Below, piece by piece: positions 1 to 64,000 of a DNA stretch of 64,000 nucleotides. Position 1 is the stretch's first letter. Every line of letters starts with the position of its first letter. The stretch comes from Sulfurovum sp. (GTDB lineage Bacteria > Campylobacterota > Campylobacteria > Campylobacterales > Sulfurovaceae). The position numbers were made by a program, and so were the translations under genes. The stretch spans positions 30,738 through 94,737 of the forward strand of contig JALXCZ010000052.1 of the NCBI GenBank assembly GCA_026990595.1, given 5' to 3'. The notes below the pieces were generated by a model. It did not search any database. It saw only the letters and a list, made by a program, of their open reading frames with translations, and was not told where the DNA came from.

Positions 1-864
1 CGTTTAGAGGAGGATATAAAACAAACACGGAATGCCTCAAGTAAACGTTTTGATCCGGTCATAACCCAAAGCAGAAAAAAGATCAAAGTCTTAGCCAATG
101 TTACGGATGTCAACTCCGCTACCTTAGCAAAAGAAGAAGGTGCAGAGGGCATAGGGCTTCTACGAACAGAATTTCTTTTTAAAGAAGAAAAGCCTACCTT
201 AGAAGAACAGACAGATGCCTATGAGAAGATCTTTTCTCATTTTGATGAAATCACCGTACGTACACTCGATGTAGGAGGAGACAAAGCACTACCTTACATT
301 GACCTGCCCAAAGAGAATAATCCCTTTTTGGGTATACGCGGTATACGCCTTTTCCAAACCCATCCGCAGATCATGGAGGAACAACTCCATGCTATTTTTA
401 AAGCTTCAAACAACAGGTTCCTAAAGGTCATGTTCCCCATGGTTAGTACAGTCAAAGAATTCAATGAAGCAAAAACATTTGCCAAAAAAGTCGCACAAAA
501 ATATCAACTCAACATTGAGCATATTCAATTTGGCATTATGATAGAGGTACCCTCCGTACTCTTTTTGTTGGACGCGTTCAATGAAATAGTAGATTTTTAC
601 TCCATCGGTACAAATGATCTTGCCCAGTATCTTTTTGCCATAGAGAGAACACACCCTACACTTTATATAGAGGAAAACTCCTCTGTACTGTTTGATGCCA
701 TTGAAACCATTGTCAAAAAAGCGGATAAACCAGTCAGTATCTGCGGAGAGTTGGCAGGAAAAAGTAATGCGATCCCCCAACTTTTGGATCTTGGGATCAC
801 CACACTCAGCGTTTCACCCAAACAGATAGCCCAAACAAAAGAGGAGATACGAAATCATGTTTAA
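1..864 (+). CDS. ptsI: PTS phosphoenolpyruvate-protein phosphotransferase (enzyme I), C-terminal part
   Basis: Enzyme I takes phosphate from phosphoenolpyruvate and passes it to HPr in the cytoplasm. The frame is open from base 1, so the N-terminal (HPr-binding, phospho-His) part lies outside the window; the listed ORF starting at 328 is only an internal Met. The visible 287 residues are the PEP-binding TIM barrel: GIGLLRTEFLF early, then IRLFQTHP, SIGTNDLAQY and the cysteine motif SICGELAG near the end, all standard for the family. The stop overlaps the start of the EIIBC gene by 8 bases, which implies translational coupling. Whether HPr or EIIA is fused to the missing N-terminus cannot be seen. 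Family assignment is secure. Confidence 0.95.
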   Translation, partial: RLEEDIKQTRNASSKRFDPVITQSRKKIKVLANVTDVNSATLAKEEGAEGIGLLRTEFLFKEEKPTLEEQTDAYEKIFSHFDEITVRTLDVGGDKALPYIDLPKENNPFLGIRGIRLFQTHPQIMEEQLHAIFKASNNRFLKVMFPMVSTVKEFNEAKTFAKKVAQKYQLNIEHIQFGIMIEVPSVLFLLDAFNEIVDFYSIGTNDLAQYLFAIERTHPTLYIEENSSVLFDAIETIVKKADKPVSICGELAGKSNAIPQLLDLGITTLSVSPKQIAQTKEEIRNHV

Positions 865-2245
865 CCTGCTACAAAAGATCGGTAAAGCACTTATGACCCC
901 TATTGCTGTACTACCAGTTGCCGCACTATTGCTTCGTCTAGGATTTGGAGACATTTTTGATGGAGAGGTGGCACTCATCATGAAGAGTGCAGGGGATGCC
1001 ATATTTTCAAATCTTGACTTGCTCTTTGGTATCGGCATCGCTTACGGACTTGCCAAGAACAATGATGGAGCAGCCGCTTTAAGCGGAGCGATCGGTGTAC
1101 TCATTGCAAAAGCTGTTTACACCGGTATTGACAAAAATGTCAATATGGGTGTATTTGTGGGTATTATTATCGGGGTACTTGCAGGATTGCTTTATAATCG
1201 CTTTCATGCTATTAAACTACCTGAATTTTTAGGCTTTTTTGGAGGGAAAAGATTTGTACCTATTGTCACTGCCCTTTCTGCCATTCTTGTAGGCGTACTG
1301 GCAGGCTATTTCTGGCACTATGCACAAGGCGCCATTGATGCTTTTTCCAATATGATCATAGGACTGGGTGAAGTAGGAACATTTATCTACGGTACCCTCA
1401 ATCGTCTGCTTATTCCCCTTGGACTGCATCATATACTGAACTCAGTATTTTGGTTCCAACTGGGTGAATATACCCATATCAAAGATGGTGTGGAAGTCGT
1501 GGCGAACGGTGACCTGCACCGTTTCTTTGCCGGAGATAAAACTGCGGGAGTCTATATGTCAGGTTTCTATGTAGTCATGATGTTCGGTCTTCCTGCCATG
1601 GCATATGCCATCTACCTCAATACACCCAAAAACTATCGTAAAAAAGCCGGTGCCATTTTGCTGGGAGTAGCCTTTACTTCGTTTTTGACCGGTATCACCG
1701 AACCGTTGGAATTTCTCTTTTTATTTGTTGCACCACTGCTCTTTGCACTGCATGCTGTACTTACAGGATTAGCACTGGCAGCTGCACAAATGTTGAATAT
1801 ACATGCCGGTTTTGGATTTTCTGCAGGATTTATTGACTATATCATCAACTATAAATTAGCCACGAATCCACTACTTATTTTACCCCTTGGGGCTGTTTTT
1901 TCACTGCTCTATTTTTTCCTGAGTTACTACACCATCAAAATATTCAAACTCAAAATACTCGAAACTGAACTACAGGAAGACACAACGGCTTCTGATCCTT
2001 CAGATGAAATATTGGCTTTTATAGAAGCGCTTGGCGGTAAAAAGAATATTCTTGATACCGATGCCTGTATTACCAGACTGCGTATGCATGTGAAGCAGAA
2101 TGATCATTTGAAAGAATCCGATTTTACCAGTTTGGGAGCCAAAGGAGTGATCCGTCCGGACAAAAATACCATTCAGATCGTACTTGGTGCCAAAGCTGAA
2201 AAAATTGCAGAAGGTATCAAGGAGACTCTAAAAAATCCTCTTTAA
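857..2245 (+). CDS. PTS transporter, EIIC-EIIB fusion, probably N-acetylglucosamine/glucose type
   Basis: This is an inner-membrane sugar permease that phosphorylates its substrate during import. Residues 1 to about 370 are a polytopic EIIC domain with the family signature GITEPLEFLF. The C-terminal about 80 residues are an EIIB domain with the phospho-cysteine motif ACITRLRMHV (Cys about 404). There is no EIIA domain at the end; a separate crr-like EIIA lies at 5.7-6.2 kb next to nagA. That pairing, with the glucose/GlcNAc-type sequence, suggests N-acetylglucosamine as substrate (inference; glucose or glucosamine are possible). It overlaps ptsI by 8 bases. Length 462 residues is normal for a GlcNAc-type EIICB without EIIA. 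Confidence 0.88.
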   Translation: MFNLLQKIGKALMTPIAVLPVAALLLRLGFGDIFDGEVALIMKSAGDAIFSNLDLLFGIGIAYGLAKNNDGAAALSGAIGVLIAKAVYTGIDKNVNMGVFVGIIIGVLAGLLYNRFHAIKLPEFLGFFGGKRFVPIVTALSAILVGVLAGYFWHYAQGAIDAFSNMIIGLGEVGTFIYGTLNRLLIPLGLHHILNSVFWFQLGEYTHIKDGVEVVANGDLHRFFAGDKTAGVYMSGFYVVMMFGLPAMAYAIYLNTPKNYRKKAGAILLGVAFTSFLTGITEPLEFLFLFVAPLLFALHAVLTGLALAAAQMLNIHAGFGFSAGFIDYIINYKLATNPLLILPLGAVFSLLYFFLSYYTIKIFKLKILETELQEDTTASDPSDEILAFIEALGGKKNILDTDACITRLRMHVKQNDHLKESDFTSLGAKGVIRPDKNTIQIVLGAKAEKIAEGIKETLKNPL

Positions 2246-2259
2246 GACATCTCCTGGCT

Positions 2260-2670
2260 TTATCGATGACAAGGTGAATTATCTATTGTATACTTACTTT
2301 TAGACAACCCGCCTTTATCTGTAACTGTTGTAAAGACATCATAGGTATTCCCTACCATAAGGACTGTACTTACTTTTGCCCCATCCTCATCAATAGAGTC
2401 ATGAATGAGCCGTACCTGATCTCCGTTTTTTACTTTACTCTCTTCTCTGCCCATATAGACACCGTTGAGCATATAGCCGCCCATACCTTTTAACTGTAAT
2501 CTTTCATCTTTCTTTAATCCGTGAAGCGTAACAAGATTTGATTCAACGGTCTCTTTACCCTTTACTGTATTGTCTTTAAAACAAAACTGTTCTGCTTCTA
2601 TACTTGCATATATATGTGTAGTGAATAATAGTATAAATAAGCTACCTAATATTATGTTAATGTGTTTCAT
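2260..2670 (-). CDS. Small exported protein of unknown function
   Basis: 136 residues. The first about 22 are a clear Sec signal peptide (KHINIILGSLFILLFTTHIYA, cut after YASI or so), so the mature protein should be periplasmic. The rest is hydrophilic, with two cysteines (one near the start of the mature part, one in the last four residues) that could form a disulfide, and a beta-rich look suggestive of an SH3-like fold (speculative). It converges on the EIIBC gene with a 14-base gap and is divergent from the lipoprotein gene at 2831. I do not recognise the family. Confidence 0.7.
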   Translation of the reverse strand: MKHINIILGSLFILLFTTHIYASIEAEQFCFKDNTVKGKETVESNLVTLHGLKKDERLQLKGMGGYMLNGVYMGREESKVKNGDQVRLIHDSIDEDGAKVSTVLMVGNTYDVFTTVTDKGGLSKSKYTIDNSPCHR

Positions 2671-2830
2671 TTTTATTTCTCCTATCTATTTGAAATGAAT
2701 TTGAATTATAATTTATGATCATTACCATAATGTTAACTTATGAATTATGCATTCTCTTACCTTGATATATTAATAAATAATTGCTATACTCATATACAGA
2801 TTTAACAAAACATAAAAAGGCTCATACTGT

Positions 2831-3871
2831 ATGCAAAAAATTCTGTTGCTATTATTCTTTTTTTTACTGAATGGTTGCTCTTTAAATAGTATTTTAGCCC
2901 TTAATGAAGTAGATAAGTCACAAGTTGTCAAATACTCTCCTTATGTTAAACACTATAGAGCCTACCTTACAAGAAGCAACCTAAAACCTATTAAAAATGG
3001 TAAAAAGTATCTTTATTTTTATAATAAAAAAGAGAAAGATCTTTCCATCCTTGTCCATCGCAGGAACCAATACATACTCTACAGTCTTTACCATCCTAAA
3101 AAAAGAGCTATTGTTTTCAATACAACACGAAGGACAAGATATCGTCATATTGCAAGAAAGTTAAGACACAAACATTATCTCCCAACTTCATGTACTCACA
3201 TAGCCTGTATCCCTCATGTGGCTTTACGACGATATAAAGGTATTAAAACACTCCGCATAGAAGTAAAAGATTACCGCCGGCTTCAAAATATGTATAAAAA
3301 AGCAATTCGCACCTATAATGCAAAAGAGATAAGATCTATTCGGGTAAAACTACCCAAGCCATTGATATCTGCCTATTTTAACCGTTATGAGAAACGCGCA
3401 AAAACACAAAAACAGTTAGAGCAGCTGCAGATCATAGCAACCAAGCTGCAATTGCCTTCTGCAAAAAGCATTGCAAAAAAAATAAAAAAAGATACAGCAA
3501 AAGAGAAAAAAGAAGAAACAAAGAAGGTCATCAAGAAGAAGGGTGCAGAAACTCCTCCAAAAGAGGAAATTAAAGTAGTTGAAGTAGTTATAGAAAAACC
3601 TAAGAAAATAACGAAACCCTATTATTACTACTTAGGAAATGCCTCCTATGGCGAACTGAACAGTTATCTTTCCAATGGTGAGGCGAGGAATGACCTTACC
3701 TATAATCAGTATAATGCATTACAAAAAAGACGCGACATACTCAAAGAAGAAAAACTTTTACAGGACGGTTCTCTTGAAGAGCTGATCGCTGCCTATAAAA
3801 AGAATAAAGATCCAAGATACAAAACAAGGATCATGCGACTCATGAAAGAAGTTCAGGAGAATAAAAAGTAG
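2831..3871 (+). CDS. Lipoprotein with lysine-rich linker, unknown function
   Basis: 346 residues. The N-terminus has a lipoprotein signal with lipobox LLNGC (Cys about 16), so the protein should be lipid-anchored. Residues about 30-190 are rich in Tyr, Arg and Lys. Residues about 210-260 form a low-complexity Lys/Glu linker. The last about 80 residues form a small helical-looking segment starting YYYYLGNASYGELN. The gene ends at the base before the stop of the histidine kinase gene on the other strand, so the two converge without spacer. No known domain recognised; a role in the envelope is likely only because of the anchor. Confidence 0.7.
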   Translation: MQKILLLLFFFLLNGCSLNSILALNEVDKSQVVKYSPYVKHYRAYLTRSNLKPIKNGKKYLYFYNKKEKDLSILVHRRNQYILYSLYHPKKRAIVFNTTRRTRYRHIARKLRHKHYLPTSCTHIACIPHVALRRYKGIKTLRIEVKDYRRLQNMYKKAIRTYNAKEIRSIRVKLPKPLISAYFNRYEKRAKTQKQLEQLQIIATKLQLPSAKSIAKKIKKDTAKEKKEETKKVIKKKGAETPPKEEIKVVEVVIEKPKKITKPYYYYLGNASYGELNSYLSNGEARNDLTYNQYNALQKRRDILKEEKLLQDGSLEELIAAYKKNKDPRYKTRIMRLMKEVQENKK

Positions 3872-4921
3872 TTATTCAATGATCTTTGTAAGATTTAATA
3901 TGATTGTTGTACCTTTGGTTTCTTTACTTTTTATTTTTAGAGGTATATGCAGTTCATCACACAGCTTTTTAACAATATGTAATCCTATTCCAATGCCTCT
4001 ATCCTGTTCTTTGTAGTATCTGTTAAATACTTTTGAAGGATTTTTGATCCCTTTTCCTGTATCTCGAATAGAAAGTTTCTCTCCTTCCATTGTAATGAAT
4101 ACATGACCGTTGGAAATATTGTATTTGCCTGCATTACTCAAGAGATTGTCCAAGATGCGCGTCAGTGCATCTTTGTTGGTTTGCAGTATTATTTTGTCTA
4201 AAGATATTTTATAGTCAACATCCGGATAGAGTATCCTAAAATAATTAACACGGTTTTCTACCAACTCTTTCAAATTAAAAGCTTCTGACTGCGTGGGAAT
4301 TCCTTTTAAAAATATCTGAAGATTGTCTTGTAATGACAATATCGTTTCAATATTGTTTTCAAGTCTTTGGATCTTTTGATTGTCACCTATTTCTCTTTTA
4401 AACAGCTTTAAATTGATACGCATAGAGCTGATAGGCGTATTGAAATCATGTAGAATATCTTTTACAAATTCTTCATTGAGACGAAGTGCCTTTCGAAGAG
4501 GCATAATGGCATACAGAGCAAACAAGAAAGAGACAAGTGCTGCAAAAAGGGAGTAGAAGAGAAACTTACTGTATATCTCCTCTTTAAGGTTTTCAACTCT
4601 TGGGAGATAACTTGTTTTAGGATACGTCACTTCCATAAGAAATTTCTTAACTGTAGGAACTTTAAAGTAACTGTAAAAGTCTTTACTGTTCTGATAAAGA
4701 ATATTCTCCTCTTTATCTTCAGCTTTTTCCACAAAGTCTGTTTTTAGTCCTTCACATTGTAAGGTATAGGCACAGAGCTTCATTTCTATTTGTATTTTCT
4801 CTTTTATTTCAGCCTTTTTTTCTTGAAATTCATGCCAAAAATTAATTGCTAGCAGTACTTCCAAAAGAATTAAGAAAATCAAAAAACTTTTAAGAAGTGA
4901 TTCTAACTCATATGTTTTCAA
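3872..4921 (-). CDS. Membrane sensor histidine kinase
   Basis: 349 residues. A transmembrane helix lies at about 11-27, then a periplasmic sensor region to about 125, and a second helix at about 125-142. The HisKA box is ILHDFNTPISS, with the phospho-accepting His about 159. The ATPase domain shows the N box NLLSNAGKYN, the G1 box RDTGKGI and the G2 box GIGIGLHIVKKL. It starts inside the end of the response regulator gene (14-base overlap), so the pair is one operon and almost certainly cognate. The sensor region is short and carries no recognised domain, so the stimulus is unknown. The PTS genes on both sides make a link to sugar uptake possible but unproven. Confidence 0.92.
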   Translation of the reverse strand: MKTYELESLLKSFLIFLILLEVLLAINFWHEFQEKKAEIKEKIQIEMKLCAYTLQCEGLKTDFVEKAEDKEENILYQNSKDFYSYFKVPTVKKFLMEVTYPKTSYLPRVENLKEEIYSKFLFYSLFAALVSFLFALYAIMPLRKALRLNEEFVKDILHDFNTPISSMRINLKLFKREIGDNQKIQRLENNIETILSLQDNLQIFLKGIPTQSEAFNLKELVENRVNYFRILYPDVDYKISLDKIILQTNKDALTRILDNLLSNAGKYNISNGHVFITMEGEKLSIRDTGKGIKNPSKVFNRYYKEQDRGIGIGLHIVKKLCDELHIPLKIKSKETKGTTIILNLTKIIE

Positions 4922-5540
4922 TCATATACCCTTGCCCTCTGATATTTTTTATCTCTATACCCAATTTATTTTTCAGTTTTGCAAGATTGACCCTTAAAGC
5001 ATTTGCACTGGGCTGCTCTAGAAAGTCCATAAGTGTATAACTGTCAACAATCTTATTTTGCTGTACCATCAATGCATGAAAAATATTTTGCTGTACTTCA
5101 CCCAAACCGATAGTCTGTGACTCTTTTTGCAATACTTTTGTAATAGGATTGTAACATATATCTTTGTAGTAAAGAAGTGTATCTTCCTGTTGGTATTTAC
5201 TTTTGATGCGTATCACAAGTTCCTCCGGATCAAAAGGTTTCTTGACATAATCCTCTGCTCCTAATTCAAATCCTTTTGAAATGGAGTTTATATCTGTCAG
5301 TGCAGTAATATAGATAGCCGGCGTTTCATCCCCTGCCTCTTTGAGAGAAGAGAGTACATCAAAACCATTAATTTCCGGAACATTGACATCTAAAATATAA
5401 AGATCATAGCTTTTTTTAAATGTCAGATCAAAAACATCAGGACCCCGATGTGCTACATCTACACAATAACCCTCAAGTTCTAAAAATTCTTTAAGAGAAT
5501 CACACAGTATCTGGTCGTCTTCAAGTAATAGTATTTTCAT
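4908..5540 (-). CDS. Response regulator, OmpR/PhoB-like
   Basis: An N-terminal receiver domain begins MKILLLEDDQ, with the phospho-acceptor Asp in YILDVNVPEING and the conserved Lys in YVKKPFDPEEL. The C-terminal winged-helix DNA-binding domain (about 125-210) is of the OmpR kind but compact. The ORF track starts at 5573 (MLMVPMYTKYMM...); I prefer the Met at 5540 because receiver domains begin almost at once and the extra residues match nothing. It is the first gene of the two-gene operon with the sensor kinase at 3872. Targets are unknown. Confidence 0.9.
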   Translation of the reverse strand: MKILLLEDDQILCDSLKEFLELEGYCVDVAHRGPDVFDLTFKKSYDLYILDVNVPEINGFDVLSSLKEAGDETPAIYITALTDINSISKGFELGAEDYVKKPFDPEELVIRIKSKYQQEDTLLYYKDICYNPITKVLQKESQTIGLGEVQQNIFHALMVQQNKIVDSYTLMDFLEQPSANALRVNLAKLKNKLGIEIKNIRGQGYMIENI

Positions 5541-5591
5541 CATATATTTAGTATACATAGGAACCATTAACAAAGTGTTACCTATGTCTGT

Positions 5592-5690
5592 CTACTTCTT
5601 TTTTTTAGGTGCTTTTAGTACAATGAAGAATACAACTAATATGATTGCATACACGATATAATAGTATATATTGTCATTTTGTGGCATCAT
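5592..5690 (-). CDS. 32-residue single-pass membrane peptide behind crr
   Basis: This ORF is too short for the ORF track. It begins MMPQNDNIYYYIV, continues as a strongly hydrophobic helix (about residues 9-25, AIILVVFFIVL) and ends with a basic tail APKKKK. The start ATG overlaps the TGA stop of crr (ATGA), and a GGAGG Shine-Dalgarno lies in the last codons of crr at good spacing, so translational coupling is expected. Topology by the positive-inside rule would be N-out, C-in. In context it could be an accessory of the PTS or another inner-membrane partner, but function is unknown. I saw no homologue from memory. Confidence 0.65.
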   Translation of the reverse strand: MMPQNDNIYYYIVYAIILVVFFIVLKAPKKKK

Positions 5691-6154
5691 TTTACCTCCA
5701 TGATCACATCACCGCTTTTAACGATCTTGAATTTTTTTTCTATCTGCTTTACATCACTGCTGTCTGAGATGATCACCGGTGTGATCGTATCTTTTGCCTT
5801 TTTTAGAGCCTCCATATCCACTTTTATGATCGCATCACCACAGGCAACTTGTTCTCCCTCTTTCACCAGACGTTCAAACCCTGCCCCGTTCAATGCTACT
5901 GTATCCAAACCTATATGTACCATTACTTCCAGGTCTTTATCACTTTTGATACTATAGGCATGATTTGTAGAGAATATCTTACTGACTTTTCCGCTAATAG
6001 GTGCAGTAAACACATTAGATAGCGGCTTTATAGCAACACCGTCTCCTACAAGTTTTTGTGAGAAAACCTCATCATCCACACGCTCTAAAGCAATCACTTC
6101 ACCATCAACCGGCGCTTTTATCTCCCGTACTTTTCTTTTTAAAAATCCGAACAT
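5687..6154 (-). CDS. crr: PTS glucose-type EIIA component
   Basis: 155 residues, the normal length of a free-standing EIIA-Glc. It carries phosphate from HPr to the EIIB domain. Two active-site histidines are visible: His65 in TNHAYSIKSD and the phosphorylated His80 in VMVHIGLDTV. The N-terminus, about 15 residues with FLKRK, resembles the amphipathic membrane-touching tail of E. coli Crr. The gene begins inside the end of nagA (16-base overlap), and its stop overlaps the start of a 32-aa peptide. The matching EIICB without EIIA is at 857-2245 on the other strand, so this is very likely its phosphate donor. Confidence 0.93.
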   Translation of the reverse strand: MFGFLKRKVREIKAPVDGEVIALERVDDEVFSQKLVGDGVAIKPLSNVFTAPISGKVSKIFSTNHAYSIKSDKDLEVMVHIGLDTVALNGAGFERLVKEGEQVACGDAIIKVDMEALKKAKDTITPVIISDSSDVKQIEKKFKIVKSGDVIMEVK

Positions 6155-7272
6155 TCGTATCTCCTCTTACCTGAAACTATGGTTGATATGATACTGAAAT
6201 CTTCATCAAAGATCACTATATCAGCATCATATCCAACTTTCAGTTCACCTTTTTTGACACCTAACTTTTGTGCCGGTATTTTTGTGACACTATTCATTAC
6301 TTCAACCAATGATATAGAAGTATGTTGTAACATATTTTTTAAAGCTTCATTCATTTTAAGAACAGAACCTGCGAGCGTACCATCTTCAAGTATTGCTTTC
6401 CCCTCTGAAACCAATACTTTCTGTCCACCAAGATCATAGCTACCGCATTTCATACAACCTGCACGCATAGCATCTGTAATCAATACAAGCTTCTCTTTTT
6501 TCATACGATAAACAAGATCCAGTACACTGGCATGGGTATGTACCAGATCTGCAATAATATCACAGGTCACATCACTGTCAAATACTGCCCCAACAATACC
6601 AGGTTTCCTGTGATGATAAGGGCTCATCGCATTGAACAGATGTGTAGCATGTGATACACCCCATTCAAAACTCTTTTTTGTCTCTTTGTAACTTGCCTCT
6701 GAGTGTCCTATACTCAGTATTATATGAGGATAATTTTTTGACAACTGCTTTACAAACGCTTCATTCCCCTCTATTTCAGGAGCCAAAGTGATCATTTTAA
6801 TCTCATTTATATATTTTTCTATCAATGATATATTTGGAGGTTGAATATACTTTTTATCCTGTGCACCATGTTTGGAAGCATTGATAAAAGGTCCCTCCAA
6901 ATGAATCCCCAGAATATGTGCTCCATTGACTCTGGAAATACTGTTTTGAATATTTTGTAAAGCATTGTCAATCTTTAAAGGAGACATTGTCATAGTAGTT
7001 GCCAAAAAAGAGGTTGTTCCCGTTTGCAGGATAGTTTGTGAAATGTTTTCCAGACTTTCATACGTTGCATCCATCACATCTGATCCGCCACTTCCATGAA
7101 TATGCAGATCTATAAACCCTGCACTGACGTAACTGCCTTTGGCATCAATCACCTCAATCTTGTCATGGTCTATACTATCCGATATTTCAATGATCTGTTC
7201 ATTAAAAAGAATATCCTTCCCTTCTATGATCGTATCGTTAAGGATCAATTTGGCATTCGTGATGCATTTCAT
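6139..7272 (-). CDS. nagA: N-acetylglucosamine-6-phosphate deacetylase
   Basis: NagA removes the acetyl group of GlcNAc-6-phosphate, the product of PTS import, giving glucosamine-6-phosphate. The amidohydrolase motifs are present in order: DLHIHG (metal-binding HxH), HLEGPFI (metal-binding Glu), SIGHSEA, ATHLFNAM and the catalytic Asp in LITDAM. At 377 residues it matches the family length. It lies 10 bases downstream of the acyl-CoA synthetase and overlaps crr, so nagA-crr-peptide form one unit, possibly read on from fadD. No nagB is in the window. The family is certain; the physiological substrate could be GlcNAc from chitin or recycled peptidoglycan. Confidence 0.93.
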   Translation of the reverse strand: MKCITNAKLILNDTIIEGKDILFNEQIIEISDSIDHDKIEVIDAKGSYVSAGFIDLHIHGSGGSDVMDATYESLENISQTILQTGTTSFLATTMTMSPLKIDNALQNIQNSISRVNGAHILGIHLEGPFINASKHGAQDKKYIQPPNISLIEKYINEIKMITLAPEIEGNEAFVKQLSKNYPHIILSIGHSEASYKETKKSFEWGVSHATHLFNAMSPYHHRKPGIVGAVFDSDVTCDIIADLVHTHASVLDLVYRMKKEKLVLITDAMRAGCMKCGSYDLGGQKVLVSEGKAILEDGTLAGSVLKMNEALKNMLQHTSISLVEVMNSVTKIPAQKLGVKKGELKVGYDADIVIFDEDFSIISTIVSGKRRYECSDF

Positions 7273-7282
7273 AGGTCACCCT

Positions 7283-8833
7283 TTAAGATGTTGCTTCACT
7301 TCTAAGTTTTTCTTTTAATACCCGTTTGAGTACTTTGCCTGTTGCATTCTTTGGAAGTTCACCAATTACGTGAATATGTTTAGGTATCTTATAATTTGCC
7401 AGATGTTCTCTCATATGTTTTTTTAACGCTGTCTCATCACAGTGATCAACATTATCTTCAAGTTCAACATAAACAATTGGTACTTCTCCACTCTTCTCAT
7501 CTGCAATACCGATGACCGCCGAAGCAGCAATACCATCAAAAGTATCGATCACTTCTTCTATCTCACGGGGATAGATATTGATCCCTTTTGAAATGATGAG
7601 ATCTTTTTTTCTATCCACAATAAAGAGAAATCCTTCATCATCCATATATCCCATATCACCGGTAAGAAGCCATTCATTGACGATCGTCTCATCTGTCGCT
7701 TCAGGACGGCCAAGGTAGCCCTGCATCACATTATCACCTTTGACAATAATATCACCTATAGCACCTCTTGGAAGCTCTTCAAGATTTTCATCCACAATCT
7801 TCATTGCATAACCATAGAGTGCCGTTCCGACAGATCCCACTTTTTGTTTTTTAAAGGTATTCATACATACTGCCGGGCTAGCTTCACTCAAACCATATCC
7901 TTCAAGCAATGTGGCTCTTTTAAACTTATTTGCCATGGCATCAAGTGTTTTAGGCTGTAACGGAGCAGCTCCTGAAATGAATGCACGAATACGGTTGAAC
8001 CACATGAAATACCACGGCAGTTTTGCTTTTGCCAGAGCATTATAAACATCCGGTATACCGAAAAAGACCGTAACCCGTTTTTTCAGTACCTGTTTGAAAA
8101 TATTTGAAAACGGTTTAAGCGATTTGATGATTACAATACTTCCACCAACATATAGTGGTAACATCACCCCTATGGAGAAGGTAAAAGAATGGAACATAGG
8201 TAAAAAGACGATGGCTCTGTCTTTTGCCTTTACATTAATGGTTCTTCGTCCAGAATCTGCATTGGAGAGGATATTCCTGTTGCTTAGCATTGCCCCTTTG
8301 GGTTTTCCTGTCGTTCCTGAGGTATATACGATCACTGCTGTATCTTCAAGTCCTCTTTTTACAGCAGGAGTACTGTTTTGTGACTGTAATGCTTTATTAA
8401 AATGTAAATGCTTCTCACCAACAGCAGCCTCTTCCCCTTCCCATAAAATAAAGTCACAAAGTTGACTTGCCCTTGAATTGTTAACTACCTTATCATGTAT
8501 TGAAGAAGCTACCAATACAGAGCTTCCACTGTCTTCAAGAATATAACTAAGCTCTTCTTCTTTTAAAAAAGTATTGACAGGTACAAGGATCGCACCCAGT
8601 TTGGACACAGCAAATATCATATAGATAAACTCTGGAGAATTGCGTAAAAAGAGTGCGACCCTGTCACCCTCCTTTACCCCTTTTTCAGTCAAAAAACCTG
8701 CTAACCTATCTACTGTTTGAAGTATCTCACGATAGGTGATCTTTTCATCATCTACAAAAAGTGCTGTTTTCTTTTTACGTTTCTTGGCATGAAAGCTTAT
8801 AAGTTCATAAAAATTATTGAATGTATACTCCAT
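7283..8833 (-). CDS. Long-chain fatty-acid/acyl-CoA synthetase (AMP-forming)
   Basis: 516 residues. This adenylating enzyme activates a carboxylic acid to acyl-AMP and then acyl-CoA. Visible core motifs: P-loop YTSGTTGKPKGAMLS (about 170), YGLSEASP, GDMGYMDDEGF, the hinge DRKKDLI and the C-terminal lysine in PKNATGKVLKR. It lies 1 base downstream of a FadL-type outer-membrane porin, and a lipase-like lipoprotein follows upstream, so fatty-acid activation coupled to uptake (FadD-like vectorial acylation) is the likely role. Chain length cannot be read from the sequence. Beta-oxidation genes are not in the window. Confidence 0.88.
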   Translation of the reverse strand: MEYTFNNFYELISFHAKKRKKKTALFVDDEKITYREILQTVDRLAGFLTEKGVKEGDRVALFLRNSPEFIYMIFAVSKLGAILVPVNTFLKEEELSYILEDSGSSVLVASSIHDKVVNNSRASQLCDFILWEGEEAAVGEKHLHFNKALQSQNSTPAVKRGLEDTAVIVYTSGTTGKPKGAMLSNRNILSNADSGRRTINVKAKDRAIVFLPMFHSFTFSIGVMLPLYVGGSIVIIKSLKPFSNIFKQVLKKRVTVFFGIPDVYNALAKAKLPWYFMWFNRIRAFISGAAPLQPKTLDAMANKFKRATLLEGYGLSEASPAVCMNTFKKQKVGSVGTALYGYAMKIVDENLEELPRGAIGDIIVKGDNVMQGYLGRPEATDETIVNEWLLTGDMGYMDDEGFLFIVDRKKDLIISKGINIYPREIEEVIDTFDGIAASAVIGIADEKSGEVPIVYVELEDNVDHCDETALKKHMREHLANYKIPKHIHVIGELPKNATGKVLKRVLKEKLRSEATS

Positions 8834-8834
8834 T

Positions 8835-10067
8835 TTAAAACTCGTATGATAACCCTATGGTTGTTAAGAATGCTCCACCCTCTTCAAAATTACCACCATT
8901 GGCTATAACTTGATTTTCTGCCACACCTCTTGTAATGCTGCGTGCTTCCTTGCTGTCATACAGGAATGCTGCACCCCAGGATAGATTCTCTGTCTGCTGA
9001 TAACGGAATCCCATGGAAAATATCTTTGCATCGCTGTCAGGAAGTTCAAATCCTATTGTTCTTTCCGGCACCGGTGTCTCATCAAGTGCAAATCCCATCA
9101 TCATAGTCAACTTATTATCCATTTTTATGGTTGCACCAAGTCTGAAAGTATTGGTGTCTTTCCAACTTCTATCCAACGGTGCATTAAAAGCACTATCCAA
9201 GATCGGATTCAGTATTGGACGGTCATAATTGAAATCCAACGCTTTATAGCTTGACCAGTAGGTTCTTTCATAATTGAATTCCAAAGTAAATTTATCCTGC
9301 CATGTTTTACTGATCGCAATATTGAGTGCTGCAGGGATCGGAATAGTCACATTTGCCTTATACTGTTGCCCTACTCCGCCAAAATAAAGATTTGCCTGCC
9401 CCTCTTCTTTCAGATCAACATTTGACCTGTAGGTTACGGCAACATTGATGTCGGAAGCAGGCTTATAGAGTAACGCTACATTGTATCCGAATTCAAAGGT
9501 ATCCCCTTCCATCTCTCTTTTTATCGGTGCTCCGGCATCTGCTCCATCACTGTTGACTACACCTTCACTATAGATAAAACGTAATCCTGCACCTACTGAA
9601 AACTGATCATTCACTTTATAGGAAACAACAGGATTGAGTTCAAGATTTTTTAACGTAAACTCCTCTGCAAAAAGTTTTTGAAATGCACTGTCCCATTTCT
9701 TGGTAAGTCCTGCAGGAGCAACCAAACTCATACCCCACCTGAAATCTCCTATAGGGTTTGCCACATAATGCAAATTGGGAATAGCAATATTCTCAACATT
9801 GGATGCCCCGGAGTAAGGAGTGATCAGATTATATTTATTGGAAAAAAGGTGTGCTAACGTAATCCCACCTTCAATATACTGTTTATCTTCCATAAATGCC
9901 ATGGCTGCCGGATTATAATACGCTGTATCTGCACCGGATGTATGTGCTACATAAGCAGCACCCAAAGCCATGCCATTAAGTGACTGCTCAGGGATCTTGT
10001 ATGCTCCCGCCATTAACAAACTGCTTGCGGCAACACTTAATAACGTTATATTTACTATTTTTTTCAT
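8835..10067 (-). CDS. FadL-type outer-membrane hydrophobic-compound transporter
   Basis: 410 residues with a signal peptide (about 1-20, ending LLMAGA). The mature N-terminus has the FadL hallmarks AYKIPEQSLNG and YYNPAAM, which in FadL form the plug/hatch, followed by alternating beta strands and a terminal aromatic residue (SYEF) as expected of outer-membrane barrels. It should bring long-chain fatty acids or other hydrophobic molecules across the outer membrane. It is directly followed by an acyl-CoA synthetase and preceded by a lipase-like lipoprotein, all on the minus strand within about 10 bases of each other. Confidence 0.9.
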   Translation of the reverse strand: MKKIVNITLLSVAASSLLMAGAYKIPEQSLNGMALGAAYVAHTSGADTAYYNPAAMAFMEDKQYIEGGITLAHLFSNKYNLITPYSGASNVENIAIPNLHYVANPIGDFRWGMSLVAPAGLTKKWDSAFQKLFAEEFTLKNLELNPVVSYKVNDQFSVGAGLRFIYSEGVVNSDGADAGAPIKREMEGDTFEFGYNVALLYKPASDINVAVTYRSNVDLKEEGQANLYFGGVGQQYKANVTIPIPAALNIAISKTWQDKFTLEFNYERTYWSSYKALDFNYDRPILNPILDSAFNAPLDRSWKDTNTFRLGATIKMDNKLTMMMGFALDETPVPERTIGFELPDSDAKIFSMGFRYQQTENLSWGAAFLYDSKEARSITRGVAENQVIANGGNFEEGGAFLTTIGLSYEF

Positions 10068-10077
10068 GACCTTCCTC

Positions 10078-11340
10078 CTAATATCCGATCGTTGCTTTTC
10101 TTACATCTGAAAAGATGTGACTTGCCAAACCATATCCCAGCTGACCACAGGCAGCATGTCCTATCTGTGCCCCTGTCATACCCAAGGTATCTTCTATAGG
10201 CAACAAAGCAACATCTTTGGCGCCAAGGTGCTTCATCGTCCCTTCTGTTATTTGTGAAATACCATAAGGGATCACATCATCACTTTTACAATGTAACAAC
10301 CTTACTGTAGTTTGCGGTGCCCAGGCATGCACACTGTTCTGCACCACAGCTTCTCTGAACCAATTATGAGGATTTTGGAAAAAATCCCCTACAAATTGAG
10401 GATTGAAGAGACCATCTGCTCCTGTTGTTTTATTTGTAAGTTCCGGGTCGATCAGCGTACGATCAATGGAACCGTTAAACAGTGTCGGCAATTTGGAAGC
10501 ATAGGGTTCATTGATGATAGAAGAGAGTGCTTTATCATACGCTTTTGCATAGGCATACCCTACATCTGCCATAAATGAAGGTACACTTAATGCTGGTTGA
10601 CTCAATACGCCAAAAGCCGTGCTGTTTAAATCATACGGACCAGCCATCGGTGCAGCCATAGTCACAGGCAATTCAGCCAAAAGCCCCTCCTGCTCTATCT
10701 TTTGTAAAGTAGCCATTGCTGCATAACCACCTTCACTATATCCCGTAATAAACAGCTGCCCGTTTAAATGAATATCATTTTCCAGAGCAAAATCTTTAGC
10801 TGCTCTAATAAAATCCACTGTAGCATTTGCCAAAGATTTTTTCAACACAAAAGGATGGTAGTGTGCATTAGAATCACCGAATCCGATATAATCCGGCTGA
10901 AGTGTTACAAAACCTGCCATAGAAGTCAATATAATAGAAGCACCTGCGGGCATATTGGTCAATTGTGGTAACACTGTAGGTGCATCATTGTTTGCAAAAA
11001 TCGTTCCATGATCATCACTCACCATAGAGTAGCCTTTTGCTGCTACCAATGCTTCAGGCAACCCTTTTGGTACAACCATATAACCCGATGCCTCTACTTC
11101 ATTACCCTCTTCATCTGTTGTAGTATACGCTATCTTGTACGCTTTTTGTCCATAGATCGTTGTATTTTCATCTACTCCCGGTACTTTCGCATCCAAAAGT
11201 GATTTCTTGATACTTGCACCATCCAGATCAACAACGATCTTTCCACCAACGACGGTGTCATTGGTTGGCTGATGCAGATCTCCACATCCAATTATAAAAA
11301 ATACTGAAAGTCCTACAATACCATTTAACAATTTTCCCAT
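10078..11340 (-). CDS. Lipase-like alpha/beta-hydrolase lipoprotein
   Basis: I place the start at the second Met (MGKLLNGIVGLSVFF), since this gives a proper lipoprotein signal with lipobox IIGC (Cys about 19). The mature protein is an alpha/beta hydrolase: nucleophile elbow TGYSEGGYAAM (Ser about 210), a later Asp in CKSDDVIPY and a His in IGHAACG, which together look like a catalytic triad. The layout resembles the secreted lipase (LIP, PF03583) family. As first gene of the lipase-fadL-acyl-CoA-synthetase run it probably frees fatty acids at the cell surface. Substrate specificity is inferred, not shown. Confidence 0.82.
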   Translation of the reverse strand: MGKLLNGIVGLSVFFIIGCGDLHQPTNDTVVGGKIVVDLDGASIKKSLLDAKVPGVDENTTIYGQKAYKIAYTTTDEEGNEVEASGYMVVPKGLPEALVAAKGYSMVSDDHGTIFANNDAPTVLPQLTNMPAGASIILTSMAGFVTLQPDYIGFGDSNAHYHPFVLKKSLANATVDFIRAAKDFALENDIHLNGQLFITGYSEGGYAAMATLQKIEQEGLLAELPVTMAAPMAGPYDLNSTAFGVLSQPALSVPSFMADVGYAYAKAYDKALSSIINEPYASKLPTLFNGSIDRTLIDPELTNKTTGADGLFNPQFVGDFFQNPHNWFREAVVQNSVHAWAPQTTVRLLHCKSDDVIPYGISQITEGTMKHLGAKDVALLPIEDTLGMTGAQIGHAACGQLGYGLASHIFSDVRKATIGY

Positions 11341-11364
11341 ACTTACTTCCTCCATATATAAGTT

Positions 11365-12255
11365 TTACACTTTAATCAATGCATACAATGCTTTGATCTC
11401 CTCTGCCCAGATCGACTCGTCAATTGTTTCCAAGACAAGGGGTATATCATCCATACGCGAGTCATTCATAATGAATCTGAAAGCATCCCAGCCTATTTCC
11501 CCCTGACCTAAAGAGGCATGCCTGTCAACCCTTGAGCCAAGTTTCGGCTTGGAATCATTAATGTGCATCCCCATAAGAAATTCTCTACCTACGATACGAT
11601 CAAAACTTTCCCACGTTTTATCATATGCTTCTTTGGTGCGTATATCATATCCGGCAGTGAACATATGACAGGTATCAATGCAGACACCTACACGACTTTT
11701 ATCTTCTATTCTATCAATAATATATGCAAGATGTTCAAACTTGTATCCCAAGTTTGAACCTTGTCCCGCTGTATTTTCAATAACCAGGTTCACATTGGAA
11801 TTTTCCGTTGATGCAATAGCAAGATTCATGGATTCTGCAATCACATCAAGACAGTGCAATTCTGCTTCCATCAGTTGATCTGCATAGTCAGGATCCTTTT
11901 TTGAGATCTTTACAAGATGAGAGCCGGGATGAAAATTGAGTTTTTCAAGCCCCAGCTGTTCGCACCGACTTAACTCATCTATAAATGCTTCTCTGGACTT
12001 TTCAAGCTTTTCTATTTCAGGATGTCCAAGATTGATGAGATATGAGTCATGAGGAAGGACGTGTTTTGGTTGAATACCGCTCTTTTCGAGGTTGGCTTTG
12101 AACGCATCAATGGTTTTTTGCTCTAAAGGTTTAGCAACCCACTGTCTTTGATTTTTAGTAAAAAAAGCAAAAGCCTTTGCTCCTATGGCCATAGCATTAA
12201 GTGGCGCATTGTCTACACCACCGCTTGCACTGACATGTGCTCCTACAAACTTCAT
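11365..12255 (-). CDS. nfo: Endonuclease IV (AP endonuclease)
   Basis: 296 residues, slightly longer than the usual about 280. It cuts at abasic sites in base-excision repair and uses three metals. Family motifs: [14 protein letters not shown] at the start, [46 protein letters not shown] and LVLETID; the metal-binding His, Glu and Asp residues of these are all present. It lies 7 bases downstream of a small lipoprotein gene and 24 bases upstream of the lipase gene; the mixture of functions suggests simple packing rather than a functional operon. Confidence 0.95.
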
Positions 12256-12262
12256 ATTTCCC

Positions 12263-12748
12263 TCATTGCTTCTTGATTTTTATAAGTATTGTATTGATTG
12301 TATCACGAAAAACAGTCTCACCCTTTAAAACAGTATAATGTATGTTATATTTGCCTGCTTTTGCAATCGTTTGTGTAAAGCCGTTACGATTTTTTTGCAA
12401 ATTTTTACTGCCAAAGAGAGGTTTCCCTCTAAAAATAGCATCCAATATCCCTGCAGGATATGCACTGCTTAATACTTTTTGGTTAAAACGTTCTTTACTC
12501 ATACATTCCAAAAGGCTCATACAGACACTGTTTTGTGAAATACTTAATGACATAACAGCTTGTCCATTTCCATAGATCTCTACTTTGACTTTATCCTGAT
12601 TCTCATACACAAATCCCATATCTGCATACCTGAATGTAGGGGTTTTAAAGACGATCAGAGCAGCATCTTGTTTAAGGTAAGGTTGGTTTGAGCATGCCTG
12701 CAAAAAGAGTAAAAAGGGGATTACTAAAATAAAAATTCTCTTATTCAC
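12263..12748 (-). CDS. Small lipoprotein, unknown function
   Basis: 161 residues. Signal peptide [15 protein letters not shown] followed by lipobox LQAC (Cys about 19) predicts a lipid anchor. Two more cysteines (CMSLLEC) sit mid-protein and could pair. A similar short lipoprotein with the sequence type [18 protein letters not shown] is, as far as I remember, conserved in Campylobacterota without assigned function; I cannot verify this here. It is 7 bases upstream of nfo. Confidence 0.72.
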
Positions 12749-12839
12749 AAAAAAATCCTTGACAAAATTTTTTAATTATACCCAACTTAAGAGTTATTTA
12801 AGCACCCAATATATATAATTCCGTCCACAAGTTGTGAAT

Positions 12840-12914
12840 GGCCCCATCGTCTAACGGTTAGGATCCATGGTTTTCATCCATGTTATAGGAGTTCGAGTCT
12901 CCTTGGGGTCACCA
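12840..12914 (+). tRNA. tRNA-Glu (UUC), copy 1
   Basis: 75 nt. The acceptor stem GGCCCCA pairs with TGGGGTC (one G-U), D arm CGTCTAACGGTTAGGA, anticodon arm CATGG-TTTTCAT-CCATG with anticodon TTC, T arm with GTTCGAGTC, and an encoded ACCA end. It is identical to the second copy 31 bases downstream. Confidence 0.95.
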
Positions 12915-12945
12915 TTTATATCTTGTAAACTTTTAAAATTTTGTT

Positions 12946-13020
12946 GGCCCCATCGTCTAACGGTTAGGATCCATGGTTTTCATCCATGTTATAGGAGTTC
13001 GAGTCTCCTTGGGGTCACCA
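12946..13020 (+). tRNA. tRNA-Glu (UUC), copy 2
   Basis: 75 nt, base-for-base identical to the copy at 12840, including the encoded CCA. The two copies are separated by a 31-base unrelated spacer, which indicates a tandem duplication kept identical by gene conversion or recent origin. Confidence 0.95.
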
Positions 13021-13196
13021 ACTTTCAAAAAAAATCCCATTTTTACCATAAATATTTCTTTTAGCATTATAATAAAAACTAAAAATTTAATAGAGTGTGT
13101 GTTTAGCGGTATCTAGATTTTGCGTGATTTGAATGAAATGTGCATGTAGTACATTGAACGAAAACGTGTGTAAGATAGATGCAAATTCATTAAATT

Positions 13197-13272
13197 TGGT
13201 GGAGCATAACGGGATCGAACCGATGACCTCTTCGCTGCCAGCGAAGCGCTCTCCCAGCTGAGCTAATGCCCC
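13197..13272 (-). tRNA. tRNA-Ala (GGC)
   Basis: 76 nt on the minus strand. GGGGCAT pairs with ATGCTCC in the acceptor stem, the D arm is TAGCTCAGCTGGGAGAGC, the anticodon stem CTTCG/CGAAG closes loop CTGGCAG with anticodon GGC, the T arm contains GGTTCGATCC, and ACCA is encoded. Confidence 0.95.
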
Positions 13273-13324
13273 AAGTAAAGTAGAAAAAGATTCTAACATA
13301 AGGTAAGTTAAACTTACCTCATAT

Positions 13325-13603
13325 TTATGAACGTTCTGTCACCTCAAGTAAATGGTAACCAAACTGGGTTTTCACGGGACCATGAACCACACCTACCTCA
13401 TCATTAAATACCACTTTGTCAAACTCCGGTACCATTTGACCTTGTCCGAATGTACCAAGCTCTCCACCTTTTACACCGGATGGACAGGTAGAGTGATCAC
13501 GTGCTGCTTCTTCAAAAGAGACTTCTCCTGCATTGATCTTCTCTTTAAGTTCTTTACAGAACGCTTCATCACTTACTAAAATATGTCTTGCACTTGCTGT
13601 CAT
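13325..13603 (-). CDS. Parvulin-type peptidyl-prolyl isomerase (PpiC-like)
   Basis: 92 residues, a stand-alone rotamase domain as in E. coli PpiC. Motifs: ARHILVSDEAFC at the start, FEEAARDHSTCPSG, GGELGTFGQGQMVPEFDKVVF and HGPVKTQFGYHLLEV at the end, covering the whole fold. No signal peptide, so it is cytoplasmic; it speeds cis-trans isomerisation of prolyl bonds. It stands alone between tRNA-Ala and the thiolase gene. Confidence 0.92.
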   Translation of the reverse strand: MTASARHILVSDEAFCKELKEKINAGEVSFEEAARDHSTCPSGVKGGELGTFGQGQMVPEFDKVVFNDEVGVVHGPVKTQFGYHLLEVTERS

Positions 13604-13650
13604 AGTTATACCTTTGTTTAAATTTTTTCTTCGACCACTTCCACATACCT

Positions 13651-13700
13651 CAACAATCGAAGCTCAGGGAACGAAATTCCGATGGCTGAGCCTGTCAAAG
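13651..13700 (-). repeat. REP-like palindrome at the stop of the thiolase gene
   Basis: Read on the minus strand, the stop codon of the upstream gene lies in GTAG and is followed by GCTTTGACAGGCTCAG, a loop, then CTGAGCTTCG. The GCTCAG/CTGAGC arms pair. This layout (TTGACAGGCTCAG...CTGAGCTTCG) is like REP-type intergenic repeats common in many bacteria. It is the only copy of this sequence in the window, so membership in a repeat family is inferred. It may serve as a transcription stop. Confidence 0.5.
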
Positions 13701-13701
13701 C

Positions 13702-14703
13702 CTACTTTGCATTAAAAAAGTAGGCTTGTGCCTCTTTTTTCTCTTTAAATGGAGAGACCGTTACGCTCTCATCACCAACCTCAACATCATAACAATCTTG
13801 GGCTGAACTTTTCGCATAGGTGATGGCCAATTTTGCTGCAAGCTCTCTGTCTGCCAGGCTTGCATCGGCACTCAAAAGTGAAAAAGGTCCGGCTACAGGA
13901 AGTGTGATCGCTATATACTTATCACTTTCAATAGCCTGCAGACCTTCGTTGTCCTCTTTGTTGCGCCCTACTGCGAGTTTGGCTCCTTCAGGCAGTCTGA
14001 AGTGTCGACCAAACTTCAACAGTTCAATATCTTCTACTTCAAATGTATCAAAAGAGATAAACTCTTTGATACGCTCCGCGTAATGTGATTCTGTCAATAG
14101 ACAACCACCCCCCGGAGACTCATAATCTTCCCAACCGTACGCTTGAGCCAATGCCAACTGTCTTTCACGGCTTCGTCCGGAAATGTCAAGTAATTTCTCT
14201 CTGTCAACCCAGCCTTCAAGCTCCGGAGTTGTCTCTTCCATCAGTTTGGCAGACATAGGACGCAAGATAAGTTTGTCTTCTTTGTCATTGGCTAGTTTAC
14301 TCACCTGCTTCATCGCATCATGCCTTTGACTCATAGGGCGTTGCCCTATCACTTCACCTGTGACTAAAAATGAAGCACCCAGTTCATCCATCATTTTTTT
14401 TGCGATCTTGAACATATAGCCGTGACAATCAATGCAGGGATTAAAATTTTTTCCATACCCATACACAGGATCAAAGAGAATATTTTGAATATATTCATCC
14501 CGTACATCTACGATCTTAAACTCGGCACCTGCCAACTTGGCACGCTCTTGCATGATCTTGCTGACATCTTTGGTTCCGGAGAATCCTATCTTGATATGCA
14601 AAGCGATCACTTCAATCCCCTGGTCAGCCATCAGTTTGATGGCGATCATACTGTCAAGCCCTCCGCTAAAGAGTGCAATTGCACGTCTTTTATTCTGTTT
14701 CAT
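13702..14703 (-). CDS. ThiI-like PP-loop tRNA thiolase with C-terminal NFACT-R-like domain
   Basis: 333 residues. The N-terminal PP-loop ATPase has ALFSGGLDSMIAIK; later come the cysteine pair PCIDCHGYM and the ThiI-type VTGEVIGQRPMSQ. These fit an enzyme that adenylates a tRNA base and inserts sulfur (4-thiouridine synthesis). The N-terminal THUMP domain of classic ThiI is missing. The C-terminal about 100 residues, with LLKFGRHFRLPEGAKLAVGRN, resemble the NFACT-R RNA-binding domain that is known from fusions with ThiI-like enzymes; it may replace THUMP. The gene begins inside the 3' end of dnaG (14-base overlap). The exact modified base is uncertain. Confidence 0.82.
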   Translation of the reverse strand: MKQNKRRAIALFSGGLDSMIAIKLMADQGIEVIALHIKIGFSGTKDVSKIMQERAKLAGAEFKIVDVRDEYIQNILFDPVYGYGKNFNPCIDCHGYMFKIAKKMMDELGASFLVTGEVIGQRPMSQRHDAMKQVSKLANDKEDKLILRPMSAKLMEETTPELEGWVDREKLLDISGRSRERQLALAQAYGWEDYESPGGGCLLTESHYAERIKEFISFDTFEVEDIELLKFGRHFRLPEGAKLAVGRNKEDNEGLQAIESDKYIAITLPVAGPFSLLSADASLADRELAAKLAITYAKSSAQDCYDVEVGDESVTVSPFKEKKEAQAYFFNAK

Positions 14704-16339
14704 AGGTTACCAACTCTCCTCTTTCTAATCTTGGAATAATATCTGTTCTTAACTTGCGTATAAGAAACATCTTTTTGTCGGAGGACAAAGAGGTGTCTCG
14801 GGGAAGAATCTTTAATTTTTGTTTATAATGTCGAATCAATATTTTTCTTAATGCATACAGCAATTTCTCCTCGTCCAATGTATGTATCTCTTCATTGATC
14901 TGCACTCCCATAAGCAGTGGATGATCCATCTCAGCTTTCAAAAGAAGATCAAAATACTCCCTGTAGGCTCCAAAAATACCAATATCAACAGTATCCAATA
15001 CCGTATCAACAAGATTTGGACTCTCTATCAGTGTTTTAATAATACCCAACAGTTCCGTATCATCTTTTTTTTGTGAAAAATTCTCTTTTGCTCTGCTAAA
15101 ATCTGTCTGTTTCCCGAACAGTGCCGGAGCCACACCGAGCAGTGTAGCTGCCATAGGAATATAGGAGTCTTTAATAATCTGGCTTAAGCTTTCTAAAAAC
15201 TGTTTTGCTGCTCCAAATGCTGCCTCTTTTGCTCTGGGGTCATTCAGGTCATAGGCATAGATCGTTTTTTCTAATACAAATGGGATGAGCGGTTTAGCTT
15301 CACGTAGCAGTTTTGCCACTGCTTCACTCTGTCCTTTTGCTATAAGATCTGCAGGATCCTGTCCGTCAGGAAAAAGTACAACCCCTCCGTCAAAATTCGC
15401 TGTTGAGAGCATTTGTGCCGCCTTGAGTGCCGCAGCCACACCTGCCTTGTCTCCATCATACGCCAAAATGATCTTCGGATCGCCCTTTCTTAGCAATGGC
15501 AGATGCTCTGAGGTCAGTGCTGTTCCCATACTTGCCACTGCTTCGGTAAATCCTGCCTGATGGAACATGACTACGTCCAAATACCCCTCACAAACGATCA
15601 GCTTTCTATTTTTATAAATACTCTCTTTGGCAAGATCATACCCGTAAAGCAAACGGGATTTGTTAAACAGTTTAGTTTGTGGTGAGTTTATATATTTGGC
15701 AGGGTGGTTGGTGATCGTGCGCCCTCCAAACCCAACAGCTGCCCCACTGGTCGAGTAGATAGGAAAAGTGATACGCTCTACCAAACGTGCATAGTACCTG
15801 CCTCCTTCACCCTGTGCAAGCACACCTGCTTCCACTGCTTTAGGCAGAGGTAATAGTGTAGCATTCAGGAAATTCATTACTGAATTGCCATCAGGTACAT
15901 ACCCTATACCAAATCTCTGTATGGAACTCTGGGCGATGCCTCTATCCAAAAGGTACTGTTTGGCTGTAGTATTATTCTCCAGATTTTTCACATACCAGGT
16001 CTGTATGGACTCCAGTACACGTTTGGCATCAGAGTAGTCACTGCTTCCTTTGGTATAGCTCAAAGAGAAGTTGAACATACTTGCCAGTTTTTCTATGGCT
16101 TCGGGGTAGGTGAGTTTCTCCATTTCCATCACGAACTTGATGCTGTCTCCCCCGACACCACAGCCAAAACAGTGGTATATCTGTTTGGAGGGGCTGACTA
16201 CAAAACTTGGGGTTTTTTCTCCATGAAAAGGGCAGTTCGCTTTGTAATTGGCACCGGCTTTTCGAAGCTCTACAAAGTTACCTATCACATCAACAATATC
16301 AATACTGTTTTTCAAAGATTCGATGGAGGCGTTATCAAT
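14690..16339 (-). CDS. dnaG: DNA primase
   Basis: Primase makes RNA primers at the replication fork. I prefer the Met at 16339 (MIDNASIESLKN) over the track start, because DnaG proteins begin just before this segment. The zinc finger CPFHGEKTPSFVV...YHCFGCGVGGD is near residue 40; the RNA polymerase core includes GRTI and KYINSPQT; the TOPRIM domain has VCEGYLDVVMFHQAGF and ILAYDGDKAG. The C-terminal helicase-binding part (from about 400) is divergent and short, as in other Campylobacterota. About 549 residues. Confidence 0.96.
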   Translation of the reverse strand: MDNASIESLKNSIDIVDVIGNFVELRKAGANYKANCPFHGEKTPSFVVSPSKQIYHCFGCGVGGDSIKFVMEMEKLTYPEAIEKLASMFNFSLSYTKGSSDYSDAKRVLESIQTWYVKNLENNTTAKQYLLDRGIAQSSIQRFGIGYVPDGNSVMNFLNATLLPLPKAVEAGVLAQGEGGRYYARLVERITFPIYSTSGAAVGFGGRTITNHPAKYINSPQTKLFNKSRLLYGYDLAKESIYKNRKLIVCEGYLDVVMFHQAGFTEAVASMGTALTSEHLPLLRKGDPKIILAYDGDKAGVAAALKAAQMLSTANFDGGVVLFPDGQDPADLIAKGQSEAVAKLLREAKPLIPFVLEKTIYAYDLNDPRAKEAAFGAAKQFLESLSQIIKDSYIPMAATLLGVAPALFGKQTDFSRAKENFSQKKDDTELLGIIKTLIESPNLVDTVLDTVDIGIFGAYREYFDLLLKAEMDHPLLMGVQINEEIHTLDEEKLLYALRKILIRHYKQKLKILPRDTSLSSDKKMFLIRKLRTDIIPRLERGELVTYETE

Positions 16340-16482
16340 CATTCTGTGTACTTTCTCCAATGGCTCCATCTCTCGTTAAAGACATAGCTTTAATGAGAGG
16401 AATTAAAGTAGAGTTTTGTTTTACTTTAAGGAGAGCAAATATATATGCGTTATCTATCATAGAAGAATTATATCTAATTTGA

Positions 16483-16488
16483 TATAAT
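16483..16488 (+). promoter_or_regulatory. Probable -10 box upstream of the TPR protein gene
   Basis: TATAAT in the context TTTGATATAATCTAAGC lies about 75 bases before the start at 16565. No good -35 box is present, which is usual for sigma-70 promoters in Campylobacterota. Confidence 0.5.
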
Positions 16489-16564
16489 CTAAGCATCTAT
16501 TTCTTAAGATATATTCAGGGAACAAAAAATATCGGTTGCCAAGTCTGCCGAAGCAAGGACAATT

Positions 16565-17608
16565 TTGGAAAATATTCTACCTTCCTACAGTGATCCGCTT
16601 TTCAGTATTCTGCTCATTGTTGTGATCGCACTGATCATTGCACTGGTCTCTTACGGCTGGGGTATGTATAAACAACAAAAAGAAGAGGGGAAACTTTTAA
16701 AATTTTTAGAAAAATTTGACTCTGCAGAATGTACTTTGGACACAGATGATATGCCTTATGAACCACATATGTTCAAACCGCTGACCCTGCTTGCCAAAGC
16801 ATTTGAGAATTCAGGGGAATATCATAAAGCGATCAGTATCTATCTTTATCTCATTAAACATATTGACAATGATCGAGGAGAGCTGGAACTCATGGAACGT
16901 TTGGCAAATACCTATCTGCATGCCGGTTTTCTCGAACGTTCCCGTTCTTTGTATACCGAGATCCTGCGACGTATGCCCCGCAATGCGAAAGTACTGCATG
17001 AATTAGGCATAGTCTATGAGAATATGCACCGTTTTGACAAAGCGCATGAGATCATTGAGCCGCTTCAACTCCTGGGGGAGGAGACAAATGAATTGGAAAA
17101 TTTTCTTGCATTTTCAAAACTTAAAACAGATAAATCCCTCGCTATAGAAGAAAAAATAGAACAGCTAAAAGTACTTTTAGCCAAAGAGCCGAAACTCTAT
17201 AGAGAGGGGGTATCCATGATGTTAAAACTGGATACTTCGGAAGCATGGAAACTTATAGAAACAGAGCATATCCATGAGATACTTGACATCCTCTGGTTCT
17301 TACCCAATTCACAACTCGATTTAGATATAATCGCTCATGATAAAATACTCCGTACGCTCTATTATGCGAAAGGATATTTGAACACGCCACATACACAGAG
17401 TGGTCTGTTCACACTGGATATGTTAGCTGTTGCAAGACAAAGTGGTTTTGAAGAAGGTGACCTGCACTTCTCTTTTCTTTGTACACAATGCAAGCAGAGC
17501 TTTCCCGTGAGTTTCAAACGTTGCCCGAACTGTATGGCGATATACTCTGTAAAAGTTGAGGAAGAAATTGCAAGAACAAGCCCGAAAACAGATTACTCTC
17601 TACTCTGA
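16565..17608 (+). CDS. Membrane-anchored TPR protein with zinc ribbon, LapB/YciM-like
   Basis: 347 residues from a TTG start; an AAGGA Shine-Dalgarno sits just upstream and no ATG is available. A transmembrane helix at about 12-32 (LLIVVIALIIALVSYGW) is followed by TPR-like helical repeats and a C-terminal rubredoxin-like knuckle CTQCKQSFPV...CPNC. This architecture matches LapB (YciM), which in Proteobacteria tethers FtsH to LpxC to control lipopolysaccharide synthesis. The role here is inferred from architecture. Its end overlaps rnhA by 53 bases in another frame. Confidence 0.78.
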   Translation: MENILPSYSDPLFSILLIVVIALIIALVSYGWGMYKQQKEEGKLLKFLEKFDSAECTLDTDDMPYEPHMFKPLTLLAKAFENSGEYHKAISIYLYLIKHIDNDRGELELMERLANTYLHAGFLERSRSLYTEILRRMPRNAKVLHELGIVYENMHRFDKAHEIIEPLQLLGEETNELENFLAFSKLKTDKSLAIEEKIEQLKVLLAKEPKLYREGVSMMLKLDTSEAWKLIETEHIHEILDILWFLPNSQLDLDIIAHDKILRTLYYAKGYLNTPHTQSGLFTLDMLAVARQSGFEEGDLHFSFLCTQCKQSFPVSFKRCPNCMAIYSVKVEEEIARTSPKTDYSLL

Positions 17609-18011
17609 CGGTTCCAGCCTCGGCAACCCAGGACCTGGCGGATACGGGGGGATTTTAGAGTTCAAAGGTAAACGCAAAGAGTACTTTGGCGGAGATACAC
17701 ATACCACCAACAACCGCATGGAACTACAAGGCGTTATTGAGGGGCTAAAACTACTAAAAGAACCTTGTGATGTAGAAGTCATTTCAGACAGCTCATATGT
17801 AGTAAAAGCAATCAACGAATGGTTGGAAGGTTGGATACGAAAGAACTTTGCCAAAGTAAAAAACGTTGACCTCTGGAAAGCATATCTGGAGGCTGCTGCA
17901 CCACACAATGTACATGGTACCTGGGTACGTGGGCATAACGGACATCCGGAAAATGAACGTTGTGACGAACTTGCACGTAATGAAGCAGAACGTATCAAGG
18001 CAACTCTGTAG
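17556..18011 (+). CDS. rnhA: Ribonuclease HI
   Basis: 151 residues. Degrades the RNA strand of RNA-DNA hybrids. The four carboxylates are visible: Asp in LYSDGSSLGNPGPGGYG, Glu in NNRMELQGVI, Asp in ISDSSYVVKAI and Asp in ENERCDELA, plus the His of VRGHNGHPENE. The start at 17556 is TTG; another TTG lies 12 bases on and either is possible. It overlaps the TPR gene end. The stop codon TAG is part of a GTAG that leads directly into a hairpin repeat (see 18008). Confidence 0.95.
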   Translation: MRKKLQEQARKQITLYSDGSSLGNPGPGGYGGILEFKGKRKEYFGGDTHTTNNRMELQGVIEGLKLLKEPCDVEVISDSSYVVKAINEWLEGWIRKNFAKVKNVDLWKAYLEAAAPHNVHGTWVRGHNGHPENERCDELARNEAERIKATL

Positions 18012-18033
18012 AGGCAGACCTGTGTGTCTGTCC
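18008..18033 (+). repeat. REP-like element: GTAG plus hairpin, first of an inverted pair
   Basis: GTAG followed by AGGCAGAC, loop CTGTGT, GTCTGTCCT. The arms GGCAGAC/GTCTGTC(C) pair. The TAG of GTAG is the stop codon of rnhA. Together with the oppositely oriented element at 18048 it has the layout of a REPIN, although the two hairpins differ in sequence. Confidence 0.55.
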
Positions 18034-18047
18034 TTCAATGAAAAAAT

Positions 18048-18073
18048 GGGTAAACACAGGGGTTTACCCCTAC
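18048..18073 (-). repeat. REP-like element: GTAG plus hairpin, second of an inverted pair
   Basis: On the minus strand: GTAG, then GGGTAAAC, loop CCCTGT, GTTTACCC, a perfect 8-bp stem. It sits 14 bases after the element at 18008 and faces it. A decayed relative (AAACACAGGGGATAAACC) is present at about 53232-53250, which supports a repeat family. Confidence 0.55.
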
Positions 18074-18095
18074 AAACCAAATATAGGAGAACAAA

Positions 18096-18767
18096 ATGAA
18101 CGATTACAGTCAACTGGAAACTAGACTGAACTACACATTTAAAGACAAGCAATTGATTATTGAGGCTTTGACGCACAAAAGTCATAAAAAGCCTTACAAT
18201 AATGAGCGGCTTGAGTTTTTAGGAGATGCTGTACTTGACTTGATTGTCGGAGAGTATCTCTTTAAAAAATTCCCCAATTCAAATGAGGGGATACTCTCAA
18301 AAATACGTGCTTCCCTTGTCAATGAAAGCGGGTTTACACTTTTAGCACGTGCCATTCATTTGGGAGAGTATATCTATCTCTCTATGGCAGAGGAGAACAA
18401 CAACGGAAGAAACAAACCTTCTCTGCTTTCCAATGCTTTTGAAGCAGTTATCGGTGCCATCTATTTGGAAGCTGGGCTGACTACAGCAAAAGAGATCTCC
18501 ATTAAACTGCTTGAAGAGTGTCATCCCAAAATTGATCTGAAATCTCTCTCAAAAGACTACAAAACCGCACTGCAGGAGTTGACACAGGCAACACACGGTG
18601 TGACACCGCATTACGAGATGCTGGGCTCTTCGGGACCCGACCACAAAAAAGAGTTTGAGATCGCTATTATCTTAGATGACAAGACCATTGCCACGGCAAA
18701 GGGTAAAAGCAAAAAAGATGCCCAGCAAAAAGCGGCACAGATCGCATTAGAAAAATTAAAGGCTTAA
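18096..18767 (+). CDS. rnc: Ribonuclease III
   Basis: 223 residues. Cuts double-stranded RNA, including rRNA precursors. The N-terminal catalytic domain has the signature [21 protein letters not shown] with the metal-binding Glu and Asp, and a second acidic patch [13 protein letters not shown]. The C-terminal dsRNA-binding domain (about 150-223) ends [19 protein letters not shown]. Clear Shine-Dalgarno AGGAGA. Two bases separate it from aroC, so they are probably co-transcribed. Confidence 0.96.
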
Positions 18768-18768
18768 C

Positions 18769-19845
18769 ATGAACAGCTTTGGCAAAAAACTGACACTGAC
18801 AACCTTCGGCGAATCACACGGTAAAGCTCTGGGATGCATCCTTGACGGGGTACCCGCAGGACTGAAGATAGATGAGTCATTCATCCAATCGGAACTTGAC
18901 AGACGAAAACCCGGAAAAAGCAAACTGGAGACTGGACGCAAAGAAGATGACAAAGTAGAGATACTCTCAGGCACGTTTGAAGGGATAAGCACCGGGACAC
19001 CCATAGCCATGATCATTTTCAACACAAACCAAAAGAGTAAGGATTATGACAATGTCAAAGACCTTTTCCGTCCCGGACATGCAGACTTTACCTACTTTCA
19101 TAAATATGGATTGAGAGACTACCGTGGCGGTGGACGCTCTTCAGCACGCGAGACAGCAGCAAGAGTAGCAGGCGGTGCTATAGCCAAACTCATGCTCAAA
19201 GAACTGGGTATTGAGATTCAAAGCGGGCTGTGTGAAGTTGATGGTATCAAAGGAGAAACACAGGATTTTGAGTATGCCAAAACCTCTAAACTCTATGCAC
19301 TTGACCCTCAGGTTGAAGCAGCACAGGAAGCGGCCATTCTAACAGCCAAAGAGAACCATGACTCAGTAGGCGGCGTGGTACTCACAACCGCCACAGGAGT
19401 GCCTGTAGGTCTAGGTGAACCGCTTTACTATAAACTTGATGCCATTCTGGCTGAAGCAATGATGGGTATCAATGCAGCCAAAGCCGTAGAGATCGGTGAC
19501 GGGGTAGCAAGCACGCACCTCAAAGGCAGCCAAAACAATGATGAGATCACACCAAACGGTTTTAAAAGCAACCATGCAGGAGGTATCTTAGGTGGTATCA
19601 GCAACGGTGACACGATCATTGTCAAAACCCATTTCAAACCGACACCTTCCATTTTTCAGGAGCAGGAGACTGTCACTACACACAATGAAACGGTCAAATG
19701 CAACCTTAAAGGCAGACATGACCCCTGTGTCGCTATTCGGGGATCTGTGGTCTGTGAAGCGATGATGGCACTTACTTTGGCAGACATGACCCTGTTGAAC
19801 ATGGGCAAAAAGATGGCACATCTGACCACCATCTATAAAGGATAA
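18769..19845 (+). CDS. aroC: Chorismate synthase
   Basis: 358 residues. The last step of the shikimate pathway, turning EPSP into chorismate with reduced FMN. Family signatures: TFGESHGKALGCILDGVPAG at the N-terminus, FRPGHADFTYF, YRGGGRSSARETAARVAGGA and the C-terminal RHDPCVAIRGSVVCEAM. Follows rnc by one base and is followed after three bases by an exported protein gene. Confidence 0.97.
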   Translation: MNSFGKKLTLTTFGESHGKALGCILDGVPAGLKIDESFIQSELDRRKPGKSKLETGRKEDDKVEILSGTFEGISTGTPIAMIIFNTNQKSKDYDNVKDLFRPGHADFTYFHKYGLRDYRGGGRSSARETAARVAGGAIAKLMLKELGIEIQSGLCEVDGIKGETQDFEYAKTSKLYALDPQVEAAQEAAILTAKENHDSVGGVVLTTATGVPVGLGEPLYYKLDAILAEAMMGINAAKAVEIGDGVASTHLKGSQNNDEITPNGFKSNHAGGILGGISNGDTIIVKTHFKPTPSIFQEQETVTTHNETVKCNLKGRHDPCVAIRGSVVCEAMMALTLADMTLLNMGKKMAHLTTIYKG

Positions 19846-19848
19846 CTG

Positions 19849-21174
19849 ATGCGTAAAATAGGATTCGGACTCATAGGCATTCTTGCACTTGCTGCGATCT
19901 ACTATTTCACCTCAGGCTCAACACGTGTCACAGAAGAGATGAAGAAACAAGTCAACCATGAGCTGACAACATTGCAGCAGAACGGTTTTGGCATAGAGAA
20001 CAGGGAGGTTGGGAAAACCCAAGAGCATTTCATCCTTGACTTTTCTGAGCCTGAGAAGATCATTGCCTACCTGAATCATCAAGGTGTGCAGATAAACACC
20101 AAAAACCTCTCTTCGCTTAAAGGCATGAAGTTTGCCGTAGATGCAAAATACCTGAAAGATGCCTACAGTGCACTCAGTACAGACATCTCTGTGAAAGCAC
20201 TTCCGGATGAAGTAGTGGCAGCACTGCAAAAAAAAGATCCCGGACTGCTGGCACACATCAACAAAATGATAGATAACAAAAGCCTGCTTCTGCATGTAGA
20301 TTTTAACAAACTGCTCAACGGGTTTAAGGGCTATGTCAAAGACATCAATGAGACTTTTCCCGATGATGTTTCTGTAAACCTGCTTGCGCAAGGCATGACC
20401 TTTGAAGGAAGCCTTGTCAATGAAAAGCTTAAAACACTGAAACAGCACATCGCACAACTCTCACTGCATGCGGACAAAGCTGTAGAAGTGGTGCTTAAGA
20501 ATCTTACTGCAACATACACCCTTACAGGAGCAACCAACTATGATGCACAGACGACGTACAGCGTGGAAAACCTCAAAGCGTATGCAGCAGACGATTTTCA
20601 GATGGAGGGGGTAAACATCAAAGGTACCTCAACCACAGCGCTGCACAACAAACTTTTAAAAAGCAGTGCAAGCAGTACCATTGAAAAGATCACTCTTCAA
20701 GAGAAACAAAACCGCTATGCCTTGACTGAGACTTCACTGGATGTCACACTTGACAACCTTGACATAGAAGCCTTTGAAAAGCTTCAAAAAACAGATCCTC
20801 GGGATCGTCTTGCCATTAACAAACTCTCAGAGCAGATCCTCACCCAGGGAATTGAACTCAACATCAGTAACCTCTCTTCCAAAGAGGTAAACATACAACA
20901 TCAGCCTATGGGCAGTTTTCATCTGAATGCCTACGGAAAAATAGATAGTTCTCTTGACCTGACAGCAGCACAGCAGAATCCACTGATCTTGTTACAGGCT
21001 CTCAGTGCTAAAACACATATTGAAGCCTCACCCGCACTCTTTTCACATCTCATGCAAGACCCAAGAGCCATGATGGTCATGATGCTCATTCCTCCACAAG
21101 AGAAGAATGGTCAAAAAGTGTATGATCTGAAGTACCTCAAGGGGAAACTGACTGTCAACGGGGTCTCTTTCTAA
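19849..21174 (+). CDS. Membrane-anchored periplasmic protein, possibly DUF945 (YdgA)-like
   Basis: 441 residues. The N-terminus IGFGLIGILALAAIYYFTSG is a single membrane anchor or uncleaved signal, so most of the protein is periplasmic. The rest is a long series of segments of about 60-70 residues with regular beta/alpha pattern, no cysteines and many Asn/Lys. Size and layout recall YdgA/DUF945 proteins, but I cannot point to a diagnostic motif, so the family is a guess. It follows aroC by three bases and converges on rnhB (4-base overlap of the ends). Confidence 0.65.
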   Translation: MRKIGFGLIGILALAAIYYFTSGSTRVTEEMKKQVNHELTTLQQNGFGIENREVGKTQEHFILDFSEPEKIIAYLNHQGVQINTKNLSSLKGMKFAVDAKYLKDAYSALSTDISVKALPDEVVAALQKKDPGLLAHINKMIDNKSLLLHVDFNKLLNGFKGYVKDINETFPDDVSVNLLAQGMTFEGSLVNEKLKTLKQHIAQLSLHADKAVEVVLKNLTATYTLTGATNYDAQTTYSVENLKAYAADDFQMEGVNIKGTSTTALHNKLLKSSASSTIEKITLQEKQNRYALTETSLDVTLDNLDIEAFEKLQKTDPRDRLAINKLSEQILTQGIELNISNLSSKEVNIQHQPMGSFHLNAYGKIDSSLDLTAAQQNPLILLQALSAKTHIEASPALFSHLMQDPRAMMVMMLIPPQEKNGQKVYDLKYLKGKLTVNGVSF

Positions 21175-21737
21175 AAAAGCGTTGGTTCATCCAGACTTTT
21201 TACCCTGAATGTTTTACGGTGGATCTCACATCTGTCATATTTTGCCAGAGCCTCTATGTGGGCTTTGGTACCATACCCTTTATGTTTCTCAAACCCGTAC
21301 TCTGGGTACAACTTAGCCTGCTCTACTATCTCTCTGTCTCGTGTCACCTTAGCCAAGATACTCGCGGCACTCACCTCTTGCACTTTGTCATCTGCCTTGA
21401 TCATGGTCGTAATGTTGTCAACCCCGAAAGTACTGTTGCCGTCAAACAGGTACCGGGCATTCTGCAAGACTTTCTGTATAGTGCGTAAACCTTGCTGTAA
21501 ACATTTGGAGATACCTAATTCATCTACCTCAGCAGCAGAAAAACAGACAATATGATGATCGGAATTCTCAATGATCAAACAATACAATGCCTCCCTCTTC
21601 TTCTGGGTCAACTTCTTGGAGTCCATCAACCCGTCAATAGGATTTTTAAGGATCACCCCGGCTATCACAAGTGAACCCGCCAAAGGACCTCGTCCTGCTT
21701 CGTCTATGCCGCAGAGAGGTTTGTTCTGTTCTTTCAT
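21171..21737 (-). CDS. rnhB: Ribonuclease HII
   Basis: 188 residues. Removes ribonucleotides from DNA. The N-terminal CGIDEAGRGPLAGSLV holds two catalytic acids; later DSKKLTQKKRE, DGNSTFG, KADDKVQEVSAASILAKVTRD and the terminal GYGTKAHIEAL are all RNase HII blocks. The gene is the last housekeeping gene before the AT-rich accessory island; a REPIN pair (21777-21866) lies between its start and the defence genes. Confidence 0.96.
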   Translation of the reverse strand: MKEQNKPLCGIDEAGRGPLAGSLVIAGVILKNPIDGLMDSKKLTQKKREALYCLIIENSDHHIVCFSAAEVDELGISKCLQQGLRTIQKVLQNARYLFDGNSTFGVDNITTMIKADDKVQEVSAASILAKVTRDREIVEQAKLYPEYGFEKHKGYGTKAHIEALAKYDRCEIHRKTFRVKSLDEPTLF

Positions 21738-21776
21738 TTTTTCTCCGAATTGTTTTTATTTTGTATACCCATCTTC

Positions 21777-21802
21777 GGTGTTGTAAGGGTACAACACCCT
21801 AC
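21777..21802 (-). repeat. REP element A1 (GTAG hairpin)
   Basis: On the minus strand: GTAGGGTGTTGT ACCC TTACAACACC style sequence, i.e. GTAG followed by stem GGTGTTGT/ACAACACC. It faces A2 at 21841 with a 38-base AT-rich spacer, making an inverted pair (REPIN). Confidence 0.8.
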
Positions 21803-21840
21803 AGGATTTTCACTATATTAAATTAATTTATATTCCAACC

Positions 21841-21866
21841 GTAGGGTGTTGTCCCATGACAACACC
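21841..21866 (+). repeat. REP element A2 (GTAG hairpin)
   Basis: GTAG then GGTGTTGT, loop CCCATG, ACAACACC with one changed base at the loop side. Plus-strand partner of A1. It lies 15 bases beyond the stop of the HNH gene, so it marks the left edge of the defence island. Confidence 0.8.
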
Positions 21867-21881
21867 TTCTAAATTCGCATA

Positions 21882-22790
21882 TCATACCAATCCTAACTCC
21901 TTGGCAATATCTCTTGTCAATTTGGATAATGGACGTTTGTGTAAATCATCTTCTTGACTATAGTTTGAAAACAGATATCTAAATATCTCATCTTTACTAA
22001 AACCAAATTTTGAAAGTTCTGTAATGTAGCTATCGGGATAATATGCTTTTTTAATAAGTAATTCAAGTACAACATCCTTATGTTGTTTATATAGTTCTTC
22101 CAATTTGAAAAGTTCTATATTACTCTGATTACCACTTATTCCTATTTCAAAACTATCAAAATTGTACTTTTCTTTTTCTACGGCTACAAAATCAACATTT
22201 TTAGGTTTATATGTAAATCTACAAGAGTTATCTACGACATCATATGGATTTTCCAAATCTTCCTTTTCTGTATCACTCTTTGTATGATTACATATAGAGC
22301 AAGAAGGGATAAGATTATAAAAACTCATTGCTAAAAATGGATATATTGATTTTGGATAAAAATGGTCTATTTCAGGTCGTAGTTTTCCATTATCGCTATC
22401 TATAACAAAAGTATAGTTACGGTTACAGTAAGGGCAACTGTTTAACCCTAATGCTTTCACAAAATAATATGCCCCATAAGTCGTTCTTGTACTCCAGTTT
22501 GTATATTCTCTCTCAAATATTCTCTTACGAAGTATTGTATTTAACGCACTACCATTATTTGTACTATCGGGATAATTTTCACGAAAATAGGAGATAATCG
22601 TTTTAAGTTCTCTTGTATCTGCTTTTAATATTTTTTCTATATTAGTGTCTATGAGTAAATACTCCAAACAAGATACTATATTTTCATCTAATCCCTCTCT
22701 ATCAACATTATTTACATTATTTCTAATCTTGACAGATATTTTAGATGTATGCTTGTCTAAAAGCTCTTGATTAAGTCTAATCCCAATCAT
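21882..22790 (-). CDS. HNH endonuclease of a Septu-like defence pair (PtuB-like)
   Basis: 302 residues. Mid-protein it has two cysteine pairs, SCPYCNRNYTF and PSCSICNHTKSD, flanking the HNH core RPEIDHFYPKSIYPFL and FYNLIPSC. This arrangement is characteristic of the HNH nucleases that accompany AAA ATPases in Septu (PtuA/PtuB) and in Septu-type retrons. Its start overlaps the end of the ATPase gene by 14 bases, so the two are co-translated. Codon use and AT content differ from the neighbouring housekeeping genes, which suggests transfer. It is longer than typical PtuB (N-terminal about 110 residues of unknown role). No reverse transcriptase is nearby. Confidence 0.82.
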   Translation of the reverse strand: MIGIRLNQELLDKHTSKISVKIRNNVNNVDREGLDENIVSCLEYLLIDTNIEKILKADTRELKTIISYFRENYPDSTNNGSALNTILRKRIFEREYTNWSTRTTYGAYYFVKALGLNSCPYCNRNYTFVIDSDNGKLRPEIDHFYPKSIYPFLAMSFYNLIPSCSICNHTKSDTEKEDLENPYDVVDNSCRFTYKPKNVDFVAVEKEKYNFDSFEIGISGNQSNIELFKLEELYKQHKDVVLELLIKKAYYPDSYITELSKFGFSKDEIFRYLFSNYSQEDDLHKRPLSKLTRDIAKELGLV

Positions 22791-24510
22791 CAGATTTAAG
22801 CCTCTCTATTTTAGCTTCATATTCTGCGATTTGTTCTTCTTTTGTTTTGGGGAACCTTTCGCTATACATAAAAAGTAATTTTTCTTTTAAAAATGGTTCA
22901 CCTATGGTATTTATTATTTGATAGAGTCTCTCTTTGTCTGCTGTATATAGTTCGTTTTTATCATCAAAAAACTCTATAATCTCATTTAGTTTCCCCTTAG
23001 CAAACTCCCCCATAAGACCATCTTCCATGAAGAAACTGTCACTTAGTAGAGTGTGGATATTTGCTCCGAAGGTTTGTTGTTTTAAACCTATATCTTTTTG
23101 ACCATCTCTCAAAAAATAGATATTTTCATTGGGTATATCAGAAAGTATAAAAGGTGAATGTGTTGCACAAATAATATTAAAAGTATAATCTTTCTTTTTC
23201 TCTAAAACCTGTATTAAAATATTTAAAAATCTTCTTTGCCATTCTGGGTGCAAACCTTGTTCTACCTCATCTAGTAAAAGATTTATATGTTTATATTCAG
23301 GATGTGACTTTAAATTTTCTAATTGATTTAATAAACTATAAATAAATTTAATTATAAATTTCTGTCCATAACTTAAAGAATAAAAAGAAACATTATTTTT
23401 ATCAAAAAAATCAATATCTACATAAGGAGGAAGATTTAATAAAAGCTCCTTATTTTCAATAATATTTTTTTTACCATGTAATAAATCCCATGTTATTGAC
23501 TCTATCTCGCAATTTTCTATATACTCTAAAAAATTAAAAGTATCTTCAATTTTTCGTATTTTATAAATATATGAATTATCATACAATGTATCAAATTTAT
23601 GCTTTTTAATATAACTTATTAGACTATCAAAATTTTCATCTAAATTATCTTTTTCTAGTAAACTTTTAAAGTGAGGGTCGTTTATAAATGTATAATTATC
23701 ATCCTTTCCTTTATCAATTGTTTTTCTTAGGATATAGTAATATGATTTCAAAGAATACTTCTTTTTATCGGAATACGATGAAGATATATCTTCAACTTTT
23801 TTAAGAATAAATGAATTGTTTTTTGAAATATTATCTGAACTATTCGAAAGTTCGCAGGATACAGGAATAAAAAAATCTTTGATAAAATCAAATTCTATAT
23901 TATTCTTAATAGTAAAGTATAAGATATCTTTTGTAGCCAAATAGTCTATGTTCGATAAGGATATTTTTCTATTTGCCTTATTGGGTTGTAATAAAATTGG
24001 TGTAGCATAATCATCATTCTTATGATAAAGTTTGTCAAAATCTAAATTGTTTTCATTGTTGTTTATCCAATCTAAACTATAGTTATAATGGAATGTAAAA
24101 AGTGAATTATCATCTTTTTCATATTTTCTAAAATTTCCTATAGTAGTTATATCTTCTTTATTAAATATATTTAAATTTACTCCACCAAGTTTACTATAAC
24201 AATATTTCTTTTTGTCATCACTATAAAATACTGCTAGTACTTGATAGGGTTCATCAATAGGAATCACATTATTATGCATCAAATTACTGAGTAATGCCTC
24301 AAATAAATTACTCTTCCCACTCCCATTCTTCCCAACAATAGCAGTCACATTAATATTGTCACCAAAAAAGTTTTCTATGTAGTCATCGTTTTCATCAATG
24401 GTCAATTCATTTTTAACATCATCATAGTTGCAAGTAAATCGAGGAGAAAAATTAAACCCCTGCTTCTGAATGTTTTTATAATCCTTCACCCATAAATAGA
24501 CCAATTCCAT
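22777..24510 (-). CDS. AAA/ABC-like ATPase of a Septu-like defence pair (PtuA-like)
   Basis: 577 residues. Walker A is AIVGKNGSGKSNLFEALLS (about 58); a long, very AT-rich, Asn/Asp/Lys/Tyr-rich insertion follows; then the signature YSLSYGQKFIIKF, Walker B NLLLDEVEQGLHPEWQRRF and the switch histidine ICATHSPFILSD. This is the ABC/OLD-like ATPase layout of PtuA. With the HNH nuclease encoded next to it, phage sensing and nucleic-acid cutting is the likely role (inference from gene pair). The open ATPase without a TOPRIM domain rules out classic OLD. Base composition is markedly AT-rich, consistent with horizontal gain. Upstream lies a REPIN pair. Confidence 0.82.
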   Translation of the reverse strand: MELVYLWVKDYKNIQKQGFNFSPRFTCNYDDVKNELTIDENDDYIENFFGDNINVTAIVGKNGSGKSNLFEALLSNLMHNNVIPIDEPYQVLAVFYSDDKKKYCYSKLGGVNLNIFNKEDITTIGNFRKYEKDDNSLFTFHYNYSLDWINNNENNLDFDKLYHKNDDYATPILLQPNKANRKISLSNIDYLATKDILYFTIKNNIEFDFIKDFFIPVSCELSNSSDNISKNNSFILKKVEDISSSYSDKKKYSLKSYYYILRKTIDKGKDDNYTFINDPHFKSLLEKDNLDENFDSLISYIKKHKFDTLYDNSYIYKIRKIEDTFNFLEYIENCEIESITWDLLHGKKNIIENKELLLNLPPYVDIDFFDKNNVSFYSLSYGQKFIIKFIYSLLNQLENLKSHPEYKHINLLLDEVEQGLHPEWQRRFLNILIQVLEKKKDYTFNIICATHSPFILSDIPNENIYFLRDGQKDIGLKQQTFGANIHTLLSDSFFMEDGLMGEFAKGKLNEIIEFFDDKNELYTADKERLYQIINTIGEPFLKEKLLFMYSERFPKTKEEQIAEYEAKIERLKSDDWD

Positions 24511-24553
24511 ACTTTCCCTTTGTAATCAATGCAATAATTATAGCCAAATTTAT

Positions 24554-24579
24554 GGTGTTGTGAGGGCACAACACCCTAC
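24554..24579 (-). repeat. REP element B1 (GTAG hairpin)
   Basis: On the minus strand GTAG, GGTGTTGT, loop GCCCTC, ACAACACC: a perfect 8-bp stem. It faces B2 with a 30-base spacer, forming the REPIN just upstream of the RAYT transposase gene. Confidence 0.85.
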
Positions 24580-24609
24580 AGCCCTCATGCTATTTAAATT
24601 TTACCAACC

Positions 24610-24635
24610 GTAGGGTGTTGTACCCTTACAACACC
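24610..24635 (+). repeat. REP element B2 (GTAG hairpin)
   Basis: GTAG, GGTGTTGT, ACCCTT loop, ACAACACC, followed by GATAATTTGAAC. The same flank GATAATTTAAAC follows element C1 on the other side of the RAYT gene, so B2 and C1 are direct repeats bracketing the transposase. Confidence 0.85.
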
Positions 24636-24755
24636 GATAATTTGAACGGCAATAAAATTATATTTGCATTACGTATTCAAATTCCAATTGAATACAAAAA
24701 TATGACAATTTGCCATATTTTTTATATCTCATATCTATCTATGCTACTATTGAAT

Positions 24756-25232
24756 ATGTCAAATTATAAACGAATATATCTTGATGGGTATAGCTACTTT
24801 ATCACCATGGTTACCCAAGGAAGAAACCCTATACTCATTGACAACATTACACTCTTACGTGACAGCTTCAAACGGAGCAAACAACGGTATGATTATCAAC
24901 TAAATGCTATTGTCATTTTACCTGACCATATACATATGATACTCACACCCAAAAACCCTGAGGAATACTCCAAAATCATCACCCACATCAAACGAAGCTT
25001 TGTTTATGGACTAGATACATCATTCAAAGAAAAAGCCAAACTACACCTAAGTACCTCTAGCTACCAACGTAAACTCTCAGGCATCTGGCAAAAAAGATTT
25101 TATGAACATACCATAAGAGATGAAAAAGACTGGCTTGAAAAGATACATTATATACAACACAATGCTGTCAAACATGCCTACGTTGACACATGGGAAGCAT
25201 GGGAATATTCATCATTCACAAAAAACCCGTAG
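24756..25232 (+). CDS. REP-associated tyrosine transposase (RAYT, Y1/IS200-like)
   Basis: 158 residues from the ATG at 24756; the track start at 24615 lies inside a repeat and adds 47 residues not typical of the family. Motifs: YFITMVTQGRNPIL at the N-terminus, the HUH motif DHIHMIL, and the catalytic-tyrosine helix WLEKIHYIQHNAVKHAYV near the end, then WEYSSF. RAYTs are single-copy, domesticated Y1 transposases that nick REP hairpins next to a GTAG tetranucleotide. Here the gene is bracketed by exactly such GTAG hairpins (B1/B2, C1/C2), and its own stop codon TAG is the GTAG of element C1. The protein appears full length, so it is probably active. Confidence 0.92.
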   Translation: MSNYKRIYLDGYSYFITMVTQGRNPILIDNITLLRDSFKRSKQRYDYQLNAIVILPDHIHMILTPKNPEEYSKIITHIKRSFVYGLDTSFKEKAKLHLSTSSYQRKLSGIWQKRFYEHTIRDEKDWLEKIHYIQHNAVKHAYVDTWEAWEYSSFTKNP

Positions 25233-25254
25233 GGTGTTGTACCGCTACAACACC
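25229..25254 (+). repeat. REP element C1 (GTAG hairpin)
   Basis: GTAG, GGTGTTGT, loop ACCGCT, ACAACACC. It supplies the stop codon of the RAYT gene (CCG TAG). Same orientation and same 3' flank as B2. Confidence 0.85.
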
Positions 25255-25312
25255 GATAATTTAAACAACAAACATACCCGTGAATGCATAATATTATACA
25301 ATTCAAATTTGT

Positions 25313-25338
25313 GGTGTTGTGAGGGCACAACACCCTAC
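25313..25338 (-). repeat. REP element C2 (GTAG hairpin)
   Basis: Minus-strand GTAG, GGTGTTGT, loop GCCCTC, ACAACACC, identical to B1. Faces C1 with a 58-base AT-rich spacer that I can assign no other function. Confidence 0.85.
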
Positions 25339-25395
25339 ATCTTTATGAAATTTAAACTTTATTTATAATTCAGCAATAAACTTATTTTCAATCTA

Positions 25396-25731
25396 CTAAG
25401 CAGCACTTATATCAATTCTATAATCCAATAACTTGGGTTCTCTCTGCAACAACTCTAAGAGTACCATTGTAGAGCCACTTGGTTGTCGGATACCTTGTTC
25501 CCACTGTCTCACAGAAGATAGGCTTACATTGAGCAATTTGGCAAATACGGACTGACTTACATTTAATGCCTTGCGTATCTTTTGTATATCTTTTGCAGAT
25601 ACAAATGCTTTTGGCACATCTATACCTAAACTATCTAACTCTTTTTTAGTAAATGATACAGGTAAATCAGCTTTTATCATGTCATTTACTGTGGATGATA
25701 TGGCATCTTTTATGCTATCTCTCATTTGCAT
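25396..25731 (-). CDS. HTH antitoxin of a type II toxin-antitoxin pair
   Basis: 111 residues. The C-terminal half is a Cro/C1-type helix-turn-helix: IRKALNVSQSVFAKLLNVSLSSVRQWEQG. The order toxin then antitoxin, with the antitoxin start overlapping the toxin end by 17 bases, is typical of HigBA/COG4737-COG2944 modules. It would neutralise the toxin and repress the operon. It ends about 60 bases from REP element C2. Confidence 0.85.
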   Translation of the reverse strand: MQMRDSIKDAISSTVNDMIKADLPVSFTKKELDSLGIDVPKAFVSAKDIQKIRKALNVSQSVFAKLLNVSLSSVRQWEQGIRQPSGSTMVLLELLQREPKLLDYRIDISAA

Positions 25732-26095
25732 CTCCTATCTCTAAAAATACTTCATTTTTAATGGCAATTTTCATCTCTTTTTCTGTCAAGTTCAAGATAT
25801 CTTTTGACATTTTCTTAAAACTTTTTAGTTCACTTTTATCTAAGTTGTCTTTCTCTTTTTTAGTAAAGCCATACACTATGACTGCTCTATCATTTTCACG
25901 GTAAACTATAATCGTTCTGTATCCAGAACTTTTACCACCATCTAAAGAGGCAACACGTACTTTAAACAAACCGCTTCCAAGACTAACACTTGAAAGATTT
26001 TGTTTCATATCTTCGATTACATCCAAAAGATGTCCATCAGATATGTGATGTTTCTTAGCCCATTTAGAAAACCATTTCGTTTTTAAACTAACCAT
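25715..26095 (-). CDS. RelE/HigB-like toxin
   Basis: 126 residues from the Met in MVSLKTKWFSKWAKKH; the track start is four residues earlier and cannot be excluded. Toxin-like core: LLDVIEDMKQNL, LGSGLFKVRVASLDGGKSSGYRTIIVY and AVIVYGFTKKEKDNL, the pattern of the COG4737 branch of the RelE superfamily (ribosome-dependent mRNA interferases). Downstream of recQ by 18 bases in the same orientation, but it probably has its own control through the antitoxin. Confidence 0.82.
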   Translation of the reverse strand: MVSLKTKWFSKWAKKHHISDGHLLDVIEDMKQNLSSVSLGSGLFKVRVASLDGGKSSGYRTIIVYRENDRAVIVYGFTKKEKDNLDKSELKSFKKMSKDILNLTEKEMKIAIKNEVFLEIGDANER

Positions 26096-26125
26096 ATTAT
26101 ATCTCATTGTAGTATAGTTGTCAAA

Positions 26126-27907
26126 TTATACATCTTGCAAGACTCCCAAAAACGCCTCCCCATACCTCTCAAACTTCACCTCTCCTATGCCATGTACTTC
26201 CAACATCTCTTCTTTGTTTTGTGGTACTTTGCTTGAGAGGTCTTTAAGTGTTTTATCTGAAAATACGATGTAAGGCGGAATGCCTTTTTCGGAGGCGATC
26301 TGTGTGCGTAATGTACGGAGTTTGTCGTACATCTCCACATCGTAGTCGTCAAAGTAAGTCACTTTCTTTTTCGCTTCTGCTTTTTGTATGGTAAGTCTCT
26401 CTTTTTTGAGGTCTATGGTGTGAGCACCTTTGATGACCTCTACCCCAAACTCTGTCAACTTGTAAACTTTAAATTCACCTATGGCAACGGCACCAAGCTC
26501 TAAAAGCTTGTCACCTATGGTAAGCCATTGACTCTTGCTGTATTCGTCTCCTATGCCATACACTGACAAGCTGTCGTGTCCATTTTGCAAGAGGCGCTGT
26601 TCTTTACTGCCTTTGAGTACATCTACGATGTAGTGAAGCCCGAAGTTCTGCTCTGTTCTAAGAATGGCAGAGAGCATCATGCGTGCAGCTGTGGTAATGT
26701 CAACTTTTTCAGACGCTGGGGCTGTACAGTTGTCACATTTGTTTCCACATGACTCTATACGGTCATCAAAGTAGGCGGCAATACTTTGGTGTCTGCAGTT
26801 TTCAGAGTTGGCAAAGCGTACCATGCTGTCAAGCTTGTTGAAGGCATGTTCTTTGTAAGGTGTCTCGGGTAAGTCTTCTATGAACATCTTTTGCTGCACG
26901 ATATCTGCTGCCGAGTAAAGCAGCAGGGTTTCAGCCTCAAGACCGTCACGTCCTGCACGTCCTATCTCCTGATAGAAGTTCTCCAGCGTCTTAGGCATGG
27001 TCATATGTACCACGAAACGAATGTTACTCTTGTCTATCCCCATACCAAAAGCAATGGTAGCTACAACTATCTGTACACGGTCAGCTACGAAGTCTGCATA
27101 GGTTCTGTTTTTCTCTTGGGTAGGCAGACCTGCATGATAGGCTTTTGCCTCTATGCCTTTGCCTTGTAAAAAAGAGGCAATGTTCTCTGTAGATTTACGT
27201 GAAAGCGTGTAGATGATACCTGACTCGTTGGGATGGAGTTTTAAAAACTCCATCAACTGTGCACGTCCGTCTTTGATGCGGTGTCTTGCATTGATGGTCA
27301 GGTTCTCCCGAAAGAGGGAACCTCGGACACGTTTTGGCTCTACCAGACCCAGGTTTGTTGCGATGTCCTGCTCTACTGCTTTGGTAGCTGTGGCAGTAAA
27401 GGCTGCTATGGGTGTGGTGGCAAACTGCTCTTTAAGCAGACTCAAGCGTCTATAGTTTTCTCTAAATTCATGCCCCCACTCTGACACGCAGTGTGCTTCG
27501 TCAATAACAAAGAAGTTTATGGGGAGTTGATGCAGAAGATTGAGAAAATAGGCATTGGTCAAACGTTCCGGTGCGACATAGAGCAGTTTTATCTCACCAC
27601 TTCTGAGCTGCTCTTCTATCTTCTGGCTCTCATCAAGGTCTTGCATGGAGCTTAGCATAGCTGCAGAGATGCCATTGGCTCTGAGTGCCACCACCTGATC
27701 ATGCATGAGTGCAAGCAGTGGAGAGACTACCACTGTGATACCCTCCATCAGCAATGTAGGCAGTTGGTAACAGAGTGACTTTCCTCCTCCTGTTGGAAGT
27801 ATCATCAGCACATCCTCTTTGTTTAAAATGGCATCCACCACCTCTTCCTGCAGAGGGCGGAAAGCATCATGTCCGAAATAGTATTTGAGAGTTTCTAATT
27901 TATTCAT
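26126..27907 (-). CDS. recQ: ATP-dependent DNA helicase RecQ
   Basis: 593 residues, typical RecQ length. Helicase motifs: LPTGGGKSLCYQLP (I), VIDEAHCVSEWGHEFR (II and aromatic loop), FTATAT (III), IIYTLSRKST (IV), VATIAFGMGIDKSNIRFVVH (V) and YQEIGRAGRDG (VI). The RQC zinc site (CRHQ...CGNKCDNC) is at about 380-400, and an HRDC domain ends the protein (about 520-590). It unwinds DNA in recombination repair. Confidence 0.96.
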   Translation of the reverse strand: MNKLETLKYYFGHDAFRPLQEEVVDAILNKEDVLMILPTGGGKSLCYQLPTLLMEGITVVVSPLLALMHDQVVALRANGISAAMLSSMQDLDESQKIEEQLRSGEIKLLYVAPERLTNAYFLNLLHQLPINFFVIDEAHCVSEWGHEFRENYRRLSLLKEQFATTPIAAFTATATKAVEQDIATNLGLVEPKRVRGSLFRENLTINARHRIKDGRAQLMEFLKLHPNESGIIYTLSRKSTENIASFLQGKGIEAKAYHAGLPTQEKNRTYADFVADRVQIVVATIAFGMGIDKSNIRFVVHMTMPKTLENFYQEIGRAGRDGLEAETLLLYSAADIVQQKMFIEDLPETPYKEHAFNKLDSMVRFANSENCRHQSIAAYFDDRIESCGNKCDNCTAPASEKVDITTAARMMLSAILRTEQNFGLHYIVDVLKGSKEQRLLQNGHDSLSVYGIGDEYSKSQWLTIGDKLLELGAVAIGEFKVYKLTEFGVEVIKGAHTIDLKKERLTIQKAEAKKKVTYFDDYDVEMYDKLRTLRTQIASEKGIPPYIVFSDKTLKDLSSKVPQNKEEMLEVHGIGEVKFERYGEAFLGVLQDV

Positions 27908-27954
27908 AGTGGAAGTGTAGCGAGAAAAGTTGTAAGAGAAGAAAAATATGTCAT

Positions 27955-28026
27955 ATTGACATATTTTTTAGCGATAAGCTAAGAAATGTGGCACTATCCA
28001 CACTTGCACTATTGACATATTTTTAG
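27955..28026 (+). repeat. Direct repeat ATTGACATATTTTT(T)AG, two copies
   Basis: Copies at 27955-27971 and 28011-28026, 56 bases apart, in the 115-base gap between recQ and the response regulator. The second copy overlaps the regulator's stop codon. Significance unknown; might be a slipped duplication or a binding site. Confidence 0.4.
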
Positions 28027-28706
28027 TTAAATTTGTAGCCTACTCCCCATACAGGATGAAAATAGTTCTGTGTATTTTGGGGATCGATCTTGTTTTTAAG
28101 ACGGTTAATGGCAACGTTGACTGCATTGTCATTGACCCCATCGCCTTCACTGCCCCATACCTCATCACGCAGAAAATCCCGTGTTAACGGTTCATCCACA
28201 TGTTTCATAAACGTATGGAGGAGGTTGAATTCAAGTGGCGTGAGTGAAACAGGAGACCCCTCTACATAGAGCTCTTTTTGTATCAGATCTATAGTAAGGA
28301 GCTTATATTTCATACGTTGCTGTTTTTGCAGAGCTCCTGAGCGTTTAAGCAGTGCTTTGACTCTGAGTGTAAGCTCTTTGGGTGAGAAAGGTTTGGTCAT
28401 ATAGTCATCACCTCCCGCCTCAAACCCCTCTTCAAGTTCAGACTCTTTGGCTTTGGCAGTAAGGAAGATCACAGGAATGTCATACCCCGTCTGGCGAAGA
28501 TGGGCAATAAATTCACTCCCTTCCATACCAGGCAAATTTCTATCTACCAACATAAGAGCAGGAGTCTCTTCTTCTAAGAACTGTTCTACATTCTGGGTAG
28601 AGAGAAACCCTGTCACAGAGTAACCTTCTTTGGAAAGATGATACTCAATAAGTTCCAATATATCTTCTTCGTCCTCAATAACGACGATCTCTATCTCTTT
28701 TTGCAT
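28023..28706 (-). CDS. Response regulator, OmpR/PhoB family
   Basis: 227 residues. Receiver domain (EIVVIEDEEDI; phospho-Asp in MLVDRNLPGMEG; Lys in YMTKPFSPKEL) and a full winged-helix C-terminus with NAVNVAINRLKNKI and the terminal VWGVGYKFN. It lies 17 bases downstream of the PiT phosphate transporter, with a phosphate-type porin upstream of that; this makes a PhoB-like role in phosphate control likely. No histidine kinase is next to it in the window. Confidence 0.92.
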   Translation of the reverse strand: MQKEIEIVVIEDEEDILELIEYHLSKEGYSVTGFLSTQNVEQFLEEETPALMLVDRNLPGMEGSEFIAHLRQTGYDIPVIFLTAKAKESELEEGFEAGGDDYMTKPFSPKELTLRVKALLKRSGALQKQQRMKYKLLTIDLIQKELYVEGSPVSLTPLEFNLLHTFMKHVDEPLTRDFLRDEVWGSEGDGVNDNAVNVAINRLKNKIDPQNTQNYFHPVWGVGYKFN

Positions 28707-28723
28707 AAAGAGATTATAGCAAA

Positions 28724-30262
28724 TTAAACCGCGAAACCTTTAATGACAAAGAAGATGATGGCAGATAACACTGCCGCAGCAGGTACTGTGATGACCCATG
28801 CCGCTATGATCTTTTTTACCATACCGCGTTTTACATAATTTTCCCTCAAAGCTTTTTTGATCTTTTTGACTACTTTCTTTTGTGCTTTCTGTGCCTCAAT
28901 AAGAGAAAGTTTCTTGGCAGGATCTTCATTTGTACAGGCAGCAAGTTGTGCTTTGATCTCGTGGAGCTTATCTACTTCAGTCTGTAATGCATGCTGCTTT
29001 TCACCCATTTCTTTGCTGTCCATCCACTCTCTAAGGAATCCTACACCAAACACTGCACCGACTGCAATATGCGTAGAGGAAACCGGTAATCCAAGCTGAG
29101 AAGCGATGATCACGGTGATAGAGGCTGCCATCATGATGGAAAATGCTCTCATCGGATCAAGCTCTGTAATCTCTGAACCTACTGTTTTGATCAATCTTGC
29201 TCCAAAGAGTGCAAGTCCTACAGAGATCCCCAGACCACCTACAGCCATCACCCAGAGAGGAATCGCCGCTTTTTTTGCTATGGCAAGGTGTGTCAATGCA
29301 TCATTGACTGCTGCAAGAGGTCCTACTGCATTGGCTACATCATTTGCACCATGTGCAAAAGAGAGAAAAATAGCAGCAAATACCAAAGGAATACCAAAGA
29401 GTACATTGATATCTGTTCTTACATTATCCATGGATGCTACTTTGGAAGCAATTCTTGGTTTTACAAGTACATAAGTAAGTACTGCTCCGATCACACCAAA
29501 GGTTAAGGCAATACCTATAGTCGGTTTTTTCGTCTGCGGTAAAAAGCTCATTACTGCTGTCAGGTCATGCCAGACATGCTTAAGCCCTTTAAGTGTAATG
29601 TATGTCAGGAATGCACCTGCCATAATGGCTACCAAAACAGGTACGATCTTCTTGGCAGCACTCAGTTTGTCTTCTTTGTAAAGGATCTGTGATTTGATAA
29701 TATAGAGGAATATCGCTGCGATCACACCACCCAATACAGGAGAGATGATCCATGAGGCAACGATCTTTCCCATCGTTCCCCATGAGATAATGGCAAAGCC
29801 ACCTGCAGCAACACCACCACCCACAACACCACCGACGATAGAATGCGTAGTAGAGACCGGTGCTTTAAGCCATGTTGCAAGGTTCAGCCAAAGTGCTGCA
29901 GCAAGCAGTGCTGCAGACATCGCATAGACAAAGAGCATCGGATCACCGCCAAATGCTGAGGGGTCAATGATACCTTTTTTAATGGTACCTACCACATCAC
30001 CACCGGCAACCAATGCACCCATCGCTTCAAAAATAGCAGCGATGATGATCACCCCAGTCATGGAGATAGCCCCGGAACCATACGCCGGACCTACATTGTT
30101 TGCTACATCATTCGCCCCGATATTCATTGCCATATAGGCACCGAACACTGCAGCCAATACTAGAAAACCACCATGAGGGGCCTGTCCCATGATACTGTTG
30201 GCATAAAATGCAACGGCTACGGCAAATGCTGCACCCAGTACTGTTTTGATCATATTATTCAT
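28724..30262 (-). CDS. PiT-family inorganic phosphate transporter
   Basis: 512 residues, about 10-12 membrane helices. It imports phosphate (as metal-phosphate or with Na+/H+). The duplicated PiT signature is visible twice: GANDVANNVGPAYGSGAI near residue 48 and GANDVANAVGPLAAV near 305, as well as PVSTTHSIVGGVVG and PVSSTHIAVGAVFG. A charged cytoplasmic stretch lies at about 415-485 between the last helices. An operator-like block shared with the porin gene sits upstream at 30292-30323. Confidence 0.94.
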   Translation of the reverse strand: MNNMIKTVLGAAFAVAVAFYANSIMGQAPHGGFLVLAAVFGAYMAMNIGANDVANNVGPAYGSGAISMTGVIIIAAIFEAMGALVAGGDVVGTIKKGIIDPSAFGGDPMLFVYAMSAALLAAALWLNLATWLKAPVSTTHSIVGGVVGGGVAAGGFAIISWGTMGKIVASWIISPVLGGVIAAIFLYIIKSQILYKEDKLSAAKKIVPVLVAIMAGAFLTYITLKGLKHVWHDLTAVMSFLPQTKKPTIGIALTFGVIGAVLTYVLVKPRIASKVASMDNVRTDINVLFGIPLVFAAIFLSFAHGANDVANAVGPLAAVNDALTHLAIAKKAAIPLWVMAVGGLGISVGLALFGARLIKTVGSEITELDPMRAFSIMMAASITVIIASQLGLPVSSTHIAVGAVFGVGFLREWMDSKEMGEKQHALQTEVDKLHEIKAQLAACTNEDPAKKLSLIEAQKAQKKVVKKIKKALRENYVKRGMVKKIIAAWVITVPAAAVLSAIIFFVIKGFAV

Positions 30263-30291
30263 TGAACTTCCTTCAGTTTTGTTATGAAAGA

Positions 30292-30323
30292 ATTATAGAA
30301 AAAAAGTATTACAATTTTGTTAC
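30292..30323 (-). promoter_or_regulatory. Promoter with 11-nt-spaced direct repeat, PiT gene
   Basis: Read on the minus strand: GTAACAAAATTGTAAT, then a T-run, then TATAAT (30297-30292). The half-sites GTAAC and TGTAA(T) repeat every 11 bases, as in Pho boxes bound by PhoB-type regulators. The 32-base block aligns without gaps to the one before the porin gene (31684-31715). The start codon follows about 30 bases after the -10. Confidence 0.6.
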
Positions 30324-30360
30324 TATTATCGTACTAAGTAATTTAGGGATCATAATCTAG

Positions 30361-30409
30361 GGACAGATATTAATCTGTCCTTGGAGAGAAGGCTGATCAG
30401 ATCAACCTT
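30361..30409 (-). terminator. Two hairpins after the porin gene
   Basis: GGACAGAT-ATTA-ATCTGTCC (30361-30380) is a perfect 8-bp stem; a second one, AAGG-TGATC/GATCA-CCTT (30389-30409), precedes it in the porin's transcription sense. They lie between the porin stop and the PiT promoter and probably end porin transcription; the T-tract is weak in that sense. Confidence 0.5.
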
Positions 30410-30437
30410 GTTTTTATATGTTTGAAGAGAATAAATA

Positions 30438-31613
30438 TTACCAATTCACTTCTGTTGTGAACAATACTTTTTCATTTTCTGTATTACCTGCTTTTTCATC
30501 TTTTTGATAATCTACAACAAACTCAACATTTTTATTGTATTTATAGGCAATACCGGCAATGGTTGTCTTCTTCTCTACATCACTGTCAAGAGTGTAGTCA
30601 TCATATCTACCAAGAAGATTCCAGCCATTCAAGCTGTCTGCAAGTGTTTTAAGTCTAAACTCGCCATTGACTGACCAGCCATCACCTTTTCTGCTTGCAT
30701 CTGCTTTATCTGCCTTAATATACTGTGCAGCAAAGAGAAATTCAGGTTGATTATACACTGCATGTACTCCATACCATACATAATCACCATCAGCATCTCC
30801 TACTTTACTCTCATCTTGACCATATTGACCAAAGAAAGAAACGTCTGCATACGTATCATCGCTGTGCGCATGTCCTTTGCCTGTACCTAAAAGATGCCCT
30901 GTCAATCTCCATGCAGCCCTTAGCCCTTCGCCATCTTCAACACCATGGTAACCAGCTCCATTAAATACACCTAGTTCAGAAGAAAAGTAGTCTGTTTTTG
31001 TTTTGAAATTTACACCATAGTCAGAAGAAGTATGTAAATGTCCGCCATTATGTTGCTCACCAAATGTTTCACTGATAGATCTGTATTTCCATCCATGATG
31101 CTCTTCAAAGTCAAGCCATGGAGTATGTGCCAAACCAAGCTCTACACCAGTAAACGGTAAAACATTATTTAAATAAAGATAAGCATACTTCACTCTTACA
31201 TCTAAAGAGCCTTTATCAAAATTACTGTTTTGTTTAGCATCCAAAGTTACTCTCATATAACTTTTTGGATCATCAAAGAAATATCCTTTAACTTGTACAT
31301 AGTTTCTACTTAGCCCAAATTTATTGGTTCTGTGTCCAGTCACATCCTTATTGCTTAAAAAATGAATATAGTGTGTTCCTGAAAATGCCAACTTTGATGC
31401 TTTTGCTGCTACAGGTGTCCCCTGGGGAGCAATAGTTGCCACAGGAGAAACATTTTTACCGGATTTTTGTGCTTCAAGTTTCTCAATTTTCTTCATCATC
31501 TGAGCCATTTGAGCTTTAAGTGTAGCAAGTTCTGAACCTGTGCTTGCCGTTGCGGCCGTAGTCATAGTAGCGATTGTCGCTGCTGAGAGTAAGATTTTTT
31601 TAAGATTCGTCAT
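30438..31613 (-). CDS. Phosphate-selective porin-like outer-membrane protein (OprP/OprO type)
   Basis: 391 residues. A signal peptide (about 1-23, ending ATAS) is followed by a coiled-coil segment LATLKAQMAQMMKKIEKLEAQ and then a beta-barrel with the characteristic RNYVQVKGYF and FTTEVNW end (terminal Trp). The barrel pattern and the coiled-coil N-terminus fit the phosphate porin OprP/O family common in Campylobacterota. The gene has an operator-promoter block matching that of the PiT gene, so it is likely induced with it. Substrate choice (phosphate versus other anions) is inferred. Confidence 0.82.
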   Translation of the reverse strand: MTNLKKILLSAATIATMTTAATASTGSELATLKAQMAQMMKKIEKLEAQKSGKNVSPVATIAPQGTPVAAKASKLAFSGTHYIHFLSNKDVTGHRTNKFGLSRNYVQVKGYFFDDPKSYMRVTLDAKQNSNFDKGSLDVRVKYAYLYLNNVLPFTGVELGLAHTPWLDFEEHHGWKYRSISETFGEQHNGGHLHTSSDYGVNFKTKTDYFSSELGVFNGAGYHGVEDGEGLRAAWRLTGHLLGTGKGHAHSDDTYADVSFFGQYGQDESKVGDADGDYVWYGVHAVYNQPEFLFAAQYIKADKADASRKGDGWSVNGEFRLKTLADSLNGWNLLGRYDDYTLDSDVEKKTTIAGIAYKYNKNVEFVVDYQKDEKAGNTENEKVLFTTEVNW

Positions 31614-31683
31614 TTAGTGCCTCACTGTACTGAATTTTAATTCTTGTCATTTTCTAACTTCCTTGTTTGTTTTTTGTGCAGGA

Positions 31684-31715
31684 AGTATAGAAAAAATTAG
31701 TTACAAAATGGTTAC
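31684..31715 (-). promoter_or_regulatory. Promoter with 11-nt-spaced direct repeat, porin gene
   Basis: Read on the minus strand: GTAACCATTTTGTAAC, T-run, TATACT (31689-31684). Repeats GTAAC every 11 bases and identical spacing to the -10 as in front of the PiT gene. The leader to the ATG is about 70 bases. Confidence 0.6.
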
Positions 31716-31776
31716 ATGAATTACGATTTGATTATTATATTACCCCGCTAAGTAAATACCTCAGAATAACCTAGGA

Positions 31777-32307
31777 TCATTCATTTGGGTAAAGATTGTG
31801 CTTGGCACCTTTTTCATCCAAATATTCTACCATTTTTTTCTGCCCGAGTTTTTTCGCGTAATCTTTTGCACTCATCCCGGAAGCATCTGTCGCATTCAAG
31901 TCTGCGCCATGTTCAAGCAGAAGTTCTACCATTTCAGTATCATTGAAACACGAAGCCAAAAGCAGAGGAAGTATACCGCTTCTTCTTTTGGTACTGTTCA
32001 GATCCACACCTTTATCGATACAGAGCTGTACAATATCTTTTCGTTTGAATTTAATAGCGGTATCAAGTGCAGAGATCTTATCATTATCAAGTTGATAAAT
32101 ATCTACACCATACTCTAAAAGAAGTTTGATCGCTTCTAAAGAAGCTTGTGTACGTATAGCATAAAAAAGTAAGCCTATTTCATCAGGTTCATCAAGTTCA
32201 TACTCCTCCCCTATAATAATAGGCTGATCAAGATCAACCCCCTGCTCAAGCAAAGCTCTCATTTTTACAAGAGAATCATGTTCCATAGCAACTAAAAGTT
32301 CTTTCAT
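31777..32307 (-). CDS. Ankyrin-repeat protein
   Basis: 176 residues without signal peptide, so cytoplasmic. Four to five ankyrin repeats are visible: LVKMRALLEQGVDLDQ, LEAIKLLLEYGVDIYQ, DIVQLCIDKGVDLNS and TEMVELLLEHGADLNA, with the capping DASGMSAKDYAKKLG. Ankyrin proteins mediate protein contacts; no partner is indicated. Upstream of the porin gene in the same orientation, separated by the porin's promoter. Confidence 0.88.
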   Translation of the reverse strand: MKELLVAMEHDSLVKMRALLEQGVDLDQPIIIGEEYELDEPDEIGLLFYAIRTQASLEAIKLLLEYGVDIYQLDNDKISALDTAIKFKRKDIVQLCIDKGVDLNSTKRRSGILPLLLASCFNDTEMVELLLEHGADLNATDASGMSAKDYAKKLGQKKMVEYLDEKGAKHNLYPNE

Positions 32308-32390
32308 TTTCTCTCCTGTTATAGGTTTGTAATACTTTTACTTTACAATTTTCATGTTCTTAAAGAACAAAATTCAAAAAAGGAGCCGAG

Positions 32391-32519
32391 ATGAAAATAA
32401 GCACAATACTTAAAAAGATCGTCAAAAAAGACGGGAAACATTCATTGACTGCAAGAAGAGTCAACACATTGAGATCTTCCAAAGAGTTCAACTACCTTGT
32501 AGACAGCAGCAAAGCTTAA
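32391..32519 (+). CDS. 42-residue basic protein (not in ORF track)
   Basis: ATG at 32391 preceded by a good Shine-Dalgarno AAGGAG at 8 bases. The product starts MKISTILKKIVKKDG and has the pattern SLTARRVNTLRSSKEF, rich in Lys, Arg and Ser with no membrane segment. It fills the gap between the ankyrin gene and ybaB on the opposite strand. Coding is supported by the ribosome site and absence of overlap with other genes; no family recognised. Confidence 0.55.
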   Translation: MKISTILKKIVKKDGKHSLTARRVNTLRSSKEFNYLVDSSKA

Positions 32520-32535
32520 TAGATCAATACTTCAC

Positions 32536-32847
32536 TTATGAACCAAAAGGGTTCATTCCACCCATCATTCCAATAGCCTGAGATTTTTTATTGTCCTCAA
32601 CCATTTTATTGACATCATTCATTGCTGAGATCAATAATATTTGTAAAGACTCTTTGTCTTCCATCAAACTCTCATCTATATTCAGATCAATGATCTCTCC
32701 TGCACCATTAGCTTTGACTTCTATCAATCCACCGCCTGCTTTGGCTGTGAGTTCCACATTTTTAGCCTGCTCCTGGAGCTCTTTTGCTTTATCCTGCATC
32801 TGCTCCATCATTTTGCCCATATTACCCAAGTCAAGACCTTCAAACAT
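32536..32847 (-). CDS. Nucleoid-associated protein, YbaB/EbfC family
   Basis: 103 residues. Core motifs GNMGKMMEQMQDKAKELQEQ, VKANGAGEIIDLNIDESL and LISAMNDVNKMVEDN match YbaB, a dimeric DNA-binding protein. It lies 17 bases downstream of panD in the same orientation. The terminal GMMGGMNPFG is the usual flexible tail. Confidence 0.93.
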   Translation of the reverse strand: MFEGLDLGNMGKMMEQMQDKAKELQEQAKNVELTAKAGGGLIEVKANGAGEIIDLNIDESLMEDKESLQILLISAMNDVNKMVEDNKKSQAIGMMGGMNPFGS

Positions 32848-32864
32848 TTAAAAACCTTTGCATA

Positions 32865-33233
32865 CTATTCTAATCCCTCAAATTCTTGGGCAATACTGTT
32901 ATCATCATCCAAAATAACGATCTTGGGCACATACTTGTCTGCCTCTTCTTCTGTCATCGTTGCATAAGCGATAATAATGATCTTATCTCCCTTATGCACT
33001 TTTCTTGCAGCTGCTCCGTTTAAACAGATATCGCCTTTGTCTCTCTCCCCGGGGATAATGTAGGTAGAAAAACGTTCACCGTTATTGACATTGACAATAT
33101 CGATTTTTTGTCCGACACGCATATTTGCAGCATCCAAAAGATTTTGATCGATGGTAATAGAACCTACATAATTCAGGTTTGCATCGGTTACAGTAGCTCT
33201 ATGTAATTTAGAATAAAGCATGGTGATGTTCAT
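32865..33233 (-). CDS. panD: Aspartate 1-decarboxylase
   Basis: Makes beta-alanine for pantothenate. It is a pyruvoyl enzyme that cuts itself at Gly-Ser; the site is YVGSIT. I choose the start [15 protein letters not shown] at 33233 because it places the cleavage at Gly24-Ser25 exactly as in E. coli; the track adds two residues. ICLNGAAAR and [16 protein letters not shown] are further family blocks. The gene precedes ybaB. Confidence 0.95.
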
Positions 33234-33383
33234 AATCATATTCCTATGTGTTAATTATCGGGATTATAGCAAAATCCCACCTATAACTATATTATACTGA
33301 AATTGTGGAAGATTTGTGCAGAACAGTAGGATGGGGTTTTACCGAAGGATATACCTTTGATCCAACCCACCAAAACAATAAAA

Positions 33384-33405
33384 GGTACCTATTATTAGAG
33401 GTACC
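33384..33405 (-). terminator. Rho-independent terminator of the ferredoxin-like gene
   Basis: On the minus strand GGTACCT, loop, AGGTACC, followed by TTTTATTGTTTT. It starts 7 bases after the stop at 33412. Confidence 0.75.
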
Positions 33406-33411
33406 CTTAAA

Positions 33412-33789
33412 CTATCTGGCCATCTCGGATGGTTGTACAGGCTCACCCCACATTTCATCAGGGATCACATATTCCTGTACTACATTGCCACCGATAATAT
33501 GCTCATCAATGATCCTGTCTATCTTCTCTTTGGTCAAGCCTACATACATCGTATGTCCTGGCTCTACAAGCATTACAGGACCTTGTTGACAACGGTTCAG
33601 ACAGCCTGTTTGGATAGGCTGTACTGTACCGATGATCCCTTTCATCATAAGAGACTGTGCCAAATGTTGGAAAAGTTGCTGAGATTCTGGGTCATTTTGA
33701 CTTACGCAGCTTGGTTTTGGCATCCCCGGAGGTGCTGACTGCTGACATTTAAATATATAGAACGCTGGTTGTGGTACACCTGGCATCAT
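33412..33789 (-). CDS. Thioredoxin-like [2Fe-2S] ferredoxin
   Basis: 125 residues. The cysteine pattern FKCQQ ... PSC ... TGCLNRCQQGPVM is that of thioredoxin-fold [2Fe-2S] ferredoxins (also NuoE-like), with the typical PGHTMYVGLTKEKIDRIIDEHI after it. It would be a soluble electron carrier. It has its own terminator and is divergent from the FmdE/hemerythrin operon. Partner enzyme unknown. An AAGGA ribosome site supports the listed start. Confidence 0.85.
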   Translation of the reverse strand: MMPGVPQPAFYIFKCQQSAPPGMPKPSCVSQNDPESQQLFQHLAQSLMMKGIIGTVQPIQTGCLNRCQQGPVMLVEPGHTMYVGLTKEKIDRIIDEHIIGGNVVQEYVIPDEMWGEPVQPSEMAR

Positions 33790-33916
33790 AGTAATCCTTT
33801 GAAAATTATTCTTCTTGAACAGAAGTAAAGCTCCTATTCAATTCCTCTCACTAAATCTTCACACTTGGCTTAGAATCAGTTTAATTGAGAGTATTTTACT
33901 CCTATTTGCTTAATTC

Positions 33917-33930
33917 TTGATAAATATCAA
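33917..33930 (+). promoter_or_regulatory. FNR/DNR-type binding site TTGAT-N4-ATCAA
   Basis: A perfect palindrome TTGATAAATATCAA, the consensus of CRP/FNR-family regulators such as FNR, ANR and DNR/NNR. The -10 box TATAAT follows at 33953-33958, which puts the site centre at about -41.5 from the predicted start, the class II activator position. Confidence 0.75.
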
Positions 33931-33952
33931 TCTACAATTTACTTTTTTTGAC

Positions 33953-33958
33953 TATAAT
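33953..33958 (+). promoter_or_regulatory. -10 box of the FmdE/hemerythrin operon
   Basis: TATAAT in GACTATAATCCCC, 28 bases before the ATG at 33987; transcription start about 33965. Confidence 0.6.
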
Positions 33959-33986
33959 CCCCTTAATTCAATCACTAGGAAAAACT

Positions 33987-34595
33987 ATGAAATATCCTGA
34001 TTTTTTTGACAAAGTCCCCTCCATCGATCTTCAAGATCCACTCAGTGATTTTTTAGGAGCATTTGAAGAGGGGAAGCTGCAGATCAGCTATCTTGAGTGT
34101 GTCAAACTCGCAGGGCACTCCTGTCCTACAGTAGCAGGTGCATACCTTATGGCACTCCATGGTCTCAAAGCTCTCTACGGCACAGAACTGCCACAAAGAG
34201 GGAACATCCATATCTCTATGAGAGAAAGTGAAGCAGAGGGAGTTACCGGTGTGATCTGTAATGTCATCTCTTTTATTGCCGGAGCCAACGGTGCAGGTGG
34301 ATTCAAAGGACTCAATGGGAAAATGTCAAGAAACAACCTTGTCAATTACGACGTTCCCATAGATGGGGAAGTAAAACTCACACGTACAGACACGAATCAG
34401 AGTGTTACACTCAGTTATGATTCATCTATGGTACCTGGTGACCCTATGATGCAACCGCTTATGGGTAAATGCATGCAAGGGCTGGCAACACCTGAAGAGA
34501 AAAAAGAGTTTGGAAGACTCTGGCAGGCACGTGTTGAGAAAATTTTACTCTCTACTGAGCTTTGGGATACAATGATAACAATTACAAAGGGTTAA
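33987..34595 (+). CDS. FmdE-like protein
   Basis: 202 residues from the ATG at 33987, which has a Shine-Dalgarno AGGA; the track's earlier start is a TTG upstream of the promoter-proximal region. The block KLAGHSCPTVAGAYLMALHGL is the FmdE signature, with a Cys and His likely to bind metal. FmdE is named after formylmethanofuran dehydrogenase operons but is widespread in bacteria without that enzyme, and its role is not firmly known. Here it leads an operon with hemerythrin, DUF2249 and a membrane protein under an FNR-type site, suggesting redox or nitric-oxide physiology. Confidence 0.82.
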   Translation: MKYPDFFDKVPSIDLQDPLSDFLGAFEEGKLQISYLECVKLAGHSCPTVAGAYLMALHGLKALYGTELPQRGNIHISMRESEAEGVTGVICNVISFIAGANGAGGFKGLNGKMSRNNLVNYDVPIDGEVKLTRTDTNQSVTLSYDSSMVPGDPMMQPLMGKCMQGLATPEEKKEFGRLWQARVEKILLSTELWDTMITITKG

Positions 34596-34598
34596 AAG

Positions 34599-35039
34599 AT
34601 GATTATTTCACAATTTATGACACAAGAACACAGAGACTGCGATACAGAATTTGCAGCAGCAGAACAGGCAGCGGCAAAAGGAGACTGGGCTGAAACAGAA
34701 GAGAAGTTCCTAATTTTTTCAAATGATACACTCAGACACTTTAAACGAGAAGAGGAGGAGCTTTTCCCGGCATTCGAAACACAGACCGGAAGCAGTGAGG
34801 GACCTACGCAAGTTATGCGTTATGAACATGAGCAGGTGAAAGGTCTCATAGGGAAATTGGCAGAGGCTGTGGAATCACAGGACAAAGATGCTTATCTCTC
34901 TCTTTGTGAGTCCATGATGATCCTTCTTCAGCAGCACAATATGAAAGAAGAACAGATGCTTTACTCGATGTGTGACAGAGTACTTCCTCCGGAACTTAAA
35001 ACAGATACATTAGAAAAAATGCAAAAAGTAGAGCTTTAA
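34599..35039 (+). CDS. Hemerythrin-like HHE domain protein
   Basis: 146 residues forming one four-helix hemerythrin domain. Candidate di-iron ligands are in TQEHRDCD, LRHFKREEEELFPAFE, RYEHEQVKGL and LQQHNMKEEQMLYSM. Such proteins bind O2 or nitric oxide, or help repair iron-sulfur clusters (as YtfE does). It begins three bases after the FmdE-like gene and six bases before DUF2249, all in one operon. Confidence 0.9.
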   Translation: MIISQFMTQEHRDCDTEFAAAEQAAAKGDWAETEEKFLIFSNDTLRHFKREEEELFPAFETQTGSSEGPTQVMRYEHEQVKGLIGKLAEAVESQDKDAYLSLCESMMILLQQHNMKEEQMLYSMCDRVLPPELKTDTLEKMQKVEL

Positions 35040-35044
35040 AGTAG

Positions 35045-35311
35045 ATGCAACAGTTAAAAGAAATCCTACTTGACGCAAGAGAATTGGAACATCCAAAACC
35101 TCTTGAGCATGCTATACACGCATTAAGAGAACTGAATGAAACAAACTATTTCTATATGATCCATCGTAAGAACCCTATACCGTTGCTTGATCTTGCCAGT
35201 GAACAGCATTTTCAAGCATTAAGCAAAGAAGATAACAAAGGCATTTGGCATATATTTATTTGCAAAAATCCTAATATTCGTTTAAATGAGCTGATTGAGA
35301 GTCATGTTTAG
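35045..35311 (+). CDS. DUF2249 protein
   Basis: 88 residues: LDARELEHPKPLEHAIHALREL then FYMIHRKNPIPLLDLASE, the DUF2249 pattern (a small TusA-like alpha/beta fold). DUF2249 often occurs fused to, or beside, hemerythrin and nitric-oxide related genes. The exact role is unknown. Its end overlaps the next gene by 8 bases. Confidence 0.82.
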   Translation: MQQLKEILLDARELEHPKPLEHAIHALRELNETNYFYMIHRKNPIPLLDLASEQHFQALSKEDNKGIWHIFICKNPNIRLNELIESHV

Positions 35312-36584
35312 CCAAAACGGTCTCTCTCTCGATCAAGCGCCTCCTATTTCAGTAGTTTTTCGTTTCTTTCTTTCTGGTGCACTCTTTGGCATCCTTGCCG
35401 GCATACTCATACTCTTTTTTCAAACAGTAATCTTTGATGCACACAGTATGAAAGCGGTTATCTTGACACATACCTTGACACTGGGTGTCATGTTGTCTTT
35501 TATGTTCGCTGCACTTTTTCAAATGCTTCCGGTTATAGCAGGAGTAACGCTTACTTCCCCCATCAAGAAAGCAAATCTTGTACAATATCCTTTTGTCTTA
35601 GGTGTGACTGCTCTACTTTTAGCCTTTAACTTCTCTTCTCCGTGGCTTTTTACGGTAGCATCACTTTTACTTGGAGGAAGTATTCTTTTTATCACGATTA
35701 TTATGCTTAGTAACCTTGTAAAACTTCCTAACCAGAGCAGCTCATCCAGGGGAATGTTGACAGCCCTGGCTTCTTTGGCAATCGTCGTTCTTCTGGCACT
35801 CTATATGACAGGAACGTTAAGCGGTTTATTTGAAGGAAGTTATTATACTCAGATCAAAACAGCCCACTACTCTTTTGGACTTTTTGGCTGGATAGCACTG
35901 CTTATTATCTCTATTTCATTCCAGGTCATAGAGATGTTCTATGTCACACCGCCCTACCCAAAACTTGTCAGTAAATATCTGCCATTGACACTTTTAACGC
36001 TACTTGTCATCACAACCATCACAGGATTATTTAATCCTAATATATGGGCAGTATCAAATACACTACTTGCTTTACTCTTGATAGGCTATGCCCTCTTGAC
36101 ACTTAAAAGATTGACACAAAGAAAACGACCCTTAACCGATGCTACAGTATGGTTCTGGCGTCTGGGACTTAGCAGTTTGATTTTAAGCATGTTAACACTG
36201 GTTATGACAAACTTTACAGAGTTGTCATGGGTAAAAAGTTCTACTTACCTCTTTTTTGCATCCTTTGCCCTGAGTATTGTCTTTGCGATGTTTTACAAGA
36301 TAGTTCCATTTTTAACATGGTTTCACCTTAACAGCCAAGGCTACTTCACCGCACCCATGATGCACGAAGTCATCCACCCTAAAACAGCGATGAAACATCT
36401 TTACATTCATTTGGCAACACTTGTCACTTTTATATTGTCACTGTTTATAAATCTATTTATTTTTTTAGCAGGTGTATTAACCATACTCTCATTTGGATGG
36501 ATGGCATGGCAGATAATACATGCATGGAGACTCTATAAACATACACAAGAGACTGGGGAGAAGTTTGAGATGAATATTGCGTAG
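35304..36584 (+). CDS. Polytopic membrane protein, NnrS- or heme-copper-oxidase-like
   Basis: 426 residues from the ATG at 35304 (the track begins at a TTG three codons earlier). About 12 hydrophobic helices. Conserved-looking blocks are LTHTLTLGVMLSFMFAALFQMLPVIAG, AHYSFGLFGWIALLIISISFQ and KIVPFLTWFHLNSQG, with His residues at the start of helices, as in heme-binding membrane proteins. It is last in the FmdE-hemerythrin-DUF2249 operon. Nitric-oxide or copper/heme handling is plausible; no direct proof. Its stop codon TAG is the GTAG of the palindromic repeat at 36581. Confidence 0.75.
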   Translation: MFSQNGLSLDQAPPISVVFRFFLSGALFGILAGILILFFQTVIFDAHSMKAVILTHTLTLGVMLSFMFAALFQMLPVIAGVTLTSPIKKANLVQYPFVLGVTALLLAFNFSSPWLFTVASLLLGGSILFITIIMLSNLVKLPNQSSSSRGMLTALASLAIVVLLALYMTGTLSGLFEGSYYTQIKTAHYSFGLFGWIALLIISISFQVIEMFYVTPPYPKLVSKYLPLTLLTLLVITTITGLFNPNIWAVSNTLLALLLIGYALLTLKRLTQRKRPLTDATVWFWRLGLSSLILSMLTLVMTNFTELSWVKSSTYLFFASFALSIVFAMFYKIVPFLTWFHLNSQGYFTAPMMHEVIHPKTAMKHLYIHLATLVTFILSLFINLFIFLAGVLTILSFGWMAWQIIHAWRLYKHTQETGEKFEMNIA

Positions 36585-36610
36585 GGTGTTGTGAGGGCAC
36601 AACACCCTAC
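36581..36610. repeat. Palindromic REP element D, fused head-to-head
   Basis: GTAGGGTGTTGT GAGGGC ACAACACCCTAC: a perfect 12-bp stem with a 6-nt loop, so both ends carry GTAG. It contains the stop codon of the preceding membrane protein gene and separates it from convergent murE, six bases away. It should act as a bidirectional terminator. Confidence 0.85.
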
Positions 36611-36616
36611 AAAAGC

Positions 36617-37909
36617 TTATTGAATATCCAATAACCCTCTAACAACCTCACGATCATCAAAAGGATATTTCACCCCTTTAATCTCCTGATAATCTTCATC
36701 CCCTTTACCAAGAATTAGTAAGACTTCATTCTTCTCAAGTGCATCAAGCGCCATTTTAATAGCAAGTTTTCTATCTGGACACGCAGTGACATTCTCTTTA
36801 CCCACAAGTCCTACAAGAATATCTTCAAGTATCTGTTCTGGTACTTCATCACGCGGGTTGTCTGAAGTGACATAGATCTTGTTGGCATATCTGCCTGCCG
36901 CTGCTCCCATGCGTGGACGTTTTCCCTTATCACGGTTTCCTCCAGCACCAAAAACTACAGAGATATCTCTGTCTTTCATAGATTCCAGTACAACATGTAT
37001 CCCATCATCGGTATGGGCAAAATCAACGATCACAAGCGGGTCTCGTGAGACAACTTCCATACGACCTGCCACTCCGGCAAAATTCTCTACCACGTCACAG
37101 ATCTCTTGGATGGGGCGCTTTGTTAACATCTGTACAGATCCTATGGCTGCCATAAGGTTAAAAAGATTAAAAAGCCCTACCATAGGAGAATGAAACGTCG
37201 CTTCTTCCTGCATATGTTTGATCCCTGCTGTAATCCCGTGCAATAAAGAGAATGCCTGTACTTTAAAGGTTGCAGGTTCGTCTACACCATAACTTTGTGC
37301 ATTTTTAGGATTATAGGTAATATGATTAATATCATCTTTATTCAGTATCTTGGGTGTCTCATCTGCAAAGAAGAGACTCTTTACACGCCTATACTCCTCT
37401 ACTGTACCGTGATAATCCAAATGGTCAGAAGTCACATTCGTATGTACTTTCAATGCAAACTTCAGTCCCTCTATACGCTTTTGGTCTATGGCATGTGAAC
37501 TTACTTCCATAATGAAATAATTACATCCAAGATCTGAGGTCTGTTTCATATTATGCAGTGTCTCCAAAATAGAAGGAGTAGTCATACTCTTGGCTTCTAT
37601 ACGTTTCTCCTGCGCAAATAAACCACGTGTCCCTTGTAAGGCAGGTTTCTCATCCAGGTCAAGCAAGAAAGAGTAAATAGCCGCCGTTACGGTTGTTTTA
37701 CCGTTTGTTCCGGTCACACCTACCACTTTCATTTCCTCAAGACCCCAAAGCAACATAAGCTCTGCAGGTGTTATGCATGGTGGTTTGGAATCAAGTTTCT
37801 CATAGTAATGCGTATTTTGTACCGTTTTTAAAAAAAGCGTACGGGCATCCAATACGTTGGTATCATCACTCAGAAAGGCATACCCTTTCTGATTAAAGTC
37901 GAGTTTCAC
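36617..37909 (-). CDS. murE: UDP-MurNAc-tripeptide synthetase
   Basis: 430 residues, shorter than E. coli MurE (about 495) because the N-terminal UDP-binding domain is reduced, as seen in Campylobacterota. The ATP loop is GVTGTNGKTTVTAAI. The motif DNPRDE shows that it adds meso-diaminopimelate. HTNVTSDHLDYHGTVEEY and FAHTDDG are further Mur-ligase motifs. Downstream of a TPR-like gene with a 4-base overlap. Confidence 0.96.
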   Translation of the reverse strand: MKLDFNQKGYAFLSDDTNVLDARTLFLKTVQNTHYYEKLDSKPPCITPAELMLLWGLEEMKVVGVTGTNGKTTVTAAIYSFLLDLDEKPALQGTRGLFAQEKRIEAKSMTTPSILETLHNMKQTSDLGCNYFIMEVSSHAIDQKRIEGLKFALKVHTNVTSDHLDYHGTVEEYRRVKSLFFADETPKILNKDDINHITYNPKNAQSYGVDEPATFKVQAFSLLHGITAGIKHMQEEATFHSPMVGLFNLFNLMAAIGSVQMLTKRPIQEICDVVENFAGVAGRMEVVSRDPLVIVDFAHTDDGIHVVLESMKDRDISVVFGAGGNRDKGKRPRMGAAAGRYANKIYVTSDNPRDEVPEQILEDILVGLVGKENVTACPDRKLAIKMALDALEKNEVLLILGKGDEDYQEIKGVKYPFDDREVVRGLLDIQ

Positions 37910-38487
37910 TTCCTGACTCCTCTTACCACATTATAGAGTGCCAATACATCCTGATCATCACCAAACAGACTTGTAGTTGCATCAAGATACCCTAAAGCCA
38001 TTTCATCGAACCCTTCATTGGCTAACTGCATCACAAAATCAATAAATTCATCTTTATCTGTAATCACCACTTTTGTAGAGAACATAATATCTTCAAATGC
38101 TTTTCTAAAGCTGCCTCTACTCTCGATCAATTTCAGGAAATCACTGTAGCGTATACCATCTTCAAATTCCACCTGCTCCTGTAACGGATCAAGCAAGAGC
38201 TCCTGCAGTTTGTGTTTGGAACTGTCCAGCGAGTCTATAAGCCCGTCTATAATCTCTACAGCATTCTCTTTTTCACTTTTGATCACTTGATAATAATCAA
38301 ATAGTGCCTGTGCCTCTTCTTCGCTTTCTGTACCCAGATCACTTAAATATACACCTATTTTTGCTTCATCAAGCAAAGGATAATCTTTTAATATCAATCC
38401 ATAAGACCTTAACGCATTGCTGTAATCACCATTAAGAAATTCGCTCTCTGCTCTTTGCAATAATAAATCTTGACTAATTTTACGCAT
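37906..38487 (-). CDS. TPR-like protein, unknown function
   Basis: 193 residues, acidic and helical. It begins MRKISQDLLLQRAESEFLNGDYSNALRSYG, a TPR-like start, and has a long helical region later. No signal peptide. Located between nfu and murE in one minus-strand unit with 4-base and 1-base junctions. Conserved in Campylobacterota as I recall, without known function. Confidence 0.72.
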   Translation of the reverse strand: MRKISQDLLLQRAESEFLNGDYSNALRSYGLILKDYPLLDEAKIGVYLSDLGTESEEEAQALFDYYQVIKSEKENAVEIIDGLIDSLDSSKHKLQELLLDPLQEQVEFEDGIRYSDFLKLIESRGSFRKAFEDIMFSTKVVITDKDEFIDFVMQLANEGFDEMALGYLDATTSLFGDDQDVLALYNVVRGVRK

Positions 38488-38488
38488 T

Positions 38489-38767
38489 TTAACCTAATTG
38501 ATCCAATTTATCTTCCCAACCCTGGGGTACTGACATCACTGCTATTTCCGGGTGTATCAATGTTTTAAGTTGTCTCTCTACACCAAATTTGATAGTTGTA
38601 CCTGCACTCCCACATCCAACACAGGCACCTTGCAACTGTACATAAACCACACCGTCTTTAATAGCAACCAATTCAATATCGCCACCATCCAACTTAATAG
38701 AAGGTCTGACTTTTTCTATGACATCTTTTACTGCAGGCTCTAATTCTTCATCTGTAAACGGGATCAA
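38489..38767 (-). CDS. NifU C-terminal-domain iron-sulfur scaffold
   Basis: 92 residues, the Nfu domain alone. Motif GACVGCGSAGTTIKFGVE holds the CxxC that binds a bridging Fe-S cluster; VRPSIKLDGGDIELV is the other family block. It delivers clusters to target proteins. First gene of the nfu-TPR-murE unit; a TATAAT on the minus strand lies about 60 bases upstream. Confidence 0.92.
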   Translation of the reverse strand: MIPFTDEELEPAVKDVIEKVRPSIKLDGGDIELVAIKDGVVYVQLQGACVGCGSAGTTIKFGVERQLKTLIHPEIAVMSVPQGWEDKLDQLG

Positions 38768-38973
38768 TATTTCTCCTTACTGTAGCATCAAAATATGATG
38801 CCTAATTAATAATATTATAACAAAAAGCTAGTAAAACTCTGTGGAGTACTAGACTTTATAGCTGTTTATACACTAAAAGTGTTATTTTGTCAATGTAATT
38901 TATGGGATTCTGAATTTTAATGTCGTACCCAAGGCAAAAGCCTTGAAATACAGGGGTTGCAGATGCAAATGAA

Positions 38974-39324
38974 TTAGATTAATTCAATAATTGCCATAGG
39001 TGCTGCATCACCTTTTCTCATACGTGTTTTAATGATACGCGTGTATCCACCGTTTCTGTCTGCATACTTTGGTGCAATTTCATTCACAATAGTATTTGTA
39101 ATCTCTTTGTGTTGTAGCATTGCAAAAATAGCTCTGTGTGCATTGAAATCACCAGTAGAAGCTTTTGTTATAAGCTTTTCATAGTAAGATCTAAGCTCTT
39201 TAGCTTTTGGTAATGTCGTCTCGATTCTACCCTCTTTTGTCAAAGCAATAGAAAGGTTTTTAAGAAGCGCTGCTCTGTGAGAAGACGTTCTGTTTAATTT
39301 ACGGTAACCATGCTTATGTCTCAT
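38974..39324 (-). CDS. rplQ: Ribosomal protein L17
   Basis: 116 residues, complete: [17 protein letters not shown] at the start, [14 protein letters not shown] and the terminal [19 protein letters not shown]. Last gene of the ribosomal series, 30 bases after rpoA. After it, AAGGCAAAAGCCTT at about 38936-38949 is a small hairpin that may help termination. Confidence 0.97.
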
Positions 39325-39354
39325 GTTCGTCCTTTTACATTAAAACCTAAAGCT

Positions 39355-40356
39355 TTATGCTTTAAGTTGTTCTATTTTCTTTACAAGATTTGCTCTTGTA
39401 ACATCTGCGAGTTCAAAATCAGAACCAAATCCGTGTTCAACAAGACACTCATTAATCTCATCAAGAGATTTTTTACCAAGATTCTTGATATTTTTGATCT
39501 CATTTTCACTCATCAGCACCAATTCACCAAGGAATTTCATCCCCGCTCTGTCAAGTGAGTTGAATGATCTGGCACTAAGCCCCAAACTGTCTACAGTTTG
39601 CAAGAAAGGTTTGAGCTCGCTGTCATCACTGTTTCTTTTTACTGGTGTCGCAGAGATATCTACATCAAGTACACCGTTAAAAACAGAAAGTTGCTTATTC
39701 ATCACTTCCAATGCATTTGTAAATGCTTCAACCGGACCAATCTGAGCATCTGTTTCAATGTCAAATGTAATCTTCTCAAAGTTTGGATTGTCTTCAACAA
39801 GAACCGGTTCAATCTTATAATTCGCTTTTCGTACCGGAGTAAAGAAAGCATCTAGTGCGATTGAATCTGCTGCCACCTCATCTCTAAGATCTTCACTCGG
39901 TACATAACCGATCCCTTTTGAAATCACAACAGTAAAGTTGAGTTCTGCATCTTCATTAAGTGTTGCAAGAGGGATATCTCCGTTTACAACTTCAATCTGA
40001 TCATTATTAAGATCTTGTGCTGTTACCTCTTTATGTCCGGAGAAACTGTATTTAAGTTCTACCTTGTCACTCTCATCTTTAATCTTAAAACGAATATTCT
40101 TAAGATTGATGATAAATACAGCAACATCTTCATGCATACCTCTAACATTATCAAACTCATGTGCAGCACCTTCAATCTTTACAGAAATTGGTGCGTATCC
40201 TATAGAAGATCCTAAAATAAGTCTTCTCAGGGGATGTGCAAGCGTAACAGCATAACCGCTCTCAAAAGGATAAGCAATGATCTCAGCACGGTTTGCGCTG
40301 ATCTCGTTCACTGCTACCTCTGTCGGCATAAATGGTGCAACTTTAATTTTTCTCAT
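39355..40356 (-). CDS. rpoA: RNA polymerase alpha subunit
   Basis: 333 residues. The N-terminal assembly domain has NRAEIIAYPFESGYAVTLAHPLRRLIL; the C-terminal DNA/activator-binding domain has LGLSARSFNSLDRAGMKFLGELVLM and KNIKNLGKKSLDEINECLVEHG. Both domains are intact. Lies 21 bases after rpsD in the alpha-operon order. Confidence 0.98.
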   Translation of the reverse strand: MRKIKVAPFMPTEVAVNEISANRAEIIAYPFESGYAVTLAHPLRRLILGSSIGYAPISVKIEGAAHEFDNVRGMHEDVAVFIINLKNIRFKIKDESDKVELKYSFSGHKEVTAQDLNNDQIEVVNGDIPLATLNEDAELNFTVVISKGIGYVPSEDLRDEVAADSIALDAFFTPVRKANYKIEPVLVEDNPNFEKITFDIETDAQIGPVEAFTNALEVMNKQLSVFNGVLDVDISATPVKRNSDDSELKPFLQTVDSLGLSARSFNSLDRAGMKFLGELVLMSENEIKNIKNLGKKSLDEINECLVEHGFGSDFELADVTRANLVKKIEQLKA

Positions 40357-40377
40357 TAACTAGCCTTTACTTATGTA

Positions 40378-41004
40378 TTATTTAGAGTAAAGCTCGACGA
40401 TTAGACGCTCTTCAACTGGGATTGCGATTTCTTCTCTTTCTGGAATTCTAGTGAATAATCCGAAAAGTTTTTCTTTATCCATATCAACCCATTCAACCAT
40501 ACCGGTCTGGTTAGTCAATTCGATTGCTCTAAGGATCTGAGGGTTCGTTTTACTTTTTTCTCTAATCTCGATCTTTTGACCTGCTTTTACTCTGTATGAA
40601 GGAATATCTACTCTCTTTCCGTCAACAAGTACATGTCCGTGATTTACAAATTGTCTGGCAGATGCTCTAGTCGTCGCGAAACCCATTCTGTATACTACGT
40701 TGTCAAGTCTTTGCTCAAGAAGTTGAATAAGGATAGCACCGGTATTCCCCTCTTTTGAGTTTGCTTCTTTATATAGTGCTCTAAATTGTTTTTCAGAAAC
40801 ACCATACATGAACTTCGCTTTTTGCTTCTCTTGAAGTTGAAGACCGTATTCACTGATCTTTGTTCTTCTTTGTCCATGTTGTCCTGGAGCATATGGTCTT
40901 TTTTCCAATGCAGATTTACCGGCAAGTCTTCTCTCACCTTTTAATCCAAGATCAACGCCAAGTCTTCTTTCTAGTCTTTCAACTGGACCTCTATATCTTG
41001 CCAT
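40378..41004 (-). CDS. rpsD: Ribosomal protein S4
   Basis: 208 residues. [42 protein letters not shown] and the S4 RNA-binding domain [27 protein letters not shown]. No N-terminal zinc cysteines. In E. coli S4 also represses the alpha operon; here the structured leader before rpmJ could be its target (inference). Confidence 0.98.
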
Positions 41005-41006
41005 GC

Positions 41007-41381
41007 TTATACCCTTCTCTTCTTAGGTGGTCTACAACCATTATGTGGTAGTGGTGTAATATCTTTAAGGAATGATACAGTGATACCTTCTGTAGCACCG
41101 ATCGCTTTTACTGCTGTATCTCTACCGGAACCAGGGCCTTGAACTTTAATCCCTACTTCTTTAATACCATTCTCTTTTGCTTTTGTCATAGCATCTGCTA
41201 CTGCTTCAGCAGCAGCAAACGGTGTTGACTTCTTAGAACCTTTAAATCCTAGTGCTCCGGCAGAACTCCAAGAGATAACATTTCCCATCTCATCTGTTAC
41301 TGTAATGACAGTATTGTTAAATGTTGCAGCAACGTACACTACACCTTTAGCAATACTCTTTTTTACTTTTTTCTTAGCCAT
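41007..41381 (-). CDS. rpsK: Ribosomal protein S11
   Basis: 124 residues: [38 protein letters not shown] and the end [14 protein letters not shown]. Two bases from rpsD. Confidence 0.98.
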
Positions 41382-41394
41382 ATTTTGCTACTCC

Positions 41395-41757
41395 TTACGC
41401 TGCGCCGACAGTCTTACGCTTACCTTTTCTAGTACGCGCATTTGTCTTTGTTTTTTGTCCACGACAAGGTAAACCTCTTCTGTGTCTTAGACCTCTATAT
41501 GAACCAAGATCCATCAATGCTTTAATGTCAAGTGTTACTTTCTTACGAAGATCACCTTCAACCATTACATTATCTTGAATATCATTACGAATTACTGCTG
41601 CTTCTGCATCAGTTAGTTCATGAACTCTTTTATTATAGTCTATACCTGTTCTGTCAAGAATTTTTCTTGACGTTGTAAGACCTATACCATAAATGTAAGT
41701 AAGTGCATACTCCATTCTCTTTTTCTTTGGTAAATCAACACCTGCAATACGTGCCAT
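41395..41757 (-). CDS. rpsM: Ribosomal protein S13
   Basis: 120 residues: [55 protein letters not shown]. Start two bases after the rpmJ stop. Confidence 0.98.
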
Positions 41758-41759
41758 GT

Positions 41760-41873
41760 TTATCCTTGTCTCTGTTTATGTTTTGGATTTTTACAAATCA
41801 CGCGTACGATACCCTTGCGTTTAATGATTTTACAATCATCACACATTTTCTTTACTGATGGTCTAACCTTCAT
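41760..41873 (-). CDS. rpmJ: Ribosomal protein L36 (too short for ORF track)
   Basis: 37 residues starting [17 protein letters not shown] and ending KHKQRQG. The zinc ligands CDDC, a Cys in RVICKNPKH and the His are present, so it is the zinc form. First gene after the 380-base gap; preceded by AAAAGGACA as ribosome site. Confidence 0.97.
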
Positions 41874-42126
41874 GTGGCTGTCCTTTTAATATATACGCAT
41901 ATGGAGCAAAAGCCCCACACACTACGCTGACGCTATGTCACCTTCAGCAGGTGGCTCACGCGACTAGTCGCTTGAAAATTATTTTGAACTTTACATTCAT
42001 ACACCTAGGTATTTCTACCTTTATTTTGCGTGGATAGATGAAGTTTCACTATCCAACCCTTGAGTAATCGGTGCGAATTAATCAAAGATTCTTCGCGCAG
42101 TTTCCTAAAGCCTAATAGTTTTAGGG
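41874..42126 (-). ncRNA. Candidate structured leader RNA before rpmJ-rpsM-rpsK-rpsD-rpoA-rplQ
   Basis: About 250 bases of transcribed but non-coding sequence by my reading. On the minus strand, several stems can be drawn: CCTAAA/TTTAGG; GCGCGAA/TTCGCAC; TGGATAG/CTATCCA (7 bp); AGGTA-GAAA-TACCT with a GNRA tetraloop; GCGACTAGTCGC; CACCT-GCTGA-AGGTG; GGGGC-TTTT-GCTCC. The GAAA loop favours the minus strand as the RNA. I matched it against remembered cores of tmRNA, RNase P, 6S and common riboswitches without success. A ribosomal-protein (S4-type) autoregulatory leader is the best guess. Confidence 0.5.
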
Positions 42127-42132
42127 AGGAGG

Positions 42133-42138
42133 ATTATA
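42133..42138 (-). promoter_or_regulatory. -10 box for the rpmJ-to-rplQ transcript
   Basis: TATAAT on the minus strand in CGGTATAATCCTCC. Predicted start about 42126, giving a 250-base leader before rpmJ. The transcript would begin with a C/T-rich CCTCC sequence. Confidence 0.6.
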
Positions 42139-42231
42139 CCGAAATATTTATTAATTTTTTCTTATATAAAGTTTAAGGTGAGAAAATATGGGGAATGCTG
42201 TCTCTTGACGTCCATAATTAGAATGGATTTG

Positions 42232-42256
42232 GTGCTGTGCATTACAGCACCCTACC
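42232..42256 (-). repeat. Diverged REP element E (GTAG hairpin)
   Basis: Minus-strand GTAG, GGTGCTGT, loop, ACAGCACC. Compared with the main family one base pair in the stem has changed on both sides (T-A to C-G), a compensatory change that keeps the hairpin. It lies directly behind the infA stop and may act as its terminator. Confidence 0.65.
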
Positions 42257-42257
42257 C

Positions 42258-42476
42258 TTATTTGTATCTAAAAGTAATACGACCTTTATCAAGACTGTAT
42301 GGAGTAAGTTCAACTTTTACAGTATCTCCCGGAAGAATCTTAATATAGTGCATACGCATTTTACCTGCAATATGACAAAGTACAATATGCCCGTTGTCAA
42401 GTTCTACTCTAAATGTTGCATTTGGTAATGCTTCAACTACTTTACCGTCAATCTCAATTACATCATCTTTAGCCAT
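42258..42476 (-). CDS. infA: Translation initiation factor IF-1
   Basis: 72 residues, full length: [57 protein letters not shown]. Follows map after 64 bases. Confidence 0.98.
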
Positions 42477-42540
42477 GTATCTGTTCCTTTATGAATTTAA
42501 TACGTATGTATATTTAACTTTTGTGTTCAAATCGTGAAGC

Positions 42541-43296
42541 CTAAGCCTCAGTCAAAATAACGGCCTTCCCGTCTACAATAGCAACTTGGTGTTCATAGTG
42601 TGCAGTTCTTAATTGATCGTCACTAATAACTGACCATTGATCCTCAAGCAGTACAGGGTGTCCACTCTTTTGACATACCATAGGCTCCAAACAAAAGACC
42701 ATACCATTTTTGATTTTAGGTCCTTGATTTGGCTTACCTTCAAGATAGTTGGGGATATTGGGTTCATCATGTGGTTTCGTTCCAATACCATGACCACAAT
42801 AATCGCGCAACGGTACAAATCCTGCTTCTGTAATATAGTCTTCAAGAATTTTAGTCAACTCTTTAAAACGCATACCGGGCTTTATCACCTCAATAGCATG
42901 GTAAAGTGCCCCTTTAGAGCAGCTTATCAATGCTTCGTCTTCAGGCGATATTTTACCTACAGCCATTGTAATTGCTGCATCCCCAAAATAACCATCTAGT
43001 TTTGTACCGATGTCCAGACCTAGAATATCACCCTCTTTTACGACAGTTTCATCTGGGACACCATGAATACAGACTTCATTAAGTGAGGTACACACTGAAC
43101 CGGTAAATCCGTAAAGTCCTTTAAATGATGGTACTGCACCGTGGTCACGGATATAGGCTTCACCTAATGCATCGATCTCAGAAAGTGTCATACCTGGTTT
43201 AACAAGATTTTGAAGATACTTGAGTGTCTTTCCAACAATCTCGCCAGCTGCTGCCAGCTTAGCGATTTCATCTGGTTTTCTAATAGCAATAGCCAT
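42541..43296 (-). CDS. map: Methionine aminopeptidase
   Basis: 251 residues, type I. Removes the initiator Met. Metal ligands: Asp in GLDIGTKLDGYFGDAA, His in YCGHGIGTKPHDEPNIPNY, Glu in FCLEPMV and Glu in WSVISDDQ region motif family. Start overlaps the secY stop by one base (TAATG). Confidence 0.97.
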   Translation of the reverse strand: MAIAIRKPDEIAKLAAAGEIVGKTLKYLQNLVKPGMTLSEIDALGEAYIRDHGAVPSFKGLYGFTGSVCTSLNEVCIHGVPDETVVKEGDILGLDIGTKLDGYFGDAAITMAVGKISPEDEALISCSKGALYHAIEVIKPGMRFKELTKILEDYITEAGFVPLRDYCGHGIGTKPHDEPNIPNYLEGKPNQGPKIKNGMVFCLEPMVCQKSGHPVLLEDQWSVISDDQLRTAHYEHQVAIVDGKAVILTEA

Positions 43297-44558
43297 TATA
43301 GACCTACATTACCTAAAGTATCGTATTGGTTCATAGTTCTTTGTGCCTCTATTTTTCTCATCGTATCAAGCGCTACCTGCACGATGATCAGTACAGAGAC
43401 GCCTCCGAAGTAGAAACTCGCACCGATACCGGAGATCAATGCAAATGGGACAGTTGCGATAATAGCTAGATAGATTGCACCTGATCCTGTTAACCTACTG
43501 GCAACTTCATTCAAGAACTCCTTAGTATGCTCACCGGGTCTTACTCCCGGGATAAAGCCACCCTGTCTTTTAAGGTTGTCTGCAATATCCTTTGCATTAA
43601 AAGCAATAGAAGCATAAAAAAATGCAAAAAAGATAATGAGGATGAATGTAGCCAAACTAAATACCAATCCACCTGGAGACAATGTATCTGCTATTGCCAT
43701 AACCACAGGATTAGTACTTGTTTTAAGTACAGTCAGAGGGAACATTAAAACTGCCGAAGCAAAGATAGGAGGAATAACTCCTGAAAGATTCACTTTAACA
43801 GGGATATAGTTCATAACTCTCTTTGTTTGATTCTGCATGATCGTTTTTCTTGAATATGAGATAGGTACTCTTCTCTCTCCAAGTTCTACATAAATAATTG
43901 TCAGGATCGTAATAAGTATAATTGCCAAAATAGCCAAAACTACCAGGAAATTCATCTCTCCTGCATTCACTGCTCTGATCGTATTACCAATAGCAGAGGG
44001 TAATCGGGAAACAATCCCGGCAAAGATGATCAAAGAAATACCGTTACCAATACCTTTTTGTGTGATTTGTTCACCGATCCACATCAACAACATAGTTCCT
44101 GTCAACATAGAGAATGTTGCCAAAACAGTAAATGTCATAGGGTCAATCGTCACTGCACTTTCACCTGCACGTCCGGTCATACTTTGAAGTCCCATAGAGA
44201 CACCAATAGCCTGTACTACAGTAATGAAAATAGTAAAATAACGAATGATCTGCATATATTTTTGCATACCGTCACGCTCTTTTTTCATTTGTCCTAAACC
44301 GGGAAAAGTTGCTGCAAGAAGTTCCATAACGATGGAGGCAGTAATGTAAGGCATAATACCCAAGGAGATAATACTCAATCGTGAAACAGCGCCACCACTG
44401 AACATATTTAACATTCCCAAACCATTGTTTGAGTTGCTATCAAAGAACTCTTTGATAACAGCCAAATCAACACCTGGTGTAGGAACATAAGCTAAAACTC
44501 TGTACGCAAATAGAAATCCTAAAGTAATTAGGATTTTTTGAGTTAAAGCGTTACTCAT
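43296..44558 (-). CDS. secY: Preprotein translocase subunit SecY
   Basis: 420 residues, ten membrane helices; forms the protein-conducting channel. Signatures LGIMPYITASIVMELLAA and VNLSGVIPPIFASAVLMFPLT. The C-terminal cytoplasmic tail ends MNQYDTLGNVGL. One base from rplO. Confidence 0.98.
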   Translation of the reverse strand: MSNALTQKILITLGFLFAYRVLAYVPTPGVDLAVIKEFFDSNSNNGLGMLNMFSGGAVSRLSIISLGIMPYITASIVMELLAATFPGLGQMKKERDGMQKYMQIIRYFTIFITVVQAIGVSMGLQSMTGRAGESAVTIDPMTFTVLATFSMLTGTMLLMWIGEQITQKGIGNGISLIIFAGIVSRLPSAIGNTIRAVNAGEMNFLVVLAILAIILITILTIIYVELGERRVPISYSRKTIMQNQTKRVMNYIPVKVNLSGVIPPIFASAVLMFPLTVLKTSTNPVVMAIADTLSPGGLVFSLATFILIIFFAFFYASIAFNAKDIADNLKRQGGFIPGVRPGEHTKEFLNEVASRLTGSGAIYLAIIATVPFALISGIGASFYFGGVSVLIIVQVALDTMRKIEAQRTMNQYDTLGNVGL

Positions 44559-44559
44559 C

Positions 44560-44958
44560 TTATTTTCCGCTTGTTGTTACAGCTTCATCTTTGATCTTAG
44601 ATGCAAGTGCTTTAGCTGATGCACCGATCAACTTCACTTTTTTTACTGTTTTCTGCAATTTATGAACAGATGCAATACTCTCAAGAGTAATTTCATCAAG
44701 CTCAGCGATTGCTTTGATCTTTTCTACATTGATCACATACGGTTTCTCAATTTTAGAAGTGAAACCGATCTTAGGTAATCTTCTGTAAAGTGGCATTTGT
44801 CCACCTTCGAAACCTCTTTTTCTGCTGTAACCAGATCTAGCTTTTTGACCTTTGTTACCGCGTCCAGCCGTCTTACCTGTTCCTGAACCTTGACCACGAC
44901 CAACTCTTTTTCTATTCTTCGTTGATCCTGGTGCCGGTTGTAAATTATGTAAACCCAT
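44560..44958 (-). CDS. rplO: Ribosomal protein L15
   Basis: 132 residues: [38 protein letters not shown] then [18 protein letters not shown]. Normal. Confidence 0.98.
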
Positions 44959-44968
44959 ACTTTACCCC

Positions 44969-45430
44969 TTACGCTTTGATTCTAGTAAGTGCTTGAATTG
45001 TTGCTCTTACCAGGTTATTTGGGTTGTTAGAACCGATTGATTTGCTGAGAACATCTTGGATGCCTGCAAGCTCAAGTACTGGTCTGGCAGCACCACCGGC
45101 GATAACACCTGTACCCTCAGATGCCGGTCTAAGAACAATTCTACTTGCATTGAACTTGTGTTCAATATCATGTGCAATTGTTGTTCCCTTGATATTTACT
45201 TTTACAAGGTTTTTATGCGCATCATCTACCGCTTTTTTAATCGCATCAGGCACTTCTTTGGCTTTACCAAATCCGTATCCTACAGTACCTTTTTTGTCAC
45301 CAATAACGACAAGTGCGGTAAATCTGAATCTTCTACCACCTTTTACAACTTTGGTAACACGCCCGATATTAACGATTACTTCTTCAAATTCTTTTTCAAT
45401 TTCTTCATTATGATTATTGTTTTGCATCAT
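44969..45430 (-). CDS. rpsE: Ribosomal protein S5
   Basis: 153 residues: [67 protein letters not shown]. The first ten residues are Asn/Gln/Glu rich and variable; the second Met is equally possible as start. Confidence 0.97.
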
Positions 45431-45436
45431 GCTTCC

Positions 45437-45793
45437 TTAAAACTTGATTCCGGCTTCTCTAAGTGCATCAGCAAATGACGCAACAACACCGTGGTAAAGG
45501 TAACCATTTCTGTCGAAAACAACATTCTCAATGTTTTTAGAAGCAAGATTTTTAGCCATCTCAGCAGCTACTTTTTTCACATCTTCCTGGTTAGATTTTA
45601 AACCAAGTTTTCTACCATCTACAGAAGCCAATGTAACACCGGTAGTGTCATTGATCGCTTGAGCATAGAAATATTTGTTAGACTTGTAAACAGACAATCT
45701 AGGAAGAGTATCTGTACCGAAGACCTTACCTCTCACCCTCGCTTTTCTTTGAGCGCGAAGTTTATTTTTTCTTTTTTGAATACTTTTTAACAT
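45437..45793 (-). CDS. rplR: Ribosomal protein L18
   Basis: 118 residues, complete, with RLSVYKSNKYFYAQAINDTTG and FDRNGYLYHGVVASFADALREAGI. It binds 5S rRNA. Confidence 0.98.
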   Translation of the reverse strand: MLKSIQKRKNKLRAQRKARVRGKVFGTDTLPRLSVYKSNKYFYAQAINDTTGVTLASVDGRKLGLKSNQEDVKKVAAEMAKNLASKNIENVVFDRNGYLYHGVVASFADALREAGIKF

Positions 45794-45804
45794 ACTATCG
45801 CCCC

Positions 45805-46341
45805 TTACTTACCAGCTGCTTTACCAGCTTTTCTGATGATCACTTCATCTGTGTACTTCACACCTTTGCCTTTGTATGGCTCTGGCGGTCTGAATGCTCT
45901 GATCTCTGCTGCAGCTTGACCAACTGCCTGCTTATCGCTACCGTTGATTGTAATGACATTCTTATCAACCTTAATTTCAAGTCCCTCAGGAATATCAAAA
46001 TTGACATCATGAGAGAAACCAAGTTGAAGATTCAATACTTTACCCTGAACAGATGCTCTGTAACCTACACCGTTAATCTCTAAAGATTTCGTAAAACCTT
46101 TATCTAGACCAATGATAATATTGTTGAAAAGTGCTCTGTATGTTCCCCAGAACGCTGCGTCCTGCTTTTCATCACCTTTTCTTTCAAAAGTTACTTCTGA
46201 ACCATCAATACTGATTCCGACTCTACCATGTGTTTCAAGTCTTTTTTCAAGATTGCCTTTTTTAGCCACGAGAGTCGTACCGTCGAGTGATACATCAATA
46301 CCGCTTGCGACAGTTACTGGTCTTTTTCCTATTCTTGACAT
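45805..46341 (-). CDS. rplF: Ribosomal protein L6
   Basis: 178 residues: [62 protein letters not shown](IR)KAGKA. Both halves of the duplicated fold present. Confidence 0.98.
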
Positions 46342-46350
46342 CTTGTCTCC

Positions 46351-46746
46351 TTACCAAATACTACAGATTACTTCGCCACCGATTCCACGTTTAAACGCTT
46401 CGTCATTAGCAAGCACACCCTGGCTAGTTGAAACTACCAAAGTACCGTAACCATTTTTAAATGTTCTGATATCATCTTTACCTTGGTGAACACGTCTACC
46501 AGGCTTAGATATCTTTTTGATCTCATTAATCACGCTTTTTTCATTGTCGTCATATTTAAGAACCACTTTAATTGTTTTTTTATTTCCATCTTCTTTCACT
46601 TTGAAACTCTCAAGGTAACCTTTATCTACAAAAATAGATACAGTTGCTTCAATTGTTTTAGAGTGAAGAAGTGTTGTAACGTCTAGTCTTCTTTGCGCAG
46701 CATTTCTTATACGAGTAAGAGAATCTGCAATTATATCTGTCATCAT
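46351..46746 (-). CDS. rpsH: Ribosomal protein S8
   Basis: 131 residues: [15 protein letters not shown] at the start (second of two Met codons likely used) and the C-terminal [28 protein letters not shown]. Confidence 0.97.
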
Positions 46747-46759
46747 CTTGTTCTTCTCC

Positions 46760-46945
46760 TTACCAGCTTGCTTTACGCATACCAGGGATCAATCCCTCGT
46801 TAGCCATTTTTCTTAAACACACACGGCAAAGACCGAAGTCTCTGTATACTGAGTGAGGTCTACCACAAATATTACATCTTGTATACGCCTGAGTTGAAAA
46901 TTTTGCTTTTCTCTTCTGCTTAGCGATCATTGATTTCTTAGCCAT
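46760..46945 (-). CDS. rpsN: Ribosomal protein S14, zinc-binding type
   Basis: 61 residues, the short S14 with four zinc cysteines: CNICGRPHS and [10 protein letters not shown]. This compact form occurs in Campylobacterota. Starts at the stop of rplE with a 1-base overlap. Confidence 0.98.
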
Positions 46946-47490
46946 TAGTTTCTCCCTTTAGCAAAAGGCATTCCCAGCTTCTCAAGAAGTGTAAATGCTT
47001 GTTTGTCATCTTCAGTACTTGTTACAATCGTAATGTTCATACCATGTGTTTTAATGATGTTGTCAAACTCAACTTCTGGGAACATTAGTTGCTCCTGAAG
47101 ACCGAAGTTATAGTTACCGCGTCCGTCAAAACCTTTTCTAGGGGTACCTCTAAAGTCTTTTACTCTTGGAAGTGCAATAGATACGAGTTTATCAAAGAAG
47201 TTATACATATTTGCACCTCTAAGTGTTACTCTAATCCCAGAAGGGGCACCTTCTCTTGCCTTAAATCCTGCAACAGATTTCTTAGCATTTACCACTACTG
47301 CCTTTTGACCAGCAATAAGTGAGATAGTATCTGTCATGTTTGCAATGAGCTTAGAGTCTTTCCCCTCTTCACCTGCACCCACAGAGATAACGATCTTTTC
47401 AAGCTTAGGTGTCTGCATCGGATTAGAAACTCCACACTCTTCACGTAGTGCAGGAACGATGTCATTGTACTTTTGCTTCATTCTACTCAT
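46945..47490 (-). CDS. rplE: Ribosomal protein L5
   Basis: 181 residues: [64 protein letters not shown]. Binds 5S rRNA. Normal. Confidence 0.98.
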
Positions 47491-47494
47491 AAGA

Positions 47495-47728
47495 TTATGC
47501 CTCTACTTTTTTTACATTGGAGATATGGATAGGCATTTCAACATTTGCAAATCCACCCTCTTTGTTCTGCTCGCTTGGTTTCACAGCTTTTTTAGCCATT
47601 TTACAACCTGCAACGATCACAGCATCTTTCTTAGTAAGAACCTGAATAACTTCTCCTGTCTTACCTTTATCATCACCAGCGATAACCATTACCTGATCAC
47701 CTTTTTTGATTTTGAATGTTTTCGCCAT
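47495..47728 (-). CDS. rplX: Ribosomal protein L24
   Basis: 77 residues from [23 protein letters not shown]. The track begins two codons earlier, but that ATG sits only one base behind the GGAGG ribosome site, while the ATG at 47728 has proper spacing and overlaps the rplN stop as TAATG. Confidence 0.95.
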
Positions 47729-48096
47729 TACCATACCTCCGGTGCAAGTGATACAATTTTCATGAATCCTGCATATCTTGTTTCACGACTTACTGGACCA
47801 AAGATGCGAGTACCTATTGGCTCTTTTTTGTCGTCAATGATCACTGCAGCATTGTCATCAAAACGAATAAGTGAACCATTTTCTCTTTGGATCTCTTTTT
47901 TAGTTCTAACAACAACCGCTTTAATAACCTTACCTTTTTTCACTTTACCAGTTGGGAGTGCCTTCTTTACAGAAGCTACGATAACGTCACCTACAGATGC
48001 ATATCTTCTCTTAGATCCACCAAGAACCTTGATACACATAATCTCTTTTGCACCAGAGTTGTCTGCTACATTTAATCTAGTAAAACCTTGGATCAT
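47728..48096 (-). CDS. rplN: Ribosomal protein L14
   Basis: 122 residues: [33 protein letters not shown] and the end [18 protein letters not shown]. Normal; shares a base with rpsQ. Confidence 0.98.
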
Positions 48097-48344
48097 TACA
48101 CTTCTCCTCTCTTCACGATTTCAAGAAGTCTGAAACTTTTTGTTTTGGAAAGTGGTCTACATTCAACTGCAGTTACTGTATCTCCAACATTAATATCATT
48201 TTTCTCATCGTGAATAAGATATTTCTTAAATCTTTTTACTGTTTTGTGATATCTTGGGTGAAGTACACGTCTTTCAACCAATACAGTTGCAGTTTTGTCT
48301 CCGGCCTTTTTAATCACAGTACCTGTTATTTGTCTTTTTGGCAT
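48096..48344 (-). CDS. rpsQ: Ribosomal protein S17
   Basis: 82 residues: [36 protein letters not shown] and [21 protein letters not shown]. Normal. Confidence 0.98.
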
Positions 48345-48354
48345 AAATGACCCC

Positions 48355-48546
48355 TTACTTCGATCTAGCAGCAGTGAGTGCTGTCTGGATTCTAGCGATA
48401 TCTTTTTTCGCTACTCTTAACTCAGAAGTGTTTGTTAATTGCATTGTCTTTTGCTTTGCATTTAACGTAAACAACTCAAGTTTCTTTTCTTTAAGCATTG
48501 CCTCAAGATCAGCAACGCTTTTATCTTTCAAATCAATATAGTTCAT
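48355..48546 (-). CDS. rpmC: Ribosomal protein L29
   Basis: 63 residues: [32 protein letters not shown] with the conserved two-helix pattern. Overlaps the rplP end by 14 bases. Confidence 0.97.
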
Positions 48547-48952
48547 TGCTATCCTTTGTTGTAATGATTTTACACTTGAACGGCATTTTATGAATTGCTA
48601 GCGTCAAAGCTTCTCTTGCGAGATCTTCTTCAACACCTGCCATTTCAAAAATAACTCTTCCTGGCTTGATATTCATAACCCATTTATCAACAGCGCCTTT
48701 ACCTTTACCCATTCTTGTTTCAAGTGGCTTGGCAGTTAAAGGCTTATCTGGGAAAACCCTGATCCAAGTCTTACCTGTTCTGTTAATTTTTCTAGTCATA
48801 GTAATACGTGCTGCTTCGATCTGACGAGAATCAATTCTACCACCTTCAATGGCTTTGATCGCAATATCACCAAATTCGATCTTATTACCTCTGAAAGACT
48901 TACCGCGGTTACGCCCTTTTTGCTGCTTTCTCCATTTGGTTCTTTTAGGCAT
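48533..48952 (-). CDS. rplP: Ribosomal protein L16
   Basis: 139 residues from [17 protein letters not shown], the standard L16 start; the track adds MetLeu. [20 protein letters not shown] is the tRNA-proximal loop. Normal. Confidence 0.97.
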
Positions 48953-48960
48953 TAACATAG

Positions 48961-49659
48961 TTATTCACCTCTCTTTCTAGATGGTCTGCGACCACCTTTT
49001 TTCTCTTCTTTTGGCTCAGCTTGAATACCTTTTGCTAGTACTTCACCTTTGAAGATCCATACTTTGATTCCGATGATCCCATATGTAGTATGTGCTTCAG
49101 CAAAACCGTAATCGATTTTAGCTCTTAGTGTATGCAAAGGAACTCTTCCCTCTAGGTACCACTCTGTTCTAGCCATTTCAGCTCCACCAAGTCTACCTGA
49201 TACTGAAACTTTGATCCCTTTTGCACCTGATTTCAATGCTCCCTGGATCACTTTTTTCATCGCACGTCTAAAGGCAGTTCTTCTTTCAAGTTGTGTTGCA
49301 ACATTTTCAGCAGCAAGTTGACCTGAAGCTTGTGGACGCTTCTCTTCTTTAATATTGATCGCTACATCTTTACCAAGCATTTTGATAAGCGTTGCTTTCA
49401 ACTTTTCAATATCTGCACCTTTTTTTCCGATAATGATACCAGGTCTAGCAGTTACAATATTGATTCTTAATTTTTTAACTGTTCTTTCAATGATGATGTT
49501 AGAAACACCTGCATAGAAAAGTTCTTTTTTAAGGTATTTTCTGATCTTGTAATCTTCAGCAATAAAATCAGCTGTTCTTCCTTTTGCCGGAAACCATCTT
49601 GATTCCCAGTTTCTGTTGATTCCAAGTCTAAGACCTATAGGATTTACTTTTTGACCCAT
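48961..49659 (-). CDS. rpsC: Ribosomal protein S3
   Basis: 232 residues: [23 protein letters not shown], the KH domain with [16 protein letters not shown], and [27 protein letters not shown] Lys/Glu/Arg-rich tail ends the protein. Overlaps rplV by one base. Confidence 0.98.
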
Positions 49660-50282
49660 TACGCGTCCTTTCCGTTTACGAAGTTTTTCGCATCTGCAAC
49701 AGACTCTTTGAAGTCACCCTTAAAGGTATACTTCTCTTCCATCATTGCAATTTGTGCTTCAGACATATTTGCTACATCTGCATAGGTGAAGATACCCTCA
49801 TCATTAAGCTTGCCAGCATACACTTTACCGATACCAACAATTTTAGTCAGATCATCACCTTTAGTCTCAGCTTTTTTATTTTCTGATTTCTTGGCTGCTT
49901 TAGGTGCTGCTTTTTTAACTGCAGGTTTCGCTGCTGCTTTTTTCACTGGAGCTTCTGGTTCAACAGATGCCACACCTACTTCTACTAAAATGTGTGCCGT
50001 TGGCTTGATAATACGTGAAGCAGTACCTCTTGCTCTTGGTCTCCATCTTTTCATGACAGCTGCTTTATCCACTCTGCAAGAAGAGATCACTACCTCTTCA
50101 GGTTCATAATCACCGTTAGCCACTGCTGAAGCGATCACTTTAGAGATGATACCTGCTGCCTTATTAGGCATAAATTCCAATGCTGCAAGTGCAAGTTCAG
50201 CATTCATGCCCTGCACTTCTCTAGCAATCAGTCTTGCTTTGGTAGGAGAAACTCTTACGAATTTTAATAATGCTCTACTCAT
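49659..50282 (-). CDS. rplV: Ribosomal protein L22 with C-terminal helix-hairpin-helix extension
   Basis: 207 residues, almost twice the normal L22 (about 110). Residues 1 to about 105 are ordinary L22 ([40 protein letters not shown]). Then comes a Lys/Ala/Pro-rich linker ([19 protein letters not shown]) of about 40 residues and a small domain of about 65 with [21 protein letters not shown] and [17 protein letters not shown], which is a helix-hairpin-helix of the kind that binds nucleic acid. The reading frame is uninterrupted and ends with the usual spacing to rpsC. Function of the extension is unknown. Confidence 0.95.
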
Positions 50283-50283
50283 C

Positions 50284-50562
50284 TTAACCTACCTTCTTTT
50301 GCACAGAACCTTTGTGGCCCTTAAATGTTCTTGTTGGTGCAAATTCACCAAGTTTGTAACCTACATGATTTTCAGTTACAAATACTGGTACAAATTGTCT
50401 ACCATTATGTACATTGATTGTCAAACCAATGAACTCAGGGAAGATCACAGATCTTCTTGACCAAGTTTTAATTGGTTTTTTATCTCCAGCTTCTTTTGCC
50501 GCTAATACTTTTTTCATTAGGTGACCATCAATGAATGGACCTTTTTTTGTCGATCTTGCCAT
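50284..50562 (-). CDS. rpsS: Ribosomal protein S19
   Basis: 92 residues: [64 protein letters not shown]. Normal. Confidence 0.98.
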
Positions 50563-50573
50563 ATCTTAGCCCC

Positions 50574-51401
50574 TTACTTTTTTCTCTTAGAGATAATTAA
50601 CTTATCACTAGCTTGTTTCTTACGAGTCTTGAATCCTTTAGCCGGAGTACCCCATGGAGATACCGGATGACGTCCAGAGTTCGTTTTACCTTCACCACCA
50701 CCATGTGGGTGATCAATTGGGTTCATCGCAGAACCACGTGTCTGTGGTCTGATACCAAGGTGTCTGCTTCTACCGGCTTTACCAATAACAATGTTGGAAA
50801 AGTCTTCATTTCCAACAGCACCGATCGTTGCCAGACACTCACCAAGAATGTATCTCATCTCACCAGATGGAAGTCTCAGTGAAACGTACTTACCGTCTCT
50901 ACCCATGATCTGAGCGTATCCACCGGCAGATCTTGCAATCTGACCACCGTGTCCTGGGCTCATCTCAATGTTGTGTACCAATGTACCAACCGGAATAGCT
51001 TTCAATTTCATTGCATTCCCGGTCTTAATGTCAAGCCCATCTTCAGCAGACATGATCTTATCACCGACATTCAAACCTTTTGGCTGAAGTACGTATCTTT
51101 TGTCACCATCAACATATTTGATAAGACAGATTCTACAGTTTCTGTATGGATCGTACTCAACAGTAGCTACTGTTCCTTCAATGTTGAACTTATTTCTTTT
51201 AAAATCAATGATTCTGTATAGTTTTTTAGCACCTGCTTCTCTGTGACGAGAAGTGATTCTACCGTTACTGTTTCTACCTGCAGATCTCGGAAGATTCTTC
51301 AGTAGTGCTCTAACACTTGCTTTAGCAGTGATATCACCACTGTCAAGGTTAGTCATATAACGACGTGAAGGTGTGGTTGGTTTATATGTTTTAATTGCCA
51401 T
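50574..51401 (-). CDS. rplB: Ribosomal protein L2
   Basis: 275 residues: [61 protein letters not shown] including the His near the peptidyl-transferase centre. Normal. Confidence 0.98.
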
Positions 51402-51410
51402 CTTCTATCC

Positions 51411-51692
51411 TTATACCGCTAAGCTTTCGATTTTAGCATCTTCAGGAAGTTTCACATAGAACTTTTTCAAGTCTGGTCTTTTCCCTTCGATACCTTTAAA
51501 TCTTTTCACTTTACCGTTCACTCTCATTGAGTTTACTCTAAGTGGATTGATCCCGAAGAACTCTTTAAAGACTTCTTTAAGACCGTTTTTAGTCATTCTT
51601 GGAGTTGTTTGAACTACGATGACACCCTCTTCCTGAAGAGCCAAACTCTTCTCTGTATACATAATTGATTTAATATCTGTAATATCTGCCAT
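51411..51692 (-). CDS. rplW: Ribosomal protein L23
   Basis: 93 residues: [44 protein letters not shown]. It forms part of the exit tunnel rim. One base after rplD. Confidence 0.97.
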
Positions 51693-51693
51693 C

Positions 51694-52284
51694 TTAAGCC
51701 TCTTTAGTCAATTTATCAAATATTGCTTTTTCGATCACGATAGAGTGATATGCAGCAGCAAGATAAGCGTTAAGCTCGTTTGATTCAATAAGGTATGCGT
51801 TCTGAAGATTTCTGAATGCTAAGAAAGTCTTATCATCGATCATCTCTTTTACCACAAGTACATCTCTTTGCTCAAGACCATTTACGAACGCCAAAGCATC
51901 TTTTGTTTTACCAGACTCAATAGCAATATTGTCTACTACAAAAAGTCTCTCATTCGCAGCCATTTCTGCCAGGGCATGGTAAAGTGCAAGCTTCTTTTGC
52001 TTTTTGTTTACTTTTTGGTCATAGTTTTTATTTGTACTTGGACCAAATGCAACACCACCACCTACAAAGATAGGAGATCTCAGTGAACCTGCTCTTGCAC
52101 GTCCTCCACCTTTTTGAGCCCATGGTTTTTTACCGCCACCACTTACAGCAGATCTGTTTTTAGTCTGTGCCGTGTTTGCTCTAAGTCCCGATGCATACGC
52201 TTTACAATAAAGGTAAAGGTTATGTGGGTGAACTTCTAAAAATGCTTTTGGAAGGTCTGTTGTTTTAATTACTGTTGTTTTCAT
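51694..52284 (-). CDS. rplD: Ribosomal protein L4
   Basis: 196 residues: [48 protein letters not shown] is the tunnel loop. In E. coli L4 also represses its own operon; no such leader could be assigned here. Normal length. Confidence 0.98.
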
Positions 52285-52865
52285 TATTTAACTATCCTTA
52301 CTAATCCTCTAGCACCATTGTGTCCAGGGATCGAACCTTTTAATACTAGGATGCCGTTCTCAGCATCAAATGAGATGACATCATTTTTTACAGTTGTTTT
52401 AGTGTTACCGTATTGTCCAGGCATTTTCTTACCTTTTTGAACACGTCCAGGCCACTCAGCATTACCGATAGAACCGATACGTCTACCAAATCTATGCCCG
52501 TGTGAACCAGGTCCACCACCAAATCCGTGACGTTTCATACCACCGGAAAAACCTCTACCTTTAGTATCTAAAGATGTTTTTACAAGTGCTGCTTCTGCTA
52601 AGGCAGCAGGATTAAGATCACCCGCTTCAGTACCTTCAGCTACTTCAATTGTCATAAATTTGTTAAACTCTTTGGAAACACCAAATTTAGTCTGCTGACC
52701 TTCAATGCTTTTATTGAGTTTTTTACTTGAGTTATACGCAACAAGTGCTTTACCGTCTTCTTTCACTTCACAAACTTTCGTTTCAACGACTTTAAGAAGT
52801 GTAACTGGAACACTTGGTACATCAACAGTTCTGCTCATACCAATTTTTTCTACAATAAATTCCAT
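52284..52865 (-). CDS. rplC: Ribosomal protein L3
   Basis: 193 residues: [47 protein letters not shown] and [14 protein letters not shown]. Normal, slightly shorter than E. coli (209). Confidence 0.97.
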
Positions 52866-52874
52866 TTTCTACTC

Positions 52875-53186
52875 CTACTTGTCCATTGATCTGATTTCAA
52901 CTTCGATTTCAGGTGCCAGATCCAACTTCATAAGTGAATCAATAGTATCTGAAGTAGCCGAAACGATATCGATCATTCTTCCGTGAATTCTGATCTCAAA
53001 CTGCTCACGTGCATCTTTGTTTACGTGTGGTGATTTAAGAACCGTATAACGCTTCAATTTAGTTGGCATTGGAATCGGCCCTCTAATCTCTGCACCTGTA
53101 CGTTTAACTGCATCTACTATAGCAGCAACTGATCTGTCTAACACTCTGTGATCGTAAGCTTTAAGCTTTAATCTAATTTTTTCCAT
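52875..53186 (-). CDS. rpsJ: Ribosomal protein S10
   Basis: 103 residues: [43 protein letters not shown]. First gene of the S10-spc series; promoter TATAAT at 53281-53276. Confidence 0.98.
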
Positions 53187-53275
53187 ATTTACCCTTTAAA
53201 GAACTCGTTAGCAAGGCAAAGCCAAGGTGCCTAAACACAGGGGATAAACCCTCTAACATAAATTTAGGAATGCGA

Positions 53276-53281
53276 ATTATA
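53276..53281 (-). promoter_or_regulatory. -10 box of the S10 operon
   Basis: TATAAT on the minus strand in GGGTATAATTCGC; the leader to rpsJ is about 80 bases. It contains AAACACAGGGGATAAACC, a decayed relative of the REP-like repeat at 18048. Confidence 0.6.
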
Positions 53282-53376
53282 CCCAAACTTTCTCAAAGGT
53301 GCAATACTTTTCAGACTAAAAACGCTACAATATTGAAATTAGTTTCCTTTTTATAAGGAAAGAAAGGCATATTTTC

Positions 53377-54450
53377 ATGGATCTTCTAGAATATTATCAT
53401 GAGAATCCCCCGGAAAATGACTATTTTGTTTTACGAAAAACAAATCTACCCTCCAGGGGAGATATCAACCTTTATGGTGCAAGGGGATCAGGGAAAACAG
53501 CTCTCATATTAGACTACCTCAGCCAGCAGGACAGGTACTCTCTCTACATAGATCTGGAAGACCCAAACCTCATTCTCAGTACGCTGGATACGCTTCCTCT
53601 TCAGGCTTATATAGAGGAGTATCATATTAATGAACTGATACTGGATCACTACGAGGAGGGAATGCTTGAATACTTTCCTACTGTCAGCCGTCTTATTGTC
53701 ATCAGTCGTTTGCCTTTGAAAGAAGAGAAGTTTACGCAGTTGCAACTTTTTCTACTGGATTATGAAGAATTTCTTGCTTTTGAGCCTGCTGCTTCGGGGA
53801 GTATTGCATTCAACCATTTTCTCAAGTCAGGCACACTGCCTGAAATGGCAAAACACATCAAGAACAATACACTTTTTATGAAACAGTTCTTCCAGCAACA
53901 GTTCAGCCCCAATGAACAATCCCTCATTCTTATTTTGGCACGCTACAATACCCAACCTCTCACCGTGCATCAGATCTATAGTTTTACCAAGGAGTATTTC
54001 AAGATCTCAAAAGATTTTGTCTACAACACAATGAAGCAGTTTCAAGAAGAGGGGCTGGTTTACTTTATTGACAATGGCATCAAACGCAGTGGTAAAAAAA
54101 TGCTTTTATATGATTTTGCTTTTGTAAAGTACCTTACCGCAGGTCAGCCTTTTGGTGCACAATTTGACAGTATGATCGCCCTGACACTTATTAAACACAA
54201 AATAGTATTTCGTACGTTAGGTCTGCATGGCTACATCACAGATAATAATGAGCTTATTATTCCCGCTGCTTTTGAGAGCGAAGAACACTTTTGGGTCAAA
54301 GCACAAAATAAATTCTCTCTTTTAAAAAAGCATGCTATTGAAAAGATCACCATTGTTACCATTGCCAATAGTTACCATTTTGACATTGAAAAATTACATT
54401 TTGAAGCACTTCCCTTCGATGAGTGGAGCATCTCTCATAATGAACAATAA
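53377..54450 (+). CDS. ATPase, AAA_14/DUF4143-like
   Basis: 357 residues. Walker A GARGSGKTALILDY is at about residue 34. A Walker-B-like acidic turn LYIDLEDPNL follows, then helical segments and a C-terminal winged-helix-like region KISKDFVYNTMKQFQEEGLVYFIDNG, fitting the AAA_14/DUF4143 ATPases, which commonly have an HTH and a nuclease-like end. No partner gene lies nearby. On the plus strand, divergent from rpsJ; a weak TACAAT -10 lies about 50 bases before its ATG. Confidence 0.75.
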   Translation: MDLLEYYHENPPENDYFVLRKTNLPSRGDINLYGARGSGKTALILDYLSQQDRYSLYIDLEDPNLILSTLDTLPLQAYIEEYHINELILDHYEEGMLEYFPTVSRLIVISRLPLKEEKFTQLQLFLLDYEEFLAFEPAASGSIAFNHFLKSGTLPEMAKHIKNNTLFMKQFFQQQFSPNEQSLILILARYNTQPLTVHQIYSFTKEYFKISKDFVYNTMKQFQEEGLVYFIDNGIKRSGKKMLLYDFAFVKYLTAGQPFGAQFDSMIALTLIKHKIVFRTLGLHGYITDNNELIIPAAFESEEHFWVKAQNKFSLLKKHAIEKITIVTIANSYHFDIEKLHFEALPFDEWSISHNEQ

Positions 54451-54491
54451 CCATAGATCATGTAAATGGGGATCATTAAGCAACGCTTTGC

Positions 54492-54497
54492 TATAAT
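54492..54497 (+). promoter_or_regulatory. -10 box of the SRP RNA gene
   Basis: TGCTATAATCC, an extended -10 (TGxTATAAT), 7 bases before the start of the RNA. Confidence 0.65.
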
Positions 54498-54503
54498 CCG
54501 CTT

Positions 54504-54608
54504 GCCTCTTTTCAGACCTGTGCAACGGGACTGAGGGACAACGGGTCAGGACGGGAACGTAGCAGCCCATCTCTCTTTCTCGTGTGCCGCAGCCATCTGG
54601 GGAGAGGT
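54504..54608 (+). ncRNA. ffs: Signal recognition particle RNA (4.5S-type)
   Basis: About 105 nt. The closing helix CCTCTTTTCAG pairs with CTGGGGAGAGG over 11 pairs (with G-U). The conserved SRP core GGTCAGG ... AGCAGCC encloses a GGAA tetraloop (CGGGAACG), and the 3' side has CGTGTGCCG as in E. coli 4.5S RNA. It binds Ffh and guides membrane proteins to SecYEG. Confidence 0.93.
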
Positions 54609-54626
54609 ACTTCACAACTTTAACGT

Positions 54627-54646
54627 AAAACATCCACTCATGTTTT
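54627..54646 (+). terminator. Hairpin after SRP RNA
   Basis: AAAACAT-CCACTC-ATGTTTT, a 7-bp A/T-rich stem 18 bases after the RNA, with only a short T-run built into the stem. Confidence 0.45.
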
Positions 54647-54661
54647 CAACCTAAGTACTAT

Positions 54662-54749
54662 AGAGAGGTGGCCGAGTGGTCGAAGGCGCACGACTGGAAC
54701 TCGTGTATGGGGCAACTCATCGAGGGTTCGAATCCCTTCCTCTCTGCCA
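54662..54749 (+). tRNA. tRNA-Ser (GGA)
   Basis: 88 nt with a long variable arm. AGAGAGG pairs with CCTCTCT, the anticodon arm CACGA-CTGGAAC-TCGTG has anticodon GGA, the T arm carries GGTTCGAATCC, and GCCA is encoded at the end. Confidence 0.96.
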
Positions 54750-54839
54750 GTTAAAATTCACAACAACTCTCCACTTCTATACCCACTTGAATTTAATAAC
54801 AACCATATTATAAGGAATGGGAATCCGATAGAAACCGAA

Positions 54840-56114
54840 TTATTCATTTATTATCACAACCCTGTTTCGCCCACTGTCCTTGGCTTTATACAGCGCTCTA
54901 TCAACGCGTTCAAACAGACTTTTACTTGTGTCCTCACTATGTACTTCTGTCACACCGAAACTGCACGTTAATTTTTTATCGATACCAAAATCATATTTCT
55001 CAATAATCAAACGTAAATGCTCTGCAGTAATTTTAGCATTTTCCAAAGTAGTTCCGGACAAAAGTAAAATAAACTCTTCCCCTCCCCAGCGTGACAAGGA
55101 ATCTGTAGTTCTTATATGCTTCAAAACAAGGGTAGTGAACAATTTAAGTACATTGTCTCCAACGGTATGACCATGACGGTCATTTACCTGTTTGAAATTG
55201 TCAATATCAAGAAGCATAATGCTCAAGTTACTTTGATCCTTTTTGCTTTTATCTATTGCTTTATCAAGTAAAATATTGAATTTGGTACGATTATTAATTT
55301 GTGTCAGTTCATCGGTATAGGCTTCATGTTTATATTGACGCTTTTCTTTGACTATAGATGTAACCTCCGAAAAGGTAACAATTATATTTTGACTTTCTGT
55401 TTTATCCGATAAAGAGACCAGGAAAAATTTTGATTCTGACAGTTTTGTATCCTGTATTGACACAATACGTTTATCCTCTGCTATTCCTTTTATCTCTTTG
55501 ATCCACTGTATTTCATTATTATCAGGAGAGAAACATCCCTCTTTCTTCTCAAACCTCTTACTCAAAGATTCATATCTGTTCAAGAACTCTTCAAGCGATG
55601 CATACCCTAAAAAAGTAAGCAGTTTTTTGTTATAAAAAACCGGTAACCCATTTTTATTATACACTGCAAGCATTGTATTCTGCATCTGTGCAACATCATT
55701 CAATATACTTTCATAGAGTCTTTTCTGTTTTTCAAATTCTATATTTCTATGGATGTCATGTATCTTTTTTTTCAAAAGTCCTAGGTCTACCGGTTTAAGT
55801 ATATACCCCTCGACCTGCATCTCGATCGCTTCGAGAAAATAATTGTTGTCACTATGTGCCGTTGTGAAGATAATGGTTTGTTCAGGAGAGAGTTCTTTGA
55901 TCTTTTTTGCCATGTCAATACCATTCATTTTTGGCATCTTTATATCACTGATCACAATATCCGGAGTGTGTAATTGAAAAAGAGCCAACCCTTCTTCTCC
56001 ATTACCTGCCGTCATCACATCACGGCTATAGCGTTGCAAAAACCTCTTGAGTTCAAACCGTACTTCCGGCTCATCCTCAACGAACAGTATAGTAGGGAGT
56101 TTTTGTTTCATCAT
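54840..56114 (-). CDS. Response regulator with GGDEF diguanylate cyclase domain
   Basis: 424 residues. A receiver domain (about 8-125; phospho-Asp in IVISDIKMPKMNG, Lys in ILKPVDLG), a PAS-like middle with VYNKNGLPVFYNKKLLTFLGY, and a GGDEF domain (about 260-424) with SRWGGEEFILLLSG. GGEEF is an active-site form, and an I-site RTTD lies five residues before it, so product feedback by c-di-GMP is expected. It overlaps the kinase gene upstream by 4 bases, so the two form a signalling operon. Confidence 0.93.
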   Translation of the reverse strand: MMKQKLPTILFVEDEPEVRFELKRFLQRYSRDVMTAGNGEEGLALFQLHTPDIVISDIKMPKMNGIDMAKKIKELSPEQTIIFTTAHSDNNYFLEAIEMQVEGYILKPVDLGLLKKKIHDIHRNIEFEKQKRLYESILNDVAQMQNTMLAVYNKNGLPVFYNKKLLTFLGYASLEEFLNRYESLSKRFEKKEGCFSPDNNEIQWIKEIKGIAEDKRIVSIQDTKLSESKFFLVSLSDKTESQNIIVTFSEVTSIVKEKRQYKHEAYTDELTQINNRTKFNILLDKAIDKSKKDQSNLSIMLLDIDNFKQVNDRHGHTVGDNVLKLFTTLVLKHIRTTDSLSRWGGEEFILLLSGTTLENAKITAEHLRLIIEKYDFGIDKKLTCSFGVTEVHSEDTSKSLFERVDRALYKAKDSGRNRVVIINE

Positions 56115-58486
56115 GGTCTTTCTCTCAGATCAATAACAAAAGAGGCTCCACTCTCTTTGAGATTTATCGCACTTAATCTGCCGCCCATATTCTCTTCAAT
56201 GATCACTTTGGACATATACAGCCCTATACCTGTGCCTTCTCCCTGCTCTTTAGTGGTAAAATACGGTTCAAATATCCTGTCAAATATCTCCTCTGGTATG
56301 CCGGAAGCATTATCACTGATCGTGACCATTTTTTCTTGCAGAACAATAATTATTTCCGGATGCTCCGTTCTACCGTCTTTTAATTCATAAGCAGCATTCG
56401 TAAGAATATTCAGAATAACCTGTTGGAATTCACTGCGAAAACCGTAAATGTTAAAATCATCACCGATGATCTTCAATGTTATATTGTGCTTTTTCAAAGA
56501 GGCTTCCTGTATGGAAACTGTCTCTTCAATGGCTTTTTTTACACCGAACGCTTCTTTTATTTTATCTACTTTAAAAAAGTTCTTAAAATCGTCTATTGTT
56601 TGACTCATGAATTCAATGGTCTCTTTGTTCTTTTTCACATAGTGTTTAATGAATGCTTCATCTACATGACCATCAATAAAATCATATTCAAGATTTTGGA
56701 TACTCAATCCCAAGGCATTCAGAGGTTGTCGCCACTGGTGGGCGATCGCACCTATCATCTCACCCATGGCTGCCAATTTTGACTGCTCCTGCAAAAGCTG
56801 CTGCTGCTTGAGGTTCTCTTCTGTTTTGATCTTCACGGCACTTGCCAGTCCTTTGTTCGCTTCTTTCAAAACATATTGACGGTAAATACCAAGCAGTACG
56901 ACTACAAGGAAGGCGGCCAAGACATACAGAAGATACCAATAATTAAAAGGTTGAAATGACTGTCTGCCGACCCATCTGTCATAGATCAGCTTATGTTGTT
57001 CCCGAGGGATCGTTGCAAGTGCCTTGTCAAGTATCGATAGAAGCAACGGATCATCATTGCGTACTGCAATGGAAAGTCGGAGTCGCATGTCCGTATAACC
57101 GGCAATACCGATAGATTTAAGATTGTATTTATTAATGTAAAACGATGCAACGGGCAAGGTGGAGATTGTTGCGTATGCTCTGCCGTCGTCTACCATTTTA
57201 AAAGATTCCAGAGCATCATCCGCCTCAACGATATTTACAGCCGGGTAGAGTTTCTGCAGCTGAGCAATAAGAGCTGATCCTTTTTTTCTTGCTATGGGTT
57301 TATCTATAATATCCATAAGACTGCTGACAAAGCCCTGATCATCCTTCGTGATGATCGCCAGTTTATAGTCCAAGTACGGATAGGTGAACCGCGCATATGC
57401 TTCACGTTTTTTTGTTTTGGCAGCAGCAGGAAGGATATCACACTTCTTCTCTTTCAGATAATGCTGGGATTCACTCCAATTACGTGTAGGCACAGCTTTG
57501 AATGTTATATTCAGATCTTTTCCTATCACGTTCATCGTATCAGTAGAGATACCTTTGGTGATAAATCCGTTTGATGTATCTGCAAACTCTATAGGCTGCC
57601 AATCAGGATCAATACACATCTTTACCACTCTCTTTTTACGAAGATATGCCAACTCTTCTTTTGTCAACGTCCCGGTAACCGGGATCTTTAACTCTTCTGT
57701 GCCTATCCATTTCTCTTTTATGGCATTCAGCTCACTATTACTCACGCTGTACATTGCTTTTTGCAGAATATCTCTTAAGGTGGCTTTATCAGGGGATGTT
57801 GCGATATTCAGATCCAGAGACAGTCGTCTGTCATTGATCAGATGCCCATAGGCAAGATAGAGTTTATTGTCCTTCATAAGATAACGCAGAATACCACTGC
57901 TTCCGACCGTTGCATCACTGCTTCCATTTTTTACCGAAACAATACAACTGCGTGCATTTTTTTCAAGTTTTAATGTGATATCAGGATGATAGGCTTCCAA
58001 AAAATGCTGCATAAAATAACCTTTTATGACTGAAACCGTCTTCCCGTCCAGATCCCGTAATGTTTTTATTTTGGCATCATTGGTAAATATGGCTTTTTTG
58101 GTTCCTGCATAAGGCTGTGTAAAATGAAGGAACTTTTCTCTTTGCGGTGTACGCATGATATTGAGCATCACATCGATCTTGTTATGACGAGCCATGTCCA
58201 TGAATTCTGCCCAGGTATGTCCGGATATATATTTCACTTTGATGCCCAGTCTTTTTGCCAGAAGATCAAGATAATCAATGGAAAAACCTTTGGGCTTTCC
58301 ATCTTCAATAAAATTATAGGGAGGATAATCTGCTTCATTGTGTGCAGTGATCACAGGATGTGATTTAAGAAAGTTTTTCTCTTCTTTTGTCAGGTGTATA
58401 CTTTTATTATGTTCCACAGGAGCTGCGTAAACAAGAACCAAACCCAAAGAGAGTAAAATAGCTATGGTTTTAAAAAGGGTTTTCAT
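56111..58486 (-). CDS. Hybrid sensor: two SBP_bac_3 domains and histidine kinase
   Basis: 791 residues. A signal peptide (about 1-21) precedes two amino-acid-binding-protein-like domains in tandem (about 30-265 and 280-510: PPYNFIEDGKPKGFSIDYLD and WQPIEFADTSNGFITKGIS), followed by a membrane helix (about 520-540) and the kinase core. The HisKA box is IAHQWRQPLNALG, and the ATPase domain has NAAYELKD and DNASGIPEEIFDRIFEPYFTTK, GTGIGLYMSKVI. It is an outside sensor, probably of amino acids or similar small molecules, feeding the GGDEF regulator. Confidence 0.93.
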   Translation of the reverse strand: MKTLFKTIAILLSLGLVLVYAAPVEHNKSIHLTKEEKNFLKSHPVITAHNEADYPPYNFIEDGKPKGFSIDYLDLLAKRLGIKVKYISGHTWAEFMDMARHNKIDVMLNIMRTPQREKFLHFTQPYAGTKKAIFTNDAKIKTLRDLDGKTVSVIKGYFMQHFLEAYHPDITLKLEKNARSCIVSVKNGSSDATVGSSGILRYLMKDNKLYLAYGHLINDRRLSLDLNIATSPDKATLRDILQKAMYSVSNSELNAIKEKWIGTEELKIPVTGTLTKEELAYLRKKRVVKMCIDPDWQPIEFADTSNGFITKGISTDTMNVIGKDLNITFKAVPTRNWSESQHYLKEKKCDILPAAAKTKKREAYARFTYPYLDYKLAIITKDDQGFVSSLMDIIDKPIARKKGSALIAQLQKLYPAVNIVEADDALESFKMVDDGRAYATISTLPVASFYINKYNLKSIGIAGYTDMRLRLSIAVRNDDPLLLSILDKALATIPREQHKLIYDRWVGRQSFQPFNYWYLLYVLAAFLVVVLLGIYRQYVLKEANKGLASAVKIKTEENLKQQQLLQEQSKLAAMGEMIGAIAHQWRQPLNALGLSIQNLEYDFIDGHVDEAFIKHYVKKNKETIEFMSQTIDDFKNFFKVDKIKEAFGVKKAIEETVSIQEASLKKHNITLKIIGDDFNIYGFRSEFQQVILNILTNAAYELKDGRTEHPEIIIVLQEKMVTISDNASGIPEEIFDRIFEPYFTTKEQGEGTGIGLYMSKVIIEENMGGRLSAINLKESGASFVIDLRERP

Positions 58487-58540
58487 TCGTTCTTTTTCCT
58501 TAAAAAATCTAAATTCATATTGTATTCTACCCTATTTATG

Positions 58541-59596
58541 TCAAATTTCTGTCAAATACCTATCGAACATCTTCATTGCCGTGGTATACCCGTTTGCCTG
58601 CAAAGACTCAAAGTCTGCCTGTGACATTTTTTTAAGGTTGGTAGCGACTGACTTGGCGGAGTGAGCATCCTGTTCCAGGCTTGCATATTCGGTTCCTATG
58701 CGTATATGCATACAGTCTCCTTTGTTTTCATGCAGAAATTTGTGAAAGAGCCGTACTTTCAGGCTGCGTATCTGCTCGGTTGAGACATCGATGATCCTGC
58801 CTACACGGCTCCAGTAGCGTACAGACTCCGTCTCCAAAGGCTTTGAGGCATCACTGAGCATCGCAAAGTCGATCCCTTTGGCAAACTTTGTAAAATTCTT
58901 CTTGATCAGAACTTCGATCCCAAGATTGTCATAAAGCCCGCCATCATACAGCAGCAGACTTTTTTGCTCAGGCATGCTCTTCGGGAAGAAGTCATACTTC
59001 CGTGTTTTCAGCTTTAACGGTCCTATGCCTATGGGAAACCCTGCTGATGCAGCAATGGCATCTGCCAGATCCATCTCCGGGTAGGTTACATATCCCAACC
59101 CGTAACTTCCCATCTTCTGCTTTTCTATCCGCCAGGACTTTCCCGTCTCCAATACCGTGGTATTGATGCTCCATACGGGATGCTCAGCAATATCCTGCAT
59201 ATTGACATCGATCTTCCAGTTTTCTCTCAGGGTGTAGGAAAGCATAGAGTGTCGGTTGATAAAGGTAAGTTTCTTAAGCATATTCAGCAGTGCACTTCCC
59301 TGCAGGGAGTGTTCCGTAAAGTAGGGACGCACATGGGGGAGTATGTTCTCCAGATAGGTTCTACTGTCGGGGAAGTTGTAGGCATTGAGCCTGTAGATGA
59401 GCGCCATGACCACCGAACCTCCGGAAACGGTGGAGAGACGCTTCACATTCTCCAGCAGCCCGTTCTCCGCCAAATAGGAGAGTACCCCCAGATGGAACAC
59501 TGCCGCCCTGTGTCCGCCGCCAGAGAGTGCCAAGCCTATCTTCCTATCTTTAAATGTTTGGTATACGGAGTTGTTCTCACTTCTATCTACAGACAT
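58541..59596 (-). CDS. Patatin-like phospholipase
   Basis: About 351 residues from MSVDRSENN; the track start adds 9 residues that include basic KRKK and is less likely. The oxyanion GLALSGGGHRAAVFHLG is at about residue 20, the nucleophile block STVSGGSVVMA (G-x-S type as in cytosolic phospholipase A2), and the catalytic Asp in LLYDGGLYDNLG. It should act on membrane lipids as an acylhydrolase, in the cytoplasm (no signal peptide). Divergent from the GH19-like gene. Confidence 0.88.
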   Translation of the reverse strand: MSVDRSENNSVYQTFKDRKIGLALSGGGHRAAVFHLGVLSYLAENGLLENVKRLSTVSGGSVVMALIYRLNAYNFPDSRTYLENILPHVRPYFTEHSLQGSALLNMLKKLTFINRHSMLSYTLRENWKIDVNMQDIAEHPVWSINTTVLETGKSWRIEKQKMGSYGLGYVTYPEMDLADAIAASAGFPIGIGPLKLKTRKYDFFPKSMPEQKSLLLYDGGLYDNLGIEVLIKKNFTKFAKGIDFAMLSDASKPLETESVRYWSRVGRIIDVSTEQIRSLKVRLFHKFLHENKGDCMHIRIGTEYASLEQDAHSAKSVATNLKKMSQADFESLQANGYTTAMKMFDRYLTEI

Positions 59597-59673
59597 CTTT
59601 TTCCTTTTTCCTACAAATATCATAACATATTTAGGTAATTTTTTTAATGTACAATAGTAAAAAGGAGCACTTC

Positions 59674-60372
59674 ATGCAAAAACTAACGGTCAGACAGATA
59701 CGTGTTATTTTCCAACGTAACAACCTCGACCGCTACTTCTGTCTGGAACTCATCAGGCTTTTGGAACTTTATAAAGAGATGTTCAAGATCAACACAGAAC
59801 TCAGAAGAGTCAGGTTTCTGGCACAGGCGGTACATGAAACACTCATCAACCGTCACGGAAAAGTAGTTCCCAGAGAGAACCTCAACTACACTCCTGCAGG
59901 GCTTATGCGTATCAGCAGGTTCTTCCGAACCCATGAGGCGTTGGCACGCAAATACGGGCGTACCCAAATACATAAAGCCAATATCAAAGCCATAGCCAAC
60001 CTCATGTATGCAGACAGGAACCGAAGCAAAAAATACAAACTGGGCAACATCTGGGCAGGAGACGGCTATGCTTTCAGAGGGATGTTCATGCTCCAAAGCA
60101 CAGGGCGCACAAATGTCATGAAAGATATCAATCACATCAAAAAGATGACTGGCATAAACCTGCTTGACGAAACCAGACGTCCCTACCCAAAGGCAGTCAA
60201 TTCCTATACCGTCTACATCATAGGCGGTATGGCACACTGGCACAGAACAGGCATGTACAAACTCCGCTCCACCAACGCCATCACGAACAGACTGAACAAG
60301 GGTCTTCCCAAAAGTATGAAACGCGAAAGACTGGCTACGGCTTTACGGGTCAAGAAGTATTTGATGGGGTAA
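59674..60372 (+). CDS. GH19-like lysozyme/chitinase domain protein
   Basis: 232 residues from the ATG at 59674, which has AAGGAG correctly placed; the track start is nine codons earlier. The GH19 pattern is seen in FLAQAVHETLINRHG (catalytic Glu in HET), ENLNYTPAGLMRI, IANLMYADRNRSKKY, GDGYAFRGMFMLQSTGRTN, VNSYTVYIIGGM. Without a signal peptide it resembles phage-type endolysins more than secreted chitinases. No holin, portal or tail gene lies nearby. Substrate (peptidoglycan or chitin) unknown. Confidence 0.82.
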   Translation: MQKLTVRQIRVIFQRNNLDRYFCLELIRLLELYKEMFKINTELRRVRFLAQAVHETLINRHGKVVPRENLNYTPAGLMRISRFFRTHEALARKYGRTQIHKANIKAIANLMYADRNRSKKYKLGNIWAGDGYAFRGMFMLQSTGRTNVMKDINHIKKMTGINLLDETRRPYPKAVNSYTVYIIGGMAHWHRTGMYKLRSTNAITNRLNKGLPKSMKRERLATALRVKKYLMG

Positions 60373-60528
60373 TATAATTTTACATTATTACTGCATCAAA
60401 CTTTCGGGGATTTGCTTGACGTGGTAATAAGTCTACAAAACCTCCAATGAAGCCTTGCACTCTTCAAACCTTCTCTTGTACCAGATCAGGTTTTTCTGAT
60501 AGCTCCTTGACCTTAGCTGTTGTCAGTA

Positions 60529-61317
60529 TCAATACCTGCCGTTGGCAAGGTCTATGAGAGAGTAACCTGCTTTCCAGTACTTACGGATGGTCTTTCTGAA
60601 ATCTTCAATATCTTCATTGTTGGCAAAGACCTCTTCTCTGGGCTTGTCAAACTTGGCAAAGAGCAGGAACCACTCAGATGCAGTGTACTCAATGTTGACA
60701 ATACGGTACCCCTCTTTCCATCGTCTCTTGATCTGCCTTGCGACATCTACCCATTCCTCTACTTTGTCGTAAGCCTGCTCTTTAAAACTGGTATTTTTGG
60801 CAAAAATACCTGTCCAGTATCCTTCTGCCTCTTCTACATCGACCAGCATGGAGCCCTCTTTCCAATGCGTGATAATGCTTTTCTCGAAAGCTTCCCAGTA
60901 ACGCGTGGAAACAAATGTCACCTCTTTGGTCTTGCCGCCTTTGGCAAATACCCCCAGCCACTCTCCGGCACCATACTCGATATTAATGAGAACAAACCCC
61001 TTTTCTTTGTAGGCATTAACTGTTTTTGCGAACTTTTTCAAGTCACGTCTGTGCATATAGGCTTGCTGTGTATAGCCTGCACCCCTGCCGTAGAGTACCA
61101 TCCAGACATCATGCCCGTAGGAGATATCGATGATGTCTGAGCCTTTCTCCCATTCTTTGTCGATAGCATTCTTAAGATGCAACAGGCTTTTACTTGTAGT
61201 ATAGGACTGTCCTGTGTAAGGCGTGTTCTTTGCAAAAACACCCACCCAGAAACTGTCTGCGCATATTATCACAGGCAGAACTGCAAATATAACGATCCAT
61301 CCTTTTCTCTTTTTCAT
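60529..61317 (-). CDS. Exported protein with five WxxxFAK repeats (paralogue 1)
   Basis: 263 residues from MKKRKGWIVIFAVL; GAGGAG lies at correct spacing before this Met, not before the earlier one. After a signal peptide (about 1-20) come five repeats of about 48 residues, each starting near WxxxFAK(G): FWVGVFAKNT, VWMVLYGRGA, WLGVFAKGGK, WTGIFAKNTS, WFLLFAKFDK, each ending with a KEGxxIxxIEY-type segment. The pattern recalls propeller-like DUF7477 repeats (from memory). It is 38% or so alike in layout to the gene at 61456. Function unknown; probably binds something outside the cytoplasm. Confidence 0.78.
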   Translation of the reverse strand: MKKRKGWIVIFAVLPVIICADSFWVGVFAKNTPYTGQSYTTSKSLLHLKNAIDKEWEKGSDIIDISYGHDVWMVLYGRGAGYTQQAYMHRRDLKKFAKTVNAYKEKGFVLINIEYGAGEWLGVFAKGGKTKEVTFVSTRYWEAFEKSIITHWKEGSMLVDVEEAEGYWTGIFAKNTSFKEQAYDKVEEWVDVARQIKRRWKEGYRIVNIEYTASEWFLLFAKFDKPREEVFANNEDIEDFRKTIRKYWKAGYSLIDLANGRY

Positions 61318-61415
61318 TGGCATTCTCCTCAAAAGTTTTCATAAAACAAATAGTATATTATAAGTTTTACTGAATTATATTGTACCCTGTTTTTTAATAA
61401 TTTAGAACAATGAAT

Positions 61416-61442
61416 CCTCTGAATAATCTCGATATTCAGAGG
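61416..61442 (-). terminator. Strong hairpin after the second repeat-protein gene
   Basis: CCTCTGAATA-ATCTCGA-TATTCAGAGG, a perfect 10-bp stem, 14 bases after the stop at 61456 on the minus strand. The T-tract is poor. Confidence 0.6.
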
Positions 61443-61455
61443 GTTTAAACAAATG

Positions 61456-62244
61456 TCACTTTCTCGCCTCTGCAAGATCGGTAATGCGGTACCCTTTCTG
61501 CCAGTACTTGTCGATGAGCCGTCTGTATTTCCCATATTTGCCACTGAGCACATAGGTCTCCTGACGGGGCTTGTCACGTTCGCAGAAAAGAGCGAACCAG
61601 AGGTTGTTTCCGTACTCCAGACTCTGCAGACTGTACCCCTCTTTCCACTTTTTTGCAATGATCTTTTCCAAATGTTCTTTATCTTCTGCAAGAGCATAAC
61701 TCTGTGCCTTGAATGGTGCTTTCCTTGCAAAAACAGCTGTCCAGTACCCTTCTGCCGCTTCTACATCTATGAGCTTCATCCCCCTCTCTTGCTCTCTTTT
61801 TATCTCATATCTTAACGTTTTCGCATCTCGAACGACCACCAACTCCGTTCCCTCTATTTTGCCGCCTTTCTGAAAAACAGCAACCCAGGCACCGACCCCG
61901 TTCTCCACATTACTCAACGCATATCCCTTTTTTTCGTAGCGGTTGACAACATCCTGAAATTCATGCATGATCCTACGGTGTACATACATCTGTCTCTTGG
62001 CAGCTGTTCCCTTGCTCAAGACCACCGACCAGCGTCTTGGAGAATGGGAGATGTCAGTGATCGCATACCCCTCTTTCCAGGCTTTTTTCAGCGGAGTTGT
62101 CAAGTTGTCAAGTTTTGTCGTAGCAAGCAGCCTCTGCTCCTTCAGACCACTCTCTTTTGCCAATAAAGCGACCCAGAAAAAATCTGCCTCTGCAAAGGAA
62201 GGCAACAGCAGGAACATTACTGTCACATAGTATAAGGATCTCAT
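61456..62244 (-). CDS. Exported protein with five WxxxFxK repeats (paralogue 2)
   Basis: 262 residues from MRSLYYVTVMFLLLPS at 62244, which has AAGGAG at the proper distance; the track adds 20 residues. Signal peptide to about residue 18, then the same five-repeat layout as paralogue 1: FWVALLAKES, WSVVLSKGTA, WVAVFQKGGK, WTAVFARKAP, WFALFCERDK. Corresponding repeats match each other better across the two genes (AEGYWTGIFAK/AEGYWTAVFAR), so the whole gene was duplicated after the repeats had formed. Confidence 0.8.
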   Translation of the reverse strand: MRSLYYVTVMFLLLPSFAEADFFWVALLAKESGLKEQRLLATTKLDNLTTPLKKAWKEGYAITDISHSPRRWSVVLSKGTAAKRQMYVHRRIMHEFQDVVNRYEKKGYALSNVENGVGAWVAVFQKGGKIEGTELVVVRDAKTLRYEIKREQERGMKLIDVEAAEGYWTAVFARKAPFKAQSYALAEDKEHLEKIIAKKWKEGYSLQSLEYGNNLWFALFCERDKPRQETYVLSGKYGKYRRLIDKYWQKGYRITDLAEARK

Positions 62245-62355
62245 CCTGTTTCTCCTTTTTTCTCTATGATACCATAACCCGGCATGGCTCTTTTTGAAAG
62301 CCAAAGTAATTTATTGTATACTAATGGCAATAATTCAATTTTGAAGGTTCATTCT

Positions 62356-62814
62356 ATGAAAAAAACAACACTGTTCCTTTCTCTTCTGTTAGTGATATTC
62401 ATGACCGGCTGCAGTACCTCCGATATTTCTGTCCCTTTCGGTAAAAAAGTAAAAAAAGAGTACTTCACCGGAGGAAAGGTCCGTTCCGAATTCATTATGA
62501 GTGACAACACAGGAAAGAACGGTATTCTTAAAAAATATGGTTATGACGGGAAAGTCACTTCTGTCGCCCACATCAAGAATGGTGTCAATGACGGGGTAGA
62601 GACATGGTTTGACAAGCATGGTCGTGTACTGATGAAAGTCCCTTATGTCAACGGGAAAAAAGATGGCATACAGGAAGCATACTACGAGAATGGGGATGTC
62701 ATGATCTCCACTACCTATGTCAATGGTGTCAAGAATGGTAAGGCAGTTGCCTACAACAAAGATGGCAGCATCCACAGACAGGTCACTTTCAGAAACGGGA
62801 AGATCATCGATTGA
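62356..62814 (+). CDS. MORN-repeat lipoprotein
   Basis: 152 residues from the ATG at 62356. Lipobox FMTGC (Cys about 19) predicts a lipid anchor. Then MORN-like (YwqK-type) repeats: GKVRSEFIM, GILKKYGYDGKV, GVNDGVETWFDKHGRV, GKKDGIQEAYYENGDV, GVKNGKAVAYNKDGSI. It overlaps the next gene's TTG start region. Such proteins occur in many envelope contexts; function open. Confidence 0.82.
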   Translation: MKKTTLFLSLLLVIFMTGCSTSDISVPFGKKVKKEYFTGGKVRSEFIMSDNTGKNGILKKYGYDGKVTSVAHIKNGVNDGVETWFDKHGRVLMKVPYVNGKKDGIQEAYYENGDVMISTTYVNGVKNGKAVAYNKDGSIHRQVTFRNGKIID

Positions 62815-62816
62815 GT

Positions 62817-63491
62817 ATGTCTCTTCTACCGCGATACAGACATATCATCAACCCTAAACTCAAACATACCTACCTGACATTTGATGAGGGGGGAGACCTT
62901 ATCATCAAATCTCCAAGGGTCTCACAGCACTACATAGAAAAACTCCTTATTAAAAAATCTTCCTGGATCAACCGTTCAAGAGAAAAACTTATACAGAAAA
63001 AGGATAATACTTTAGATTACTCCAGGCAGACAGAGATCTATTTCCATGGGAAAGCCTATCCTCTGATACTGAGTCAACAGGCAAAAAAGAGAACCGAACT
63101 AAGCTTTGAAAATGGCACATTCATACTCCGCTACCATCGTTATGATGAAACTCTTTTTCAAAAACATATTGACAAATTCTACAAAAAGGAAGCCTCTGCA
63201 TTCATCCCTGCACAGGTTGAGTACTGGGCATCTGAAATGAAACTGACCCCCAACAGGATCTCTTTTCGTAAAACAAAGCGTCAATGGGGAAGCTGCAACA
63301 TGAAAAATGACCTGAGTTTCAATACTATGGCAATGAAGCTTCCTTTGGATGTGATACAATACCTCATCGTACATGAGCTGGCACATATCGAGCATAAGCA
63401 CCATCAGAAAAGTTTTTGGGCACGGGTGGAGAAACATCTACCGAACTACAGGCAACTTGTGGCTGAACTAAAAACCTATAGTACCGTTTAA
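62817..63491 (+). CDS. YgjP-type metal-dependent protease (DUF45)
   Basis: 224 residues from the ATG at 62817; the track uses a TTG two codons earlier. Zinc motif VHELAHIEHKHHQKSFWARVEKHLPNY near the C-terminus and RKTKRQWGSCNMKNDLSFN before it are the YgjP/WLM signatures. It is probably a cytoplasmic metallopeptidase; in E. coli YgjP is uncharacterised. Confidence 0.88.
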   Translation: MSLLPRYRHIINPKLKHTYLTFDEGGDLIIKSPRVSQHYIEKLLIKKSSWINRSREKLIQKKDNTLDYSRQTEIYFHGKAYPLILSQQAKKRTELSFENGTFILRYHRYDETLFQKHIDKFYKKEASAFIPAQVEYWASEMKLTPNRISFRKTKRQWGSCNMKNDLSFNTMAMKLPLDVIQYLIVHELAHIEHKHHQKSFWARVEKHLPNYRQLVAELKTYSTV

Positions 63492-63500
63492 GGAGTTCCC

Positions 63501-63758
63501 ATCGATTTTTATCTTTTAGCCTTTTTACTTATTGTCCTTATCGGATCGGTCAGTGTGTATATCTATTATCTTAAAGAGAAAAAAGAGCATCTTGACAGCA
63601 TCAAGAGAGGCTTCTGTCCAAAATGCAGACAAAAGAGCATAGAACTCACAGACCAGCGTTCCGGCGGCTGTTCCGGACCGAAGATACTCTCTTTTGAATG
63701 TACAGAGTGTGGCTATACCAACAGCTTTGCCGTAGAAGGCGGGGGAGGCTGCAGTTAA
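63501..63758 (+). CDS. Small membrane-anchored zinc-ribbon protein, probable ATC start
   Basis: 85 residues if started at ATC 63501, which has AAGGAG six bases upstream. The track's GTG start at 63555 would cut off the hydrophobic helix FYLLAFLLIVLIGSVSVYIYYL. After the helix comes a zinc ribbon CPKCRQKS...CTECGY and a Gly/Cys-rich end GGGGCS. ATC is a very rare start codon; an ATG lost by mutation or a sequencing error is the alternative. It directly follows the protease gene and converges on msrA, overlapping it by four bases. Confidence 0.6.
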   Translation: MDFYLLAFLLIVLIGSVSVYIYYLKEKKEHLDSIKRGFCPKCRQKSIELTDQRSGGCSGPKILSFECTECGYTNSFAVEGGGGCS

Positions 63759-64000
63759 AACCTCTTCACCCGCCTATGACAGTACGGGGTTCCCCCTTTA
63801 CGCTTATAATGGTTCTGATGGTATGCTTCTGCCGTATAAAAAGGTTTTTTCTCCAAAACCTTTGTAGCGATCGTCAAGCCTTTGCTCTGCAGTATTTTGA
63901 TCAGCCTTTCTACTACTTTTCTCTCTTTTGCATTGTTGACGAATACTGCCGAGAGGTATTGACTCCCAATATCAGGTCCCTGTCCATTCTTTTGTGTAGG
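63755..64000 (-). CDS. msrA: Peptide methionine sulfoxide reductase MsrA, C-terminal part
   Basis: 81 residues before the window edge. The block QGPDIGSQYLSAVFV and the end FYTAEAYHQNHYKRKGGTPYC are those of MsrA, which repairs S-form methionine sulfoxide. The catalytic GCFW motif is outside the window. Its stop overlaps the stop of the small zinc-ribbon gene. Confidence 0.93.
   Translation of the reverse strand, partial: PTQKNGQGPDIGSQYLSAVFVNNAKERKVVERLIKILQSKGLTIATKVLEKKPFYTAEAYHQNHYKRKGGTPYCHRRVKRF

Follow-up and report, generated by a model that had tools for sequence, protein, structure and literature searches.

Members of the Campylobacterota are abundant and denitrifying in sulfidic redox zones and at vents, and their control and survival of nitric oxide (NO) have been little described. 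For the hemerythrin-fold protein YtfE, the di-iron ligands are known and its reaction with NO yields N2O, and the P. stutzeri ric gene is controlled by DnrD (PMC9268430). In Haloferax mediterranei, denitrifying conditions induce genes for DUF2249 proteins (PMC11218638), and in Thermus the DUF2249 proteins DrpA and DrpB modulate nar expression (PMC6282519). As for the regulators, FNR orthologues were stated in a review of the Campylobacterota to be absent from the phylum (PMC6682613).

The locus described here lies in a Sulfurovum sp. genome of 2.05 Mb (assembly GCA_026990595.1) and was analysed within a window of 64,000 nucleotides (contig JALXCZ010000052.1, positions 30,738 to 94,737), to which the coordinates refer unless another locus is named. 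It comprises genes for an FmdE-family protein, a hemerythrin (Hr), a DUF2249 protein and a polytopic protein, POLY, behind an FNR/DNR-type operator, with the following features.

33412..33789, minus strand: divergent [2Fe-2S] ferredoxin-like gene (NCBIfam NF041613, 3.1e-23, under its cut-off)
33888..33901, no strand assigned: second palindrome, (A/G)GAGTATTTTACTC, also conserved, in the stretch that separates the operon from the divergent ferredoxin gene
33917..33930, plus strand: FNR/DNR-type operator TTGATAAATATCAA, a perfect consensus whose position is kept in more than 50 related loci
33953..33958, plus strand: -10 hexamer TATAAT, with a predicted +1 at about 33965
33987..34595, plus strand: FmdE-family gene, 202 aa (Pfam PF02663, 2.4e-5; model pLDDT 96.7)
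34599..35039, plus strand: hemerythrin Hr, single domain, with a RIC/YtfE-like di-iron site (Pfam PF01814, 2.2e-20)
35045..35311, plus strand: DUF2249 protein, 88 aa, TusA-like (Pfam PF10006, 4.4e-9)
35304..36584, plus strand: POLY, 426 aa, 12 helices, without a Pfam, NCBIfam or PDB sequence match
36582..36609, no strand assigned: perfect 12-bp inverted repeat TAGGGTGTTGTG-AGGG-CACAACACCCTA at the operon end, read from the sequence

An earlier sequence-only reading had described four tightly packed genes under a perfect FNR/DNR site about 41.5 bases before the predicted transcription start, the last gene encoding a polytopic protein with histidines at helix starts, and had tied hemerythrin and DUF2249 to NO handling elsewhere. 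This description holds: the genes and the site are as listed, the spacing and the histidines are borne out by the related loci and the model presented below, and hemerythrin and DUF2249 both have known links to NO or denitrification. The reading frame of POLY overlaps that of DUF2249 by 8 nt, and the FmdE frame has an additional upstream TTG at 33948 which precedes the predicted +1, so that the ATG at 33987 is the likely start. The inverted repeat at the operon end is a possible transcription end, though it has no T-run, and the 3' end of a convergent Mur ligase gene lies downstream at 36617. The divergent ferredoxin-like gene is regarded as a neighbour and is not claimed as a member of the module, and the second palindrome is probably the operator of this gene for a regulator of the Rrf2 family. 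As a side observation, the palindrome GGAGTATTTTACTC occurs in 10 copies genome-wide at no more than one mismatch (0-1 in the control), and lies no more than 40 bp away from a DNR-type box before ccoN, before a NOR-like oxidase operon and between the present operon and the ferredoxin gene (33888-33901 in the window; L067, L068, L070-L076). One copy is located upstream of an Rrf2/IscR-like gene with three cysteines (L099:2152-2547, minus strand), whose product is likely the cognate Fe-S regulator of the palindrome.

The centre of the operator lies exactly at -41.5 nt from the +1 predicted from TATAAT, which is the position of a class II activator. Within the window alone, a scan for the box consensus with mismatches allowed found 9 boxes where 6.1 were expected, which is not significant, and a promoter scan of the region was by itself not above chance, while an Rfam scan of the region returned no RNA element. 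Since the statistics of a single window are insufficient, the box is taken as real on the strength of its conservation across related genomes. A genome-wide scan gave 80 named loci, of which 75 extended far enough upstream to be assessed, and a perfect TTGAYNNNNRTCAA was present upstream in 56 of these 75 Campylobacterota loci (mean 0.1 and maximum 2 in dinucleotide shuffles), although the 75 include near relatives and do not represent 75 independent observations. The perfect boxes are placed 50-75 nt ahead of the first gene in 53 of the 56 loci, and in 50 of the 54 loci having a good -10 hexamer the box centre falls exactly at -41.5 from the predicted +1. The loci spread widely, from Sulfurovum and Nitratifractor to Sulfuricurvum and Arcobacter, and regulation of the operon via the DNR-type box is well supported at the level of sequence. 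In several Sulfurimonas loci the box is degenerate. Four Sulfurimonas-type copies (L160, L170, L172, L174) carry a half-changed box, e.g., TTGATTCGTGGTAA, at an unchanged position, which suggests a shift in regulator specificity.

Virtually every locus of the family has the order FmdE-Hr-DUF2249-POLY or Hr-DUF2249-POLY, and most of these loci share the position of the box. The search for the same genes and site in related genomes, which had been proposed along with the sequence-only reading, thus found both conserved. Gene set and site are kept across the Sulfurovaceae, and in much of the Campylobacterota the Hr-POLY core is still accompanied by the site. Hr-POLY is the constant core, while DUF2249 and FmdE differ by lineage; no DUF2249 gene was detected between Hr and POLY in Sulfurimonas and some Arcobacter loci, and FmdE is placed before the core in the Sulfurovaceae, after it in Hydrogenimonas-type loci (L150, L151, L153) and is absent elsewhere. 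That the linkage is kept despite such rearrangement speaks for a functional relation and not simply for an inherited order. In another Campylobacterota genome, an FmdE gene was observed to have a one-base overlap with the gene for a CRP/FNR-type regulator (L222:7723-8861, minus strand).

The 146-aa Hr consists of a hemerythrin domain only according to Pfam, with no ScdA_N domain and its Cys pair, and its profile matches YtfE in the PDB at 1.7e-6. The near-invariant residues H11, H47, E51, H77, H113 and E117 match H84, H129, E133, H160, H204 and E208 of YtfE, where the HMMER alignment spans H129/E133/H160 and the remaining ligands were matched by order and spacing, while E76 corresponds to YtfE E159. 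Against the NCBIfam RIC models, Hr scores 26-28 bits versus cut-offs of 205-300. The FmdE protein passes the Pfam gathering score (24.9 versus 22.9 bits), and its model matches the solved FmdE-like structures 2gvi (prob 1.00), 2glz and 3d00, with an invariant G-H-S-C-P motif including H44 and C46. The DUF2249 protein likewise exceeds its gathering score (36.5 versus 29.5 bits).

The AF2 model of POLY (pLDDT 94.2) was compared with known structures by Foldseek, and every significant PDB match is a heme-copper oxidase subunit I, namely CcoN 3mk7 (prob 1.00, TM 0.75) and, more weakly, bo3 and NorB 3o0r (TM 0.59). H56 and H188, each residue 8 of model helices 2 and 6, respectively, are invariant in 60 POLY homologues, and the charge pattern, which puts the even loops inside, places them in the outer third of the membrane. 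In oxidases, the heme ligand of TM2 and the CuB ligand of TM6 are located in the outer third of the membrane; H56 and H188 would correspond to these ligands by helix order and depth only. The His pair of TM7 and the His-x-His of TM10 are missing from POLY at ligand depth, which leaves two of the six usual histidines; TM10 does contain H341 and H354, but at its cytoplasmic end. POLY, as modelled, thus has a 12-helix subunit I fold with degenerate metal sites, lacking the full set of six histidines of a catalytic heme-copper oxidase or NOR. Neither Pfam nor phmmer, hmmsearch or hhalign gave convincing sequence similarity of POLY to heme-copper oxidases, and a sequence-profile link to CcoN, NorB or NnrS (hhalign, phmmer, hmmsearch) was rejected for the same reason; fold comparison alone worked. 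NnrS is a polytopic membrane protein and a member of NO regulons, and a separate NnrS is encoded in the genome (G000:C41).

In the host genome, 33 copies of the box were found versus 3 of the reversed pattern, and a large share of the 33, being inside genes, is probably due to chance. The intergenic boxes precede norC/norB, nosZ (called by NCBIfam TIGR04246 above its cut-off) and downstream nos genes, a cytochrome-d1-like gene with a d1 domain, and ccoN, as well as the siroheme/heme-d1 genes for siroheme decarboxylase (ahbAB) and siroheme synthase (cysG), a POLY paralogue cassette and a second operon for a NOR-like oxidase, one that encodes an unusual protein of the COX1 family. One box shared by nor, nos and cytochrome-d1-like genes is the co-regulation pattern of a DNR/FNR-type regulon. 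Three CRP/FNR-type regulators were found in the genome, and only one of them has an E-T-F-S-R recognition helix, the other two being without the motif. E-x-x-S-R in the recognition helix is the reading motif of FNR and DNR. The first 70 residues of this regulator contain no cysteine, so the N-terminal [4Fe-4S] cysteine cluster of oxygen-sensing FNR is absent. It is the best candidate activator because it alone carries the reading motif and is without the N-terminal cysteine cluster, and we infer that it would bind the operon box. The cassette and the candidate regulator are located as follows.

L083:2917-4948, minus strand: paralogue cassette of a DUF2249-like gene, a gene for an oxidase-fold protein of about 400 aa, and a DUF59 gene
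L083:6929-7627, minus strand: candidate regulator with an E-x-x-S-R helix, near napA and the POLY paralogue, on contig C37

The paralogue, with 27% identity to POLY, is thus encoded between the DUF2249-like gene and the DUF59 gene. This cassette is widespread in the Campylobacterota (L218-L224), with no adjoining box at L218-L221 and L223 and a CRP-type gene directly upstream in L224. Some further observations concern other genes of denitrification or of the box. A COX1-family protein of 563 aa and a 203-aa protein are encoded behind two DNR-type boxes (L078:3614-5910, plus strand), and since comparable proteins of 548-563 aa are encoded by genomes that have no match to cNorB, they may be an alternative NO reductase. 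NosZ is 903 aa long and carries a cytochrome c domain at its C-terminus (L077:3100-5808, minus strand), and a box TTGATATATATCAA stands before a gene for a small membrane protein and one of the TauE-like permease type, with no obvious denitrification link (L095:3070-4271, plus strand).

The distribution of POLY was compared with that of denitrification genes in 90 genomes of the family, each at least 90% complete. POLY is present in 55 of the 56 genomes with a cytochrome d1 protein and in 4 of the 34 without (both 55, POLY only 4, d1 only 1, neither 30; p=2e-18), where the counts are not phylogeny-corrected and the d1 model PF02239 also matches NirF/NirN-like proteins. In the same order, the counts are 22/1/0/15 inside the genus and 33/3/1/15 outside it. 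The links to cNorB (45/14/1/30) and NosZ (40/19/1/30) are weaker, and the tighter d1 table suggests that the operon follows the production of NO from nitrite more than the later steps. Of the 59 POLY-positive genomes, 4 gave no match to cytochrome d1 and none to cNorB.

With slightly more confidence than doubt, we interpret the operon as an undescribed module for NO protection and repair, controlled by a DNR-type regulator, in Campylobacterota that respire nitrite. The four genes would form one transcription unit, which a DNR-type activator, i.e., an NO-responsive member of the CRP/FNR family, would switch on from the class II site once nitrite respiration makes NO. The RIC/YtfE-like di-iron Hr might then bind NO and/or return iron to damaged centres, while POLY, unable to hold a full heme-copper site, might bind NO or heme in the outer portion of the membrane at H56 and H188, and DUF2249 and FmdE might act as small metal- or sulfur-handling partners; in this scheme we infer NO as the signal and every biochemical role. 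The sequence-only reading had left the choice between an undescribed NO or oxygen response module. The NO or denitrification half is favoured because the nor, nos, cytochrome-d1-like and heme-d1/siroheme genes of this genome also stand behind the box and because the operon co-occurs with cytochrome d1, while the oxygen half is unsupported because the only regulator with an FNR-type reading helix is without the FNR cluster cysteines. A hemerythrin that delivers or senses oxygen behind an oxygen-responsive FNR site thus appears very improbable, even though ccoN is also preceded by the box and C. jejuni hemerythrins are reported, in work cited in PMC10066037, to guard Fe-S enzymes against oxidative damage; the operon follows the nitrite-reduction genes and is absent from 30 of the 34 genomes of the family that have no cytochrome d1 protein.

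The operon might instead encode maturation factors that serve cytochrome cd1 nitrite reductase, or alternatively NOR or cbb3 oxidase, in which case POLY and its partners would help to insert heme d1, heme or metals and NO itself would not be handled. We regard this as a minority possibility and the main rival, since the tightest association is with the cytochrome d1 proteins and not with cNorB, and the POLY paralogue adjoins siroheme/heme-d1-type genes (ahbAB, cysG) and the DUF59 Fe-S assembly gene. However, 4 POLY genomes are without a cytochrome d1 match, the paralogue cassette at L218-L221 and L223 of other lineages stands without an adjoining box, and Hr resembles an NO/iron-repair protein and not a chaperone. 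A sensory or regulatory set, in which POLY, Hr and DUF2249 would inform the transcription machinery of nitrate, NO or oxygen, would have its precedent in Thermus DrpA/DrpB (PMC6282519), and a CRP/FNR-type regulator gene overlapping FmdE in L222 and a CRP-type gene directly upstream of the cassette in L224 also point this way; yet Pfam and NCBIfam found no output domain in the four proteins, and Hr-POLY persists where DUF2249 is lost (Sulfurimonas and some Arcobacter loci), which makes this reading quite improbable. A bolder reading can be proposed, though we consider it unlikely: POLY, its catalytic centre lost, would take NO, iron or heme through the membrane and pass it on to the cytosolic di-iron Hr, the two forming a new NO-disposal or NO-sensing device across denitrifying Campylobacterota, needed for nitrite respiration with cytochrome cd1.

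The fold or family of every component, the box and its position, and the links of hemerythrin and DUF2249 to NO and denitrification are already known. In the literature searched, there is no description of the operon as a unit, of its conserved DNR-type box or of the degenerate oxidase-fold protein, and nothing on hemerythrin-DUF2249-NnrS or FmdE-DUF2249 sets. Pei et al. in 2014 reportedly described novel heme-copper-oxidase families, a work cited for a DUF2249 link, and POLY may be among these families. The present results provide, for the Campylobacterota, a regulon defined by DNR boxes together with its candidate regulator, and they reveal a conserved operon whose genes are unstudied and which is a near-constant companion of nitrite-to-NO respiration in the family.

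Compared with RIC/YtfE/DnrN, Hr shares the hemerythrin fold, the six di-iron ligand positions, the E159 equivalent and the NO-linked regulation, but differs in being a single domain without ScdA_N and in its operon with POLY, DUF2249 and FmdE. The DUF2249 protein has its domain and its place in a denitrification regulon in common with Thermus DrpA/DrpB and Haloferax DUF2249, whereas it is without DUF1858 or a tandem DUF2249, is linked to Hr and POLY, and is lost in some lineages. FmdE shares the fold of the solved members of its family, but here there is no formylmethanofuran dehydrogenase context. Like the heme-copper oxidase subunits I CcoN and NorB, POLY has 12 helices and His near the starts of TM2 and TM6, and like NnrS it is a polytopic membrane protein, but with no PF05940 match and no hhalign relation to it. 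The regulon resembles that of Pseudomonas DNR, with its box TTGATnnnnATCAA (PMC1274295), in the same box, the class II position and the nir/nor/nos-type targets; unlike the present box, TTAACnnnnGTTAA is read by C. jejuni NssR, and among DNR/FNR regulons the present one is distinguished by its place in the Campylobacterota.
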